Shown here: piece after piece, positions 1-64,000 of the stretch
Numbering within the stretch: position 1 is the first letter of the stretch
How the letters are laid out: each line of letters opens with the position of its first letter
Source of the DNA: Synechococcus sp. PCC 7335
GTDB lineage: Bacteria > Cyanobacteriota > Cyanobacteriia > Phormidesmidales > Phormidesmidaceae
Reading direction: 5' to 3'
NCBI RefSeq assembly: GCF_000155595.1
Contig: NZ_DS989904.1
Coordinates: 3,862,786-3,926,785, forward strand
DNA length: 64,000 bases
Notes under the pieces: generated by a model
What the model was told of the DNA's origin: nothing
The model's database searches: none
Seen by the model: the letters and a program-made list of their open reading frames with translations, nothing else
Program-made: the position numbers and the translations under genes

Positions 1-2598
1 TGTGTTGGTATAGCCCGAGAGCGTTCTTAGACAATAACCCGTTTGAGCATTCCAGATGCGCACAGTGCGGTCTTGATTACTGCTATAGAGCGTTTTTCCA
101 TCTTTTGAAAAGACTACCGACCACATCCAGCTAGTATGACCCAATAAGGATTTCTCACACTCACCAGAATGAACATTCCAGATTTTGATGACACCATCGT
201 AGCTACCACTGACGATTCTGTTCCCACTCGGATCAAAAGCCACTGTCCATACAGAGTTTTGATGGCCCGTTAGTGTTCTAATACATGCCCCCGTTTGGAC
301 ATTCCAAATCCTGACTGTTTGGTCGTTTCCTCCACTGACTAACAGCTGCCCGTTTGGGCTAAAATCGATTTCCCATATGCCATGATTAGGGCTTTCTATC
401 GTCTTGAAGCAATGGCCGCTTTGCCGGTCCCAAAATCTAATCGTTTGGTCGATGCTACCGCTAGCCAGCGTTCGGCCATCCTCTGAAAAGACAACGTTTC
501 TAAGGGCTCCAGTATGACCAACCAACGTTCTTTGACACTGCCCACTCTGCAAATCCCATAGTTTAATGGTCTGATCGCTACTGCCACTAGCAATCTGTTG
601 ACCATCTGGAGAGAATACAGCGGACATTGCTAGTTGGCTATGTCCTTTAAAGGTTTTGATGCAGACGCTGTTACTAATTGCCCAGAGTTTAAGGTGACTA
701 TCGCCACTTCCACTAACTAAATACTGTCCATCGGGTGAAAAAGCCACAGAATAGACCCAATCGGTATGTCCCCTAAACGTTCGTAAGTACTGATTGTCTT
801 CGAGCTGCCAGAGATGAATGTTTCCAAGATGGTCAGCTAGCGCCATCAGGGTATTATCTGGACTCAAGGCTACCGTAGTGACCCCGCCAAAGGTCCCGTT
901 GAACTGACAGTGGCGGAAGTTTGCCGCTGTAAAGTTCACACCGTTGAGCATTGTATCTACGAGATCGGCTTGCCAGATAGCTAACTTTGAAAAGTCGTAG
1001 TTTGAAAGGTCAATACTCAGCGAGCGAGCAAGGTTCAAGATATTGCCTGCGCCGTAGCCCGACAAAATTTGTTTAAGGTTAGATAGAACCGTTTGGATAG
1101 CGCTAGAAATGAACTGCTGCTGAATCAACGTAGAACGAATTTTATCTGCTAGAGGCGTTAAATTCATCCGCTGTTGGCTGGCTCTTACGTAGTCTTTAGT
1201 TGTGGTCTTAGATAGGGCATGAGTACACAACAGCAGTGAATTCTTCATCGCCGAGACATTCAAGCTAAGTGGTGTATTTTCGTCACTTCCCTCATGCATT
1301 CCAAGCGTTTCTAAGTTTTCATAAACGGTTTGAATTAACCGCTCTGTGACGTATTCCATAATCACAGGTTGCTGAGTGCACTGCCCTGAGCGGGTTTCGA
1401 TCAGCGATCGCCAGCTCAGCGACTCAAGCGCCTCAAAGATATCAGAGCGAGATACCGACGGCCAGATATCGTCTTGTAGTTCGGCAACCGTTGTCCACTC
1501 TCGGTTGATTGCTAGCCAATAGAGAATGGTCTGTTCTAAAGAGGATAGGCGCTCGAATTGTTGATCCAGTAAGCGTCTAAGACTGTTGAAAACGAATACT
1601 TCCTCTTCTAGAAAACGCTCGATATCTCCCTCAAACAGTGATTGGATAGAGGTGCTGACTAGCCTAAGAACCAGGGGGTTGTTGTCGTAATATTGGCTAA
1701 GCTGTCGAATACTTTCAGATGAGCCAATCAGTTTCTTTGCTTTAATCATTGCTGTAGCTGCTGCTGACGAGCCACGTAACACAATAGAGCGCGTCACTAA
1801 ACGGTTACTTTCTAAAATGCCAATATCGGTCGGCTTCTCGCGTCCGGTAATCAGCAAACAGCTTGAATGCTGCGTCTGTCCAATCTGTCGCAGGAGATTA
1901 CCATAGTTTTCGTACCCAGCTCGATACTGACCAGATTGGTCATTACTCAAGATGGTTTCCATATTGTCTAAAATCAGTAGACATCGGTGAGTACGTAGCC
2001 AATGCAGCAAACGATCTACCGTTGGTGTCATATCCTGTTGCCAAGACAAAAACGGGACCAAATCTTGAAGCAATGCTTCCAATGGCGGAGCGTTACGCAC
2101 AGAACGCCAGATAACGGCATCAAATTCAGAGCAAATTGCCTGCGCTAACTTAGTTGCCAGATAGGTTTTGCCAACTCCGCCAATTCCCAAAAGCATGACT
2201 AGTCGACATCTTTCAGTCAAAATAGTCTCTTTCAACAGGCTTAGCTCAGCCTCGCGGCCGCAGAATAAGTCAATATCGATAGCCTCTCCCCAGTCCTGAA
2301 TAGGCGTAGAGCTTGGATCTAGCAGCGCAGGGGCAGAACTGAGATCAAGAGCTTGAGTAAGATCGAGATCTTGGGTTGGAGAAGAGTCCGCAACGACGCG
2401 CCAATCGAGACTAAGGCGATCGCATATCTCCAAGAATGTTCCATAGTCAACTGGCTTACCATTCAAAAACCGGCTGATTGTCGAAAGCGCCATTCCTAAG
2501 TCTTCTGACAACGCCCGCTGATTGAATAGGCCGTTACTCTTTAGAGCTTCCTTGACTGTTTGAATACAGCGACTATCAACTTTCAAAGATCGGAGCAT
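1..2598 (-). CDS. HTH-STAND ATPase with WD40 repeats (C-terminus beyond left edge)
   Basis: The reading frame is open from an ATG at 2598 (AAGGA five bases upstream) to base 1, giving about 866 residues with the C-terminus missing. Order of parts: a helix-turn-helix at residues 25-50 (QRALSEDLGMALSTISRFLN), a linker, an NB-ARC/STAND ATPase with Walker A GIGGVGKT at 138-145 and Walker B LLILD ending at D211, a helical region, a short pentapeptide-like stretch (NFTAANFRHCQFN), then at least six WD40 repeats from about residue 570, each ending in the IKLWD/IRIWN type. STAND proteins are ATP-switched sensors whose repeat domain detects a ligand. An N-terminal HTH instead of an enzyme effector suggests a transcriptional output, which is inference. 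It is divergent from the terpene synthase at 2796. Confidence 0.9.
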   Translation of the reverse strand, partial: MLRSLKVDSRCIQTVKEALKSNGLFNQRALSEDLGMALSTISRFLNGKPVDYGTFLEICDRLSLDWRVVADSSPTQDLDLTQALDLSSAPALLDPSSTPIQDWGEAIDIDLFCGREAELSLLKETILTERCRLVMLLGIGGVGKTYLATKLAQAICSEFDAVIWRSVRNAPPLEALLQDLVPFLSWQQDMTPTVDRLLHWLRTHRCLLILDNMETILSNDQSGQYRAGYENYGNLLRQIGQTQHSSCLLITGREKPTDIGILESNRLVTRSIVLRGSSAAATAMIKAKKLIGSSESIRQLSQYYDNNPLVLRLVSTSIQSLFEGDIERFLEEEVFVFNSLRRLLDQQFERLSSLEQTILYWLAINREWTTVAELQDDIWPSVSRSDIFEALESLSWRSLIETRSGQCTQQPVIMEYVTERLIQTVYENLETLGMHEGSDENTPLSLNVSAMKNSLLLCTHALSKTTTKDYVRASQQRMNLTPLADKIRSTLIQQQFISSAIQTVLSNLKQILSGYGAGNILNLARSLSIDLSNYDFSKLAIWQADLVDTMLNGVNFTAANFRHCQFNGTFGGVTTVALSPDNTLMALADHLGNIHLWQLEDNQYLRTFRGHTDWVYSVAFSPDGQYLVSGSGDSHLKLWAISNSVCIKTFKGHSQLAMSAVFSPDGQQIASGSSDQTIKLWDLQSGQCQRTLVGHTGALRNVVFSEDGRTLASGSIDQTIRFWDRQSGHCFKTIESPNHGIWEIDFSPNGQLLVSGGNDQTVRIWNVQTGACIRTLTGHQNSVWTVAFDPSGNRIVSGSYDGVIKIWNVHSGECEKSLLGHTSWMWSVVFSKDGKTLYSSNQDRTVRIWNAQTGYCLRTLSGYTNT

Positions 2599-2672
2599 GA
2601 TTATCCTTAGCTGTACCCGGCTCTAAAATTATGGACGCAAGCGCTCAATCGACCAACGCTCTGATCGCATCT

Positions 2673-2722
2673 TACTCAATCATTTCTTGAAACTCAGTCA
2701 TAAGTCATACAAACTCAGTCAT
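2673..2722. promoter_or_regulatory. Direct repeats between divergent STAND and terpene synthase genes
   Basis: AAACTCAGTCAT occurs at 2690-2701 and again at 2711-2722, exactly 21 bp apart (two helical turns). A weaker copy, TACTCAATCAT, lies at 2673-2683. They are in the only gap between the divergent HTH-STAND gene and the terpene synthase gene. Same-face spacing fits a transcription factor site; the bound protein is unknown. Confidence 0.4.
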
Positions 2723-2795
2723 GATCTCAGGTGTCTTTCGGATGAAATGAGAGTTAGCTCCGATCAACTCTCTAATTGCCATTGAAGCGCAAATC

Positions 2796-3734
2796 ATGAA
2801 AACAGCTCAACCCTTTAGCTATCAGTTCGCTCGCTTCGAGCAACCTGCCGACAAGTGTCTCTATCTACACTCGTTTATAGCCGACTATATCAGTCGCCAT
2901 CAGCTCTTTAGAAAGGTAGAGCGCTACACCAAAATCATCGGCCTTTTTATGCGCTTCTGCAGTCCGCCAGATATCTCCTTCCAAGGACTCAACGCGATAT
3001 GCATGTTTACGACGCTCTCCTTCTTCATAGATGATCAAGCTGACAAGGACAACAACTGTTATTTAGAACGCTTTCAATCAATCATCAAGGGACTAAGATC
3101 ACCAGAAACCAATTCAGAAAATGCGTTGATCGAATTGCTCGATTTTGCTGATAGATTATCTGGACGCGCCCAAATGAACAGCGATTCATTCCGACAGCAT
3201 CTTCTCAACTATATCGCTGCGCAACAGTGGGAAAGAGAACGTATCAGCCGTTCACCAAGTGACTTTAGCCTAGAAGGGTATTACCAGTATCGGCCTGATG
3301 CGATCGCCCTATTTCCTTATCTAGCTCTACTCAAGCTATCAGAGAAAATAGACGAGCTACGGTTTCACCCCCTACAAAGATCACAGCTACTGTTCTTAGA
3401 GCAACTTGCTGCCAAAATTGCTTATCTCGATAACGATATCTGTTCCTGGCAATCTGAACGGACAGAGCCGACAGCGCTGAACCTAGTCAAAGTGTTGAAA
3501 GAAGAGTCATTGCTTAGTTGGGAAAAGAGTCTTCAAGAAGTCACCAGAATTCGCAATTCGACAGTAGAACGATATGTTCACAATCGCGACCAGCTTTTGC
3601 AAGAAGCCGACAGCATAGAACTGAGAAACTACTTCAGTATGCTCGAGTGCAGCGTTACGGGAAACTATGAAGCCATGCAGCATCTTAAGCAACAGCAGCT
3701 GCGCTATGAGCCAGCGGAGTTAGTTACCGTTTAG
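2796..3734 (+). CDS. Class I terpene synthase
   Basis: This 312-residue protein carries all the signature elements of a class I terpene cyclase: the Mg-binding DDxxD motif (DDQAD, 79-83), an arginine pyrophosphate sensor (R166) 47 residues before the NSE motif (N213, S217, E221 in NDICSWQSE), and a C-terminal RY pair (303-304). Such enzymes ionise farnesyl or geranyl diphosphate and cyclise it to a terpene. Length and single-domain form match bacterial mono- and sesquiterpene synthases; the product cannot be read from sequence. No prenyl transferase, P450 or methyltransferase lies beside it, so it stands alone apart from the divergent STAND gene. No clear Shine-Dalgarno sequence precedes the ATG. 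Confidence 0.82.
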   Translation: MKTAQPFSYQFARFEQPADKCLYLHSFIADYISRHQLFRKVERYTKIIGLFMRFCSPPDISFQGLNAICMFTTLSFFIDDQADKDNNCYLERFQSIIKGLRSPETNSENALIELLDFADRLSGRAQMNSDSFRQHLLNYIAAQQWERERISRSPSDFSLEGYYQYRPDAIALFPYLALLKLSEKIDELRFHPLQRSQLLFLEQLAAKIAYLDNDICSWQSERTEPTALNLVKVLKEESLLSWEKSLQEVTRIRNSTVERYVHNRDQLLQEADSIELRNYFSMLECSVTGNYEAMQHLKQQQLRYEPAELVTV

Positions 3735-3768
3735 TGGTGGTAGAAGGGAATCTAAGCTATCTAGCCAA

Positions 3769-5280
3769 TTAAGAAGATCTTCTTTTTATTGACTGCCAAA
3801 GCGAGCTGAATGCGTGAATCAGAATTGCTAGCAGAAAGAAACAGATTGCCCAATAGATAGCACTAGATAGCTGAGATGGCGTAGAGGCATCTGCCCGGAC
3901 TTGCCAGTACTTCGTCTTAGTAGCTCGAAAGATGTTTAGTCCTGTCCATAGCCAGGTTCGTCTAGGAGAAAGATTGAGCTGATGAACCTGTGATAGATCA
4001 TCGACATAAACCGTAAGAAGCGGATTTTGGTAGGTGACGACCACATTGCGAGGAATCAAAATATCCTCTGACTCAAACACGCCTGGAATGACAAACTCTG
4101 GCCAGATGCCATTACGTCCTGTCCAAGCCGTGGCTAGCTGAAATATCAGGGCCGAGCCGTTTTGGCCTAGAGTAAAGTTTCGATCGTGGTTATTCAGTGA
4201 AAGGGAGATAATTCTTGCCGGGCCAAACTGCTCAACTTTGGTGGAGCTTACTTGAGCAGTGAGGGTAAATGCATCGTTCCGCTTTAATGCTGCAGTTAGC
4301 TCGCTAGGAGCCGTTTTGGTAATGAGCCAGCGTTTAGGACTAACAGAAACACTTTCGCGCTGATTGCTAGTAGGTGCCGATGAGCTTTTCCATACGAGCA
4401 GCGGCAGAGATTGAGGCGATCGCACAATTTCTCCTTGAGCGAATCGATAGTTGCCCACCGTGCTTGCCATCGGGGTTCCTTTTTCTAAGAAAGATTCAAT
4501 CTCTCGCTCAGAAGCTACCCGGTCAGATAGCGAAAGGCTGCTGATCTCTCCTCGCCAAGGACGACCCCCCGATACCTCATTACCAACCGTCAGATAGTAG
4601 AACTCTTCCCAAGACTGTAGCGATGTGGCGTGATGCGGAAAAAACAACAGAAAAGCCAGTAGGCATAGCGCGATCGCTGCCCTTACTAACGGTAGAGACA
4701 GTCCCTTTCGCCACTGCCGAGCATAAACTATCAGCCATCCGCCTAGTACGCCGCCAACTGTATTAGATAGCAGATCGTACACAGAAGTGTTTCGAGAGGG
4801 AGCGAATAGCTGTAACAGCTCTACCCCCAACGATACGCAAAAGCTAAATACCAGCAACCGTATAAAAATCGTATGTTGGTTACGCCGGTAGTTACGCTCT
4901 GGGCTGACAGACTGTTGGTTAAGTACCTGGCCAGATCGATGCCAGGCGTAGCTGTGTTCCTTCCACAAGTATCCTAGACCGAATCCAAGCGGCATAAAAA
5001 AGAGAATATTCTGGAACGCATCAACCCAAAACGCGCGGTCTAGCGACGGCTTTTGAAACAAGCCTGCTAACCGCGCTTGGGCTGTCTCTATACCAACGCC
5101 AGAAAAATCAAACTCGTATGGAAAGAGCGTGCCGTGAACAACTATCGCCAAACTGAAGATGACGATGACACATCCTACCCAACGTCTATAGCGGTTGGAT
5201 TTGTAGCGATTAGATTCATGGTGATCAGGCCTACGATTAGATCGATGCGCCAACTTACATACTCCGAACCGTGGCTTCAC
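3769..5280 (-). CDS. VanZ-family membrane protein with LamG-like domain
   Basis: About 503 residues from a GTG at 5280; a TTG at 5253 with GGAG eight bases upstream is an alternative start just after the rpiA stop. The N-terminal 210 residues hold hydrophobic segments and the VanZ pattern ([39 protein letters not shown]). A soluble region of about 220 residues resembles a concanavalin/LamG jelly roll, and a final hydrophobic segment ([18 protein letters not shown]) precedes a basic tail. VanZ proteins sit in the inner membrane; their biochemical role is unsettled. With the GTG start the gene overlaps rpiA by 26 bases and is probably co-transcribed behind it. Confidence 0.7.
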
Positions 5281-5953
5281 CGTCCTTCACTTCACCCACT
5301 AGCACTTCACTCGCTAGCCCTACAAACAATCCGTTTTCTAATACGCCCGGAATATTGTTGATAGTAACTTCCATCTCAGCTGGATTATCGATGCCACCAA
5401 ATCTAACATCTAGTACCATATTGCCTTGGTCTGTAATCACCGGACCATCTTTTTGAATACCCATTCGCATCTCTACTTTGCCGCCTAGCTTTTCTAGTGC
5501 TCTAGTCACTGGCGAAACGGCCATGGGTAATACTTCTACTGGCAGCGCAAAAATCGTCCCAATTTTGTCACTTAGTTTAGAGCTATCCACCACAACCACG
5601 AACCGCTCAGCTAATCCATCAACCACTTTCTCTCTAGTGTGCGCCGCCCCACCGCCTTTGATTAGGTTCATTTGAGGATCCACCTCGTCTGCACCGTCGA
5701 TGGCAATGTCAATATGATCTACTTCATCTAAAGTCGTTAGGGGAATGCCATGTTGCTTGGCTAGTACGGAGGCCTGAAAAGAAGTTGGAATGCCTTTAAT
5801 ATCTGTCAGTTCCCCAGAGGCAATGCGCTCGCCAATAAACTGAATAGCATAGGCGGTCGTCGAGCCAGTCCCTAGTCCGACGATTGTGCCAGACTTGACT
5901 TGGGCAGCCGCAGCGCGACCGACTTCTTGTTTCATTAGCTTAACGGGGTCCAT
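5255..5953 (-). CDS. rpiA: Ribose-5-phosphate isomerase A
   Basis: This 232-residue cytosolic enzyme interconverts ribose 5-phosphate and ribulose 5-phosphate, a step shared by the Calvin cycle and the oxidative pentose phosphate pathway. Diagnostic motifs are GLGTGSTT (26-33, phosphate binding), DGADEVD (86-92) and [11 protein letters not shown] (99-109, catalytic region). Length is normal for RpiA. It diverges from the hydrolase gene at 6021 across 67 bp, and the VanZ gene follows on the same strand with overlap. Confidence 0.97.
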
Positions 5954-6020
5954 GGGGTTTCTCCTACATACATGTCGGTTTATAGCATGAGTGATCGCGG
6001 GTAGGGAGTAAAGTTAAACA

Positions 6021-6920
6021 ATGGGTTCAAGTCTATTCAATTGCGGCGATCATCTTGGAGAACAGCGGATCTGGTACTGGCGCGGCTGGCGAGTTCGCTA
6101 TACCCACGTCGTTGGATCAGCGACACATTCAGACAGCTCAGATAATCCGCCATTTCTGCTGCTGCATGGCGCGGGCTCTAGTTTGGAGCAGTGGCGCGAA
6201 AATTTGCTTGAGCTGGCACGCGATCGCCCTGTATACGCGCTAGATCTTGTTGGCTTTGGCGGCTCTGAAAAAATTGCTCATACCGTTAATACGGCACTAT
6301 GGACTCAACAAGTTGCTGATTTCTGGGAAACCTTCTTAGGTAGGCCAATGATTTTAACGGGACATTCGTTAGGTGCACTCGTTGCGCTGCAAACTGCCAC
6401 AACCTATCCTAACCAAGTTGATAGGCTAGTCATGCTAACACTGCCTGCTGCTAGGCAAGAGCTAGGGGGTTCTGCTTCTCGAATTGGAGCGGCTGTAGAA
6501 AGGTGGTTCGCATCACCCCTGTTGATCAGACCGCTGTTTCATCTGATTCGTCAACCTTGGTTGATTCGCTTAGCCTTACGAGCGATCGCTCAACGTCCTC
6601 ACAAAGTAGATAGTGGCCTAGTAGAAGGGTTTTTAAGGCCAACTAGAGACCGAGGGGCAGCTCGCATGTTTTGCTACTTAGTCAAATCCCGAACATCGGA
6701 TAGCTTCAGCCCCCTTACACAAGAGATGGTCGAAAAAGTGCAAGTGCCGACGCTGCTGTTATGGGGAAAATGCGATCGCGTCATTCCCATCGACTGGGGC
6801 CGCTACGTCAATACGCTGAACGATCGGCTCTGCCTAGTTGAGATCGAAGATGCTGGCCACTTCTTCTATGACGAACTCGCTCTCGAATTTCACGACATTG
6901 TCGAACAGTGGTTGTGTTGA
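6021..6920 (+). CDS. Alpha/beta hydrolase
   Basis: A 299-residue single-domain alpha/beta hydrolase. The oxyanion-hole motif LLLHGAGSS (about 47-54), the nucleophile elbow GHSLGA with S116, the acid D252 in WGKCDRVIP and the base H280 in EDAGHFFYDE make a full catalytic triad. This cyanobacterial/plastid branch includes esterase-, haloperoxidase- and pheophytinase-like members, so the substrate cannot be assigned. No signal peptide is seen, so it is probably cytosolic. Divergent from rpiA. Confidence 0.85.
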   Translation: MGSSLFNCGDHLGEQRIWYWRGWRVRYTHVVGSATHSDSSDNPPFLLLHGAGSSLEQWRENLLELARDRPVYALDLVGFGGSEKIAHTVNTALWTQQVADFWETFLGRPMILTGHSLGALVALQTATTYPNQVDRLVMLTLPAARQELGGSASRIGAAVERWFASPLLIRPLFHLIRQPWLIRLALRAIAQRPHKVDSGLVEGFLRPTRDRGAARMFCYLVKSRTSDSFSPLTQEMVEKVQVPTLLLWGKCDRVIPIDWGRYVNTLNDRLCLVEIEDAGHFFYDELALEFHDIVEQWLC

Positions 6921-7165
6921 ACAGGGCTTGATTCGATCTGCCTTTGCGGCCCCAGATAAACAACCAAGCTGAGGTGAACACAGAGGTACTTTCTCAAATT
7001 TGTGCACTCAATTTGCACACACCTTAGTGTCCGGTATAAATTTATGTAAATTAAGTATTCATAATAGTATATATTCCTAAAGAAACGCTAAGCCATGTCT
7101 TGCGGAATAGGCATGAACACCTATCAATACCGCAATATATTTCACATAAATACAACCTGGTTAAA

Positions 7166-7336
7166 ATGATGATGTTTAAAGCGACTCAGCTCTCTTCCGG
7201 CCGCTGGGGTATTTTTAACGGTAGCCGTCTATTAGCCACTGTAGGAAGCCAGCAGGCATTGAACCTCATGAAACTTCAGCTCCCTGGCGAACTTATTTTG
7301 GTCGAAGACCAACAACACGTGAGTGACAATAGATAA
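7166..7336 (+). CDS. Small hypothetical protein
   Basis: About 56 residues starting at the first of three consecutive ATG codons; an upstream in-frame TTG at 7100 would add 22 residues of unlikely sequence. The protein (FKATQLSSGRWGIFNGSRLLATVGS...) has balanced composition and ends VEDQQHV. I do not recognise a named family. The GRWGIFNGSRLLATVG core looks like a beta-hairpin of a real small protein rather than noise. No Shine-Dalgarno sequence is evident, and there are no partner genes nearby. Confidence 0.5.
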   Translation: MMMFKATQLSSGRWGIFNGSRLLATVGSQQALNLMKLQLPGELILVEDQQHVSDNR

Positions 7337-8073
7337 ATGAGCCAGGGATATCACCTTTGGCGGTCTCTTAAGACTTACCCTTCGAGACTCATATCATCAA
7401 ATATAGCGGTATGCAAATATGCGCTATTGCCTAAGTGAGCTATTGCCTTGTATCTAGCACTGGCTGTGACTAAGTTTCGGGTTTTATTCTGCACTTTCTT
7501 ACATCGCTACATGCGTTAGTGGTTTGAGCTATTCGTTTGTTAGAGACGTTAGGCAATAAACGTGCTAAGCCAAATGACTATAGTCTGTCTATATCCTATT
7601 GTTGTGTGGATAAGTGTTGTCATCAACAGTGATAGAAAAAGGTGGTAAAAGCTGCCGTTCAAAGCAGTTCCAATTACCTACCTAATAGGTCTGTTGCGAT
7701 TCCCAAAAAAGAGAAGTGAGTTGTCTCTTTATAAGAAGGTTATTTTGGGCTATGCAGCATGAATATTGCTGCTTGCGCCTGTTCTTGCAATCAGATACAC
7801 CCTTATACGTGGGCAATCTATATGCAAATAATTTATCTTCGCGTATAGCTTATCTTCGCATATACGCATTATAGATTGATTCGCGCACGTTGTTGATTAG
7901 CGCATGCATCCAACCTGATATCTCTATACGTACTATTGATGTGCATCATTTGTTTGACTTTCCAGCGCATCTGTCTATCTTTAACGGACAGGTACGTCTG
8001 TATGGCTATTCAACTGAGCGAAGGTAGTATAGGATGTTTCCACTTGAGACATCCCGCTTCTTCTTGCTCATAC
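7337..8073. other. Long intergenic region upstream of the ECF sigma gene
   Basis: No convincing gene is seen in about 600-740 bp of AT-rich sequence. One perfect DnaA-box-like 9-mer (TGTGGATAA, 7605-7613) and a near repeat around 7835-7872 (TTATCTTCGCGTATA, then TTATCTTCGCATATA) are visible. This may be a long leader or promoter for the sigma factor operon, whose start codon is itself uncertain. Confidence 0.4.
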
Positions 8074-8703
8074 ATGGATTCTGCCTCTCCTAATCAGCAT
8101 GAACACAGTCCTCAGGCTGACTCTGCACTGTGGCAAGCTTTGTGTGCTGGTGAAAATGCAGCTTTGGGCCAGCTGTACGACCGTCATGCTGGCCTAGTTT
8201 ATGGCATCAGTCTAAAGATGCTAATCAATCCTCAAGAAGCAGAAGATTTGACTCAGGATGTTTTTATAAAATTAGTGCAAAGCAAGACATATGATCCTGC
8301 ACGGGGATCGTTGCGAACTTTCTTAAGCGTGCTAACGCGATCACGGGCTCTAGATCGTTTGCGATCGCGTCAGTCTGCCAGTCGTTCTCAACAAAAGTTA
8401 CGGTCAGATTATACGGCCTCTTCTCGAGCGAATATCGACCCGGCTACTCAGAATGTTCTAGAAAATGAACAGGCTGAAACTGTTATGGCGGCGCTCTCTC
8501 AGCTTTCCGACGCCCAAAGGCAGGCCTTGCAGCTAGCCTACTATGACGGACTTACTCAATCGGATATTGCTTCACGTCTGAGTATTCCTCTAGGCACTGT
8601 TAAAGCCAGAACTCGGCGCGGTCTACTTCGGCTCCGAGATATTTTGGCTACTACAAAAGAGGATGAACAGACAGAGAATATGGAGGGAAGGATAGATCAA
8701 TGA
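8074..8703 (+). CDS. ECF-type RNA polymerase sigma factor
   Basis: About 209 residues from the ATG at 8074 (MDSASPNQ...); in-frame ATGs at 7939 and 8002 are possible but add Cys-rich sequence unlike the family. Region 2 is clear (LYDRHAGLVYGISLKMLINPQEAEDLTQDVF) and region 4 has the HTH (LSDAQRQALQLAYYDGLTQSDIASRL then IPLGTVKARTRRGLLRL). No region 3, so it is an ECF (group 4) factor that would direct core RNA polymerase to a stress regulon. Its stop overlaps the next start as ATGA, so it is co-translated with the anti-sigma gene, the usual arrangement for a sigma and its inhibitor. Confidence 0.9.
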   Translation: MDSASPNQHEHSPQADSALWQALCAGENAALGQLYDRHAGLVYGISLKMLINPQEAEDLTQDVFIKLVQSKTYDPARGSLRTFLSVLTRSRALDRLRSRQSASRSQQKLRSDYTASSRANIDPATQNVLENEQAETVMAALSQLSDAQRQALQLAYYDGLTQSDIASRLSIPLGTVKARTRRGLLRLRDILATTKEDEQTENMEGRIDQ

Positions 8704-9575
8704 ATACCCCAACTCCATCTGAACAACAGCTTTTGCTAGCCGGATACATTCTAGGCGATCTCGATGCAGAAGAAAGCCAGGCGTTCGAGCAACTATTGTC
8801 TAGTGATCCAACGGTTCAACAAGAACTTATAGAACTACAAAACTCTTTGGATGCCGTCTATAACCCAGAGATAACCCCACCACCTGCTTTAAAGGCATCT
8901 GTTCTAGCGGCAGTAGAGCAGTCTATTCAAACCTCAACTCCTCAGTCGCAAGCAGAAGATCAGCCCCTCTCCTCGCCTGACTCAGTATCTACAGGCCTAG
9001 CGGTTGGTAATACAGAGTCCGCAAATCCTACCAACTCATCTCGAACAGCAGTAAAGTTTCAAAGAAAGATTTTGCTTTTAGTCAGCGGATTCCTAGCTGC
9101 ACTCAGCCTCTACTTAGGATCGCAAAACTACAGTCTGCGCCAGGCTGTTGAAACGCTCGAGTCTGAGAAAGCTGCTCTTGAACAAACAGATGATGCTGCT
9201 GAACTAGTCACATACTCTTTGGATACAACAGAAAATGCAACGGTAGATGAACAAACTAGTTCTGTCGAAATTTCAGTCAATAGCGATCGCCTAACAGCAG
9301 ATCTAGAGGCGAGAGGGCTACCCGTACTGTCCGAAGACCAGGTATATGCACTATGGACAGTCATACCCGAAGATACGCCAGCGACCAAAGATGCTAAGAA
9401 TGCTATTCTGACAGCCGTCTTTAGGGTAGACGAGGCAGGCAATCAAATCGAGGAGATTATATTACCAGCTGTATTTCGCGATCAGACTCAAATAGAAGCC
9501 ATTGCGGTTACTGTAGAAAATGCCGATCAGCCTCAAGCTCACGAGTCGAGTCCTATCTTATTCCGTCAATTGTGA
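8700..9575 (+). CDS. Anti-sigma factor, RskA-like, single-pass membrane protein
   Basis: This 291-residue protein has an N-terminal cytoplasmic anti-sigma-like segment (YILGDLDAEESQAFEQLLSS), a linker rich in S/P/T, one transmembrane helix near residues 121-142 (KILLLVSGFLAALSLYLG), a coiled segment and a C-terminal extracytoplasmic domain of the anti-sigma-K type (LPVLSEDQVYALWTVIPEDT, later FRVDEAGNQIEEIILPAVF). The HxxxCxxC zinc motif of the ZAS class is absent, so it would be a zinc-free anti-sigma. It overlaps the ECF sigma stop codon by four bases, strongly supporting a sigma/anti-sigma pair responding to an envelope signal. Confidence 0.85.
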   Translation: MNTPTPSEQQLLLAGYILGDLDAEESQAFEQLLSSDPTVQQELIELQNSLDAVYNPEITPPPALKASVLAAVEQSIQTSTPQSQAEDQPLSSPDSVSTGLAVGNTESANPTNSSRTAVKFQRKILLLVSGFLAALSLYLGSQNYSLRQAVETLESEKAALEQTDDAAELVTYSLDTTENATVDEQTSSVEISVNSDRLTADLEARGLPVLSEDQVYALWTVIPEDTPATKDAKNAILTAVFRVDEAGNQIEEIILPAVFRDQTQIEAIAVTVENADQPQAHESSPILFRQL

Positions 9576-9768
9576 TAGCTATCTGCTGATTATGGCTTCT
9601 GTATGATTAACGTTAATCGCTTTGCTATAGCTTCGTACACCGGCTGAACGGTATAGGAGGCAACAGGAAAGCGAGCTGTGGTACCCGTAGCATAGTCTTA
9701 TCTTTCGAGTATGCGGACGGGAAGCATATAGCTTGGGTAATAAATTCTAGGGCAGAGAATTTCAGGAA

Positions 9769-10086
9769 CTAGAGAGGCCTGAACGTGTCAAAGTGATGAC
9801 GACGCTGCTGCCAAGCACGAATTGACTTAGCTTGACGGTTTGTGTGAGAACGCCCTTGTACACCCACATAAACTGATTCAGCTTCTAAAGGCGTTTCTAG
9901 GTCGCAGGCTTCCCTTTCTGGCTCAGCCTGATGACAACTGGTAAGCGGGGGTTCTTGTGTACCTCCGGTGGTCATTTCGGCTTCTAGCGTTTCTGGGTTA
10001 CGACCTGACTTCTTCCTTGTCGGATGGTTCAATGGCACATGGGTCAAACAATTCATTAGTTCTTGGTCTCGGTCATTCTGATTCAT
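9769..10086 (-). CDS. Small polar hypothetical protein
   Basis: A 105-residue protein from an ATG preceded by AGGA (AGGAAAGC then ATG), which supports translation. The sequence is very polar, with a middle part rich in Glu/Pro/Thr and a basic C-terminus (SHTNRQAKSIRAWQQRRHHF). Four cysteines are scattered. No signal peptide or membrane segment. I do not recognise the family. It lies between the anti-sigma gene (convergent) and the histidine kinase gene on the same strand. Confidence 0.5.
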   Translation of the reverse strand: MNQNDRDQELMNCLTHVPLNHPTRKKSGRNPETLEAEMTTGGTQEPPLTSCHQAEPEREACDLETPLEAESVYVGVQGRSHTNRQAKSIRAWQQRRHHFDTFRPL

Positions 10087-10225
10087 AGCTTTCCTGTTAC
10101 TTGTTACAGAGCAGATGTTATGGAGCAGAAATTAAAAGTCTCCGTAGAGACACTAATAAAACTGCCGTCTATGAGTTCATGATGACCGTGTAACTACTGA
10201 GTCAACTACCGTACGGCTCAGATCT

Positions 10226-11362
10226 TTATATATCTGAGGCGACTGGTAACGAAAAGGTGAAGGTACTACCCACCCCAATCTCACTAGTAGCGGTGATCGT
10301 ACCGCCTTGAAGTTCGACTAAACGCCGGCAGATAGCCAAACCAATTCCCGATCCGCCTGAGATGCGATCGCGAGATCTATCTGCTCTCCAAAAGCGCTCA
10401 AACACGCGCGGAATATCGGTTTTCTTAATGCCTTCACCGGTATCCGAAACAGCTATCCAAACCAACTTAGCGTCGTTAGTCGCTTGCGTATAAACACGGA
10501 CATTCACCTCACCAGCTTTGGTGTGGCGCAGTGCATTACTCAGTAGATTTACCAAGATCTGCTCAATTCGTGCAGGATCACCCCAAACGGGCAATAGGTC
10601 CGGCGAAAATTCAGTTGTGAGCTTGAGCTGGTCAGAATTAATTAGCTGATCGGCAAAGCGATCGCATACCTGAGTGACCAACGGCACAATATTCACTGCC
10701 TGTGGATGAATCGGCAGATAGCCAGACTCTAGCTTCGATAGCTCTTGCAAATCGTTGACTAGTCGCCGAAGTCGCTCTGTCTCGTTTGCAAGGCGATCAT
10801 ACGTCTCAGGTGTAGGCGAGATCGCACCGTCTGCTAGCCCTTCCAAATATCCTTTGACGATCGTCAGCGGCGTACGCAGTTCGTGGGTAAGATCGCCTAC
10901 TAGCTCGCGCCGCCGTTGCTCTACGCCCTCTAAATCATCCGCCATCCGATTAAAGCTATGGCCTAAGCGGTCAAATTCGGGGATTTCTAGCGGTGGTACC
11001 CGAGAAGAAAAATCCCCCGCCGCAAACTGTTGCGTAACCGATTCCATCCGCAATAGCGGCTTTGTAATCCGCCGAGACAGCCACCAGCTCGCGCCGCCTG
11101 CACTTGCTCCTCCTAGTACAAAAGACCAGAACAGACCTCGTACCCATGCCCCTTCAAACCCCTTAAGCAGCTGACCTTTCACCTGCTGTTGAACTCTGAC
11201 ACCCCGCAGTTCCATCCGCTCTAGCGTCACGACAAAATATCGCGGTGTATATAGTCGGCTCACAATCGCTAGTGATGCGATCGCCACTGCTAGCACGCTC
11301 AGCTGAGAAACCAACAGCTGATTGCGTAATCCCATCTTTTTCCGACGCAAATCATCTTTCAC
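10226..11362 (-). CDS. Membrane sensor histidine kinase
   Basis: 378 residues from GTG at 11362; an ATG at 11335 (GGAAAAAG upstream) may be the true start. Two transmembrane helices (about 14-35 and 76-96) flank a very short extracytoplasmic segment of about 40 residues, then HAMP (97-150), the dimerisation domain with phospho-accepting H160 in DLTHELRTPL, and a HATPase domain (NLLSNALRHT, DTGEGI, GGSGIGLAI). The small sensor loop suggests it senses the membrane or a partner protein. It follows the response regulator gene by 73 bp on the same strand, so the two form a two-component pair. The signal is not evident. Confidence 0.93.
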   Translation of the reverse strand: MKDDLRRKKMGLRNQLLVSQLSVLAVAIASLAIVSRLYTPRYFVVTLERMELRGVRVQQQVKGQLLKGFEGAWVRGLFWSFVLGGASAGGASWWLSRRITKPLLRMESVTQQFAAGDFSSRVPPLEIPEFDRLGHSFNRMADDLEGVEQRRRELVGDLTHELRTPLTIVKGYLEGLADGAISPTPETYDRLANETERLRRLVNDLQELSKLESGYLPIHPQAVNIVPLVTQVCDRFADQLINSDQLKLTTEFSPDLLPVWGDPARIEQILVNLLSNALRHTKAGEVNVRVYTQATNDAKLVWIAVSDTGEGIKKTDIPRVFERFWRADRSRDRISGGSGIGLAICRRLVELQGGTITATSEIGVGSTFTFSLPVASDI

Positions 11363-11435
11363 TTAACTACTGCCAAGAGTTGTGTAGACCAATAGAACCT
11401 TTCCTAATAGAACCTTGCAACTGCTTGCAGCACAC

Positions 11436-12224
11436 CTATTCATCCTCAAACCGATAGCCCACACCCACTACCGTCTTTACAAACGTTGGCGCAGACGGGT
11501 CTGGTTCAATCTTCTTGCGTAGCCTGGCGATATGCGTATCCACTACTCGTTCATCTCCAAAGAAGTCTTCTCCCCATAGTTTGTCAATCAGCTGACTACG
11601 GTTCCAGACCCGGCCTGGATAGCTCATGAACGTAGCTAATAAGTCAAACTCTAATGGCGTTAGCTCCAACGGTATCTGCGCTATCTCCAACTGGTTTTGA
11701 GCATTCTGTCCACTGGTATTACCTTCGGCACTGTCTTCGACCTCTAAACCTTCCTCTCTAGAGACTGATTCAACTACCTTTTGACTAGCCGTTCGTTGAT
11801 CGAGATCCACTGTAAAGTGCGCTGTTTGATAGGTAGTCCTTGGCTGATGGCTACCTCTTAAACTACGCCTTAATACGGCACGAACCCTGGCTACAAGTTC
11901 TCTAGGACTAAAAGGCTTCACTATATAGTCGTCTGCGCCCGTCGATAGGCCTATAATGCGGTCCATCTCTTCCCCGCGGGCAGTCAGCATCATGATGTAA
12001 GGATCTTTAATCTCGTTTTGCTGACGGACCCTAGCACAGACCTCTAATCCATCTAAGCCTGGAATCATTAGATCTAAGATAATTAGATCTGGCTGAATCA
12101 ATCTAAAACGGTCGAGCGCAGTTTTGCCATCCCGGCAAATGTGGCAGCGAAAGCCTTCTTTAGATAGATAAAGCTGAATGAGTTCGGCAATATCAGCCTC
12201 ATCTTCCACAATCAATATATCCAT
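11436..12224 (-). CDS. OmpR/PhoB-family response regulator
   Basis: 262 residues: receiver domain with acidic pair E8-D9, phospho-accepting D51 (LIILDLMIPGLDG), the switch threonine in MMLTARG and lysine in IVKPF; then a winged-helix domain (LELTPLEFDLLATFMSYPGRVWNRSQLIDKLWG, VDTHIARLRKKIEPD, VVGVGYRFE). Between them is an unusually long acidic linker of about 40 residues (EEGLEVEDSAEGNTSGQNAQ). It acts as a DNA-binding transcription factor phosphorylated by the kinase encoded just downstream. Target genes are unknown. Confidence 0.93.
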   Translation of the reverse strand: MDILIVEDEADIAELIQLYLSKEGFRCHICRDGKTALDRFRLIQPDLIILDLMIPGLDGLEVCARVRQQNEIKDPYIMMLTARGEEMDRIIGLSTGADDYIVKPFSPRELVARVRAVLRRSLRGSHQPRTTYQTAHFTVDLDQRTASQKVVESVSREEGLEVEDSAEGNTSGQNAQNQLEIAQIPLELTPLEFDLLATFMSYPGRVWNRSQLIDKLWGEDFFGDERVVDTHIARLRKKIEPDPSAPTFVKTVVGVGYRFEDE

Positions 12225-12373
12225 AGTAAAGCGCCTATAACTGAGCTAGGAATCAACTAACTTCCTCTCATTTTGATAGAACTACGGTCTAATACACCAA
12301 CTTTAGCTGCTACTATCTCACCAACTTCATTATCTTTGGAATCCTCGGCGTCATCTTGTGAGTGTGTCCGTTT

Positions 12374-14929
12374 ATGCCTGCACCTACCTTCGAGACTTTA
12401 TCAGCAGAACTCAACCAAGCGCTTTCTAAGCGCCACGACATTCCTTCTGAAACTACGGCTCGATGCACGCAGGGTCGCAATAAGGTGATGGTCCTTATTG
12501 AGTATCCATCCGCAGAAGGGAATGACGTCAAAAAGCTGACCGTTCAGACATTGGACTGGCTAGAAGATTATCTGCGACATTATTTCAATGTCGTTGGACT
12601 TCCTAGTGAACTTGCCGACCTATCGGCGATCGCAAATGAGGTTGTTGTACAGCTCTATTTGAAGTATCAAAACACTTCCAGCCCGTTCACGATGCGATCA
12701 TTTACATGGAAGATAGAAGATGGATTCGCTGACCTATTTGGACACTCAGATTTCGATCGATCGACTTCGTTTACTACGCCCGACTACTCAAGCGTAGAAG
12801 AGCTAGATCTAACATCTGATGATCTCAGGTCTGAAGGCAATTTTGTATCAGCCTTCAGTGCTGATAGCGCGAGCGATCTATTTGCCGATCTCTCTGAGGG
12901 TATCTCACAGGAGAATCAGCAGTCTAGTGATGAGCTAATGGAGTTTTTAGTTTCAGACGAGGTGCCTACAGTGCCTTCATCAGAGCTAGATCTGCCAGCG
13001 GTCGAATTGCCAGTTAGTAGCTATCTCGAATCTGAAAGGGCGTCGGATTTTTTCGAACTTGATCAAGAAAATCTAAGTCCAAAAGCAACAGTAGATTTAT
13101 TCGATTTCATGGCATCATCCGAATCAGAAGATCTCGCCCTAGAAGAACTCACCGACGAGACGCTAGGCTCTACAGCGGAATTTGAAGCAGATTTCTTTAT
13201 AGAAGACTCTTTGATAGATGATGTGCTGTATGCAGATGAGTTTGTTGAAGATCAAGGACCAAAGCCTATTGACGAAGCCTCTTTGCACCCTTCAGAAGTA
13301 GGAAGCTCAACAAACATAGAGTCCATAGAAGAAGATCGTATAGAAGATAATCTGGTTGATGAACAAGAAGTCGGTTCAAAAGTTGAAGAATCAGAGCCGA
13401 AGGTATCAAAGCTTCCCGTAGTGTCTGATGAATCTGAGCTAGAAGCGTCAGAGCCTGGCACCTTACCATCTACTCAAGAAACAGAGTCAGATCTTGCACT
13501 TACAGATCTAGGTTTAAACCCATCAGAACCTGTAGCAGAATCTTCAGAACCTGTAGCAGAATCTGAAGCGCCAGAACAAGTAACAGAGTCTAAGAAACCA
13601 GAGTTCAAGAAACGTGAGTCTAGTGAAATAGCTGAACCCATTGATCCCACGGTAGAAGCTTCAATCCCTTTCAACCTATCGCTTGAAGCTTCTACCGTTA
13701 GAAGGCCAGAAGAACTCAAATTAGAAGAGAAGATAGCGCTCAACGATCCATTTTCTCAAGAAACGTCTGAAATAAACCCTACAGAAGAAACTGCTACGGA
13801 CGACTTTGGGACGAAAGATTGGGCAAAAGATAATGAAAGTGACCAATTAGATCTTTCTGATCATGGCGACGATGAAACAATTCCTTTTGAATACGATGAA
13901 GCAGAGGCGCTGCCAAGTATCCGTACTAGCCTCGGTGACGCGGATGAGGGCTATTTAGAACATGACTACACCACCGAAGCGTATATCGGTGATAGCCGCG
14001 AAGCCAAAAATCGCGAAGATTACGAAGGCGATCGCGCTCAACCGACCCACTCAACCGACAAGGGCATTGCGACTGTCGAAGCAGAGCAGTGGCAGGGCAA
14101 ACGGTCTTCTCAGCGCTCAGGCAAAAAAGCCTGGGCGTTTGTTGGTCTTTTGGGTATTTTGATGACTGGCATACTAGGCTTTGGGTTGACTAGACCCTGT
14201 AGCATTGGTCAGTGCGATCGCTTAGAAACAGCCAGAATAGAAAGCGATGAAGCCCTAGCTCAACTGCGCCAAGATAATTCTGCCGCGAGTATTCAAGCAG
14301 CTCAGCAAAGCATAAGACGCTCTATTCAACAGCTAGAGCCTATTCCTGTCTGGTCTAGCTATTATGACGAAGCTCAAACTGCCATCCTAGAATACGAACG
14401 ACAGCTTAACGCCTTAGATCTTGTTAGTGTGGCTCAAGGTACGGCATACAGCGCTGCGGTTCAATCACAAGATCCTCCTCACTCAGCGTCTACTTGGGAA
14501 GAGATTGCCAGTCAGTGGCAAGAGGCGATCGTTGGACTATCATCCGTTCCAGACAACGGTCCGGTATACGAGCTAGCTCAGACGAAGCTAACAGAATACC
14601 GTGCCAACTTATCCACTATTCGACTAAGAGTTAGAATTGAGTCAACGGCGGAAGAGAATCTGAGTCAAGCTCAACAGTCGGCTACGCAAGCCGCTCAGAA
14701 GTCCGAGACCGCAGCGTCTGCAGAAGCTTGGGAAACGGTGGTAAAAGACTGGCAGACCGCTATCAATAGCTTACGACAGATTCCACAGGGTACACAGGCT
14801 TACTTCGAAGTGCAAGAGATCCTGCCTAAGTATGAACAGCGATTGCGTGAGGCGCGTGATCGTGCTGAAAAAGAACGGAGTGCTAGCGAACAAGGCACCC
14901 GAATTGACTCTAGTTTTATCCGAGGATAG
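12374..14929 (+). CDS. Large acidic membrane-anchored protein of unknown function
   Basis: About 851 residues from the ATG at 12374 (an in-frame GTG at 12362 adds four). The first 120 residues look globular (TLDWLEDYLRHYFNVVGLPSEL). Residues about 130-580 are extremely acidic, low complexity and probably disordered, with a 21-bp tandem repeat giving SEPVAESSEPVAES near residue 385. One transmembrane helix near 590-610 (WAFVGLLGILMTGILGFGL) is followed by a helical C-terminal half with repeated WxxxxxxWQxAI patterns, TPR- or coiled-coil-like. I do not recognise a named family. Topology suggests a long cytoplasmic tether and an extracytoplasmic helical domain. Divergent from the response regulator gene across about 150 bp. 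Confidence 0.75.
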   Translation: MPAPTFETLSAELNQALSKRHDIPSETTARCTQGRNKVMVLIEYPSAEGNDVKKLTVQTLDWLEDYLRHYFNVVGLPSELADLSAIANEVVVQLYLKYQNTSSPFTMRSFTWKIEDGFADLFGHSDFDRSTSFTTPDYSSVEELDLTSDDLRSEGNFVSAFSADSASDLFADLSEGISQENQQSSDELMEFLVSDEVPTVPSSELDLPAVELPVSSYLESERASDFFELDQENLSPKATVDLFDFMASSESEDLALEELTDETLGSTAEFEADFFIEDSLIDDVLYADEFVEDQGPKPIDEASLHPSEVGSSTNIESIEEDRIEDNLVDEQEVGSKVEESEPKVSKLPVVSDESELEASEPGTLPSTQETESDLALTDLGLNPSEPVAESSEPVAESEAPEQVTESKKPEFKKRESSEIAEPIDPTVEASIPFNLSLEASTVRRPEELKLEEKIALNDPFSQETSEINPTEETATDDFGTKDWAKDNESDQLDLSDHGDDETIPFEYDEAEALPSIRTSLGDADEGYLEHDYTTEAYIGDSREAKNREDYEGDRAQPTHSTDKGIATVEAEQWQGKRSSQRSGKKAWAFVGLLGILMTGILGFGLTRPCSIGQCDRLETARIESDEALAQLRQDNSAASIQAAQQSIRRSIQQLEPIPVWSSYYDEAQTAILEYERQLNALDLVSVAQGTAYSAAVQSQDPPHSASTWEEIASQWQEAIVGLSSVPDNGPVYELAQTKLTEYRANLSTIRLRVRIESTAEENLSQAQQSATQAAQKSETAASAEAWETVVKDWQTAINSLRQIPQGTQAYFEVQEILPKYEQRLREARDRAEKERSASEQGTRIDSSFIRG

Positions 14930-14930
14930 A

Positions 14931-16187
14931 TCAAGCAGGCTTGCAGCAGATTCCAAACACAGATGTAAATCCGTGTAGGAACGTTGAGCCCCCTACTGGT
15001 CCAATCTCGCCATTGCAGAAAAAGCCACCTACTGGCAGTGGACCTAGATACTTTTCAAACAGATCAGAATCAAAATTAGGCTCATCATAGAGTCCTTCTC
15101 CTCGTCCTGTACAGGAAAACAGCAAGGCACCTGCTGGAAGACAGCCTGTGTGAGCTTCTGCTAGCTGGTTCTCTAATCGTTCTACGCTGTAGCGGCGCAG
15201 CATTTCTTCGAGATCTTCTGCTGATGTCTGAGCGTCACGCATGTGAAATTGAACCCGCATACCCGGACGAATCTTATCTGCTACTGCGATCGCTCCGTTA
15301 TTCGGATTTACTCCAACCAAGTTTCGAATTAGAAAGTCTCGGCGAGTTAGCGTCGACTTGAATCCGCTTTGCGCTACCCCAATGAATAAGGCATTTTGCA
15401 TCATTACCCGCTCTTCCTCACTCATTCTCTGGAAAAGCGTCTGCAAGATTTCTAGAGGTGTCTGGGATGTCTGAGGTCTTCCAGTGTCAGCTAGCTCATC
15501 GAGTTCGAGCTTGATCATGATGTTGCGATCGCCCTCACTTACACGATACAGCTGACCAATAGGCCGGCAGCCCTGCGCCACAATTGCCTGCAGCACAATC
15601 TCACCCGATAGCGCCACGCCAACAATACCTTCTCGATAGCGCCGCTGGCCGCAAAACAGACCACTATACTTGCTAAAGCTTTCAATGCCAGCCAGTCCAC
15701 CCACCTTCGTCGCTCCCGGATAAGCAAAATCTAATCCCTGAAGTAGCTCACTCGTCCCTGAAGAAAATGGGTCCGCCATCAGCACAAACCCTGGTTGCTC
15801 TGCAGGTTCAACACCGATTAGATCAACCCAAGCCTGCGGTGGGCTATCTAGATCGGGCAAATCAGCTGCCGTCAGATAAAAGCTATTAATGCTGACATCC
15901 GGTAGATGTGCCACCATCAGACTCAATGCTGGCCCAGCTTCAATTTCGGCAGGAAAACTCTCATCCATGCCGATCACGCCGCTACCGCTACAGCCTACTA
16001 TCTGAGCAGTGGGTAGATGAGCCTGAAGTAATGGCATTAACCGTTCATATTCACTAGCAAACGCTACTGATACAAAAACAAGCGCAAGGTCAATCCGCCG
16101 ATCTAGCTTGTCCTTTACTTCCCCAACAACCTCCTTCACAGCGGTTTCCAAAGAAACACTAGTCGAGATCGCGCTTACCCATTTCAT
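14931..16187 (-). CDS. FIST domain sensory protein
   Basis: 418 residues matching the FIST_N plus FIST_C architecture: an N-terminal domain with the GCSGSGVIG motif near 85 and the later LMADPFSSG, and a C-terminal domain with LFSCTGRG and GGFFCNGEIGPVGG near the end. FIST domains are found fused to or beside signalling proteins and are proposed to bind small ligands such as amino acids; here the domain stands alone. It ends two bases from the acidic protein gene (convergent). Soluble; no signal peptide. Its partner signalling protein is not evident. Confidence 0.85.
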   Translation of the reverse strand: MKWVSAISTSVSLETAVKEVVGEVKDKLDRRIDLALVFVSVAFASEYERLMPLLQAHLPTAQIVGCSGSGVIGMDESFPAEIEAGPALSLMVAHLPDVSINSFYLTAADLPDLDSPPQAWVDLIGVEPAEQPGFVLMADPFSSGTSELLQGLDFAYPGATKVGGLAGIESFSKYSGLFCGQRRYREGIVGVALSGEIVLQAIVAQGCRPIGQLYRVSEGDRNIMIKLELDELADTGRPQTSQTPLEILQTLFQRMSEEERVMMQNALFIGVAQSGFKSTLTRRDFLIRNLVGVNPNNGAIAVADKIRPGMRVQFHMRDAQTSAEDLEEMLRRYSVERLENQLAEAHTGCLPAGALLFSCTGRGEGLYDEPNFDSDLFEKYLGPLPVGGFFCNGEIGPVGGSTFLHGFTSVFGICCKPA

Positions 16188-16425
16188 ACATGCAGGCTCC
16201 TTAAGATTAAGATTATCCTACGGGTAGAGCTTTTTACTGAAAACTGCTGACATACTATACTCATTCACCCCGTCAAACCGTTTGGATACAGCTCTATCCT
16301 TATCTTACAGGGGGTGAAGCAAGTGCTTCTTGTACTGCCATCTATGATACGGCAGTTTAAAGCAGCCAAAGCTAGAATAGAGACTGAACCAAACGTCGTT
16401 AAAACTTTACTAAACACGGTTTGCC

Positions 16426-16650
16426 ATGAGCGATATCCAAGAAAAAATCAAGACTGAAATTGAAGCAGCCCGTGAAGCTTGCTCTGCAGACAACAATGAC
16501 GCAGAAGGTTGTGCTGCCGCATGGGATGCCGTCGAAGAACTTCAAGCCGAAGCTTCTCACCAGCGTACAAAGAAGCCTGAAAAGTCACCCTTTGATCAGT
16601 ATTGTGACGACAATCCTGAAGCAGATGAGTGCCGCGTCTACGACAACTAA
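16426..16650 (+). CDS. cp12: CP12, redox regulator of the Calvin cycle
   Basis: A 74-residue acidic, largely disordered protein with the two redox cysteine pairs of CP12 (C19/C29 and C60/C69), the core motif AAWDAVEEL (31-39) and the C-terminal DNPEADECRVYDN. Oxidised CP12 binds GAPDH and phosphoribulokinase into an inactive complex in the dark; thioredoxin reduction in light releases them. Length and both cysteine pairs are intact, so it should be fully functional. It is monocistronic, followed by two strong inverted repeats (16666-16720 and 16736-16780). Confidence 0.97.
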   Translation: MSDIQEKIKTEIEAAREACSADNNDAEGCAAAWDAVEELQAEASHQRTKKPEKSPFDQYCDDNPEADECRVYDN

Positions 16651-16665
16651 ACGATAACCAAGCTT

Positions 16666-16720
16666 TGACTCAGCAGATGTATTGAGCAAGTAAACGCAGC
16701 TCAATACATCTGCTGAGTCA
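16666..16720. repeat. Perfect 22-bp inverted repeat after cp12
   Basis: The arms at 16666-16687 and 16699-16720 are perfect reverse complements (22 of 22) around an 11-base loop. It begins 15 bases after the cp12 stop. No T-run follows directly, so as RNA it would be a very stable 3' hairpin (stabiliser or processing signal) rather than a classical terminator. Confidence 0.8.
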
Positions 16721-16735
16721 ATTAACTGACTAAGG

Positions 16736-16780
16736 AAAAAGGGGAAAGAGTCTTCTAGAAAAGGCTTCTTTCCCCTTTTT
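16736..16780 (+). terminator. Intrinsic terminator of cp12
   Basis: The 14-base arm AAAAAGGGGAAAGA (16736-16749) is mirrored perfectly by TCTTTCCCCTTTTT (16767-16780), ending in five T. The form (GC-rich centre, A-run then T-run) is that of a bidirectional rho-independent terminator. It also serves as a barrier toward the DUF1997 gene on the other strand. Confidence 0.75.
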
Positions 16781-16982
16781 AGTGCGTCGGTTCCTATCGC
16801 TCTTCTACGAGCGAGCCGGTACGGCCAGTATCTTCATGGCTACTGGCTTTTCACTATGAGGATAGAGGTAAGATAAATCAGTTAAGGCCGGTCAATCACC
16901 AAAGCAACTTTCGGCAGGGCAGCGCTGTGTCTTGATTCGAATATATGAAGGACGCTTGTAGGGAGCTGACTGTAGGGATGAT

Positions 16983-17690
16983 TCACCGTTGCCAAAAGCG
17001 TTTTTGCGAACAAGGAATAGGTAGGCCCATAGACGTATGAAACTCAGCTTGAACTTTGCGAGTCAAGCGTTTAGAGACCTGGCGAACAATTTGAGTGAGA
17101 AGCTGGTCGCCAGAGGCTTTGACTAGGTTATCTGGCAAAGCTTGTACAAAGCGGGGAACTTCTACCCAAGTAGATAGGCTAAGCTCCCACTCTACATGAG
17201 TAGTTTTTTCGACATCGATATCTTTTGGAATATCTTTGGCAGCCTCTTCGCACAGCGTCATAGAAGCATGAAAGTCGACGTCGTAGCCTTCAGGGTTGTA
17301 GCCAGGCACCGGGATGGTTTCGATGCGATAGATACCTTTTTCTTGAGGCAGTAAACGCAAACCAATCTTTGGCTCTACTACATGATTTAGGCTCTTATAC
17401 TTGCCGACAGCTAGACCATAGCCATTCTTTCCGATGGGCTCTACTTCCATGGGTTGAGCACACTGAGGAAACCATTCTTGGTGAGCATCCAGATACTGCG
17501 CCACGGTAGTAGCATCTGCATACATCTCCATATGACCTATGTAGTTGCCTTGAAAATGCAAAGTGTCTTTAAAAGAAGTTACGTTCTTTTTTGAAGTTTT
17601 TTGATCTTCAATCAGACTAGCACCCGTTTCAAAAAATGGGGAGCCTGCGTGGGATGCTCCATTAGAATGAATTTGCATAGAAATGGTCAC
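16983..17690 (-). CDS. DUF1997 family protein
   Basis: A 235-residue soluble protein matching the DUF1997 family of cyanobacteria and plastids: FQGNYIGHMEMYADATTVAQYLDAHQEWFPQCAQPM, then GLRLLPQEKGIYRIETIPVPGYNPEGYDVDFHASM, and WELSLSTWVEVPRF. The fold is probably START/polyketide cyclase-like with a ligand cavity; no catalytic function is known. No signal peptide or membrane segment. It stands alone, facing the cp12 terminator. Confidence 0.8.
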   Translation of the reverse strand: MTISMQIHSNGASHAGSPFFETGASLIEDQKTSKKNVTSFKDTLHFQGNYIGHMEMYADATTVAQYLDAHQEWFPQCAQPMEVEPIGKNGYGLAVGKYKSLNHVVEPKIGLRLLPQEKGIYRIETIPVPGYNPEGYDVDFHASMTLCEEAAKDIPKDIDVEKTTHVEWELSLSTWVEVPRFVQALPDNLVKASGDQLLTQIVRQVSKRLTRKVQAEFHTSMGLPIPCSQKRFWQR

Positions 17691-18131
17691 AAAAGATAAA
17701 AAACATCCGTACCAAGACCACTAGACTATCTGCCTATTTGTGTTCTATCTAACAGTACATACTGAGGGCTTTTGAAAACCTTCGTTGATTTACTGAATCA
17801 ATATGACACTAGCGCTCTACTAAGACAGTGCTGATGGCTACGCTTGATCGCCCATATTACTTTGGGCGGTTTCTCTAAGAGAATTCCAAACGATAGGTTT
17901 TCTACTCTGATAAAGCAAAGTAACTAGTATGTCTTGGGATAGACTCATCTATCCCCCTTGTTTTTCCTCCAAACACCCCCAAACTAAAGATGCGCCGAGC
18001 TATCAGCTTGAGAACGTAGCTGCTCGAATAAGTGTGGTCAGCTCGACTAGAGATTCAGACCTACCTCATACGATTTGGAATCGCTATATACTTATATACT
18101 TCGCTTGTACTTAATAAGTGGGCCTTGGTAG
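17691..18131. other. Intergenic region, divergent promoters
   Basis: About 440 bp between the divergent DUF1997 and SDR genes. It should hold both promoters. A possible 61-codon frame at 17929-18114 has composition unlike a protein and no ribosome site, so I do not call it. No clear repeats or hairpins. Confidence 0.4.
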
Positions 18132-18791
18132 ATGAAAGCACTGGTTGCAGGTTCGACGGGAAAGACAGGTAGTCATATTGTCAAGTTGCTTCTAGAGAAG
18201 GGCATCGAAGTTCGAGCACTAGTTAGAAATCTAGACAAAGCCAACTCAGTGCTGCCAGACACAGTTGAGAAAGTCATTGGCGATGTAATGAGCCCGGAAA
18301 GTCTAACTACCGCGTTAGCAGGCTGCGATGCCTTGCTCAGTGCAACAGGCGCAGAACCCAGCTTTGATCCTACAGGCCCTTATAAGGTCGACTACGAAGG
18401 TAATAAGAACTTGGTAGATGCGGCAAAGGCAGCAGGAATTGACCAGTTTGTGATGGTGTCGTCGCTATGTGTGTCTAAGATTTTTCACCCATTGAACCTG
18501 TTTTGGGGAATCTTGTACTGGAAGCAGCAGGCAGAAGATTATTTGAAAGTGAGCGGTGTGCCGTACACGATTGTGCGCCCCGGTGGATTGAAAGATGAGG
18601 ATAATGCTCAGGCGATTGTAATGTCTCCTGCCGATACACTATTTGAAGGAAGTATTCCGCGGGTGAAGGTAGCTCAGGTCTGTGTAGATGCCATCGGTCA
18701 AGACGTGGCTAAGAACAAAGTACTAGAGATAGTAACCAGCGCAGAGGCAGCAGTTCAACCAATAGAGACACTATTTGCTAGCGTTGGTTAG
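18132..18791 (+). CDS. Atypical short-chain dehydrogenase (NAD(P)-binding, Ycf39/NmrA-like)
   Basis: 219 residues with an N-terminal Rossmann motif GSTGKTG (7-13), then VRALVRNLDKA, and VMVSSLCV, but without the usual YxxxK catalytic pair in place (YWKQQAEDYLKVSGVPYTIVRPGGL). This is the atypical SDR class (NmrA/HSCARG/Ycf39-like), often sensing NAD(P)H or acting on tetrapyrrole or isoprenoid substrates; I cannot say which. Its stop codon lies within an 18-bp tandem duplication, and it ends four bases from the convergent MFS gene. Confidence 0.85.
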   Translation: MKALVAGSTGKTGSHIVKLLLEKGIEVRALVRNLDKANSVLPDTVEKVIGDVMSPESLTTALAGCDALLSATGAEPSFDPTGPYKVDYEGNKNLVDAAKAAGIDQFVMVSSLCVSKIFHPLNLFWGILYWKQQAEDYLKVSGVPYTIVRPGGLKDEDNAQAIVMSPADTLFEGSIPRVKVAQVCVDAIGQDVAKNKVLEIVTSAEAAVQPIETLFASVG

Positions 18792-18810
18792 ATTGTTAGC
18801 GTTGGTTAGA
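18775..18810. repeat. 18-bp tandem duplication at the SDR stop codon
   Basis: TTGCTAGCGTTGGTTAGA (18775-18792) is followed directly by TTGTTAGCGTTGGTTAGA (18793-18810), one mismatch in 18. The first copy contains the SDR stop codon and the second spans the end of the convergent MFS gene. It looks like a slippage duplication. Confidence 0.85.
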
Positions 18811-19989
18811 GCTGATCAGCTGGTTCTGCAGCCAAAGAACGGTAAGTAAGACAGCTAGAACCAAGGGCCAGCTAATTTGGTTAAGCATGACCCAGTCGAA
18901 GCTGTAAAAGATTTGGCCTGAAGAATAGGTGGCGATCGCCACAAAACCAAACACAATAAAATCATGTACGGCCTGTGCTTGAGCTTTTTCGTCTGAGGTA
19001 TAGGTCTCAGTTAGCAAGGTAGTAGAGCCTACATACATAAAGTTCCAACCGAGTCCGAGTAGAAGCAGCGCGATCGCAAAATGCCAGAAACTAGTGCCGG
19101 CTAAGTTCAATCCCATACAGCCCAAGAGTAGCGCTGCTCCAGTCAAAATAATGCTGAGCACGCCCAACCGTTTGATCAACCAGCCGGTGATTAAAGCCGG
19201 ACCAAACATGCCAAGAACATGCCACTGGATTACCGCTGCCGACTGAGAAAAACTGTGGTTTTCTGCCGACATTGCTAGCGGCGTTGCTGTCATTACAAAG
19301 GCCATCACACCATAGCTAATCGTGCTGCCAAAAGTAGCAACGCCAAACTTAGGCTGCCGCACAATCTCAAAGAGCGAACGCGAGCTAGTTTGAAGCTTTC
19401 GTCGGCTGGAATGCGGAATTTGAAGAAAGCACAGCAGCAGCGCAGAAAGTATCTGTAGCCCCAAAACAGCGACAAAAGCACCAATATAGATTTCGCTGTC
19501 GAACCAATCTTTAGAACCGTTTGCTAGCCACGGACCAAGAACAGCCGCAATGATTCCACCCGCAATTACCCATGAAATTGCCTGCGATCGCAAAGCTTCA
19601 TCGGCAACATCAGCTGCTGCGAATCGATAATAGCCGACCAAGCTATTTGATAATCCTAGCAAGGCCATCGAAAGTGCAAATAGCCAGTAGCTGGTGATAG
19701 TCAGACTGTAGATGCTTAGACCCGCACCTGCTATCCCCACCAAAGAACCCAATAAAAATCCATTTCGCCTGCCAACGCGCTGCATTAGGACCGAGGCTGG
19801 AATAGTCGCGCTCATCGTGGCGACTTGCCGAATTGCCAATGGTAAGGTAGCCAACGATTTATCCGTAGCTAGCGCGTAGCCTACTAGCGCCGCTGTCGTG
19901 ATCAAAACGGTATTCGTAGTCATCGCTAGCGCCTGACAAAGGGCTAAAAGGGTGACTTGAGATTTTACAGAACTCGCTACAGCTGACAC
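18796..19989 (-). CDS. Major facilitator superfamily transporter
   Basis: 397 residues with about 12 hydrophobic helices and the MFS motif A-like loop after the second helix (LMQRVGRRNGFLLGSLVGIAGAGLSIYS). The YRFAAADVADEALRSQAISWVIAGGIIAAVLGPWLA stretch resembles YnfM/MFS multidrug-type relatives. Inner-membrane secondary transporter; the substrate cannot be told. Convergent with the SDR gene. Confidence 0.88.
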   Translation of the reverse strand: MSAVASSVKSQVTLLALCQALAMTTNTVLITTAALVGYALATDKSLATLPLAIRQVATMSATIPASVLMQRVGRRNGFLLGSLVGIAGAGLSIYSLTITSYWLFALSMALLGLSNSLVGYYRFAAADVADEALRSQAISWVIAGGIIAAVLGPWLANGSKDWFDSEIYIGAFVAVLGLQILSALLLCFLQIPHSSRRKLQTSSRSLFEIVRQPKFGVATFGSTISYGVMAFVMTATPLAMSAENHSFSQSAAVIQWHVLGMFGPALITGWLIKRLGVLSIILTGAALLLGCMGLNLAGTSFWHFAIALLLLGLGWNFMYVGSTTLLTETYTSDEKAQAQAVHDFIVFGFVAIATYSSGQIFYSFDWVMLNQISWPLVLAVLLTVLWLQNQLISSNQR

Positions 19990-20115
19990 AAAACTTACCG
20001 AATCACAGGAGCTGAGCTTATCATGCCTACCTTGCTAGCAGTATAGACTGATTGATTTCTACCTATCGATTTGATTGATGCAGCTAGCGAACAGACCTCA
20101 TACCCCGAAGAAGTA

Positions 20116-21264
20116 CTAGAAGAACCAGCCGTAGCTATGCAATCCTTTTCCTAAAATGTTGACGCCTAGGTAGCAGATCCACACCACTACAAACCCAGAT
20201 GCGGCTAGAATCGCAGGCTTCCTCCCTTGCCATCCTTTTGTGATCCGAGCATGTAGGTATGCCGCAAAAACTAACCAGGTAATCAGCGCCCAGGTTTCTT
20301 TTGGATCCCAGCTCCAGTAAGAACCCCAAGCCTCGTTTGCCCAAACTGCGCCAGCAATAATACCAATTGTTAACAAAGGAAACCCTAAGCCAATGATGCG
20401 ATAGCTAATGTTGTCTAACGTATCTGCGAGCGTGAGTCGTTGAAGAGAGAGGGTGGAGTCTGTGTCTTCGGCAGTGCTCTTGGTAGAGGTATCTTTGGTC
20501 ACTACGCTCTTAGCAGGTGCGGCTAAAACGGCGGTACTGCCTCCTGTTGTACTGCCCCCGGCGGTGATAATTTGCTCTGTGACCGCATTCTCTACAGCGC
20601 GATCTACAGCAAGAGAATTAGTCGCTCTTTTTAGCTGGTACTTGCGATCGCGAAAACCACCTGTACCCACAGAGCTGCCCTTGAGTTCCACCGCCTGGCC
20701 ACGAGTGACAATGAGGAAGGCGATCGCAATCAAAGATCCCACCATCAGCGCCGCGTAGCTCAGCAGCATCACGCTCACATGCATCATCAGCCAGTTGGAC
20801 TTCAGCGCTGGGACCAGCGGCTCAGATACTTGCATCGCACTGGGTAAGGTCAAAGCGGCAAAGGCGGCGATCGCCATTGCCACCGGAGAGGTCACCGCCC
20901 CGACCCAGCGACTATCTGTCATCTTTTCAGCTGCGAGATGAACAGCCGTGATGCCCCAAGCAATAAAAAATAAAGATTCGTAGAGATTACTCAGCGGGAA
21001 GTACCCGCCTTCGATCCAACGAGCTGTAAGCAACGCCGCCATCGCTAAGTTGCCAATCGCCATACCTACGCCACCGATAACTGGCAGCACCTTCACCTTT
21101 TCAAACGCTAGGCCGCTCCAGTAAGCCAACATCGCTGCGAATAAGACGGCAAACGCAGCGTTATCCAACCATCCTTCTAGATTGGCAAGCGTTAGGTTGG
21201 AAGCCAAGCTAGATGCGCTCAGACTGGCGACGCAGATGGAATTGGCAAAATCGAAAGCGACCAT
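20116..21264 (-). CDS. ccsA: Cytochrome c biogenesis protein CcsA (System II)
   Basis: 382 residues, polytopic, with the heme-handling tryptophan-rich motif [18 protein letters not shown] near the C-terminus and histidines characteristic of CcsA/Ycf5. With CcsB (Ccs1) it delivers heme across the thylakoid/plasma membrane for covalent attachment to c-type apocytochromes such as cytochromes f and c6. It is longer than many relatives because of a polar insertion of about 75 residues in the middle (roughly 195-270; [26 protein letters not shown]). The ccsB partner is not in this window. Confidence 0.93.
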
Positions 21265-21631
21265 AGGGAGGCGGGATATTCGTTTGAGAGGTTTATTCTT
21301 CTACTATCTAACGTTAAGCTCACTCTAATATCTTACAGAGAGGGTAGAGCCATGACTATACTCCTAGGCTAATTCGTCAAGATTACGAGGCGGGTGAATG
21401 TTAAATTCATTCCATCTCCTTGCTCGGCTTCGGGTCTAGGAAGGCGTAGCGTTAGATAGATTAACTAATGCTACTGCTAACCCTGGGAACTTGACTCAGA
21501 CGGCCAGTCAATCGGCTTTTGAGCAGTTGACTACTAGGGCTGTCACGCAGACTGTTGCATAGATCACGGTTGAGCGTACCGACTTCAAGTAAAAGTTCAA
21601 GCACATAAATTACGATGAGAGAATAACAGTC
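21265..21631. other. Intergenic region between ccsA and pgi
   Basis: About 370 bp holding the divergent promoters of ccsA and pgi. An imperfect hairpin with arms TTGACT/AGTCAA lies near 21490-21512. No gene is supported. Confidence 0.4.
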
Positions 21632-23218
21632 ATGGAATTGGCAGCACTCTGGGAACGGTATCAGGACTGGCTCTATTACCATGAGGGGCTAGGTATCTAT
21701 GTAGATATTAGTCGCATGAGCTTTGATGATCCTTACGCTGAGCAACTAGCGCCCAAGTTTGATCAAGCATTTGCGGCGATGGACGAACTTGAAAAAGGTG
21801 CGATCGCCAATCCAGATGAAGGCCGCATGGTCGGTCACTATTGGCTACGTGCTCCAGAGCTAGCGCCTTCTGAAGAACTTAAGAAGGACATTGTCGAAAC
21901 GCTTGAAAGCTTAGAAGACTTTGCAAAGAAAGTTCGCAGCGGAGCGATCACACCCCCTAACGAGCCTAAATTCACTGACATTCTCTCAGTTGGCATCGGC
22001 GGCTCGGCGCTGGGACCTCAGTTCGTCTCCAAAGCGTTAGCACCTGCTGTTCCTGATATTGATATTCACTTTATCGACAACACGGATCCGATTGGCATAG
22101 ATCATGTCTTTGAAGAAATTGGCGATCGCCTCAAAAGCACTTTAGTCATTATCACTTCAAAATCAGGTGGCACCCCCGAAACGCGTAACGGCATGATTGA
22201 AGCCAAAGCTGCCTACGAGCGCGCCGGACTGTCCTTTGCGAAGTATGCCGTTGCGGTAACAGGGATCGACAGCAAGCTAGAAAATATCGCCACTGACGAA
22301 GGCTGGCTAGCAACTTTTCCGATGCATGACTGGGTCGGTGGCAGAACCTCTGAGCTATCTGCGGTTGGGCTACTGCCAGCGGCGTTACAAGGTATTGATA
22401 TTCGCGACATGCTAGCTGGGGCCAAAGAAATGGACGAAGCTACTCGCGTTCATGATTTGCGCACAAACCCAGCTGCTTTGCTAGCGCTCGCCTGGTACTT
22501 TGCTGGCAACGGCACCGGTGAGAAAGACATGGTAGTGCTGCCCTACAAAGACAGCCTGTTGCTGTTTAGCCGTTACTTACAGCAGCTAGTAATGGAGTCA
22601 CTTGGTAAAGAAAAAGACCTAGATGGCAACACGGTTTACCAAGGCATTGCAGTCTATGGAAACAAAGGCTCAACCGACCAGCATGCTTACGTTCAGCAGC
22701 TTAGAGAAGGTATTCCCAACTTCTTTGCGACTTTGATTGAAGTGCTTAAAGACCGTGAAGGGCCATCGGTGGATGTTGAGCCAGGTGTGACCTCTGGAGA
22801 TTATCTATCAGGTCTATTGCAGGGGACTCGCCGAGCCCTATCAGAAAACGACCGTGATTCGATCACAATTACGATCCCCGAAGTTTCGCCCAAGATGGTA
22901 GGTGCGTTGATTGCACTATACGAGCGGGCAGTGAGTCTGTATGCCAGCCTAGTCAACATCAACGCTTATCACCAGCCAGGTGTAGAAGCAGGAAAAAAAG
23001 CAGCAGCAGACGTCCTATCGCTGCAAACTAAAGTGAAGGAAGTCGTCAAAGCTTCGGACAGTGCGCTTTCTTTAAACGAGATTGTTGAAAGGATGGACGC
23101 ACAAGACAAAATAGAAAATGTCTATAAGATTGTGCGTCATCTAGACGCCAATGGTCGCGAATTGAAGATCGAGGGAAGTCCTAGCGAACCAGCTAAGTTG
23201 AAGGTGAGCGTTCGCTAG
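21632..23218 (+). CDS. pgi: Glucose-6-phosphate isomerase
   Basis: 528 residues, the bacterial/cyanobacterial length. Motifs: [10 protein letters not shown] (about 116-125, sugar phosphate binding), [14 protein letters not shown] and [16 protein letters not shown], and the C-terminal [13 protein letters not shown]. It converts glucose 6-phosphate to fructose 6-phosphate and so links glycogen breakdown, glycolysis and the oxidative pentose phosphate pathway. Soluble cytosolic enzyme. mfd follows 169 bp downstream on the same strand, with no obvious terminator between. Confidence 0.97.
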
Positions 23219-23387
23219 TAAATGATCGCCTAGCAGTAACACGCCTCAGTAGCTGCTAGTGCGGATTCGTTTGGTAGTGATATCGGTAGCCATAACCGCA
23301 CGGTCAGATTGAGCAATGCCTTCTAGAATAATTACTGGCAGTGGTTTTGGACTGCTGCTAGTGGTTTGCTCTTTGAGTTAATTTTTC

Positions 23388-26300
23388 ATGGCGTTTTCTT
23401 CGATTACTCGTGCGATCGCACGTTCCCCCCTAGCCCAAGAGCTGGTTGCAAAATTAGAAAAGCAGCAAACCCTGACGATTACAGGCGCACCTAGACTCCC
23501 CAAAGGACTCGTCAGCTCAGCCTTAGCACAGACGCAAAATAAACCGATGCTGGTGGTTACAGCCACCCTAGAAGAAGCGGGTAGATGGTCGGCGCAGCTA
23601 GAAGCTATGGGCTGGGCTACGGTTGCTTTTTATCCCACGTCAGAGTCTTCGCCATACGATGTATTTGACCCTGAATCAGAATTGATTTGGGGTCAGCTTC
23701 AAGTCCTCTCTGACTTGATTAATGGCAAAGCAAACCCAGAAAATATGCCGCTAGGGTCAAAGCACCTAGGCACGATGGCGATTGTTACAACCGAGCGAGC
23801 GCTGCAACCGCATCTCCCCCCGGTCGAAGCCTTTCGTCCGTACTGCTTAGAGATCACTTTGGGCATGGAGCTTAATTTAAAAGATCTCGGGTTGAGCTTA
23901 GCTAAGTTGGGCTATGAGAAAGTCTCTTCTGTTGAAGTAGAAGGGCAGTGGAGTCAGCGGGGAGACATTATCGATGTTTTTCCCGTGGCAGCAGAATTGC
24001 CAGTGCGTATGGAGCTGTTTGGCGATGAGCTAGAGCGCCTGCGAGAGTTCGATCCAGCTAATCAGCGATCGCTTGACAAGATCGAAGCCCTGCTGTTGAC
24101 AACGACTGACTACGGCCCGTTGATTTTATCGGCGTTGGAAGAAAAAGAACTGCTAGAAGATCTACTGACTGAAGAGTCCCAAGAAACCTTTGCGGCGACT
24201 GGCAAAATAGAGGGTGCCCGTCGATTTATGGGACTAGCGTTCGAATCGCCTGCGTCTATCTTGGACTATCTACCGGACGACACGCTAGTGGTAATCGATG
24301 AGCCTGCCCAATGTTTGGCTCACGCTGAGCGCTGGATTGAGACGGTCGAAGATCGTTGGCAAGAGGCGCTAGATGCCTTTGAAGCAGATGTAGAAATTCA
24401 GCTACCTTCAGGTGGCTTGCCCAAAGTTCATAGGCCGTTCTCTCAGGCGTTAGAAGAGATTGAGCTTTTTCAGCGGATTGAAATTTCTGAACTGGCTGAG
24501 GAGGGAGTTGGGCTAAATTTGGCTAGTCGACCCGTGCCAATCCTGCCGCATCAGTTTGGCAAGCTAGCAGATATCTTGAAGGAAGAGCGCGATCGTAAGT
24601 TTTTCCCTTGGTTAATCTCTGCTCAGCCTTCTCGCTCTGTCGCTTTGCTACAAGAGCACGATTGCCCCGCTCAATTCATCCCTAACCCTAAAGACTTTCC
24701 AGCCATTGACAAGCTGCAAAATCAGCGCATTCCGATTGCGGTCAAATACTCGGGGCTAGCCGAACTCGAAGGCTTTGTTCTACCTACCTTTCGCATTGTC
24801 GTTGTCACTGATCGCGAATTCTTCGGACAGCACACCCTAGCCACACCTAGCTATGTTCGAAAACGGCGGCGCGCTGCTTCTAAACAGGTCGATCCGAATA
24901 AGCTACGGCCCAAAGACTACATCGTTCACCGCAATCACGGTATCGGTCAGTTTCTCAAGCTTGAGAGTCTGACAGTCGATAAAGAGACCCGCGAATATCT
25001 TGTTATTCAATACGCTGATGGCCTGCTACGTGTGCCCGTCGATCAGATGGGATCGCTCTCACGCTACCGCACTTCGGTAGAGCAAAGACCGCAGCTAAAT
25101 AAGATGACGGGCAAAGCCTGGGAGAAAACCAAGGGCAAAGCACGCAAAGCCATCAAGAAAGTGGCGGTCGATTTACTCAAGCTCTATGCCCAGCGATCAC
25201 AAATGCAAGGCTTCACTTATCCCGAAGACATGCCTTGGCAGCAAGAATTAGAAGACTCTTTCCCATACAACCCTACACCCGATCAGCTCAAAGCCACTCA
25301 AGATGTCAAACGGGATATGGAAAGCGATCGACCGATGGATCGTCTGGTCTGTGGGGACGTAGGCTTTGGCAAGACCGAAGTTGCCCTGCGTGCCGTTTTC
25401 AAAGCTGTGACGGCTGGGAAGCAAGTAGCGCTGCTCGCACCAACAACGATTCTGACGCAGCAGCACTACCATACGCTGAAAGAGCGCTTCGCACCGTACC
25501 CTATTCAAATCGGGCTGCTGAACCGTTTTCGTACGGCTAAAGAGCGTAAAGACATTCTGCTAAGGCTGATTTCCGGCGAATTGGATGTGGTTGTCGGCAC
25601 CCATCAGCTTCTGGGTAAAACGGTAAAGTTCAAAGATCTCGGGCTGCTAGTCGTAGACGAAGAGCAGCGCTTCGGGGTGAACCAAAAGGAAAAAATCAAG
25701 GCAATGAAGGCCCAAGTAGATGTGCTGACACTCAGCGCTACGCCAATTCCTAGAACCTTATACATGGCTCTTTCTGGCGTCCGGGAGATGAGTTTGATCA
25801 CTACACCCCCGCCTTCTCGCCGTCCGATCAAGACTCACTTATCGCCTTACGATCCTGAGAAAGTGCGCACCGCAATTCGACAGGAGCTCGACCGGGGCGG
25901 ACAAATTTTTTATGTCGTACCGCGCGTAGAGGGCATTGAGGAAGTGGCTGGTCGGATTAGGGAAGCGGTGCCGGGGGTTCGACTGGCGATCGCGCATGGC
26001 CAAATGCCCGAAGGTGAACTCGAAGCTACTATGCTCACTTTTAGCAACGGCGACGCGGACCTGATGGTCTGCACCACTATTATCGAATCAGGACTTGATA
26101 TCCCTAGAGTCAACACCATCATCATCGAAGACTCACAAAAATTTGGTCTCTCGCAGCTCTATCAGCTCCGTGGTCGGGTCGGCCGATCCGGTATTCAGGC
26201 TCATGCCTGGTTACTTTTTCCCAAACAAAACCAACTGTCTGACAAAGCGCGTAAGCGGCTTAGAGCCATTCAAGAATTTACCCAGTTAGGATCGGGTTAT

Positions 26301-26921
26301 CAGCTAGCCATGCGCGATATGGAGATTCGTGGAATCGGCAACCTACTTGGCGCTCAACAATCAGGGCAGATGGAAGTCATTGGCTTTGATCTCTATATGG
26401 ATATGCTAGAAGAATCTATTGCTGAGATTCGCGGTCAGGAAATTCCCCAGGTAGATGAAACCCAAGTCGATCTAAAAGTGACTGCTTTTATTCCTGCTGA
26501 CTACATTCCTGAACTTGACCAGAAGATGAGTGTCTATCGATCTCTAGTAGGCGCTAGCACTAGACGTGAGCTGATAGAAATTGTGGCTGATCTAAACGAT
26601 CACTATGGCAGCTTGCCATCGGCTGTTGGTCAGCTAGTCAAGGTCTTAGAGCTTAAGCAGATTGCCAAGCCGCTCGGCTTCTCTCGAATTAGAACTGAAG
26701 ACAAGCAGCACGTCGTACTCGAAACGCCGATGGAAAAACCTGCTTGGGCCCTACTGCATGAGAAGGTACCTGCACATTTGCGCTCTCGCTTTGTCTATGC
26801 TCCTGGCAAAGTGACCGTACGCGGCTTAGGGGCCGTGAAGCCAGAGAAGCAGATAGAAAATCTAATTGAATGGCTTGGGCACATGCAAACTGCACTACCA
26901 GAACCTGCTTTTTCTAGATAG
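23388..26921 (+). CDS. mfd: Transcription-repair coupling factor
   Basis: 1177 residues, full family length. The N-terminal UvrB-like module includes [16 protein letters not shown] and [12 protein letters not shown]; the RNA polymerase-interacting CarD-like domain is at about 505-570 ([19 protein letters not shown]). Next come the RecG-like translocase motor with Walker [10 protein letters not shown] near 656 and DEEQRFG near 757, and the C-terminal TRCF domain ([14 protein letters not shown]). It removes stalled RNA polymerase at DNA lesions and recruits UvrA. It ends seven bases from the convergent ssb gene. Confidence 0.98.
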
Positions 26922-26928
26922 GTGTTAC

Positions 26929-27288
26929 CTAGAACTCGTCATTGCCATACGCCATTGGCGCTTCGTTGTCTCGCTTAGAGCCAAGTAGGTTCAAATCATT
27001 GACGCGGATGACTGGACTCGTTCGAGTTGCGCCCGTGCTGCGATCCTGCCAGCTATCCAACTTCAAAGAACCCGTAACTCCAATCAGGCTACCCTTACGT
27101 ACATAGTTCGCTGCGACTTCGGCAGGCTTACCCCAAATTTCTATATTGAACCAATCAGGTTGGTCGCTATTACGGCTACGTCTATTTACTGCCAAACCAA
27201 ACTTTGCTAGCACATTGCCAGACTCAAAATAACGAACTTCAGGGTCACGACCCACTCGTCCAACTAAAGTCACTACATTTACGCTCAT
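26929..27288 (-). CDS. ssb: Single-stranded DNA-binding protein
   Basis: 119 residues forming one OB fold: MSVNVVTLVGRVGRDPEVRYFESGNVLAKFGLAVNR at the start and WFNIEIWGKPAEVAANYVRKGSLIGVTGSL in the middle. It lacks the long Gly/Pro-rich linker; the end (NEAPMAYGNDEF) keeps an acidic residue and a terminal Phe as a minimal version of the acidic tip that recruits repair proteins. Short SSBs like this are usual in cyanobacteria. It binds ssDNA in replication and repair; it is convergent with mfd. Confidence 0.95.
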   Translation of the reverse strand: MSVNVVTLVGRVGRDPEVRYFESGNVLAKFGLAVNRRSRNSDQPDWFNIEIWGKPAEVAANYVRKGSLIGVTGSLKLDSWQDRSTGATRTSPVIRVNDLNLLGSKRDNEAPMAYGNDEF

Positions 27289-27690
27289 AAGTGTCAGCCC
27301 ACGTCCTTCTCTAACAAGCTGCCATACTACAGTAAACTACGGCTACCTAAAACAAGACTATCGATATACCTAGTCTATGCAGAGCCATTTTCATAGAGTC
27401 AGCTCCACAGAGCTACACTAGTACAAATCTACTATTATAGTTATTCTACTACAGCAGCGAACAAATGATCTGACTGACGACCTACTCTTATAGACACCTT
27501 AGCTTTCTTAAACAATTGAGAGATAGGCGATTGAATAAGAGTGATCTACGTCATATTGATTAGGACTTGAATCTATAGCGCAACCGTATAGAGCCGGAAA
27601 TATCGACTAGACGCGCGATATGAAACGTAATAAGATTCATTCTGATTGCTAGAAATATCAGTATCAACCGCTATTACGGACCCTTAACTT
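27289..27690. other. Intergenic region upstream of mreB
   Basis: About 400 AT-rich bases between the divergent ssb and mreB genes, presumably holding both promoters and a long mreB leader. No gene, hairpin or repeat stands out. Confidence 0.4.
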
Positions 27691-28734
27691 GTGGCCTTAT
27701 TTGATCGCTTTTCCCGCTCTCGTAACATGGGTATCGACCTTGGTACAGCAAATACCCTCATCTATGTTTCAGGTCAGGGAATCGTTTTGCAAGAACCTTC
27801 GGTAGTTGCCATTGATGAAAGTACCAGACGTCCTCTTGCCGTGGGGGAAGCTGCTAGGCAGATGCTAGGACGCACACCGGGTAACATTCGAGCTATTCGT
27901 CCGCTCCGAGACGGCGTGATTGCAGATTTCGATACTGCAGAGGTGATGCTAAAACATTTCATACGCCAGATACATGAGAACAAAGGCTCAGTCTCTCCGC
28001 AGGTGGTCATTGGTATTCCTAGTGGCGTTACGGGTGTAGAGCGTCGAGCGGTGATGGAAGCGGCCTTGCAAGCAGGGGCGAGGGAAGTGTCTTTAATCGA
28101 TGAGCCCGTAGCTGCGGCAATTGGAGTAGGATTACCTGTCGATGAGCCCACCGGCAACATGATTGTCGATATTGGCGGCGGGACAACCGAAGTTGCCGTC
28201 CTTAGCCTTCAAGGCATAGTACGTAGCGAATCGGTGCGAGTGGCAGGCGATAAGCTCACTGATTCGATCAAGCAGTATATGAAGAAGGTGAATAATCTCG
28301 ATATTGGCGATCGCACTGCAGAAGAGATCAAAGTCAAAATTAGCTCTGCCTACCCAGGCCCTGAGGATGATGAGGCTTCACTAGAAGTACGCGGCGTCCA
28401 TATGCTTTCTGGGTTGCCTAGAACCGTCACTGTTAAGAGCCCAGAAATTCGTGAAAGTATGGCTGAGCCCTTGTCTGTTATTGTCGAAGCGGTTAAGCGG
28501 ACCCTCGAGAATACACCACCGGAGCTAGCTGCTGACATCATTGATCGAGGAATTATGCTGGCTGGAGGCGGCGCACTACTTCGAGGATTAGATACACTGA
28601 TCTCTCATGAGACCGGTATTGTGGTTCATGTCGCGGCTGACCCGTTGAGCTGCGTTGTTCTAGGGACGGGCCGAGCGCTTGAGAACTTCAACAAAATGGA
28701 ACGAATCTTTAGCGCTCGCTCTCGCGACTTCTAA
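27691..28734 (+). CDS. mreB: Rod shape-determining protein MreB
   Basis: 347 residues from a GTG start ([22 protein letters not shown]). Actin-fold signatures: phosphate-1 loop GIDLGTANT (14-22), phosphate-2 [15 protein letters not shown], and adenosine motif [13 protein letters not shown]. MreB forms membrane-associated filaments that steer peptidoglycan synthesis during elongation. It opens the mreBCD cluster; mreC follows after 171 bp that contain short repeated AAGCAGCCTGA-like units (about 28830-28856). Confidence 0.97.
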
Positions 28735-28905
28735 GATGACCTCTTCGAGCTGTTATGGCTATTTATCAAATCGGTAGCAGTCAATCGTCGTCACTGAGTG
28801 TTAGAGCATTCAGTTTCACACCTGGTCTAAAGCAGCCTGAATCGAAAGCAGCCTGAGCTAGAGTAGTTTGATCCGAAGCAGTTAGTTAAGCAAAAAGTAG
28901 CCTAG

Positions 28906-29697
28906 ATGTTTGCTCTAAGACGATGGTGGGATAAAAACGCACTTAGAGGAGTTCTGATTATTCTGGCCATTGGGTCTGCCTGGGGAATTCGCCAGACCAA
29001 TGGCATACTCATCTACGAAGCCTATCAGTACGTCACCAAACCTTTTCATCTAGCGCCTGCACCGAACGTTCAAACAGACAATACCTATGTGCTTGATTTA
29101 CAGCAGCGGGTTGTAGAGCTGGAAAATCAAAATCAGAAGCTACGCGAGCTGATTGACTATCAAAAAGACAGTGAGCTAAATACTACGACACTAGCAGCGG
29201 TGATCGGGCGCAGCGCCGATCACTGGTGGCAACAGATTACGATTAATAAAGGTAGCCGCGACAATGTCAAAGCGGGAGATATTGTCACCGGGCCAGGCGG
29301 ATTGATTGGTCGAATTACGACGGTCACGCCGAATACTTCTAGAGTGCTGCTAGTAAGCGATCCGAACAGTCAAGTTGGTGCCAAAGTTAGTCGCAGTCGT
29401 TCAACCGGATATATTCGAGGCGAAGCAGATACTCAAGCTACGATGTTCTTCTTTGAGAAAGTTCCTGATGTTAAGGTCGGTGATGTGGTTGTTACCTCAT
29501 CGTTTAGCCGTCTTTTCCCACAAGGCATTCCAATTGGGCGCATCGCCTCTCTCGATTTGAGTAATAGCCCTGCGCCAAAAGCTATTATTCAGCTTTCTGT
29601 ACCGGTCAGCAATTTAGAGTGGGTAAGTATCAATCCCTATTCTCCTAAGTTAGATGTAGACGCCGTTCCTGCCGAAATCGTTCGCGATCCTCAATAG
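28906..29697 (+). CDS. mreC: Rod shape-determining protein MreC
   Basis: 263 residues: a short cytoplasmic start, one transmembrane helix near 14-30 (GVLIILAIGSAWGI), a coiled coil (about 65-90, LQQRVVELENQNQKLREL), and the beta-barrel domain with VIGRSADHWWQQITINKGSRDNVKAGDIVTGPGGLIGRI. MreC is the extracytoplasmic scaffold linking MreB and MreD to the cell-wall elongation enzymes. Middle gene of mreBCD; mreD starts 17 bp after it. Confidence 0.96.
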   Translation: MFALRRWWDKNALRGVLIILAIGSAWGIRQTNGILIYEAYQYVTKPFHLAPAPNVQTDNTYVLDLQQRVVELENQNQKLRELIDYQKDSELNTTTLAAVIGRSADHWWQQITINKGSRDNVKAGDIVTGPGGLIGRITTVTPNTSRVLLVSDPNSQVGAKVSRSRSTGYIRGEADTQATMFFFEKVPDVKVGDVVVTSSFSRLFPQGIPIGRIASLDLSNSPAPKAIIQLSVPVSNLEWVSINPYSPKLDVDAVPAEIVRDPQ

Positions 29698-29714
29698 CAG
29701 GCTATTACCGTTTC

Positions 29715-30290
29715 ATGAGTTTCTATCGCTCTAAACGTTCAGCTAGACGTCCTAAGTCCCGCCAACAAATTTGGGACTGGCTCTTTACAGTCGGATCAGT
29801 GCTGGTATGTCTGTTACTTCTTCCGACTAGGCTGCCGGGAATGGACATTTTGGGAGTTGGTCCCAACTGGTTATTGGTTTGGGTCGTCGTTTGGAGCATC
29901 CGCCGCACAGCGTTTGACGGCATGGTCGCTGGTATTGCCCTTGGTCTACTACAAGATGCATTGACGGGTCGTTTCCCAACTCATACTGTGGGGCTGGCAT
30001 TAGCTGGCATCGTCACAGCTCGACTGCGGCACCGACAGCTTGTGCGAACGGATCTCATTTCTGTTGCGATCATCGTTTTTGGGCTAGCTATTCTCACCGA
30101 GAGCATCATGGCCTTACAGTTAGCAGGTCAATATCTACTCGGCGAGGAGGCTCTCTACACTAGCCTTAGCTCTATTTGGCAGTACTACCAACGGGTAGCT
30201 CTTAGCTCAGCTATTTTAAGTAGCCTTTGGGCACCTGTCCTTTACTATCCACTCAAACAGTGGTGGAATCGCTACGAGATCAAGAACTAA
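29715..30290 (+). CDS. mreD: Rod shape-determining protein MreD
   Basis: 191 residues, hydrophobic with about five membrane helices after a basic N-terminus (SKRSARRPKSRQQ). Typical MreD features are the LGVGPNWLLVWVVVWSIRR stretch and the GIALGLLQDALTGRFPTHTVGL loop. Integral membrane member of the elongation complex. Position right behind mreC confirms the call. Confidence 0.93.
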   Translation: MSFYRSKRSARRPKSRQQIWDWLFTVGSVLVCLLLLPTRLPGMDILGVGPNWLLVWVVVWSIRRTAFDGMVAGIALGLLQDALTGRFPTHTVGLALAGIVTARLRHRQLVRTDLISVAIIVFGLAILTESIMALQLAGQYLLGEEALYTSLSSIWQYYQRVALSSAILSSLWAPVLYYPLKQWWNRYEIKN

Positions 30291-30362
30291 CTGCGCTTGT
30301 AAGCATCGGATATCCCACAAAAGATTCAAGGAACAGAGGCTAAAATTCTAGACTAATCCCAA

Positions 30363-31103
30363 TTAGAGACTGGCTACCTGTAAGTTCGCTCTTTGTACAG
30401 CAGCTTTTGCTGCTGATAGCAATTCATCATAGATCGCTGTGGGTTCTAGCTTTTGTAGATAAGCCTTGCTACGCACGCCGCAAGTCAAAGCCGCTGCTGA
30501 TAGACCCATACCTCGAGCTGCAATTATGTCCGCTTCAGTATCGCCTATCATCCAGCTAGTATGCGTTCGATAGCCCTTCACCTTTTGCTGGGCGATCGCC
30601 TGGGCTAACAGCTCACATTTCTGTTCAACTCGGTTCACGTAGGCAGCATTCATATCAAAGAGGCCATACACCTCATCAACCAAATGAGCCACTCCCTGTT
30701 GCTGCAAAAAAGCATTCACCTGCTGTGGATGGCGCAATGTCACTAGAACCAAGCGAATATTCGATTGCCGTAGATGGCGCAGCGCCGCTTGTGCGGAAGG
30801 TTGTATCCGATCGCATAGCAGCAGGCTTGGATGGTTCACAATTTGCTTGACTTGCTCAATGAACGGCTCAAACCAGGTAGCTGGAATACCAGAACGGATA
30901 GCAATCTCGATATCAGCCATCCGGTCTTGTTTCATCTGCCAAAAATGACGCTTTGATAATGGGCTGATCGGCAAAGTCGTTCTAGTCTGTTGCACGTGGA
31001 TAGATGCGATCGCTCGCAGTCCCTGTCGATAGGTTTGATAATAGCGCTCAGATACATCTACGATCGGGCCGTCAAAATCACAGAAAACGACTTGCTTAGT
31101 CAT
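30363..31103 (-). CDS. HAD-superfamily hydrolase
   Basis: 246 residues with all HAD motifs: motif I FCDFDGPIVD (nucleophile D9 and D11), motif II LVLVTLRHP, and motif IV WMIGDTEADIIAARGMG. The helical cap between motifs I and II puts it near the Gph/PGP (phosphoglycolate phosphatase-like) subfamily; the substrate is not certain. Cytosolic. It is convergent with mreD. A 14-bp palindrome AAGAAATATTTCTT at 31153-31166 lies 50 bp upstream of its start. Confidence 0.88.
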   Translation of the reverse strand: MTKQVVFCDFDGPIVDVSERYYQTYRQGLRAIASIHVQQTRTTLPISPLSKRHFWQMKQDRMADIEIAIRSGIPATWFEPFIEQVKQIVNHPSLLLCDRIQPSAQAALRHLRQSNIRLVLVTLRHPQQVNAFLQQQGVAHLVDEVYGLFDMNAAYVNRVEQKCELLAQAIAQQKVKGYRTHTSWMIGDTEADIIAARGMGLSAAALTCGVRSKAYLQKLEPTAIYDELLSAAKAAVQRANLQVASL

Positions 31104-31318
31104 GATTGGCTCCAGCTTTCGACGTGACGAATATCAACAAAACGCAACGTCGAAGAAATATTTCTTAACTTTAACAGCGTAGTTAAAATTTAGGCTGAAG
31201 TATCCAGTGATTTCCGATTGAATTTATAAATGATCAAGAAAGGGTAGAGCTATAGTGCTGCTATGATCACGCATGCTCTTGGACTATATTTCCTTGGCTT
31301 CTGTCTCTAGTCCCCTTT

Positions 31319-31783
31319 TTAATCCTGCTTGTTCTCTAACCTCTCTTTCTCTAGCCATAGCGTTACGGGTCCATCATTTTCAATGGACACCTGCATCATG
31401 GTGCCAAACCTGCCAGTTTCTACCTTCAGTCCACTCTGGCGCAGTATCGACAGAAATTTTTCGTACAGCTTCTCAGCCAGAGCAGGGGGCGCAGCATTCG
31501 CAAACGAAGGTCGCCTGCCCTTGCGTCCATCGCCATACAGCGTGAACTGACTGACCACCAGCAGTTCTCCATTGATCTCGCTGACTGACTGGTCAAATCG
31601 GTCCTGCGAGTCATTAGGAAACAACCGCAGACTCAGGCACTTCTTCGCCATCCATGCTAATTCAGCTTCGGTGTCTGTTGGACCAATGCCTACGAGTAGA
31701 GTTAGCCCACGGCCAATAGCGCCAACGACTTCGCCATCTACAACGACTTGGGAGGAGCTTACCCGCTGGATCAAAACCCTCAT
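31319..31783 (-). CDS. dtd: D-aminoacyl-tRNA deacylase
   Basis: 154 residues, the normal Dtd length. It holds the two active-site motifs, SQFTLYGD (78-85) and NDGPVT with the Gly-cis-Pro pair (136-141). The dimeric enzyme hydrolyses D-amino acids (and glycine) from mischarged tRNAs. It starts 27 bp after the CobW-type GTPase gene on the same strand, so the two probably share a transcript. Confidence 0.96.
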
Positions 31784-31810
31784 CTAATGCTGAGTCTATT
31801 AGCTAAGACG

Positions 31811-33010
31811 CTATCGACCAAAGCCTTTACCACGCTCGGCTGACTCGGTACAAAAGCAATTCTCAATTTGGGTACGTAGCGCTTCTTCGTCTAGATTTTG
31901 TCCAATCAGCACTAGCTGATTCTTCTTAGGACGACCTGCCCACTCTTCATCCTCTAGCGAGAATCGCTTACCACTGAGGTGAAAGACATGGCGTTTAGGA
32001 CTCTCATCAAACCACAGGATGCCTTTTGCTCTAAAAACAGAGGCAGGTAATTGATTATCCAAGAAGTACTGAAACTTGCGGATGGCTAGAGGTTGCTGTC
32101 TGTCAAAAGAAATAGAAGTAAAGCCATCAATATCTAAATGGGAATGAGTACTGTGATCATGGTCGTGCTCACAGTGGCCATGATCATGATCGCAATTAGC
32201 ATGGTCATGGGCATCGTGGCTGTGGGCGTCGTGATCATGGCCTGAATGCTCGTGGCCAGGACCGTGACTCGAGTGATCGTGGACGTCGTGATCATCAACG
32301 GAATGGTCATGATGCTTTTCCGTTGCCTCTTTGTCTTCAGCGCCCTTCCCAAAGTATTTATCTGATTCAAACAGACCGACGCTCAAAATCAAAGGCAACG
32401 GGACTTCTGAATGATTCGTACGAAGGATCCGAGCATCCTCCTTGATATCGCGTAGCTTAATTTCTAGACTGTCGGCGTCGGCTTCATCGACTAGATCCAT
32501 CTTGTTCAGTAGGATGATGTCACCGTAGGCGATCTGGTTGTAAGCGGCCTGAGAGTTGAACAAATCTAAGCTGTAGTTCTCGGCATCGACCACCGTCACA
32601 ATCGAATCTAACCGAGTGAGATCTCGCAGCTCTGTTCCTAGAAAGGTCAGCGCAACCGGGAGCGGATCGGCCAGACCCGTAGTTTCTACGACTAGATAAT
32701 CAATTTTGTCTGAGCGTTCTAGAACCTTATAGACGGCTTCTAATAGATCGTTGTTAATCGTACAGCAAATGCAGCCGTTGCTCAGCTCTACCATATTGTC
32801 ATCACTTGTCTTGATCAGCAGATCGTTATCTATACCTACTTCACCAAATTCATTGACGAGTACTGCTGTTTTGAGCCCTTCTTGATTGGTTAGGATGTGG
32901 TTGAGCAGTGTAGTTTTACCGCTGCCCAAAAAGCCGGTGATAATTGTGACGGGTAGGCCATGCTTGGAAGCATCCATAGGTTTATTGGGAGCAAGCGTTG
33001 TAGCAGTCAT
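31811..33010 (-). CDS. CobW/COG0523 family GTPase, histidine-rich metallochaperone
   Basis: 399 residues. The G domain has Walker A GFLGSGKTT (26-34), the metal-binding CxCC motif GCICC (C80, C82, C83), VNEFGEVGIDNDLL and NKMDL; the CobW_C domain follows (DIDGFTSISFDRQQPLAIRKFQYFLD). Between them (about 240-290) lies a run dominated by His and Asp (HDHDAHSHDAHDHANCDHDHGHCEHDHDHS) that would bind several zinc, cobalt or nickel ions. Members deliver metal to client enzymes, often under zinc shortage. No clear Zur box was found upstream, so the metal is undetermined. Confidence 0.9.
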   Translation of the reverse strand: MTATTLAPNKPMDASKHGLPVTIITGFLGSGKTTLLNHILTNQEGLKTAVLVNEFGEVGIDNDLLIKTSDDNMVELSNGCICCTINNDLLEAVYKVLERSDKIDYLVVETTGLADPLPVALTFLGTELRDLTRLDSIVTVVDAENYSLDLFNSQAAYNQIAYGDIILLNKMDLVDEADADSLEIKLRDIKEDARILRTNHSEVPLPLILSVGLFESDKYFGKGAEDKEATEKHHDHSVDDHDVHDHSSHGPGHEHSGHDHDAHSHDAHDHANCDHDHGHCEHDHDHSTHSHLDIDGFTSISFDRQQPLAIRKFQYFLDNQLPASVFRAKGILWFDESPKRHVFHLSGKRFSLEDEEWAGRPKKNQLVLIGQNLDEEALRTQIENCFCTESAERGKGFGR

Positions 33011-33269
33011 AGAAAATCTGTTAACTAGATGAATGAGTAGGATGAGGTGCGGATAATTTGTGACTTAAGACAATTTGTGGCTCAATTATCACGTATTCAA
33101 TCAAAGTTGCGGGGCTAAGTTTATGTCTATTAAAGGAAGCGCTGGTTAAAAAGGCATTGTGGTGGAAGTCCTAATGTATTCTTGAGTCTCTACCAATAAA
33201 CTTACTCAAGTATTTGCTTGAGCGATCGCCTCGCATTCTCTTAGGCCCGTGAGCATACTCTAACAATCC

Positions 33270-34730
33270 ATGAGCGTAGTCATCTACAACACGCTTTCTC
33301 GTCAGAAGGAAGCCTTCAAACCACTCAGCCCTGAACAGGTGACCATGTACTGCTGCGGGGTGACTGTCTATGACTATTGTCATCTTGGGCACGCGCGTTC
33401 TTACATTGTATGGGATACGATTCGTCGATATCTGTCTTGGCGTGGTTATAACGTACGCTATGTTCAAAATTTCACCGACATTGATGACAAGATCTTGAAC
33501 CGGGCTCGCCAAGAAAATTCTTCAATGGAAGCTGTTGCCAAGGAATATACGACAGCTTATTTTGAAGATATGGCACGGCTCAATATTTTAGAAGCTGATG
33601 AGTATACCTATGCCACCCACACCATAGATGGCATCAAACGCCTAATTCATCAGTTAGAGCAAAAAGGCTATGCCTACTCTGCTAAAGGTGATGTGTATTA
33701 TTCGGTGCGTAAGTTCGAGGGCTATGGTAAGCTCTCAGGCCGCAAGCTTGACGATATGGAAGCCGGACGTAGTGGCCGAGTCGGAACGCAGGCAGACTCT
33801 ATTAAGCAAGATCCCTTTGACTTTGCGCTATGGAAGTCGGCGAAGCCAGATGAGCCGGCTTGGGAATCGACATGGGGCCCAGGGCGTCCTGGCTGGCATA
33901 TTGAATGTAGTGCCATGGTACGCGATCGCCTAGGAGACACCATTGATATCCATATGGGTGGCGCAGATCTTCAGTTCCCTCACCATGAAAATGAGATTGC
34001 TCAATCTGAAGCGGCCACTGGCAAACCGCTAGCGACCTACTGGATGCATAACGGCATGGTGAATGTAGACGGCACTAAAATGTCAAAGTCTTTGGGCAAC
34101 TTCACCACCATCCGCAACCTACTTGATGCAGAAGCCGCACCAGATCCTATGGCTGTACGCATGTTCGTGATGCAATCTCAGTACCGGATGCCGCTCGACT
34201 TCACAGAAGAAGCTATTGTTGCGGCCAAGAAAGGGTGGTCAACGCTAAATGAAGGGCTAAATTTTGGCGTACGGCACGGTGAAGATTTAGGCTGGGCAAA
34301 AGCAGCAGCCGACGAGATTGCAGTTGATGCTCTAGACCAGGCAGCGGTAGAACAGTTTCGAATCTCGATGGATGATGATTTCAACACACCTGGGGCGATC
34401 GCAGTCTTGTTCGGTTTGGCCAAAGAACTTCAGCGTCAAAGCAATGTGATTATCCATGAGGGAGCTGCCGACGCTAACCCAGCTGAGCTTCAACAGCAGT
34501 GGCAAACGCTAGTCACACTTGCAGGCGTACTGGGTTTAGAGGCGCAAGCGATCGAATCGGTTGATGCAGGAGTGCTTAGCGAAGCTGAGATTGAAACGCT
34601 CATTGCCCAACGCGCCAACGCAAAACAGGCTAAAAACTATGCAGAGTCGGACCGAATCCGAGACGAGCTGAAAGCACAGGGCATTACCTTGATCGATAAA
34701 CCGGGTGGTGTTACTGCCTGGCACAGCTAG
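33270..34730 (+). CDS. cysS: Cysteinyl-tRNA synthetase
   Basis: 486 residues, standard class Ia CysRS. The zinc ligand region starts at C28 (YCCGVTVYDYCHLGHARSY, with the HIGH-type motif HLGH at 38-41), the second zinc region is WHIECSAM and GADLQFPHHENE, and KMSKS is near 269-273. It charges tRNA-Cys. The stop codon lies inside a 15-bp tandem duplication. ridA follows in the same direction. Confidence 0.98.
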   Translation: MSVVIYNTLSRQKEAFKPLSPEQVTMYCCGVTVYDYCHLGHARSYIVWDTIRRYLSWRGYNVRYVQNFTDIDDKILNRARQENSSMEAVAKEYTTAYFEDMARLNILEADEYTYATHTIDGIKRLIHQLEQKGYAYSAKGDVYYSVRKFEGYGKLSGRKLDDMEAGRSGRVGTQADSIKQDPFDFALWKSAKPDEPAWESTWGPGRPGWHIECSAMVRDRLGDTIDIHMGGADLQFPHHENEIAQSEAATGKPLATYWMHNGMVNVDGTKMSKSLGNFTTIRNLLDAEAAPDPMAVRMFVMQSQYRMPLDFTEEAIVAAKKGWSTLNEGLNFGVRHGEDLGWAKAAADEIAVDALDQAAVEQFRISMDDDFNTPGAIAVLFGLAKELQRQSNVIIHEGAADANPAELQQQWQTLVTLAGVLGLEAQAIESVDAGVLSEAEIETLIAQRANAKQAKNYAESDRIRDELKAQGITLIDKPGGVTAWHS

Positions 34731-34757
34731 CCGTTGATCCATTAGCCGTTGATCCAT
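34728..34757. repeat. 15-bp tandem duplication at the cysS stop codon
   Basis: TAGCCGTTGATCCAT occurs twice head to tail (34728-34742 and 34743-34757), identical. The first TAG is the cysS stop codon. Same type of event as at 18775-18810. Confidence 0.9.
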
Positions 34758-34827
34758 ACGCACTGCTGAGCATCTGGTTTGAGACCAGCAGTGGCATGAA
34801 TTATCTACCGTTCATTGTTTTGAGAAA

Positions 34828-35223
34828 ATGCTGGAATTCATTACGCTCCCAAAAGGCAAACTGCCGCCCGTCGCGCCGTATTCTCACGCAGTTCGCGCCG
34901 GAGACTTTTTGTTCGTCACTGGTCAGTTAGCAGAAGATCCTGATACAGGCGAAGTCGTCAAAGGCTCTATCAATGAGCAAACCGAGCAAGTAATGGATAA
35001 CCTTCAGCTCGTGCTAGATCATGCAGGTACCCGCTTCGAAAACGTAGTTATGTCGCGAATTTTCGTCACTGATTTTCGCTATTACGAAACGGTTAATCGA
35101 ATCTACTCTAGTCGCTTCACCGCAGGTAGATATCCTGGACGTACAACCGTCGGCGTGACCGGATTAGCTGGGTTTGGCGATGTAGAAATTGATTTGATCG
35201 TATACTGCGCTGAGCAAAGCTGA
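34828..35223 (+). CDS. RidA family protein (enamine/imine deaminase)
   Basis: 131 residues with the YjgF/RidA pattern: LPPVAPYSHAVRAGDFLFVTGQLAEDPDTG at the start, NLQLVLDHAGTRFENVVMSRIFVTD in the middle, and GRYPGRTTVGVTGLAGFGDVEIDLIVYC at the end; R105 in the YPGRTTV segment corresponds to the catalytic Arg of RidA. It would hydrolyse reactive 2-aminoacrylate-type intermediates. Trimeric cytosolic protein. It ends seven bases from the convergent rsgA gene. Confidence 0.92.
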   Translation: MLEFITLPKGKLPPVAPYSHAVRAGDFLFVTGQLAEDPDTGEVVKGSINEQTEQVMDNLQLVLDHAGTRFENVVMSRIFVTDFRYYETVNRIYSSRFTAGRYPGRTTVGVTGLAGFGDVEIDLIVYCAEQS

Positions 35224-35230
35224 TCTCAAC

Positions 35231-36405
35231 CTATCGACCCAGATCTTCGAGATCCTCAAGGTCTTCAAGATCTTCGATCTCTGATAGATCCAAGCACAGC
35301 TCTTGGAAGGCCTGATTGCGAGTCTTGCGTGATATCCGCCGATACTTCTTTGCTTCTAATTTAGGCTCATGCAAAATCTTGCCATCTTCTACCATTTTGA
35401 CTTTTTCGGTGGTTTCAGCTTCTCCTTTGTGCAAAAGTGCCTGCTGCTGCTTAGTCACTTCTTCTAACAGCAGCAGATAATGTTCGTAACGCTCCCATTC
35501 TCCTCGGACCACGCATCCTGGCTCGTCGCGATGCAGGCAGTTACTAAACTGACAGTGTTGGTTTGTCAGGCGCTGGCGAATCTCAGGAAAAAGACTGCCG
35601 AGAGCTTCGGCCGTCGTCACAATATCTGGCTGATTGAATCCCGGGGTATCTGCGAGGTAACCCCCTTTTGGTAGCTCGTAAAGTTCTACGTGGCGAGTCG
35701 TATGGCGGCCAAGACTTAGCTTACCCGACACCGCATTTACTCTCAAATTTTGTGCTGGAATTAGCCGATTGGTGAGGCTAGATTTGCCCACGCCAGAGGG
35801 CCCTGCTAGCACGGTGATCTGACCCTCTAGCACCGTCAATAACGCTGCAGGCAGCTCAGCAACATCCAGAATACTCACCATCAGCGGCATATAGCCCCAT
35901 TCAAGCAATCTCTTTTGCCAGCGGACCTTGGTATCTCTAGAAACCAAATCACACTTGTTTAGGCAAAGCGTGATCCCTAATCCTGTTAGCTCGGCCTTGA
36001 TTAAAAACCGGCTAAGCTGATAGATGTCTAAATTAGGTTCGGCAATCGCGAACACTAGCAGCACTCGATCCACATTAGCAATGGGCGGACGGTCTAAGAA
36101 AGTTTGCCGTGGATGGACTGATGCGATCGCCCCCCGCCTGCCTTGCCAGTCAGGTTCTTCTACGGTGACGCGATCGCCTACCATAATCTGCTGCCCAAGC
36201 TTCTTGAGCAATCCTCGACGGATACACAGCAAAATTGGCTTCTCCTCAAAGGAAGCATTAGGTAGTGTTTGCTCAGCTATTTCTTCTAGCTGCACCGAGT
36301 AGTAATTCGCCTTGATAGAGACCACCGTACCGATCAAAGTCTCAGCACCCCAGGACATAGAGGATTCCGCTGAACTTGCCGTACCCGCTCTCGTCGTATC
36401 TAAGC

Positions 36406-36409
<4 letters not shown>
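35231..36409 (-). CDS. rsgA: Ribosome small-subunit maturation GTPase RsgA
   Basis: 392 residues from GTG at 36409 (stop of the TusA-like gene overlaps as GTGA); M18 is an internal alternative. It has an N-terminal OB fold and a circularly permuted GTPase: G4 NKCDL comes before G1 GPSGVGKSS and G3 DTPGF. A C-terminal zinc site follows (C-x4-NCLH-x-C pattern in CQFSNCLHRDEPGC). RsgA promotes late 30S assembly. The C-terminal tail is extended and ends in repeated EDL units (about four), an oddity likely from codon-level slippage. Last gene of the grpE-dnaK-dnaJ run. Confidence 0.95.
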
Positions 36410-37777
<1,368 letters not shown>

Positions 37778-37928
37778 TCAGTCAAAAAGAGGATGTGCAA
37801 TTCGTAGATCAAAATATATTGAACCATTGTATAGCAAACCTTCTGCTCCATAGGGCGGCTTTCACCCATTCCAACCCTACTCCTCCATACTCGTCCACCA
37901 AACCGACGCTCTCGTATTTTGCCTAATC

Positions 37929-40061
37929 TTAGTCAATAGCTTCGTATTCAGTAGCAATTGTCTGATCAATAGCGAATTCTTCACTTGGTTCTAGATTAGG
38001 TTCTACATTAAAGGCAGTAGCAGCCTCTTCCTTTGAGCTTTGGGCTAGATGAGAGGTCTTTATTCCAGGCTGTGATGCTTGCCTACTAACGTTCGTTTCT
38101 GCGACTGCACTCGCGTCGACTGGCTCAATAGGCAGTTGATGAGTAGATGTTGGGTGTGTCGGTTCTGATTCAATCGCTAAGTCAACATGAGCAGCCATAC
38201 TTGCTCTTGGCATCTGATCAGTAGAATCGCTATTGCTTGCAATACCTTTAGTAGCTTGGCGATAGATACCAGCACCAATGTCAAAAATGCTTTGCTGCAG
38301 TGCGTCTATCTTTGGGGCAATATCAGCAGGCTGCGCGTTCTCGGTCTTCACAGCCACTCTTAGCGCCTCTGCCTTCGCTTTTGCTTGAGCCTTGAGTTCC
38401 TCAGAAATACTATCAGCGCGATCGCGCAGTGTCGTCTCGTAGCTGTGGAAAAGGGCATCTGCTCGGTTTTGTAGATCCGCGACGACTTTGCGCTGCTCGT
38501 CTTCGCTCGCATATACTTCGGCTTCCGCTTGCATACGGGCAACTTCCACCGGAGACAGGCCACCTCGGTTGGTGATCTTGATACTCTGAGCACGGTTAGT
38601 TCCCAAATCTTTTGCAGCAACCTGTAGGATACCGTCAGCATCTATCTCAAAAGAGACTTCGATTTGAGGCACACCTCTAGGGGCGGGTGGAATGCCAGTT
38701 AGCTCGAATCTACCTAGGCTCTTGTTGTCTTTAGCCATAGCCCTTTCACCTTGAAGCGCATGGACTTCCACAGATGTTTGACCGTCGGTAGCGGTCGAAA
38801 AGATCCGAGTTTTACTTGTGGGAATTGTCGTGTTGCGCTCGATGATCTTGGTAAAGACATCGCCTAGCGTCTCAATCCCTAGAGATAGCGGTGTGACATC
38901 TAGCAAAAGTAAGTCTTTGACTTCCCCACTTAGGACACCAGCTTGAATAGCCGCCCCTAGAGCAACCGCTTCTTCTGGGTTAACTGAGCGATCAGGTGAT
39001 TGACCGTTGAAGATTTTGGTGATTGCAGCTTGAACAGATGGAATCCTAGTAGAGCCGCCGACTAGCAGAATTCGATCAACGTCATCTGCACTAAGTTCAG
39101 CATCTTTGAGCGCTTGCCTGACTGGCTCTAGCGTGTTTTTAACCAACGCGGCAGCTAGTCCTTCAAATTGCGATCGCGTTAGCCCCATCTCTAAATGCTT
39201 TGGGCCGGTCTCATCGGCGGCGATAAATGGCAAATTGATAGAGGTCCTTGTCATCGTTGAAAGTTCGACTTTCGCCCTCTCCGCCGCTTCTCGAATTCGC
39301 TGAAGGGCCATACGATCATGAGTCAAATCCATGCCTTCTTGCTGAAGAAAGGCTTCTATGATCCAATTGACAATGCAGTTGTCAAAGTCATCACCACCAA
39401 GCTGGTTATTACCAGAGGTCGCTTTCACCTCAAAAACACCATCACCGAGCTGCAAAATAGAAACATCAAAGGTTCCTCCGCCTAAGTCAAAGATCAAAAT
39501 AGTCTGATCTTTCTCTTGTTTATCTAAACCATAGGACAGCGCAGCGGCTGTAGGTTCGTTGATAATGCGCAGGACTTCTAGGCCCGCGATCGCACCTGCA
39601 TCTTTAGTGGCTTGCCTTTGAGCATCGGTAAAATAAGCTGGGACCGTAATCACAGCTTGATCAACCGGTTCATTCAAGTAGGCTTCCGCATCGCCTTTAA
39701 GCTTTTGCAGCAGCATCGCCGAGATCTCTTGAGGGGTAAAGCTTTTTTTCCTAATTGACACATCGACGGTGTCATCTTTTCCTTTCACACAGTTGTAAGG
39801 GACGCGCGATCGCTCCAATTCAGCATCCTTCCAGCGCCTGCCAATAAACCGCTTAACGCTGTAGACAGTATTTTCCGCATTTGTCACTGCCTGACGCTTT
39901 GCCAACTGGCCAATTAAGCGTTCTCCTCCTTTAGCGAACCCCACAATACTAGGCGTTGTCCGCCCACCTTCAGAATTCGGTATAACCACAGGACTGCCAC
40001 CCTCAAGCACAGCTACGCAGCTGTTAGTAGTGCCTAGGTCGATACCGATAACTTTTCCCAT
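37929..40061 (-). CDS. dnaK: Hsp70 chaperone DnaK
   Basis: 710 residues. ATPase signatures [13 protein letters not shown] (4-16), [14 protein letters not shown] and [12 protein letters not shown]; the substrate domain has [24 protein letters not shown]. The C-terminal tail is extended by roughly 70 polar residues ([24 protein letters not shown]...) and does not end in EEVD but in TEYEAID, as is common among the several cyanobacterial DnaK paralogues. Which paralogue it is cannot be settled by eye. It is placed between grpE and dnaJ, its two co-chaperones. Confidence 0.97.
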
Positions 40062-40136
40062 AATCTGCTCGGACAGCTCTTGTGAAGGTTGGTTATGCCA
40101 AACCCAACCGAGCTAGCTTCTGTCTCGAGAGACTAG

Positions 40137-40868
40137 TCACCCGGATTCAGCAGTAGAGTCTAGCGGCATCGCTACTTTAACCATTGCATGGCGTAGAACG
40201 CGCTCTCCTAGAACATACCCACGGACAAACTCCTCGATAACAGTCCCTTCGGGATAGTCGTTTGTCGGCTCACGCATTACGGCCTCATGCAAATTTGGAT
40301 CGAACTCCTTGCCTTCACATCTCATCGGCGACACCCCTAGCTTCTTTAGCGCCTCTACTAGCTGCTTATAGACACCCTGATAGCTTTTATGGATAGAAAG
40401 CTCGCCTTCACCTTGCGGTTTTATCTGAGACCTGGCCCGCTCAAAGTTGTCTACTACCTCAAGTAAACCGCTAATCGTATTGCATTTCACTTGCTCTTCA
40501 AGCGTCTCGCGCTCTTTCACCGTACGCTTGCGAAAATTATCAAAATCAGCTGTCAAACGTGCAAACTGTCCGTTTCGCTCTTCTAACTGAGTTTGTAGAG
40601 ATTCTATCTGCTGCTGCAAAGCGACTCTCGCTTCTGCCTCAGCGCTAAAGGCCTCCTCAAAAGAAATATCTCCCTCTGGCGAAGCCTTTCCTACAGTAGA
40701 GTCACCTGTCGGTTCACTGCCTGTCGGTTCGTTGGTAGAATCAAGCATTTGGTCAAAATCAACGTCCGCTGAAGCATCTTCCACACGAAGTTCCTCTATG
40801 TTTTCAGCGTTCTCGTCAGCGCTTTGCTGATTGTCGTTCGTATCTGCGTCCATCATCTCGTTACTCAT
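40137..40868 (-). CDS. grpE: GrpE nucleotide exchange factor
   Basis: 243 residues. A disordered acidic N-terminus of about 70 residues (with EPTGSEPTGDS from a short tandem repeat) precedes a long coiled coil (LQQQIESLQTQLEERNGQFARLTADFDNFRKRT) and the beta domain (EFDPNLHEAVMREPTNDYPEGTVIEEFVRGYVLGERVLRHAMVKVA). It promotes ADP release from DnaK. First gene of the chaperone run; no CIRCE element was found in the 270 bp upstream. Confidence 0.96.
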   Translation of the reverse strand: MSNEMMDADTNDNQQSADENAENIEELRVEDASADVDFDQMLDSTNEPTGSEPTGDSTVGKASPEGDISFEEAFSAEAEARVALQQQIESLQTQLEERNGQFARLTADFDNFRKRTVKERETLEEQVKCNTISGLLEVVDNFERARSQIKPQGEGELSIHKSYQGVYKQLVEALKKLGVSPMRCEGKEFDPNLHEAVMREPTNDYPEGTVIEEFVRGYVLGERVLRHAMVKVAMPLDSTAESG

Positions 40869-41138
40869 TCCTAGGCTAAAAAAACTAGGTCAAGAAAAGT
40901 CTACCTGAGCCCTATTTACCCTGTCCATATTAAAAGGGCATGCTCCACCTTAGGAACGGTTTTCCGTATTGGGTTATCCCTATCTATAGCCTAATTCTGT
41001 ATCCGAAATGATGCTTAGTGATTCTGAGCGTGTTAGCGATCGCTTTTCACAAAAGACATCAGCCATTCCATATCGGTAGAGACTGTATATATTATGCAGA
41101 TATTGCTTAGATTCCTTGCCTGAGCTCTATACCTATCT

Positions 41139-43223
41139 ATGTGGGCACACTCGGAAGAAATCTCTTCGCATCGCCCAATGACAAATTCTCTATCTCCTCG
41201 GAAGGCGCTTGTACTGCAAAAGAGCTTTTCGCCCTTTAGTAGCAAACTTATACAGACAGGCTTTGTAAACGGACCTCAGATGCAGCAAGCATTAGTCGAG
41301 AGTCGCAAATCAGGCAAAGCACTAATTGAGGTCATCGAGTCGATAGCAGGCCAACAGCTATCGCCAGAGCTGGTGCGTCAGTACAAAACGCAGCAGCTCT
41401 TTGAGCTCAAAATCCTCTATGGTGTCGAATCTCTCGATCCTGAGATCGAAGAAATTTCTGAAAGTCAAGTCAACCAGCTCATCGATAACCTGATACCAGT
41501 CGACATTTGCCGTAGACACCGCCTAGTACCACTCACTCGATTAGAAAAGGAGGGAGAACAGTTTGTATTGGTCGCAATGGTCGATCCAGAGAATTTAGAA
41601 GCTCAAGATGACTTGAATCGTATTCTTAGACAAAAGAGCCTTGGCCTTCAGCGCATGGTGATAACTGTTGAAGACTATCAGCGTCTGATGGCAAGGTTTC
41701 TAGATGAATTAGTTGCTAAGGAGAAAGAAGAGAAATTACAAGCCGAAAACTCTAAGAAGACGAATTCCCCGCTTGATGTCAGCACAAACATAGAAGATCT
41801 CGATCTTGATTCCGATAGCTTAGAAGATGATGTTGAAGAAACCGATACCGATTTAGAAGAGGCCTTACAGGACGCAGGAGCAGCGCCTGTTATTGCGCTG
41901 GTCAACAAAATTCTAGTCAAAGCACTTCAAGAAGAAGTCTCGGATATTCACGTCGAGCCCCAAGAAGAGTACTTGCGGATTCGCTTTCGTAAAGACGGCG
42001 TTCTTAGAGAGGCTTTTCCTCACCTTCCAAGGAAAATTGTTTCTGCGGTCACAGCCCGGTTGAAAATCATCTCCGAACTAGACATTGCAGAGAGAAGATT
42101 ACCTCAAGACGGAAGAATTAGACGGGTCTTTCAAGACCGTAAAGTAGACTTTCGAGTTAGCACACTGCCTAGCCGCTACGGGGAAAAAGTTGTACTGCGA
42201 ATCCTGGATAACTCTTCTACCCAGCTGGGTTTAGGAGCCTTGATTACCGATGAAGAAACTCTGAATATTGTTCAAGATATGGCCAGGCGGCCTTTTGGAC
42301 TAATCTTAGTTACCGGACCGACTGGTTCAGGCAAAACTACTAGCCTCTATTCAGTTCTCTCAGAACGGAACGACCCTGGGGTCAATATTAGTACTGCGGA
42401 AGATCCCATCGAATATGCGCTACCAGGTATCACGCAGGTTCAGGTCATTCGTGAGAAGGGAATGAACTTTGCTACCATCCTAAGATCTTTTTTGAGACAG
42501 GATCCTGACGTAATTCTAGTAGGTGAGACTCGTGACCCTGAAACTGCCAAGACAGCAATCGAGGCAGCACTCACCGGACATCTGGTATTGACAACTCTGC
42601 ATACAAACGACGCAGCGGGCGCTGTAGCAAGACTTGGAGAAATGGGCGTTGAAGCCTTTCAGGTCGCGAACTCCTTGATTGGAGTGTTAGCCCAAAGACT
42701 AGTTCGTAGAGTCTGCTCAGACTGTCGGGTTGCCTATCAACCGACACCTGAGAGTCTAGCTCGGTATGGATTAAGCGCTCCGAAAGATCACAAGATGACT
42801 TTTTACAGAGCGAACAAAGTACCTGCCAATGAGATAGATGCTTTAAAGGAAGCCAGGCAGCTATGTGGCAAGTGTGGCGGCAGCGGCTATAAAGGCCGAG
42901 TAGGAGTATATGAGGTAATGCGGATAACAGAGCGGCTGCAGCAATACATCTCAGAAGATGCCCCTTCTGAACAAATCAAGGAGATTGCCGTAGAAGAAGG
43001 GATGCATACTTTGTTGGCCTACAGTTTGAACCTGGTGAAGGAAGGCCACACCACTTTAGAAGAAGTTGAACGGGTCACTTTTACTGATAAAGGACTTGAG
43101 GCTGAACTGAAGGCCAAGCGCAAAAGTGTGCTCTCCTGCAGCCACTGTACTGCTGAGCTTCACCACGAATGGCTGGAATGTCCTTATTGTCTGACACCAC
43201 GCTACAAGGATCAACAATCCTAG
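41139..43223 (+). CDS. pilB: Type IV pilus assembly ATPase PilB
   Basis: 694 residues (ATG 41178, 13 codons in, is an alternative start). An N-terminal GspE/MshE domain precedes the hexameric ATPase core: Walker A GPTGSGKTT near 393, Asp box and Walker B ILVGETRDPETA, His box HLVLTTLHTNDAAGA, and a tetracysteine zinc site (CSDC ... CGKCGGSGYKGRVG). An additional CxxC pair at the extreme C-terminus (CSHCTAELHHEWLECPYC) would make a second zinc ribbon beyond the usual end. It powers pilus extension. First gene of pilB-pilT-pilC. Confidence 0.97.
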   Translation: MWAHSEEISSHRPMTNSLSPRKALVLQKSFSPFSSKLIQTGFVNGPQMQQALVESRKSGKALIEVIESIAGQQLSPELVRQYKTQQLFELKILYGVESLDPEIEEISESQVNQLIDNLIPVDICRRHRLVPLTRLEKEGEQFVLVAMVDPENLEAQDDLNRILRQKSLGLQRMVITVEDYQRLMARFLDELVAKEKEEKLQAENSKKTNSPLDVSTNIEDLDLDSDSLEDDVEETDTDLEEALQDAGAAPVIALVNKILVKALQEEVSDIHVEPQEEYLRIRFRKDGVLREAFPHLPRKIVSAVTARLKIISELDIAERRLPQDGRIRRVFQDRKVDFRVSTLPSRYGEKVVLRILDNSSTQLGLGALITDEETLNIVQDMARRPFGLILVTGPTGSGKTTSLYSVLSERNDPGVNISTAEDPIEYALPGITQVQVIREKGMNFATILRSFLRQDPDVILVGETRDPETAKTAIEAALTGHLVLTTLHTNDAAGAVARLGEMGVEAFQVANSLIGVLAQRLVRRVCSDCRVAYQPTPESLARYGLSAPKDHKMTFYRANKVPANEIDALKEARQLCGKCGGSGYKGRVGVYEVMRITERLQQYISEDAPSEQIKEIAVEEGMHTLLAYSLNLVKEGHTTLEEVERVTFTDKGLEAELKAKRKSVLSCSHCTAELHHEWLECPYCLTPRYKDQQS

Positions 43224-43276
43224 TCTCATATTAAGAACTAACGCCAAAGTACTGAAGGATAAAGAGGATATCGAAT

Positions 43277-44392
43277 ATGGAACTGATGATTGAAGACTTG
43301 ATGGAAGAAGTCGTTGAGCGAGGAGGCTCTGACCTACATCTGTCTGCAGGACTGCCACCGTATATCCGGATTAGTGGCCATCTGACGCCGACAGATCACC
43401 CGCCCATGGCAGCAGAGCAATGTCAGCGACTCATATTCAGCATGCTGAACAACTCACAAAGAAAGATACTAGAACAGACCTGGGAGTTGGACTGCTCTTA
43501 TGGTGTTCGTGGGTTGGCTCGCTTTAGAGTCAATGTCTATAAAGATAGGGGCACATACGCGGCCTGCTTAAGAGCGCTAAGTTCCAAAATCCCCAGCATG
43601 GACGTATTAGGGCTGCCACCCATCGTGACTGAGCTATCAGAAAAACCCAGAGGGTTGGTGCTAGTAACTGGACCAACCGGCTCTGGCAAAACAACAACCT
43701 TAGCTTCAATGATCAATTATATCAACGCGACTAGAGCTGAACATATTTTAACGGTAGAAGACCCTATCGAATTTGTGTACGAGCCAATCAAGAGTTTGAT
43801 TCATCAGCGGCAGGTCGGTGAAGATACAAAAAGTTTCTCGAATGCGCTCAAAGGCGCACTAAGAGAAGATCCAGATGTGATTCTAGTGGGTGAAATGCGA
43901 GACTTAGAGACTATTTCTCTAGCAATTTCAGCAGCGGAAACAGGTCATTTAGTATTTGGCACTTTGCACACTAGCTCAGCAGCGCAGACTGTAGATAGGA
44001 TCGTAGATGTTTTTCCACCCACACAGCATCAACAAATTAGAGTACAGCTTTCTAGCTCTCTGGTGGCTGTTTTGAGCCAATGTTTGGTGGAGAAGGCAAA
44101 TCCAAAACCGGGGGAATTTGGTCGAGTGATGGCGCAGGAGATCATGGTGGTAACCCCTGGCATCTCTAATATGATCCGAGAAGGAAAAACTGCTCAGATC
44201 TACGGCGCCATTCAAACGGGTGGCCGCCTAGCGATGCAGACCTTAGAGATGGCACTAGCTGACCTATACAAGAACAAAGTCATCAGCTTTAAGTCGGCAA
44301 TATCAAAGACCTCCCGCCCCGAAGAGCTACAGCGTCTGATCGGAGGTCTGTCGACAACGATAAAAGCACCTGCTAGAGCAAGTCGACGTTGA
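43277..44392 (+). CDS. pilT: Type IV pilus retraction ATPase PilT
   Basis: 371 residues. N-terminal PAS-like domain (GGSDLHLSAGLPPYIRISGHL), ATPase core with Walker A GPTGSGKTT near 132, the PilT-type VEDPIEFV, VGEMRDLETI and HLVFGTLHTSSAAQT. The C-terminal AIRNLIRE-type motif appears as SNMIREGKTAQIYGAIQTG. It disassembles the pilus and drives twitching motility and DNA uptake. Ribosome site AGAGGA upstream; 53 bp after pilB. Confidence 0.97.
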   Translation: MELMIEDLMEEVVERGGSDLHLSAGLPPYIRISGHLTPTDHPPMAAEQCQRLIFSMLNNSQRKILEQTWELDCSYGVRGLARFRVNVYKDRGTYAACLRALSSKIPSMDVLGLPPIVTELSEKPRGLVLVTGPTGSGKTTTLASMINYINATRAEHILTVEDPIEFVYEPIKSLIHQRQVGEDTKSFSNALKGALREDPDVILVGEMRDLETISLAISAAETGHLVFGTLHTSSAAQTVDRIVDVFPPTQHQQIRVQLSSSLVAVLSQCLVEKANPKPGEFGRVMAQEIMVVTPGISNMIREGKTAQIYGAIQTGGRLAMQTLEMALADLYKNKVISFKSAISKTSRPEELQRLIGGLSTTIKAPARASRR

Positions 44393-44444
44393 TCGACCAG
44401 CCGTTTTTGTTTATTTGCCCTGTTCTATCCAATAGAAGAAAACT

Positions 44445-45665
44445 ATGCCTACTTACGTAGCAACTGGCCGAGATACGGCAGGAAGATCGATCCGCCGAAA
44501 AGTAGAAGCTGAATCACCCACTGAAGCACGTACTCTGATTAGAAGTCAGGGGATATATATCCAAAATATCAAGGAAGATAAGAGAATAAGCTTCAGCTTT
44601 ACCGATATTCAAACTTCGATGACTAAAGTGACGGTGAAAGACAAAGCCGTCTTTTCACGCCAGTTTGCCGCATTGGTCTCCTCGGGTGTGGCGCTTGTAC
44701 GTGGCATTGGTATTCTATCGGATCAATGTCCTAATCCTAAGCTAAAGATCGCGCTTATGCAGATCAACTCGGACGTACAGCAAGGAACTAGCTTGTCCGA
44801 GTCTATGCGGAAGCATCCTGATAGCTTCGACGATTTGTATGTGAGCATGGTGCAGGCGGGAGAAGTGGGTGGCGTGCTAGATGAGGTGTTAAACCGATTA
44901 GCGAAGCTACTAGAAGATTTAAATCGACTGCAAAATCAGATCAAATCGGCAATGGCCTATCCGGTAACAGTCGGCTTTTTAGCGGTCGCTATTTTTGTGG
45001 GTCTAACCGTCTTTCTACTACCGATCTTCGCGGAAATCTTTGTTGACTTGGGCGCAGAGCTACCGATATTTACCAGAGTCTTAATGGGAATCAGCAAATT
45101 ACTGCGGACTTGGTATCTAGTTATAGGTTTAATTGGAATTATTACAGTGCTGGTGTTCGTCTATAGGCAATACTACAAGACGCCAATTGGTCGAGTAACG
45201 ATGGATGGATTTTTCTTGAAGATACCTTTATTTGGGGATTTATCTCAGAAATCCGCTACGGCGAAATTTTGCCGAACGTTTGGTTCACTATCTAGATCGG
45301 GAGTACCGATCTTAACTGCGCTAGAAATCGTTCGAGATACATCCGGAAATCAGGTAATTGCAAACGCAATCAATGCCGCTCAAGTTGAAATTCAGAGTGG
45401 GGGAATGATCAGCCCGGCGCTAGCAGAACATGGCGTGTTTCCGGTGATGGCAATTCAGATGATTGCGATTGGTGAAGAAACAGGCGAACTAGATCAGATG
45501 CTAATGAAGGTAGCTGATTTCTATGAAGATGAAGTGGAGCAAGCCGTGAAGGCGCTAACGAGTATCATGGAGCCGATCATGATTGTTGTCTTGGGCGGCA
45601 TGGTCGGCTCAATTCTAGTAGCAATGTATTTACCAATGTTCAAGGTAATGGATCACCTTGGGTAG
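44445..45665 (+). CDS. pilC: Type IV pilus inner-membrane platform protein PilC
   Basis: 406 residues with two T2SS-F domains (FSRQFAALVSSGVALVRGI near 68 and FCRTFGSLSRSGVPILTAL near 273) and about three membrane helices (MAYPVTVGFLAVAIFVGLTVFLLP; LVIGLIGIITVLVFVY; IMIVVLGGMVGSILVAMYLPMF). It anchors the motor ATPases and transmits their motion to the pilin fibre. Third gene of the cluster. Confidence 0.97.
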   Translation: MPTYVATGRDTAGRSIRRKVEAESPTEARTLIRSQGIYIQNIKEDKRISFSFTDIQTSMTKVTVKDKAVFSRQFAALVSSGVALVRGIGILSDQCPNPKLKIALMQINSDVQQGTSLSESMRKHPDSFDDLYVSMVQAGEVGGVLDEVLNRLAKLLEDLNRLQNQIKSAMAYPVTVGFLAVAIFVGLTVFLLPIFAEIFVDLGAELPIFTRVLMGISKLLRTWYLVIGLIGIITVLVFVYRQYYKTPIGRVTMDGFFLKIPLFGDLSQKSATAKFCRTFGSLSRSGVPILTALEIVRDTSGNQVIANAINAAQVEIQSGGMISPALAEHGVFPVMAIQMIAIGEETGELDQMLMKVADFYEDEVEQAVKALTSIMEPIMIVVLGGMVGSILVAMYLPMFKVMDHLG

Positions 45666-46015
45666 ATCGTCTTAGAAGCTACATGATATCGCCACCTATC
45701 CCACGTTTTGTTGAGGCACAATCGATCATTCTTACTTTGCTATGATTGCTACGATAAGGTGTGTCAGTAAAGTTGAGCATGGTATAGGGATTGGCCAACA
45801 AAAGTACTTCAACCATTCAAATTAAAGACGTGATAGCCTAGGATAGCTGTAGGTAGATAGCACTTTATCAGACGTCTCTATAAATTAGGAAATTAGGTGA
45901 GAACAAATAGGTAATAACAGGTACTTCGATCAGATGGATGTGGTCCATCTAAATTACTCTGGAGTTGTGTGAGCAACGCTTCAGATCAGATTCAAAGGAA
46001 GTAGTTAGCCATAGT
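45666..46015. other. Intergenic region after pilC
   Basis: About 350 bp with no supported gene. A TTG at 45965 could extend the next gene, but the ATG at 46016 gives a better signal peptide. No clear terminator after pilC. Confidence 0.35.
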
Positions 46016-46984
46016 ATGAAGGCCGTAATTTTGACACTAATCAGCCGCTACCGTGCTTGTTTGATGTTGATAGCTGCGATCGCTATCAACATCACCCCGT
46101 TGCTTCACCGTGCTTGTCAAAGCGAAACTCTTAAAGCCGATACTTTTCCACTCTCTAAACAAAACAAGCAGTCTGAGTCTGCACAGGACGAAAGTGAGCC
46201 AGTGCTCGCGGCCATCACAGAAGGGATTGAGTTCATCCGAGCCGATAACGTTCCTGCCGCGATTCGATCTTTTGAGAGGGCGGTCAGTCTCAATCCCTCG
46301 TCAGTGGCTGCCCATTACAATCTAGGACTCGCCCTTCGCCAAGACGAACAGCTACAGGCCGCTGCCAACTCATTTTGGCAAGCTATCCAAGCTGATCCAG
46401 CATTCGTTTTGGGCTATGTCAACCTAGGAGCAGCCTTGCTAGAAGGCGACAACGTCAGTCAGGCAAAAGACTATCTCCTGCGCGCGCTTGAGCTAGATCC
46501 TGAACTAGGCATCGCTCACTACAATATGGGACTGCTACACCAGAAAGAGGGTAATCTAGCTGCTGCATTTGCTTCTTTTAATCAAGGCATAACTCAAGCT
46601 GCCTCAGCTTCTAAATCGCACTATCAAATTGGACTACTTTATCTAAGCCAGCAGCAGTACAGCAACGCTCAAAAAGCATTTGAGAATGCTATCGAACTAG
46701 ACAAAGACTATGCCGAGGCCCACTACAACCTAGGCGTATCGTTTGTAAGACAAAACATTCTTGCCCCTGCTGTCATAGCGTTTGATGCTGCCATCAACTT
46801 ACAGCCAAACTTTGCGCATGCCTACTATGCCAAAGCGCTGGCTTTTGCAGATTTGCAACGCTATGAAGCGGCGAAGGAACTGCTAACCACAGCAAGCAAT
46901 ATATACCTAACCCAAGGCAACTCAGAGTGGGCCACCATTGCTCAGAACCAAATCACTTTGATTGAAGACCAAGAGCAGCTTTAA
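46016..46984 (+). CDS. Tetratricopeptide repeat protein, exported or membrane-anchored
   Basis: About 322 residues from the ATG at 46016. The start is a signal peptide or anchor (MKAVILTLISRYRACLMLIAAIAINI), followed by a polar linker and about seven TPR units from residue 65 (e.g. AAIRSFERAVSLNPSSVAAH, AKDYLLRALELDPELGIAHY, AQKAFENAIELDKDYAEAHY). TPR arrays mediate protein-protein contacts; the partner is unknown. It lies downstream of the pil genes but 350 bp away, so a pilus role is only possible. Confidence 0.85.
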   Translation: MKAVILTLISRYRACLMLIAAIAINITPLLHRACQSETLKADTFPLSKQNKQSESAQDESEPVLAAITEGIEFIRADNVPAAIRSFERAVSLNPSSVAAHYNLGLALRQDEQLQAAANSFWQAIQADPAFVLGYVNLGAALLEGDNVSQAKDYLLRALELDPELGIAHYNMGLLHQKEGNLAAAFASFNQGITQAASASKSHYQIGLLYLSQQQYSNAQKAFENAIELDKDYAEAHYNLGVSFVRQNILAPAVIAFDAAINLQPNFAHAYYAKALAFADLQRYEAAKELLTTASNIYLTQGNSEWATIAQNQITLIEDQEQL

Positions 46985-47177
46985 CGTGTTCTAAACTCTA
47001 GTCGACTTAGCTAGCACCAGAAAGGCAATACTTGACTTTTGTTCTATCGCATCTGTCGAGTTGCCTAGGTCAGGTTGATGGACTACAACCGCCGCATAAT
47101 AGCAGCCAGCTAGACTGGTAAGAATTCTAAGTACATTAGGACACTTGCTATCCTGCTAATCTAAATCGACCGCTAAT

Positions 47178-47891
47178 CTAACGTATCTGTTGCTTTTGCA
47201 AGAACGTCTGGTTTTGCTCCAAGTTTAGCTGCAGATCAGATAGCTGACTTAGCTTTGCCTTGATATCTTCTGCCTTCTTGTCAGCTGCGACTTTTTTATA
47301 AAGAGCAGCGCGGGCTAGATCTTCTCGATCTTTACTTAACGCGCGCTGGGCGACCTGCTGCCAGGTTGTGCGATCGCGCATGGCCTGTTCGTACGCAGGT
47401 AGTAGCGTTTGAGTTGCGATCGCGATGTTTTCTAGCGCTGTCTGGAATAGCGCATATGTCTTTTGTGGTGACTCATCCCTAGGCGATTGCCCAGCTGCTT
47501 TGCGTGCTGCTTGACGGGCTAGATCAGTCACTTCAGGTAGCTTGACCCGCTCTAAGTTCAACCCAAAGTTGTTGAGCTGATCGCATTCATGCCGTCCTGT
47601 TTTGCACCAATTGGCAAAATGCTCGCAGTTGTTAAAGAACAGATCGTACTCTTTCTCCCCTAATCGACTTTCAGCTCGCTCGATTACCAGCGAAGGGATA
47701 AATGCAGTTGGTTGGGGCTTCACTTTGATCGCCTCACCTCTAGCAAAGGTTGCGAGAGGTGTTTGCTTGATTACTGCTTCGTCTTGCTTGCTGTAGTGAA
47801 TCACACTGCCATCGCCGCGATCGATTCCATGGTGTTCGTAGGGAATACCCGCCACCTCTCGCATTGCGTAGATCTGATCACCTCGAGCCAT
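47178..47891 (-). CDS. LRAT-domain (NlpC/P60-like acyltransferase) protein
   Basis: 237 residues. The first 110 match the LRAT/NC fold: GDQIYAMREVAGIPYEHHGIDRGDGSVIHY with H21 and H32, and the conserved NCEHFANW with catalytic C89. The other half is a helical, Gln/Lys/Ala-rich coiled coil (ALSKDREDLARAALYKKVAADKKAEDIKAKLSQL). Bacterial LRAT proteins are thiol acyltransferases/hydrolases of unknown substrate. No signal peptide. It is downstream of two FHA genes on the same strand. Confidence 0.8.
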   Translation of the reverse strand: MARGDQIYAMREVAGIPYEHHGIDRGDGSVIHYSKQDEAVIKQTPLATFARGEAIKVKPQPTAFIPSLVIERAESRLGEKEYDLFFNNCEHFANWCKTGRHECDQLNNFGLNLERVKLPEVTDLARQAARKAAGQSPRDESPQKTYALFQTALENIAIATQTLLPAYEQAMRDRTTWQQVAQRALSKDREDLARAALYKKVAADKKAEDIKAKLSQLSDLQLNLEQNQTFLQKQQIR

Positions 47892-48013
47892 ATTAATTCG
47901 ATACTACCTGTCTATCCTAATGAAAAGAACTTAGCACGACTGCTCACCGGTCTACCCAAGCGGGTGCTAGAGAATTCTCTCTAGAAGACTTATGCAAGCA
48001 GTCACACTTATCG

Positions 48014-48400
48014 CTAAGAAGCCTTCTGCGAGGTCTCTTGCTGAGCTGTTAGGACAGGTATAGAAGGCACCGCTTTTGGCTGAGAAACTATATTGAACTG
48101 AATGCTGGGACCAGAGCGAGCTAGACGGATCACGAGGCCATCTTCAACAACTTTCTTTTCGAACCGCTGATCAGCAAAGAAAGTGCCGTTAGTCCCCACA
48201 CTATGGATTTCCCAACCGTTAGGCGTTTGATGTAGCTCCGCATGGTAACGCGAAACGACCGCGCTATAGAGGACAACATCGTTGCTAACAGAGCGGCCAA
48301 TTCGAACAACAGACGCCTCTTCAAAAGTCCAGCTTTGTATAGGCGTTTTATTTAATGGGTGCAGCAAAGACAGTGTAACTATATTAGTTGAGGCAGGCAC
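48014..48400 (-). CDS. FHA-domain protein
   Basis: 128 residues from a GTG start, essentially one FHA domain: VVRIGRSVSNDVVLYSAVVSRYHAELH, WEIHSVGTNGTFFAD, then VVEDGLVIRLARSG. The phosphothreonine-binding residues (R of IGRS, S of VSRYH, N of TNG) are present. It should bind phosphorylated partner proteins in signalling. It is transcribed in the same direction as, and 100 bp after, a larger FHA protein gene. Confidence 0.85.
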   Translation of the reverse strand: MPASTNIVTLSLLHPLNKTPIQSWTFEEASVVRIGRSVSNDVVLYSAVVSRYHAELHQTPNGWEIHSVGTNGTFFADQRFEKKVVEDGLVIRLARSGPSIQFNIVSQPKAVPSIPVLTAQQETSQKAS

Positions 48401-48503
48401 AACGCAAAGACCAAGTGGTTAGAACAATCAATACACACAACCTGACCATTGGACTAAATCGTTAGACTAAGTTGGTCACCTTGAAGCCTTTTGCACAGCT
48501 AAT

Positions 48504-49394
48504 TTAATGCCTAGCTGCCTCGAAAACAAAGCTGACCTTATCGCCTTTACCAAGAGCAATGCGATCGCCTATATTCAACCGATGACGGTTGCCTGCTGGT
48601 AGCGGCAGACCGTTGATATAGGTTCCATTAGAGCTACCCACATCTTCTAGATAGTAGACGTCGCCTTCTATCAGAAGGTTGGCATGCACCCTCGAAACAA
48701 TTTCCGAGTTAGGAAACCCTGAAATATCAATATCGGGCTGTGTGTGCTCATTAGGTTTCCCAATCCGCACAACAGATAGCTCGCTCGGTAGCGTGATACT
48801 TGTTCCTGTCTGAACATGGGTTAACACTGCCGCCGCCGCTTGAATTTGAGTTGCAAGCACCGTTGGCAAAGGTGAAGCAGGCAGAGGCGCAGTTGGAACC
48901 GAAGCAGGAAGTGGGCCTTCTGGTTCGACTGTTGACTTGTTGGTTGGACCAGTTGCTGATTCAGGAGATTCCTCAGCTGGCTCAGCAGTGGTTTCAAGCG
49001 TACCGAAGTCCACAGATTCGTCAAAGTCTATAGACTGACTAAACTCACTGAACGATTCAGAGTCCGGCTGATCTATTGACGCATTTACCGATGACGCATT
49101 GACCGTCGGTGTCGCTGTTACAGGCTCTGGTGAATTTGGTTCAGGCAAAGCAACCTCAGACATAGCGCTTTCTGTGTTAGCTGGTGAGAAGCTCTCAGCT
49201 GGCCCAGGTTCAGCAGACTCTTGCTGCGCAGATTCCCTTAGGTCGTGGCCACACTGACCGCAAAAGCTAGAGTTTGCTTGCACGAGTGCTTGACAGCTAG
49301 GGCAGGTAACTAAGGCTGGCAGCGGCGTGTAACAGGCTTCACATTGAAGTGCGCCGTCTGGGTTTTGGTGGTTGCAGTTAGGACAGGTAATCAT
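48504..49394 (-). CDS. Zinc-ribbon and FHA-domain protein
   Basis: 296 residues. Two N-terminal zinc ribbons (CPNCNHQNPDGALQCEAC and CPSCQALVQANSSFCGQC), a disordered Pro/Glu/Ser/Thr-rich region of about 140 residues, and a C-terminal FHA domain (VRIGKPN, EIVSRVHANLLIEGDVYYLEDVGSSNGTYING, LNIGDRIALG). It reads as a phosphothreonine adaptor, perhaps for Ser/Thr kinases; no kinase gene lies nearby. It forms a cluster with the next FHA gene and the LRAT-like gene. Confidence 0.87.
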   Translation of the reverse strand: MITCPNCNHQNPDGALQCEACYTPLPALVTCPSCQALVQANSSFCGQCGHDLRESAQQESAEPGPAESFSPANTESAMSEVALPEPNSPEPVTATPTVNASSVNASIDQPDSESFSEFSQSIDFDESVDFGTLETTAEPAEESPESATGPTNKSTVEPEGPLPASVPTAPLPASPLPTVLATQIQAAAAVLTHVQTGTSITLPSELSVVRIGKPNEHTQPDIDISGFPNSEIVSRVHANLLIEGDVYYLEDVGSSNGTYINGLPLPAGNRHRLNIGDRIALGKGDKVSFVFEAARH

Positions 49395-49593
49395 GAGGAC
49401 TTCAATAAAATGACGATTTCGCTTGAAGGTAAGATTGATAGCAAGACCTAGAAGATCAAGGATATAAAACGTTCATTGTGGCTGCTCGGCTTAGCTGCTC
49501 TGCCCAACTTTTGGTCAAACTCTTCGTTTGGTGGCCCCCTTCAAAGAGAGCCACTCGTCAATTTTGACCGATCAGACTGATGCATTAGCGACT

Positions 49594-50325
49594 TTACATC
49601 CCCTCCGGCACTCCTTTGCCTGCGGCCGCATCTAACAGCCAGTGGGCTCCAGCGGCAGGTTGGATCAGCTTACTAGGGTAAGTATGACCATCGGCATCGT
49701 CAGAAAAGATATGAGCAAGCGCTGTTTGTTTATTTTCTCCAGCGACTAAGAAAACAACGCGTCGTCCTCGATTAATGAGTGGCACAGTGAAAGTGATACG
49801 GGGTTCACCGTCGTGATTACCTACGGTGACTAGGCGATCGCGCACATCAAGCGCTTTTGTGTGAGGAAATAACGAGGCCGTATGTCCATCATCTCCCATC
49901 CCTTGCAATACAAAGTCTAGGGCAGGTAGTTCGTTCTCAGCTAGTTGAAAAAAGTCCTTGAGTTGGTTTTCGTAAGCCGCAGCATCAGTCGCAGGGTCGC
50001 CAGCGCTAGTTGGGATTGGAAAGATGTTTTCAGTTGGAATAGGAACGTGGTTGAGCCAAGCTTCTTTCGCCATCCGAGCATTGCTTTTAGGATGATCGTG
50101 CGGTACGTAGCGCTCATCACCCCAAAAAATATAGACTTTCTCCCAGGGTAAATCGGCCTTGGCTAACGCTTCGTATAGCGGCTTTGGGGTACTGCCACCA
50201 GAAAGTGCGAGGGTAGCTTGATCACTAGAGGCGATTGCTTCTTTGACCACAGAGACGGTTAAATCATAGGCGCGATCAATCAGCGCAGTTTTGTCGGCAA
50301 GAATTTCAGTTGTTGGGGCTATCAT
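49594..50325 (-). CDS. pgl: 6-phosphogluconolactonase
   Basis: 243 residues with the DevB/SOL-type motifs: LALSGGSTPKPLYEAL, VYIFWGDERYVP and GMGDDGHTASLFPHT. It hydrolyses 6-phosphogluconolactone in the oxidative pentose phosphate pathway, the main NADPH source in the dark. A strong ribosome site (AAGGAG, seven bases upstream) marks the ATG. Monocistronic here; its pathway partners zwf and gnd are not in the window, though pgi and rpiA are. Confidence 0.95.
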   Translation of the reverse strand: MIAPTTEILADKTALIDRAYDLTVSVVKEAIASSDQATLALSGGSTPKPLYEALAKADLPWEKVYIFWGDERYVPHDHPKSNARMAKEAWLNHVPIPTENIFPIPTSAGDPATDAAAYENQLKDFFQLAENELPALDFVLQGMGDDGHTASLFPHTKALDVRDRLVTVGNHDGEPRITFTVPLINRGRRVVFLVAGENKQTALAHIFSDDADGHTYPSKLIQPAAGAHWLLDAAAGKGVPEGM

Positions 50326-50600
50326 GAATCACTCCTTTAGCTCTGACCAGCTTACCCTAGATATTTTGACTCGTTCGAGTACTTATAGAGAGGCTATGGA
50401 GTGGCGCCCCTTAGAAGGTAAAAAAGCTGAAGTACCCGGTGTGCGCTAACAAGCGCTACTGCTGATTTTTTTAGCTGTTTCCAAGCTATTTGTCTAGGCT
50501 CTACATTACCTAGACTATGCATTACTCATCAGGCTTTGCATTGTTAGGTTAGCGGTGTAGCCTTTAGTATTGACGTGAGCAAAGTACGGGCTACTTCGCA

Positions 50601-51347
50601 ATGTTCTCTGTTGTTTTGCCTTGTTTTAATGAGTCGCGCCATGGGTATTTGCCCCAGATCTTAGAGAATTTGCGATCGCAAAGTGGCCCAAAGCAGCTAA
50701 TCGCCGTTGTCAGCCCAAGTCAGGACGATACGCTTGCTATCATTCAGCGATTTCCCGAGATAGAGATTATCCAAACAACAGCGAGTAACCGAGCACAGCG
50801 TCTGAATGTAGGCATCGAAGCTAGCAAAGGTGAATACGTTCTATTACATCATCCAGCAACTCTATTGCCAGAAGATAACGCTTTCTGGCAGGCCGAATCC
50901 GCGTTGAAGCAGCACTGCGCTGTGTGGGGGGGATTTATTCATAGCTTTGATATGGATCACTGGCTACTGCGATTCACCTCTTGGTATTCAACTAGCATGC
51001 GATCGCGCCAAGGCATTCTCTATCTGGACCACTGTATTTTTGCCACTAGGGAAGCACTTACCGCCGTAGGTGGCGTCCCAGACATCGACATTTTTGAAGA
51101 TACGGCGTTAAGTATTGCCCTGCGCGATTTTGGCAAGGCGTCTAAACACAACGGAAGAGCGGCGATCGCCTCTGGTAAGGTGACGACCTCAGCTAGACGG
51201 TTTCGTGATCGCGGAATCTATCGGCAAGCCCTAGTCAACCAGATGCTGAAGCTAATGTATTATGCCAAGCTAGATCCTCAGCGGTTGAACTGGCTATATG
51301 AAAGAAAAAGCCAGATCAACGTGAGCTACACAGAACAAGAGAAGTGA
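50601..51347 (+). CDS. Family 2 glycosyltransferase
   Basis: 248 residues of GT-A fold: FSVVLPCFNESRHGYLPQILENL, QTTASNRAQRLNVGIEASKGEYVLLHHPATLLPED, and ED in DIDIFEDTALSIALRDFGK. No membrane helices. The canonical DxD after the first beta region is replaced by HHPATLLPED, so metal binding may differ. It lies just before an HpsJ-like gene, suggesting work in surface polysaccharide synthesis; this is inference. Confidence 0.8.
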   Translation: MFSVVLPCFNESRHGYLPQILENLRSQSGPKQLIAVVSPSQDDTLAIIQRFPEIEIIQTTASNRAQRLNVGIEASKGEYVLLHHPATLLPEDNAFWQAESALKQHCAVWGGFIHSFDMDHWLLRFTSWYSTSMRSRQGILYLDHCIFATREALTAVGGVPDIDIFEDTALSIALRDFGKASKHNGRAAIASGKVTTSARRFRDRGIYRQALVNQMLKLMYYAKLDPQRLNWLYERKSQINVSYTEQEK

Positions 51348-51485
51348 AGGAGTGACTTAAGACTAGTCATGAATTCCTCGACTTGATTTATTCTTGACGG
51401 CACATCACGCTATTGTGAACACTGAGTAACTCTGGACACACTAAGGGGAAATATGGTGTAGCTGCTTGCACCTAGTTAATTTGTT

Positions 51486-52277
51486 ATGACAACGACTTCG
51501 CCGAATGACAGCGTTATTGTGCCGTCACCGCTAGCGGCCATCTCACTCAAGCTAGTAGGAGCGATCGCTATCCTAGTGGCGCTGATTGATTTTTTGACAC
51601 TGCTATTTCCACCAGACTTTAGCAACCGAGCATGGCAGCTATCTACAGTTACTGGCTTAGTAGATAGAGGGCTTGTTCCTCTTGTAGGTGTTGCACTACT
51701 CTTCACAGGCTACTGGATTGACACTAGCTTAGGAAGATCAGCCAGGAAGTCCACTTTATTTCTAGATGCCCGGTTCTGGACTTGTTTGCTTTCGTGCTTA
51801 CTAGGGCTGATCTTTCTAGTCACAACGGTGCTCCATCCTAACAATGTTCGCGTTCAAAGTCGTGATGCTTTAGCTCAAGTAGCAGCAGAAGCGGAGCAGG
51901 CCACCGCCGACCTAGAGACGCAGCTAAACAGCGATCTGGCTCAGCGCCGAGCCCAGATTGATGCATTGCTAGAAAATGAAAGTCAGCTACAGGCCGCGAT
52001 CGCCAGCGGTAGCTTAGACGAAGCTCAAGTGGCCCAAATCGAGCGCTTTCGTAGCAACCCACAAGAGCTAGATAGTTTCTTAAACTCTCAAGTTAGCGAA
52101 GCTCAGACCGAGCTACAAACTCAAATCAGTGATCAAAGAGAAGACGCTACCAAAAGACTTAAATCCGAAGCTACAAAAGCCACACTTCGAGTGACGCTAA
52201 GCAGCCTCTTGCTAGCAGTTGGCTACACCCTCATCGGCTGGCTAGGTCTAAAGCGTTTGCTCGCAATGGTGAGATAG
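51486..52277 (+). CDS. HpsJ-like membrane protein
   Basis: 263 residues. Three N-terminal hydrophobic segments (about 16-42, 58-78, 95-116; LIDFLTLLFPPDFSNRAWQLSTVTGLVDRGLVPLVGVALLFTG), a long Ala/Gln/Glu coiled coil (120-230) and a final helix near 240-260. The pattern recalls HpsJ-family proteins linked with hormogonium polysaccharide and cyanoexosortase loci; I recognise it from its N-terminal region only. Probably in one transcript with the glycosyltransferase 138 bp upstream. Confidence 0.6.
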   Translation: MTTTSPNDSVIVPSPLAAISLKLVGAIAILVALIDFLTLLFPPDFSNRAWQLSTVTGLVDRGLVPLVGVALLFTGYWIDTSLGRSARKSTLFLDARFWTCLLSCLLGLIFLVTTVLHPNNVRVQSRDALAQVAAEAEQATADLETQLNSDLAQRRAQIDALLENESQLQAAIASGSLDEAQVAQIERFRSNPQELDSFLNSQVSEAQTELQTQISDQREDATKRLKSEATKATLRVTLSSLLLAVGYTLIGWLGLKRLLAMVR

Positions 52278-52304
52278 CTGACAATAGATTGACTAGCTTT
52301 TTGC

Positions 52305-53141
52305 TTAGCTAAGTGCTGTTATCATCGCCTGCTGAGCAACATTCTGATAGAGCGTTTTGAAATGAGCCATGACTATTTGCGCTTCGCTCGTCGGCAAGGG
52401 CATATCACCAATGACCTCTAGCACAGTCTGCTCCGCCGGTGTAATCACCACGAGCGAGGGATCAATGGGCGTATCGTATGTCCAAAAAGTCTCAATCGGG
52501 AGAGTCGTTTTCGCTTTTGCGGCAGGCTCAGAAGGGAGTATCTCTTTGGGTTCGTCTGCTAGCTCAGCCTCAGAACCTGTTGCTTCACCAGCTGTCTGCT
52601 GTCTGTGCTGTCGCAGCGCCTCTAGAATCTGTTCTTTGGTCCGACCTCGTAGCTGAAACAAAACAAAAGGATCTTCCCGGAAGGCATCGCCTAGCTGGTA
52701 GTAAACAGCCGCAATATGTTTGCAAGGATTTTTGGGATCGGGGCAGCTACATTTGGATTTGACATCAGCTAGTGTAAAGGGAAACAGGCTAAGACCATTC
52801 GAGGTAAACACCGCCTCAATTGAGTCTGGCATTTCACCCGCCAATAGCTGCGCAGAATATAACGCCTTTTGACTGAGGGTATCGATCACAAAGCCCCAGT
52901 CCTCATCAGTAAAGCGCTCTATCCAAATAGATAGCTGGTACGGCTCATTAGCCGTTCCCTGTACGGTGGCATGTACCTTTGAGTCTCTAAACTCAAGCGA
53001 AAGAATATTCCCCTGCCGTGCATAGTTTCGCCCTCTTTCTAGCCGTTTTTTGAAACGATAAGAATTAAGCAGGTCTACCCATTGCTGTACCCACCAAGCA
53101 TCTTCTTGAGCAGTGACGGGTTGAGGAGCACTATAGGTCAT
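52305..53141 (-). CDS. SWIM zinc-finger protein
   Basis: 278 residues. A SWIM motif CxC-x6-CxH (C131, C133, C140, H142 in KCSCPDPKNPCKHIAAVYY) sits after an N-terminal beta-rich region (ARQGNILSLEFRDSKVHATVQGT). The C-terminal part is low complexity. SWIM modules bind DNA or proteins and are often encoded beside SNF2-like helicases; here the XPB-type helicase lies 2 kb away on the other strand, so any link is weak. It is convergent with the HpsJ-like gene. Confidence 0.85.
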   Translation of the reverse strand: MTYSAPQPVTAQEDAWWVQQWVDLLNSYRFKKRLERGRNYARQGNILSLEFRDSKVHATVQGTANEPYQLSIWIERFTDEDWGFVIDTLSQKALYSAQLLAGEMPDSIEAVFTSNGLSLFPFTLADVKSKCSCPDPKNPCKHIAAVYYQLGDAFREDPFVLFQLRGRTKEQILEALRQHRQQTAGEATGSEAELADEPKEILPSEPAAKAKTTLPIETFWTYDTPIDPSLVVITPAEQTVLEVIGDMPLPTSEAQIVMAHFKTLYQNVAQQAMITALS

Positions 53142-53503
53142 AGGTGAATGAGTCTAGTATTGAACTATTGAACAGGCAGATATGAACGTACAAAATCTAT
53201 GAAGATAAGATCTTAGCAGATGCTTAGTTGAGCGATTAGTTGCTACGCAGATTGGTTAGGCCCAAGCGTTTTGTACCAAAGTTCTGTACCAAACCTAAGC
53301 AGTCTTACGGCTTTGCTGATTACTTTAGCTGACCTTCATACCACAAGCTACTTTGTCTGACTTGTGAGCTACTTTGACCAGGCTTTTGACCAGGCGATCG
53401 CACCAGGTGATCACAAGTCCTATCAAAATATTTGGATGACTCAAACTATCTTAGTTGCCCGAAGGTTGTCAGTCTTGCCAAGTTAGAGGCCTTTTAGGAT
53501 TAT
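53142..53503. other. Intergenic region between aspartase and SWIM genes
   Basis: About 360 bp with no gene. It contains short repeats (TGTACCAAA twice near 53273-53297, TTTTGACCAGG-like units near 53370-53400) and HIP1-like sequence. Probably the SWIM promoter. Confidence 0.35.
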
Positions 53504-54919
53504 TCAGTTACTGCCGATGACCTGGCTCATCTTCTGTAAATCGAGAACCCTATCGAGTGTGGTTTTATCCATCAGCTCATTCTCTAATATCAGCTGGCGA
53601 AGAGACTTTCCAGTTTCAAGCGATTCCTTAGCGATCGCGGCCGCATTCAAGTAGCCAATATGCGTATTCAGCGCTGTCACCAAAGCCAGACTGCCTTCTG
53701 CATAGTCGGCGCAGCGTTCAGGGAAGGCGGTAATTCCCTGAAGGCATTTCGTATCTAGAGCTTCAACGGTGTTTCCAAGAATCTCGATGCTGTGAATCAA
53801 GTCATAGGCAATCAACGGCATCATCACGTTGAGTTCTAGCTGACCCGCTTGAGCCGCCAGTGCAATCGCCTGGTCGTAGCCCATTACTTGAAAGCACACC
53901 ATCGAGGTCATCTCGGCCATCACTGGATTGTACTTACCCGGCATAATTGACGAGCCCGGCTGCACAGGCGGTAGCTGGATTTCTTTTAGCCCGGTCTTTG
54001 GTCCAGAGTCGAGCAGGCGCAGATCGTGAGAGATTTTCACGAGGTCTTGAGCCAGATTACGCAAGGTGCTGCTAAGAGCGACAAAAGGAGCCATACTTTG
54101 CATCGCGGCCATCAGATGCGGAGCACTGGTAACGGACTGCTTCAGGTAATCACTCAAAATTTCAGCCACGCGCAAGCGATAGTCTGGGTGGGTGTTAAGT
54201 CCGGTACCGGTTGCGCTACCGCCTAAACCAATAACAGCTAATTCAGCAGCGGCAGTTTGAATTCGTTGCTGATGTCCGCTGAGGATATGCTCCCATGCGC
54301 GAAAACCTTCGCCTAGACGAACCGGAACGGCGTCTTGCATATGGGTGCGGCCAGAGCGAACGATGTTTTGAAATTCGATAGCTTTGGTCTTGACGGTAGC
54401 GATCGCCCCTTCTAAAGCCGGATATAGCGAATGTTCTAGCGCCAGAACCCCCCCCACTCGAATAGCTGTAGGGATCACGTCATTGGTCGACTGACCATAG
54501 TTCACATGGTCGTTTGGACTCACCCTGCTGTAGTTTCCTTTGGTATCACCGAGTAGTTCCAAAGCGCGGTTAGCGAGCACTTCGTTGACGTTCATATGAT
54601 GCGAGGTACCTGCGCCTGCCTGGTAGACGTCCACAACAAACTGATCGCGCAAGTCGCCTTTAAGGATTTCGTCTACGGCCTGAACGATGGCCTCACCAAT
54701 ATCAGCGGGAATGCAGCCTAGTTCTCGATTGGCGATCGCCGTTGCCTTTTTGATTAGCAAACAGGCATCTACGTAAGTAGGCAGCGGTCGCAGTCCGCTA
54801 ATTGAGAAATTCTGGATAGCCCGCAGGGTTTGGATCCCGTAATAAGCGTCCTCTGGAATCTCAAGCTCTCCCATAGAGTCTTTTTCAATACGAGCTTTGC
54901 CAGAAGCGACTTCTACCAT
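53504..54919 (-). CDS. aspA: Aspartate ammonia-lyase (aspartase/fumarase superfamily)
   Basis: 471 residues. Signature GSSIMPGKYNP near 320 (superfamily catalytic loop), with RIEKDSMGELEIPEDAYYGIQTLRA at the start, VDVYQAGAGTSHHMNVNEVLANRAL and NDHVNYGQSTNDVIPTAIR. The start and the VDVYQAGAGTS block favour aspartase over fumarase. It would release ammonia from aspartate to give fumarate. Tetrameric cytosolic enzyme. A fumarase identity is the main alternative. Confidence 0.82.
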   Translation of the reverse strand: MVEVASGKARIEKDSMGELEIPEDAYYGIQTLRAIQNFSISGLRPLPTYVDACLLIKKATAIANRELGCIPADIGEAIVQAVDEILKGDLRDQFVVDVYQAGAGTSHHMNVNEVLANRALELLGDTKGNYSRVSPNDHVNYGQSTNDVIPTAIRVGGVLALEHSLYPALEGAIATVKTKAIEFQNIVRSGRTHMQDAVPVRLGEGFRAWEHILSGHQQRIQTAAAELAVIGLGGSATGTGLNTHPDYRLRVAEILSDYLKQSVTSAPHLMAAMQSMAPFVALSSTLRNLAQDLVKISHDLRLLDSGPKTGLKEIQLPPVQPGSSIMPGKYNPVMAEMTSMVCFQVMGYDQAIALAAQAGQLELNVMMPLIAYDLIHSIEILGNTVEALDTKCLQGITAFPERCADYAEGSLALVTALNTHIGYLNAAAIAKESLETGKSLRQLILENELMDKTTLDRVLDLQKMSQVIGSN

Positions 54920-55281
54920 GACTAACGAGTAAATTCTAACTGCGAAACTTTAGCGATTGCCTTGGCGAGTTCTTGGCTGAGGTAATCGCCTTTCAGATTC
55001 TATAGCAAAGTAAGAATACAGCCTTACTTTGCTGTATTTGCTAATGTCTTTTTATTATCCACGTACCGTAGGATTTGCAGCTAGTCAGTATGATCAGTAT
55101 GAATAGTCAGTAGACGCTATGCTACAGGTGCTGCACTAGCTGCTATAGCAAGCTTCGGATTACATTTCCCGTTTGTACGTCACTCAGCCCGCTGTATATA
55201 AAAGCGCTAGCGGTTGCGAGTGTCGCCAGCTAAGTGACTAAAGCAATAACTAAAGCTATCAAGTGGAACTGATCGAATTCT
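54920..55281. other. Divergent intergenic region between aspA and the helicase gene
   Basis: About 360 bp with no gene. It holds one strong perfect hairpin (55004-55033, listed separately) and both promoters. Confidence 0.4.
55004..55033. repeat. Perfect 11-bp inverted repeat
   Basis: AGCAAAGTAAG (55004-55014) and CTTACTTTGCT (55023-55033) are exact reverse complements around an 8-base loop. It lies 85 bp upstream of the aspA start and 250 bp upstream of the helicase. No T-run follows, so an operator or leader hairpin is more likely than a terminator. Confidence 0.6.
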
Positions 55282-56832
55282 ATGGCCAGAATGCCAACCC
55301 TAAAGTTTGATCGTGGGACGCTAGTTTTGCATCCGCCACCTAGAGGAAAAGCGTGGATTGACTATGCAATCTGGGACGATCGAATTGAGCGCTTTCGGGT
55401 ACCTGCTGATAAATATCGGCGATTAGTATCGGCGCTGCGAGCTGAAGGTGTACGTTTCGAAGACAAGGTCGAGGCGGTTCAACCGCTAGACTTGCAGAAT
55501 AATTTGACTCTGACGCCTTATGACCATCAGCAGGAAGCATTAGACGCTTGGAAGCAGCAGCGACGTGGCGTAGTGGTTCTGCCGACAGCGGCAGGAAAGA
55601 CCTACCTGGCCCATATGGTGATCGCAGCTACCCCAAGACGGACCTTGATCACGGTACCGACGCTAGATCTCATGCATCAATGGTATGCGGATTTAGAAGC
55701 GGCCTTTCCCGGGGTGGAGGTAGGGTTGCTAGGTGGTGGCTCACGCGATCGCACCCCTATACTCGTGGCTACTTATGATAGCGCCGCTATCTACGCCGAA
55801 GATCTAGGCAGTCAATACGCGCTACTGATATGCGATGAATGCCATCATTTACCGAGTGACTTTCACCGCTGCATTGCCGAATATTCAATCTCGCCCTATC
55901 GATTAGGCCTAACAGCTACGCCCGAGCGAACGGATGGTCGCCACGAAGATCTAGACGAATTACTAGGTCCGGTGGTCTATCGGCGAACGGCAGCAGAGCT
56001 TTCAGGAACAGCGCTAGCCCCTTATCAGGTTGTGCAGCTAAAGGTGAAACTTAACCAAGAGGAGCGCGATCGCTACGACAGCCTACAGCAGCAACGCAAC
56101 GACTTTCTTAAAGCTTCTAACATTTGGCTGAGCAGCGCTCAAGGTTGGCAGCGATTTGTTCAGGCTAGCGCTCAATCTCCTGCCGGTCGCCGCGCTATGA
56201 TCGCTCACCGAGAGGCCAAAAATATTGCGCTAGGGACCGCCGGCAAACTATCTCTACTAGAAAAACTACTCAAGCAGCACTATCCAGAACGCACTCTCAT
56301 CTTCACTAACGATAACGCTACGGTTTACAAGATCTCGCAGGAATTTCTGATTCCAGCGATCACACACCAAACACCGGTCAAGGAAAGGCATACTATCTTG
56401 CAAAAGTTTCGTGGCGGTGACTATAGCGTAATTGTGGTTTCTCATGTACTCAACGAAGGTGTCGACGTGCCGGATGCGCGAATTGCTATCTTGCTCTCTG
56501 GCAGTGGGTCTACGCGTGAATATATTCAGCGGCTAGGCCGGGTATTGCGCAAGGGAAACGACGGTAAAGTGGCTTTGCTATATGAGGTGGTAGCCGAGCA
56601 AACCAGTGAAGAAGGGGTCTCTAAGCGTAGAAAGCAGCAGCCAACTGTCGAACCCGTATTATCAGAGGCTCAGCAGCTTTCATTGGTTCCTGATTTGGCA
56701 AAGCAACCAAGAGCTAGACCGCGATCGCCCTATCTAAAGCCAAAAAAGGTGAGACAAAGCGAAATACCTATTGCTGCAGAGGAATCTTCTACTTGGAAAG
56801 ACAATAATGCAGAGGATGATGAAAAAACTTAG
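55282..56832 (+). CDS. XPB/Rad25-type superfamily 2 DNA helicase
   Basis: 516 residues. An N-terminal DNA-binding region precedes the SF2 motor: Q-like motif LTPYDHQQEALDAW, Walker A PTAAGKT (101-107), DECH box (185-188), SAT-like LTATPER, then helicase C with RTLIFTNDN and YIQRLGRVLRKG. The thumb-like insertion and overall layout match bacterial XPB helicases. The Bax1 nuclease that accompanies XPB in other microbes is absent. The tail after residue 450 is basic and low complexity. Role in DNA repair is inferred. Confidence 0.9.
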   Translation: MARMPTLKFDRGTLVLHPPPRGKAWIDYAIWDDRIERFRVPADKYRRLVSALRAEGVRFEDKVEAVQPLDLQNNLTLTPYDHQQEALDAWKQQRRGVVVLPTAAGKTYLAHMVIAATPRRTLITVPTLDLMHQWYADLEAAFPGVEVGLLGGGSRDRTPILVATYDSAAIYAEDLGSQYALLICDECHHLPSDFHRCIAEYSISPYRLGLTATPERTDGRHEDLDELLGPVVYRRTAAELSGTALAPYQVVQLKVKLNQEERDRYDSLQQQRNDFLKASNIWLSSAQGWQRFVQASAQSPAGRRAMIAHREAKNIALGTAGKLSLLEKLLKQHYPERTLIFTNDNATVYKISQEFLIPAITHQTPVKERHTILQKFRGGDYSVIVVSHVLNEGVDVPDARIAILLSGSGSTREYIQRLGRVLRKGNDGKVALLYEVVAEQTSEEGVSKRRKQQPTVEPVLSEAQQLSLVPDLAKQPRARPRSPYLKPKKVRQSEIPIAAEESSTWKDNNAEDDEKT

Positions 56833-56958
56833 CCTGTTCCTGGCGATACGGAGAAGAGCTTTTAGCTATTGATATCTACTCTGCCACTTCTGCTGGTTGG
56901 TTTACCCTTTTGAAACAACTTGACGATACAATCGACACTGTTCATTCTGCTTCAAGCT

Positions 56959-57771
56959 TTGGCTAAACAGCGTATCGATATCCTCTTAGTAGAACAAGGT
57001 CTGTGTCCATCACGACAACAGGCCCAGCGTTTGATTAGAGCTGGAGAGGTGAAAATTGCTCAACAGATAATTGATAAACCGGGTACCCTAGTAGCCACAG
57101 ATGCGGTGATAGAGCTAAAGCAAAAGCCACCCTTTGTCTCTAGAGGCGGTGAAAAGCTAGCCAAAGCCCTGAAAACATTTAATGTTCGAGTAGAAGGGAA
57201 AACTTGTCTAGATGGCGGCATCTCAACGGGCGGCTTTACTGACTGCCTGCTACAGGCTAATGCTCGAAGAGTCTATGGCGTCGACGTTGGCTACGGGCAA
57301 GTTGCCTGGAAAATTCGGCAAGATCCTAGAGTGACGCTAAAAGAAAGAACAAACATTCGTCATTTGACATCATCAGAACTTTACGACGACAAGCAGATTG
57401 CCACACTTGGTGTAATGGATGTCTCTTTTATTTCTCTTGCAAAAGTGCTACCTGCTTTTTGGGCTTTATTAGATTCTCCTAGGGAAGTTGTTCTGTTAGT
57501 CAAGCCACAGTTTGAGGTGGGTCGAGAGAAGATAGGTAAGAAAGGCGTTGTGAGAGATTCAAAAGATCAAGCTAGTGCTATCCTACAAGTAATTCAGGTG
57601 GCTAAGCGGTTAGGCTGGCACTATCGAGGGCTTACCTGGTCAGATACAGTAGGTCCAGCAGGTAATATTGAATATCTGCTTTGGCTGCGAGACGATGAGA
57701 AAGTAGTGCCCTGGCCAAATGTCGAGGAAGTAGGCGAATTGACTCGCCGCGCAAAACAAATACTCACCTAG
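56959..57771 (+). CDS. TlyA-type rRNA 2'-O-methyltransferase / hemolysin-like protein
   Basis: About 270 residues from a TTG at 56959 (AKQRIDILLVEQGLCPSRQQAQRLI, the usual TlyA start); a TTG at 56920 would add 13 residues. An S4 RNA-binding domain (about 4-65) is followed by an FtsJ-like SAM domain (CLDGGISTGGFTDCLLQANARRVYGVDVGYGQ, VMDVSFISLAKVLPAFW, LLVKPQFEVG). TlyA methylates 16S and 23S rRNA cytidines. It lies 126 bp after the helicase gene. Confidence 0.9.
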   Translation: MAKQRIDILLVEQGLCPSRQQAQRLIRAGEVKIAQQIIDKPGTLVATDAVIELKQKPPFVSRGGEKLAKALKTFNVRVEGKTCLDGGISTGGFTDCLLQANARRVYGVDVGYGQVAWKIRQDPRVTLKERTNIRHLTSSELYDDKQIATLGVMDVSFISLAKVLPAFWALLDSPREVVLLVKPQFEVGREKIGKKGVVRDSKDQASAILQVIQVAKRLGWHYRGLTWSDTVGPAGNIEYLLWLRDDEKVVPWPNVEEVGELTRRAKQILT

Positions 57772-57785
57772 ATACGAGAATAAGC

Positions 57786-58034
57786 CTAACTGCGAACAAT
57801 TTTTCCTTTGGCAGCGGCCACGCCGCCAGTTCTACTGCCAATCACAACGAGAGCGTAAGCTGAGTCAGTCATGTTGTTTCGCCTTTCCTTGTCTATTTCA
57901 CGGGATTTTTGAAGCGCTGTTTTGAGTGATGGTTCTGAAACGTTAGAAAGCTGGCGATACTGCGCAGGTTTGTTGGCGATCGCATAGAGAATGTATAGCA
58001 ATCTGCTAAATGCATTCAGCAGATTGCTAAGCAC
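57786..58034 (-). CDS. Doubtful small ORF with Rossmann-like fragment
   Basis: 82 codons from ATG 58034, or 28 from ATG 57869. The last 28 residues (SAYALVVIGSRTGGVAAAKGK) resemble the FAD-binding start of pyridine nucleotide-disulfide oxidoreductases (usual pattern YDLVVIGxGxGGVAAA) but stop at once. The first residues are produced by a hairpin repeat (57996-58029). It could be the remnant of a lost oxidoreductase gene; I cannot support a functional protein. Confidence 0.25.
   Translation of the reverse strand: MLSNLLNAFSRLLYILYAIANKPAQYRQLSNVSEPSLKTALQKSREIDKERRNNMTDSAYALVVIGSRTGGVAAAKGKIVRS
57996..58029. repeat. Perfect 12-bp inverted repeat
   Basis: TAGCAATCTGCT (57996-58007) is mirrored by AGCAGATTGCTA (58018-58029) around a 10-base loop. 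It sits about 100 bp downstream of the fusion enzyme gene on its strand, so it could act in 3' end formation, but no T-run follows. Confidence 0.6.
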
Positions 58035-58131
58035 TTAGCTTTATCTATCAAAGGTTGTGGCACTTGGTGATGGTGCAAGATAAGCGCGGATTGCTATAGT
58101 CCTGGATGATCGCCAACAAACCTACAATAAT

Positions 58132-59775
58132 CTAAGCAATTCCAGCCAAACTCTTCGTTGGTACTGGGTAGCGAAGCACCAGTGACTGAGTCTTTAATCC
58201 GTGGGTATTCATAAAGCTCGCAACTTTAGACGTTATCTCTGGCTGGGTGATTGCACTGAATCGTTGAATCATCGAACCCATAGAACATACGGTAATCAGA
58301 TGAACTAGCTCAACAGGATCGAACGTATCCATCGCCGATTGAACAAACCGACGCGGTGTGGTTAGCGGCTGTTGTGCGCTTACCCAGGCCAGCTGCAAAG
58401 CCGCTTTCTCTTGAGCGGTGAAGACGCCTTCTGCCTCTGCGCGTCCGGTAGCGACAGCGAAGCAATGACGAATGCGTTCGAGCGATTTCTGACTGTTTTC
58501 GCTAGTGTGGTGGGCCATGAAAGCTTCATTGGCAGCCACCGCATCATGACTACGAGCGATCGCAGAAACCCGCAGCATCAAATGTTTGAGTTCAGAAGAG
58601 AACAGTGTGTGGTCTTTCTCTCCTAACAGCTCTCCATACAGATAGGCATGACGCTTACGCACGGGTGCTGGAAAGGTCTCGAACCAGATTGGCATTGCGC
58701 CAAACTCACGTTGGGCATAGGCATCCAAGTCACCCACTGCCGCCTCATACTTAGCAAATAGCTCCGGAATCGAAGGGCCGCCCTCTGGAATCTCGTAGTC
58801 CAGATTAGAAGGATTAGCCTCGCTTGAGCCATGCCGACCCGCCTCTACACCTGCTGCTTGTCCTTTCTGCATCCAGTCGCCTTCGATCTCAACGCTAGTG
58901 AGATCGTTGAAGACATTGAGATAGCCAAAAGCCGCCACGATTAGGCTGATGCCCAGGAGGTTTTTATCAGCATCTTTTACCGGGCCGCGAGCCTGTGGGG
59001 CCAGCGCTCGAATACGCTCTATTAGTTCAGGCGTGACCTGATTCGTGGTTGCGGCTGCGGCCAGCTCTGCCAGGGCCACCTCAAAAGGGCCAATTGACCC
59101 ATCGAAATTACCTGCTTGAGCTGCCTTAAGCTGCCTAATCACCCCGACAGATTCTTCATCGCCCGTCGCTGCTGCATGCACCTGGCAGTAGTTGCAGCCG
59201 TGAGCGTTAGACGTTGCAAAGCCCGAGACGTACATCATCGTATCGCCTAGAAACTCCTTTGCCATTTTCACCGCCGACATGTTGTGACAATACACAAACA
59301 GCTTGTACGCCTGGGGCCACTGATGCATGTACTCAAAGCAGTTAGGCCAGAAGCCAAAGAACTGCTTATAAAAGCGCAGTAGCGGCCAAGCTTCAGGATC
59401 ATCATCGCGAGAACCGTCGCTAGCCGGAATGTACTCCCGCAAAAGCGTATCTTCTGCCCCTTGAGCCAGCTCAGCATCAGAGAGAGCCTCTAGGCCAAGG
59501 TCGCGGCCCGCCATTGCCTGCGCTAGCTCTGTCAAGCGCCCCGCCTGCTGAAGCGCCGCTATATCTTCAGCACCATTGATGTGGTAATCACCGAAAAAGA
59601 TCTGCGGTACGGTAGCAACGCCTGAAGCGTAGAGACTGCTATCGGCATTGCGCTGGCTAGCTTTTACATCGTGCTGAACATACGGTAGACCCACCTCATC
59701 TAACACCGCCTTCGCACTAGCACAGTAAGGACACCCTGACTTTGTGAATATTCTGATTGTCGTATAGTTGCTCAT
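58132..59775 (-). CDS. Glutaredoxin-AhpD (carboxymuconolactone decarboxylase) fusion protein
   Basis: About 547 residues from ATG 59775 (AGAGGA nine bases upstream); an upstream frame to 59877 would run through an operator, so I reject it. Residues 1-85 are a glutaredoxin with CPYC (15-18) and the cis-Pro TVPQIFFG. Next is an alpha-helical AhpD-like domain with redox motif CNYCQVH (C194, C197, H200), and then a second such domain near 400-520 without cysteines (IARSHDAVA). AhpD domains give thiol peroxidase activity, so this may be a self-contained glutathione-linked peroxide reductase; that is inference. TetR sites upstream suggest inducible expression. Confidence 0.88.
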   Translation of the reverse strand: MSNYTTIRIFTKSGCPYCASAKAVLDEVGLPYVQHDVKASQRNADSSLYASGVATVPQIFFGDYHINGAEDIAALQQAGRLTELAQAMAGRDLGLEALSDAELAQGAEDTLLREYIPASDGSRDDDPEAWPLLRFYKQFFGFWPNCFEYMHQWPQAYKLFVYCHNMSAVKMAKEFLGDTMMYVSGFATSNAHGCNYCQVHAAATGDEESVGVIRQLKAAQAGNFDGSIGPFEVALAELAAAATTNQVTPELIERIRALAPQARGPVKDADKNLLGISLIVAAFGYLNVFNDLTSVEIEGDWMQKGQAAGVEAGRHGSSEANPSNLDYEIPEGGPSIPELFAKYEAAVGDLDAYAQREFGAMPIWFETFPAPVRKRHAYLYGELLGEKDHTLFSSELKHLMLRVSAIARSHDAVAANEAFMAHHTSENSQKSLERIRHCFAVATGRAEAEGVFTAQEKAALQLAWVSAQQPLTTPRRFVQSAMDTFDPVELVHLITVCSMGSMIQRFSAITQPEITSKVASFMNTHGLKTQSLVLRYPVPTKSLAGIA

Positions 59776-59817
59776 TGTTTTAAATCCTCTAATGTTTACC
59801 TGATTGAGTAGTTTTGA

Positions 59818-59836
59818 TGACTGAACCGTTCGGTCA
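59818..59836. promoter_or_regulatory. TetR operator site 1
   Basis: TGACTGAACCGTTCGGTCA is a near-perfect 19-bp palindrome, 43 bp upstream of the fusion gene start. It matches sites at 60025 and 60082 in sequence, so it is a likely operator for the divergent TetR protein. Confidence 0.75.
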
Positions 59837-60024
59837 TTATTGAAGGTATTAGTTGCCTTGCATGGGTTTACTCCCACGTTCTATACCCAAAACAATAGAA
59901 AGATCATAGAATCCTAGAAAAACGATCTCACAGGAGGTCAAGAGCTAGAGCTTTTGTTTCCTATGTGAACCTGATCCTTCACAAATAGACAGTCTATGTA
60001 CGTTCATCCGTATATAACACGGTA

Positions 60025-60043
60025 TGACTGAACTGTTCAGTCA
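60025..60043. promoter_or_regulatory. TetR operator site 2
   Basis: TGACTGAACTGTTCAGTCA is a perfect 19-bp palindrome (central T). It lies 68 bp upstream of the tetR start and shares the consensus of sites 1 and 3. Confidence 0.8.
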
Positions 60044-60081
60044 CCATTAATTGATAGCGCGCATGGTAAGATATTGTCAAA

Positions 60082-60100
60082 TGACTAAACAGTTCAGTCA
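60082..60100. promoter_or_regulatory. TetR operator site 3
   Basis: TGACTAAACAGTTCAGTCA, one arm mismatch from perfect, ends ten bases before the tetR ATG and abuts the AGGA ribosome site. Binding here would block tetR transcription or initiation, as expected for autorepression. Confidence 0.75.
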
Positions 60101-60110
60101 GGAAAATTAG

Positions 60111-60734
60111 ATGGCAACTCCGCTTTCAGTTGATGTGAACAGTCCTAAAGCTCAGCAGATTCTAACGGGTGTACGTGACGTCTTCCTTGATATGGGGTAT
60201 GAAGGTGCTAGCACCGATAAGCTTGCTCGTGCTGCTGGTGTATCGAAAGGAACGCTGTACAATTACTTTCCTGATAAAGAAACGCTCTTTATCGCCTTCG
60301 TTGAAGGGGAGTGTCGTAAACAGGCAGCGTTAATCTTTAAGGTTAAGGATCAATCCGCTGATATTGAAACCGTACTACGAGAGATTGCCTACAACTACGT
60401 AAAAATGTGTCCGTCCGCTTTTATCCAAGGCCTCTACCGGCTCGCCTTAGCAGAAGCCACTCGCTTTCCAGCTCTAGCGCGCACGTTCTACGACTCTGGC
60501 CCAGACTTAGCTTCACGTCGGATGGTTCAGCTATTAGCAGGCGCTGTTGCTAAAGGAGACTTGAAAATTGACGATTTAGACATGGCGGCACATCACTTTG
60601 CCCAGCTCTGCAAAGCCGATTTGTTTGAGAAGTGTCTCTTTCAAGTCAAGCTTTCTGTAACGCCAGAAGAAATTAAACGAATTGCAAATAGCGCCGTTGA
60701 TGTTTTCTTAAGGGCTTATCGCGTGTGTAGGTAG
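60111..60734 (+). CDS. TetR/AcrR-family transcriptional repressor
   Basis: 207 residues. The N-terminal HTH is clear (AQQILTGVRDVFLDMGYEGASTDKLARAAGVSKGTLYNYFPDKETLF, recognition helix near 43-53); the rest is the helical ligand-binding and dimerisation domain. TetR repressors leave DNA when they bind a small molecule. It is divergent from the glutaredoxin-AhpD gene, with three copies of one palindrome between the genes, so it likely represses both itself and the fusion enzyme. The inducer is unknown; a thiol-reactive or oxidant compound would fit the target. Confidence 0.92.
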   Translation: MATPLSVDVNSPKAQQILTGVRDVFLDMGYEGASTDKLARAAGVSKGTLYNYFPDKETLFIAFVEGECRKQAALIFKVKDQSADIETVLREIAYNYVKMCPSAFIQGLYRLALAEATRFPALARTFYDSGPDLASRRMVQLLAGAVAKGDLKIDDLDMAAHHFAQLCKADLFEKCLFQVKLSVTPEEIKRIANSAVDVFLRAYRVCR

Positions 60735-60786
60735 CTATGATCAGCCTCATCACCTCGTCCGCTAGAATCTGTCCCTCCTACAGCTT

Positions 60787-62244
60787 TTAAGCTTGTTGTA
60801 TTTCTAATATCCCCATCATGCCGCGATCTTCGTGATCGAGCACATGGCAGTGGTAGACCGTTTTACCTGTGTAGTCACGAAAAGCCATCCGAATGCGAAC
60901 AGTTTCTCCAGGACTCACTGACACCACATCCTTCCAAGCTACGTAGGGCGCAGGTTGACCATTCTGGCTAATGATTTGAAACTTGTTGGTATGAATATGG
61001 AAAGGGTGTGCCATTGAACCTGTATTGGTCACCTCCCAATCTTCAACTGCATTTAGCACTACCTGAGTGTCAACGCGGCTAGGATCGAAAGCTTTACCAT
61101 TGATCATGAACACCATGCCACTACCCATCATGCCGCCCATACCGTGATTCAGTGCAAATTTTCGGGTCACCTGCGGCTCCGGTAAGGACTCAACTGCAAT
61201 GAGCTGGCTGGGTAAGCTCATCTCATCAGTTTCTCCGTCATAAGTGAGCGTTGCCACCGTTTCGGCACGATCTGAAGATTGGTTCTGGCGCATCATTCCA
61301 CCCATCATGCCGCCTTGCGCAGGGTTGAAAGGTTGGTTAATCAGGCGATAATTGCCGGATGCTTTGTTTCCCTGTATCAGGACTTCAACTCGCTCACCAG
61401 GCGCTAACACAACGTCACTTATCTCAACAGGTGATGAGATAGCCCCCCCGTCTGTCGCAATCAGGTGCATTGTATGGTCTGCTAGCGATAGGCGAAAGAA
61501 ACGGGAAGGGGCGGCGTTTAACAGTCGTAATCTTAAGAGGCCACCTTTAGAGATGCTCATTGCGGGGTTGAGCTGTCCGTTAGCTGTCAGCAGCCCACCG
61601 GCGCGTCCGGTCATTGCAGACATGTGTCCGGTATCGGCGATGTTGCCATTGCTATCTAAGGCAAAGTCTTTGAGTACTAGGAACTCTTCTCTAGCAGCTT
61701 TAACTTCAGGAATCTCGTCTAGCTCACCACGAACAATGAAAAGCCCAGCCAGCCCGCCGAAGAGTTGCTCGGCCACCAGTCCATGCTTATGAGGATGGTA
61801 CCAAAAGGTTCCCGCTAGATGATTTTCAGGAATCTGATATTCGTATGTGTGGCTTTCGCCAGGAGAGATTTCTAAAAATACATTGTCACTTGAGCCGGTT
61901 GGCGGAATATGCAGGCCGTGATAGTGAATGTTTGTCGGTTGGTTGAGTTGATTGGTGAAACGAATTTGTACTCGATCGCCAGGTTTTGCTTCTAGAAGTG
62001 GACCAGGGACTTTGCCGTTGTAGGCAAGTAGATTGGCAGTGCGATCTCCTAACTGTACAGACTGATCTCTGGCTTCTAAATCTAAGCTGAGCAAACCGTT
62101 TTTACTCTTGTAAGTTTGAAGCTGAATCGGCGCAGAAACAGGTGTAGAAGAGAGAGGCTGAAATCTGGCGCACTGAGTCAACAACATGGACGCTGTCGTG
62201 CCTGCGCTCAGCCGTAAAAAGTCTCTTCGTTTGATCACTCTCAT
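60787..62244 (-). CDS. Multicopper oxidase, CueO-like
   Basis: 485 residues with a twin-arginine export signal (RRDFLRLSAG, 6-15) for folded export. Three cupredoxin domains carry the copper ligands HYHG (H107, H109), HPHKH (H150, H152, H154), HPFHIH and HCHVLDHEDRGM (C466, H467, H471, M476). Two Met-rich stretches (GGMMGGMMRQ and GMGGMMGSGM) resemble the copper-binding region of CueO, which oxidises Cu(I). A role in copper tolerance at the periplasm or thylakoid lumen is likely. The neighbouring regulator and DUF411 genes agree with a metal function. Confidence 0.92.
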   Translation of the reverse strand: MRVIKRRDFLRLSAGTTASMLLTQCARFQPLSSTPVSAPIQLQTYKSKNGLLSLDLEARDQSVQLGDRTANLLAYNGKVPGPLLEAKPGDRVQIRFTNQLNQPTNIHYHGLHIPPTGSSDNVFLEISPGESHTYEYQIPENHLAGTFWYHPHKHGLVAEQLFGGLAGLFIVRGELDEIPEVKAAREEFLVLKDFALDSNGNIADTGHMSAMTGRAGGLLTANGQLNPAMSISKGGLLRLRLLNAAPSRFFRLSLADHTMHLIATDGGAISSPVEISDVVLAPGERVEVLIQGNKASGNYRLINQPFNPAQGGMMGGMMRQNQSSDRAETVATLTYDGETDEMSLPSQLIAVESLPEPQVTRKFALNHGMGGMMGSGMVFMINGKAFDPSRVDTQVVLNAVEDWEVTNTGSMAHPFHIHTNKFQIISQNGQPAPYVAWKDVVSVSPGETVRIRMAFRDYTGKTVYHCHVLDHEDRGMMGILEIQQA

Positions 62245-62280
62245 GTGTTTTTAGCTAAATTTTTATCAACTGATTGTGAC

Positions 62281-62294
62281 ACCTTTGCAAAGGT
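62281..62294. promoter_or_regulatory. Palindrome upstream of the multicopper oxidase
   Basis: ACCTTTGCAAAGGT is a perfect 14-bp palindrome 37 bp upstream of the oxidase start. The half-site ACCTT recalls CueR-type operators, but no matching -35/-10 spacing was found, so its role is only possible. Confidence 0.35.
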
Positions 62295-62468
62295 AATGGC
62301 CTCTCACCATCAGAGGTATTCTCACCACTAGCTATCCCTTAACTGTAGCTCGCTACTTCCCTGATTTGGTATCGTGCCATTTAGTCTTATCATGTCTTCT
62401 TATCTCATACCATAAACAGTTTTGATTAGACTGCTGTATTCTCCTAACTTACGGCGTAATAATTGCAT

Positions 62469-62851
62469 TTAGTCGGCTATTAGATTGCTGTTGGGTTCAG
62501 CCTTAAATGTCCACAGCTGATTAAGTACTTGGTCACTAGTCATAATCTGAATGGGATGCTTCATAAGGTATCTCAGCAATAAAAACTCTTTCCAAGTGAG
62601 TTCAACGTATATCTGTTCTTCATCTTAGAGAATTGGAAGAACAGATATACGTTGGTCGCAACTAAGTAGCAATTTCCCAACGCATTTCCAATGTGTATTT
62701 GCGTAGTCTTAAATGCAGGCTCAAATTCAGATGACCGCCTTCTAAGCGCCCTGAGCCTTGCAAATAGCTCAGAATCATCAGCAAGCAAAACTCCCATAGA
62801 TTTCCTCTCGTCAAGTTTCGCTGCGATTACAGGTATCAACAGATTACTCAT
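62469..62851 (-). pseudogene. Remnant of an OmpR-family response regulator
   Basis: In one frame from 62851 there is the end of a receiver domain (IPVIAAKLDERKSMG, then LADDSELFARLRALRRRSSEFEPAF), with the lysine-bearing KPF loop apparently deleted. In another frame, 62469 to about 62630, lies the winged helix start (VELTWKEFLLLRYLMKHP, then SDQVLNQLW), which stops early at TAA. The N-terminal phospho-Asp half is absent. Both frames read the same strand, so a frameshift joins them near the 19-bp inverted repeat at 62603-62654. It is a decayed regulator, perhaps of the adjacent copper oxidase; no kinase gene is beside it. Confidence 0.7.
62603..62654. repeat. Perfect 19-bp inverted repeat in the response-regulator remnant
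   Basis: CAACGTATATCTGTTCTTC (62603-62621) is the exact reverse complement of 62636-62654, with a 14-base loop. It lies where the reading frame of the regulator breaks, and may be an insertion or a folded scar. Confidence 0.85.
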
Positions 62852-62882
62852 AAAAACTCACCCCTAATCCTTGATAGAACTC

Positions 62883-62914
62883 AGCATAAACTCTATACCT
62901 AACTTCAAGGTCAA
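62883..62914 (-). promoter_or_regulatory. MerR-type promoter A
   Basis: On the minus strand TTGACC (62909-62914) and TATGCT (62883-62888) are 20 bp apart, the long spacer typical of MerR-activated promoters. It aligns with promoter B at 63485-63516 and points at the response-regulator remnant. Confidence 0.65.
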
Positions 62915-63032
62915 GCGATATTAAAAGAAGGAAAAGTTTATGCCCAGTTGAAAACACTTGGACACAGAATAGATACAACAGAAAATAGTATGGCAATCTG
63001 AAGCTAGAATGATTTTTTTCACTGGTTCAAGC

Positions 63033-63455
63033 CTACGAATCTAGTGGAATCTTTTCAATGAGAGGACAAATATCTCCGGGTTGAGGATGTGGTTTAGAGG
63101 CAGCCCAGCTATCTCGATATTCTACAAGTCCCTTCTTAAACGACTTCATTTCCTTGATCTGAGCCTCGATCTTCTCAATTTTTTCTTGCAGAATTGATTG
63201 CACTAAATCGCAGGGCATATCTCCTTGCTGATGCGCATTTAGCACTTCGCTAATATCTTCTAATGTAAATCCTAAAGACTGAGCTCTCTTTACAAACTGA
63301 ACCTGTCGCACCGCTTCTGGAGGATAATAGCGGTAACTATTCTCTCCACGCTCGGATTCGAGTAAGCCTAACCTTTCGTAATAGCGCAGTGCACCTACTG
63401 CCACACCGGTTTGCTTAGACACTTCGCCAATTTTTAATCGTGTTGAAACGGCCAT
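63033..63455 (-). CDS. MerR-family metal-responsive regulator
   Basis: 140 residues from ATG 63455 (AGAGG upstream; a TTG at 63476 would leave almost no leader behind the promoter). HTH LKIGEVSKQTGVAVGALRYYERLGLL, then RYYPPEAVRQVQFVKRAQSLGFTLEDI, a dimerisation helix and a C-terminal metal loop. Cysteines C82 (GDMPCDL) and C130 (GDICPLIE) match the positions used by heavy-metal sensors of the MerR/ZntR/PbrR group; the middle cysteine is absent. It probably senses a metal ion such as copper, zinc, cadmium or lead and activates promoters A and B. Confidence 0.92.
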   Translation of the reverse strand: MAVSTRLKIGEVSKQTGVAVGALRYYERLGLLESERGENSYRYYPPEAVRQVQFVKRAQSLGFTLEDISEVLNAHQQGDMPCDLVQSILQEKIEKIEAQIKEMKSFKKGLVEYRDSWAASKPHPQPGDICPLIEKIPLDS

Positions 63456-63484
63456 CTTCAACTGCCTCTTCGTCAACTGTTTCT

Positions 63485-63516
63485 ATCGTAAACTCTCTAC
63501 CAAGCTATAAGGTCAA
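63485..63516 (-). promoter_or_regulatory. MerR-type promoter B, upstream of merR
   Basis: TTGACC (63511-63516) and TACGAT (63485-63490) are separated by 20 bp on the minus strand. Aligned with promoter A, the spacers share GGTAnAGAGTTTA-type bases. Transcription would start some 20-25 bases before the merR ATG, so the regulator is likely autoactivated. Confidence 0.7.
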
Positions 63517-63685
63517 CTTCTGTTTCATCCTCATTTCACAATTAACTGTCAATGTAGTGAATCTAGCGAGGTAGCTACCTTCAGCGCTAAGCTCTAGCTT
63601 TGAATGGACGTAGCCCACAGATCAAACCCCAGCTTCAGCCAAACTATTACTCGTAACAGCTCTATTAATGTACAAAGAGGTTTCT

Positions 63686-64000
63686 ATGACTCACCGTTTC
63701 TCCAAATTCAAGATATTTGTGGTCGGTTTAGCGGCAGTCAGCTCAGTGCTAGCTGGCTGTACGGCTACCAACAATGCGCGAATGGGGTCATCACCGCAAG
63801 AGATTATGGCTACTCAGGCGGCTGTGATCGGCGAAATCACTGTTTTTCGTAGTCCTACTTGCGGGTGCTGCGGTCAGTGGATAGAGCACGCCGAGGCCGC
63901 TGGCTTTAAGGTTAAAGATGAGATCACCGAAGACATGAGTGCAATTAAGCAACAGTATGGTGTTCCTACGAATCTGAGCTCATGTCATACAACGGTAGCC
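63686..64000 (+). CDS. DUF411 metal-binding lipoprotein (C-terminus beyond right edge)
   Basis: 105 codons are in the window and the frame is open at the end. ATG 63686 has AGAGG upstream. A lipoprotein signal (FVVGLAAVSSVLAGC, Cys near residue 23) is followed by DUF411: ITVFRSPTCGCCGQWIEHAEAAGFKV, EDMSAIKQQYGVP and the start of the SCHT motif. DUF411 proteins are periplasmic and usually lie in copper or silver resistance clusters. It is divergent from merR, sharing a 230-bp control region. Confidence 0.88.
   Translation, partial: MTHRFSKFKIFVVGLAAVSSVLAGCTATNNARMGSSPQEIMATQAAVIGEITVFRSPTCGCCGQWIEHAEAAGFKVKDEITEDMSAIKQQYGVPTNLSSCHTTVA

Follow-up and report, generated by a model that had tools for sequence, protein, structure and literature searches.

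Copper-responsive MerR-family regulation is exemplified by the CueR regulon of Escherichia coli (copA, cueO), in which the gene for a Cu+ P-type ATPase and that for a multicopper oxidase both lie behind promoters with over-long spacers. Sites of the HMRTR subfamily, which includes Cyanobacteria, are 22-bp palindromes within spacers of 19–20 bp; their centres are 8 bp away from the −35 box, and they adjoin the regulator gene and metal-resistance genes; the part of that study considered here gives motif statistics for HMRTR sites, without experiment on a cyanobacterial copper regulon (PMC5045206). In Cyanobacteria, the MerR-family regulator CoaR/CorR controls the P1B ATPase gene of CoaT (cobalt), two-component systems of the CopRS/NrsRS kind occur in Synechocystis, and copper control is described through CopRS of that organism (PMC4284471). 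Our literature search found no experimental report of a MerR-type copper activator in Cyanobacteria.

We analysed a locus of Synechococcus sp. PCC 7335 (genome G000) in a stretch of 64 kb (the window). We consider it likely that three sites, O1, O2 and O3, are operators of one MerR regulon of the copper type, that the locus has a history of deletion, and that O2 now serves a multicopper oxidase gene. The features concerned are listed below.

63516 to 63485, minus strand: O1, predicted MerR-type promoter/operator of merR (−35 TTGACC, 20-bp spacer, −10 TACGAT)
63455 to 63033, minus strand: merR, 140 aa (Pfam MerR_1 and MerR-DNA-bind)
62914 to 62883, minus strand: O2, second predicted MerR-type promoter/operator (−35 TTGACC, 20-bp spacer, −10 TATGCT)
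62797 to 62401, minus strand: remnant of an OmpR-type (RppA/NrsR/CopR-like) response regulator (tblastn against intact relatives, and reading frames)
62244 to 60787, minus strand: CueO-like multicopper oxidase (MCO), 485 aa, intact (three Pfam Cu-oxidase domains)
63686 to 64000 and continuing past the window end, plus strand: DUF411 (CopG-like) lipoprotein gene (Pfam PF04214 on the full gene)
G000:C1:3927263-3927294, equivalent to window positions 64478-64509, plus strand: O3, third site, from the genome-wide pattern search

The locus resembles the CueR regulon in its MerR-family regulator and in the over-long spacers before Cu+ P-type ATPase and multicopper oxidase genes, but its spacers are 20 bp and its operators 22 bp long, whereas those of CueR are 19 and 21 bp, and merR here has its own operator. 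Its likeness to the HMRTR subfamily lies in the site geometry and in the placement of sites beside the regulator and metal-resistance genes. Like CoaR, the regulator is a cyanobacterial MerR-family protein associated with a P1B ATPase gene; unlike CoaR, which has a precorrin-isomerase domain and responds to cobalt, it carries no extra domain. A response regulator of the CopRS/NrsRS kind gave rise to the dead gene that follows O2. The regulator-kinase pair has been lost here; where relatives have it, a MerR-type promoter precedes it.

The preliminary description of this DNA had reported two MerR-type promoters with 20-bp spacers on the same strand, one of them belonging to merR, and both points are borne out, with exact coordinates. 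O1 (TTGACCTTATAGCTTGGTAGAGAGTTTACGAT), whose spacer TTATAGCTTGGTAGAGAGTT is flanked by TTGACC and TACGAT and whose 22-bp operator is ACCTTATAGCTTGGTAGAGAGT, lies 29 bp ahead of merR. O2 (TTGACCTTGAAGTTAGGTATAGAGTTTATGCT), with the spacer TTGAAGTTAGGTATAGAGTT between TTGACC and TATGCT, begins 118 bp past the end of merR and is oriented through the dead response regulator gene towards the multicopper oxidase gene. The two sites agree at 25 of 32 positions. Bare hexamers (TTGACC-N19/20-TANNNT) were rejected as proof of sites; with three matches in the window against 0.94 expected the pattern is too weak, so a motif learned from other genomes was used instead. The scoring matrix, derived from an ungapped alignment of 40 merR promoters in relatives' genomes and without any contribution from this one, gave 31.2 bits for O1 and 30.1 bits for O2. 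The runner-up in the 64 kb, which is O1 read in reverse, scored 12.7 bits, and 20 dinucleotide shuffles peaked at 13.9 bits. Genome-wide, sites were counted with a pattern search and not with a matrix scan: the 32-bp pattern, with at most two mismatches, matched O1, O2 and O3 and nothing else, and matched nothing in controls. The 20-bp spacer is common to these three sites and to the 40 aligned sites of relatives, and the palindromic operator lies within the promoter spacer, as in the MerR family, and is centred at a distance of 8 bp from the −35 box, the same geometry as that of the 22-bp MerR/HMRTR sites. On sequence grounds, we conclude that O1 and O2 are real MerR-type promoters of one regulon, at which MerR would bind and activate transcription, and that O1 is the predicted autoregulatory promoter of merR.

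O3 lies about 480 bp past the window end and 81 bp ahead of the start codon of a gene encoding a 756-aa heavy-metal P-type ATPase. This protein scores 660 on the copper model TIGR01511 (cut-off 397) and also passes the cut-off of the cadmium family, with a lower score. A cupredoxin gene, whose assignment was confirmed by domain search, follows it, and the DUF411 gene, divergent from merR, is positioned between merR and O3. Relatives of the genus likewise carry such operators ahead of the genes for the Cu+ ATPase and the multicopper oxidase. A common inducing metal for O1 and O2, as in the preliminary description, is a reasonable expectation, and copper is our favoured inducer, a preference drawn from the gene content of the regulon. 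By analogy with other MerR systems, a MerR dimer would occupy the over-long 20-bp spacer and repress transcription, and metal binding would cause the dimer to untwist the DNA and align the −35 and −10 boxes. O1 would then provide autoregulation of merR, and copper, probably as Cu+, would co-induce the sensor, the ATPase with its cupredoxin, and the oxidase, as in a CueR-like copA/cueO regulon.

We called sites among relatives with an iterated matrix, at a score of at least 20 bits and within 400 bp upstream of a gene. Such a site precedes 42 of the 56 merR genes examined, against 35 of 727 unrelated ORFs; many of these 35 are divergent merR neighbours that share the palindrome, and some encode glutaredoxin-MauE fusion proteins. 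All five testable loci of CopA orthologues have a site ahead of the gene, and within the genus copA is preceded by one in G002 (two copies), G003, G004, G005 and G006. Close MCO orthologues divide evenly, with a site within 400 bp in five of ten and none in the other five, although one of the latter belongs to a copA operon that has a site ahead of it. Sites precede MCO orthologues in G001 and G005 (both weak), G002, G003 and G010. Response-regulator orthologues have a site ahead of them in 3 of 12 cases.

Two further observations concern these relatives. In G006, no merR orthologue was detectable, though sites are kept (L148, L154, L160, L166), before copA and before a small redoxin-like gene; these could be orphan sites or reflect an assembly gap. 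This case, like the MCO orthologues that lack a site, counts against the proposed regulon. In the distant relatives at L051, L083, L085 and L087, a glutaredoxin-MauE fusion of about 280 aa is divergent from merR and shares the same operator; this fusion is a recurrent regulon member that is missing from the present locus.

The response-regulator remnant begins with an ATG at 62797 and its first 8 residues, followed by an in-frame loss of about 99 receiver residues. It resumes near receiver residue 108, then shows a frame change and internal stops, and ends in a truncated C-terminus, with homology to the DNA-binding domain stopping at 62401. No kinase was found after it at the locus, and orthologues of the relatives' regulator, kinase and RND pump are absent from G000 (best matches 40%, 40% and 31%). 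Intact relatives of the regulator in five genus members are 67–75% identical. The name CopR was considered for the dead gene and rejected: the model matched by its intact relatives is RppA, and that matched by the kinase is RppB, as seen for both proteins of G003. RppA/RppB is the NrsRS nickel system of Synechocystis. The remnant also contains a perfect 19-bp inverted repeat with a 14-nt loop (62603 to 62654, minus strand; −34.7 kcal/mol in a 121-nt context, z −4.2), predicted to fold into a strong hairpin in RNA made from O2; it resembles an inverted duplication of adjacent regulator sequence and disrupts the reading frame.

A broken response regulator behind the second promoter, explained by gene loss or by a new role for the transcript, had been part of the preliminary description. 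The gene is indeed broken, and loss is the right reading because intact regulator-kinase pairs stand behind sites of the same type in relatives (G003, G005 and G008), directly so in G003 and G005, where a DUF411 gene adjoins. A new role for the O2 transcript need not be invoked, as the site faces an intact oxidase gene beyond the remnant. The oxidase is the next intact gene on the O2 strand, a point that the same description did not make. Its best NCBIfam model is CueO, with a score under the cut-off of that model, and it is 77–87% identical to its genus orthologues. These have their own upstream MerR site in all four genus members examined (G001, G002, G003 and G005), with weak scores in G001 (23.6 bits) and G005 (20.9 bits).

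The closest view of the ancestral arrangement comes from Cf. Phormidesmis sp. LEGE 11477 (G002), in which a 56-bp island that includes the site follows merR and is 80% identical. One contig of this draft genome carries merR, a site 543 bp from the merR start (541 bp here) and an APC-type permease gene that runs to the contig end; a second contig begins inside that permease gene, after which come the regulator, the kinase, the RND pump genes, a site and MCO. The fuller order would therefore be merR, site, permease, regulator, kinase, RND pump, site and MCO, pieced together across the two draft contigs. This arrangement bears directly on whether O2 arose by chance or as a recent, functionless duplicate of the merR promoter. 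The spacers of O1 and O2 are identical at 15 of 20 positions, as a duplicate would predict, but the second site of G002 stands equally far from the merR start, so O2 was present before the two species diverged, and site-like scores are absent from the shuffles; we regard a chance or duplicate origin as extremely improbable. O2 would instead be the former promoter of an operon with a metal response regulator and its kinase. Judging from the draft assemblies of relatives, one or more deletions between regulator and oxidase most likely occurred in this lineage and would have taken the stretch of permease, kinase and RND genes, leaving the dead regulator fragment. Homology to the regulator stops at 62401 and homology to the region upstream of the oxidase starts at 62275, and the intervening 125 bp have no match in any relative compared. 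We looked between O2 and MCO for any trace of a MerR site belonging to the oxidase and rejected the best candidate, at −15.6 bits; because nothing there scores above this value, the deletion would also have removed that site.

Since the orthologues have their own MerR sites and no other such site lies here, a retained O2 promoter is to be expected, and O2 most likely now drives MCO, through predicted read-through along a leader of about 630 nt that contains the remnant and the 19-bp hairpin. The broken regulator gene is probably not the relevant target of O2. The competing view is that O2 is a fossil, at which MerR still binds and from which a dead-end RNA runs into the remnant, while the oxidase depends on an unrelated adjacent promoter. 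The death of the regulator behind O2, the hairpin interrupting the leader, and the unmatched 125 bp between remnant and oxidase (62401-62275) all fit such a fossil. Against it, O2 scores on a par with O1, and nothing else after merR forms a conserved island; a search of the stretch between O2 and the oxidase gene detected neither terminator-like sites nor sigma70-like sites on the minus strand; and the oxidase is intact, with MerR sites at its genus orthologues; we judge a fossil O2 to be quite improbable. Transcription of the oxidase gene from O2 is the simplest way to account for a strong regulated promoter being kept before a dead gene. Against this reading stand the length of the leader and its strong hairpin, which could affect transcript stability or read-through. 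With such a history, the locus would offer a clean example of a deletion that swaps one promoter of a regulon for another, so that the target gene keeps its regulator.

The identity of the metal is where the protein and its targets point in different directions. MerR passes the Pfam cut-offs for MerR_1 and MerR-DNA-bind, has the N-terminal winged helix and dimerisation helix of the family, and matches Bacillus MerR, CadR and CueR in the PDB. It falls below all NCBIfam equivalog cut-offs tested: MerR (Hg) at 89.8 against 150.9, CueR (TIGR02044) at 80.6 bits against 147.4, ZntR at 79.9 against 168.0 and CadR-PbrR at 83.3 against 151.5. Relatives 58–78% identical occur across the family, and 114 of 143 genomes have some match at E ≤ 1e-15. 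Cys82 and Cys130 are invariant in all aligned relatives. They align with Ser77 and Cys120 of CueR, respectively, and an equivalent of Cys112 is absent from MerR and every aligned relative, so that of the Ser77/Cys112/Cys120 metal site of CueR only the Cys120 counterpart is present. With Ser77 replaced by Cys and Cys112 lacking, copper is assigned to this sensor from the content of the regulon.

If the main inducer were a divalent metal (Zn, Cd, Pb, Ni or Co) instead of copper, this would fit the match of the lost regulator-kinase pair to the RppA/RppB models of a nickel system. The pass of the ATPase on the cadmium-family model also counts against copper. The products of the genes behind the sites speak against a divalent inducer: the ATPase fits the copper model TIGR01511, the oxidase resembles CueO, and a cupredoxin and a DUF411 protein accompany them. 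Cys82 is the usual divalent signature, since Ser77 marks sensors of monovalent ions and Cys at that position marks sensors of divalent ions, yet the three-Cys set of divalent sensors is incomplete in MerR, and a response to copper is reported for the CadR of Rubrivivax as well (PMC11591864). Given both the Ser/Cys rule and a copper-responsive CadR, the metal is not readable from the protein alone, and we hold a mainly divalent response to be unlikely. More tentatively, and with less than even odds, MerR may belong to a cyanobacterial branch of sensors for copper efflux whose metal site differs from that of CueR. It would consist of Cys82, at the dimer-helix position, and Cys130, in the C-terminal loop, and may bind Cu+ across the dimer interface, with self-activation, and with an oxidase recaptured through a deletion-made fusion to the neighbouring MerR promoter. 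Some interest attaches to the uncommon pair of cysteines and to the exchange of promoters, and a three-site regulon with a conserved operator allows a direct test of whether a MerR protein with a 'divalent' Cys senses copper.

Paralogues of MerR were considered as users of O1 and O2 and rejected: three loci with 29% identity and a fourth, weaker relative have no such operator nearby. The three (L002-L004, at G000:C2:678428, C3:1529 and C3:214776) have equal scores against merR, and two of them lie close to the ends of C3, a small contig.

Elsewhere in the window, the palindromes TGACTGAACTGTTCAGTCA and TGACTAAACAGTTCAGTCA occur at 60023-60099, with a similar half-match near 59818. They sit between a TetR gene (60111-60734, plus strand) and a divergent glutaredoxin-fusion gene (59877 to 58132, minus strand), and are probable TetR operators, as is the half-match. 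The fusion gene encodes 581 aa with an N-terminal glutaredoxin domain, the remainder having no Pfam match at the default threshold.
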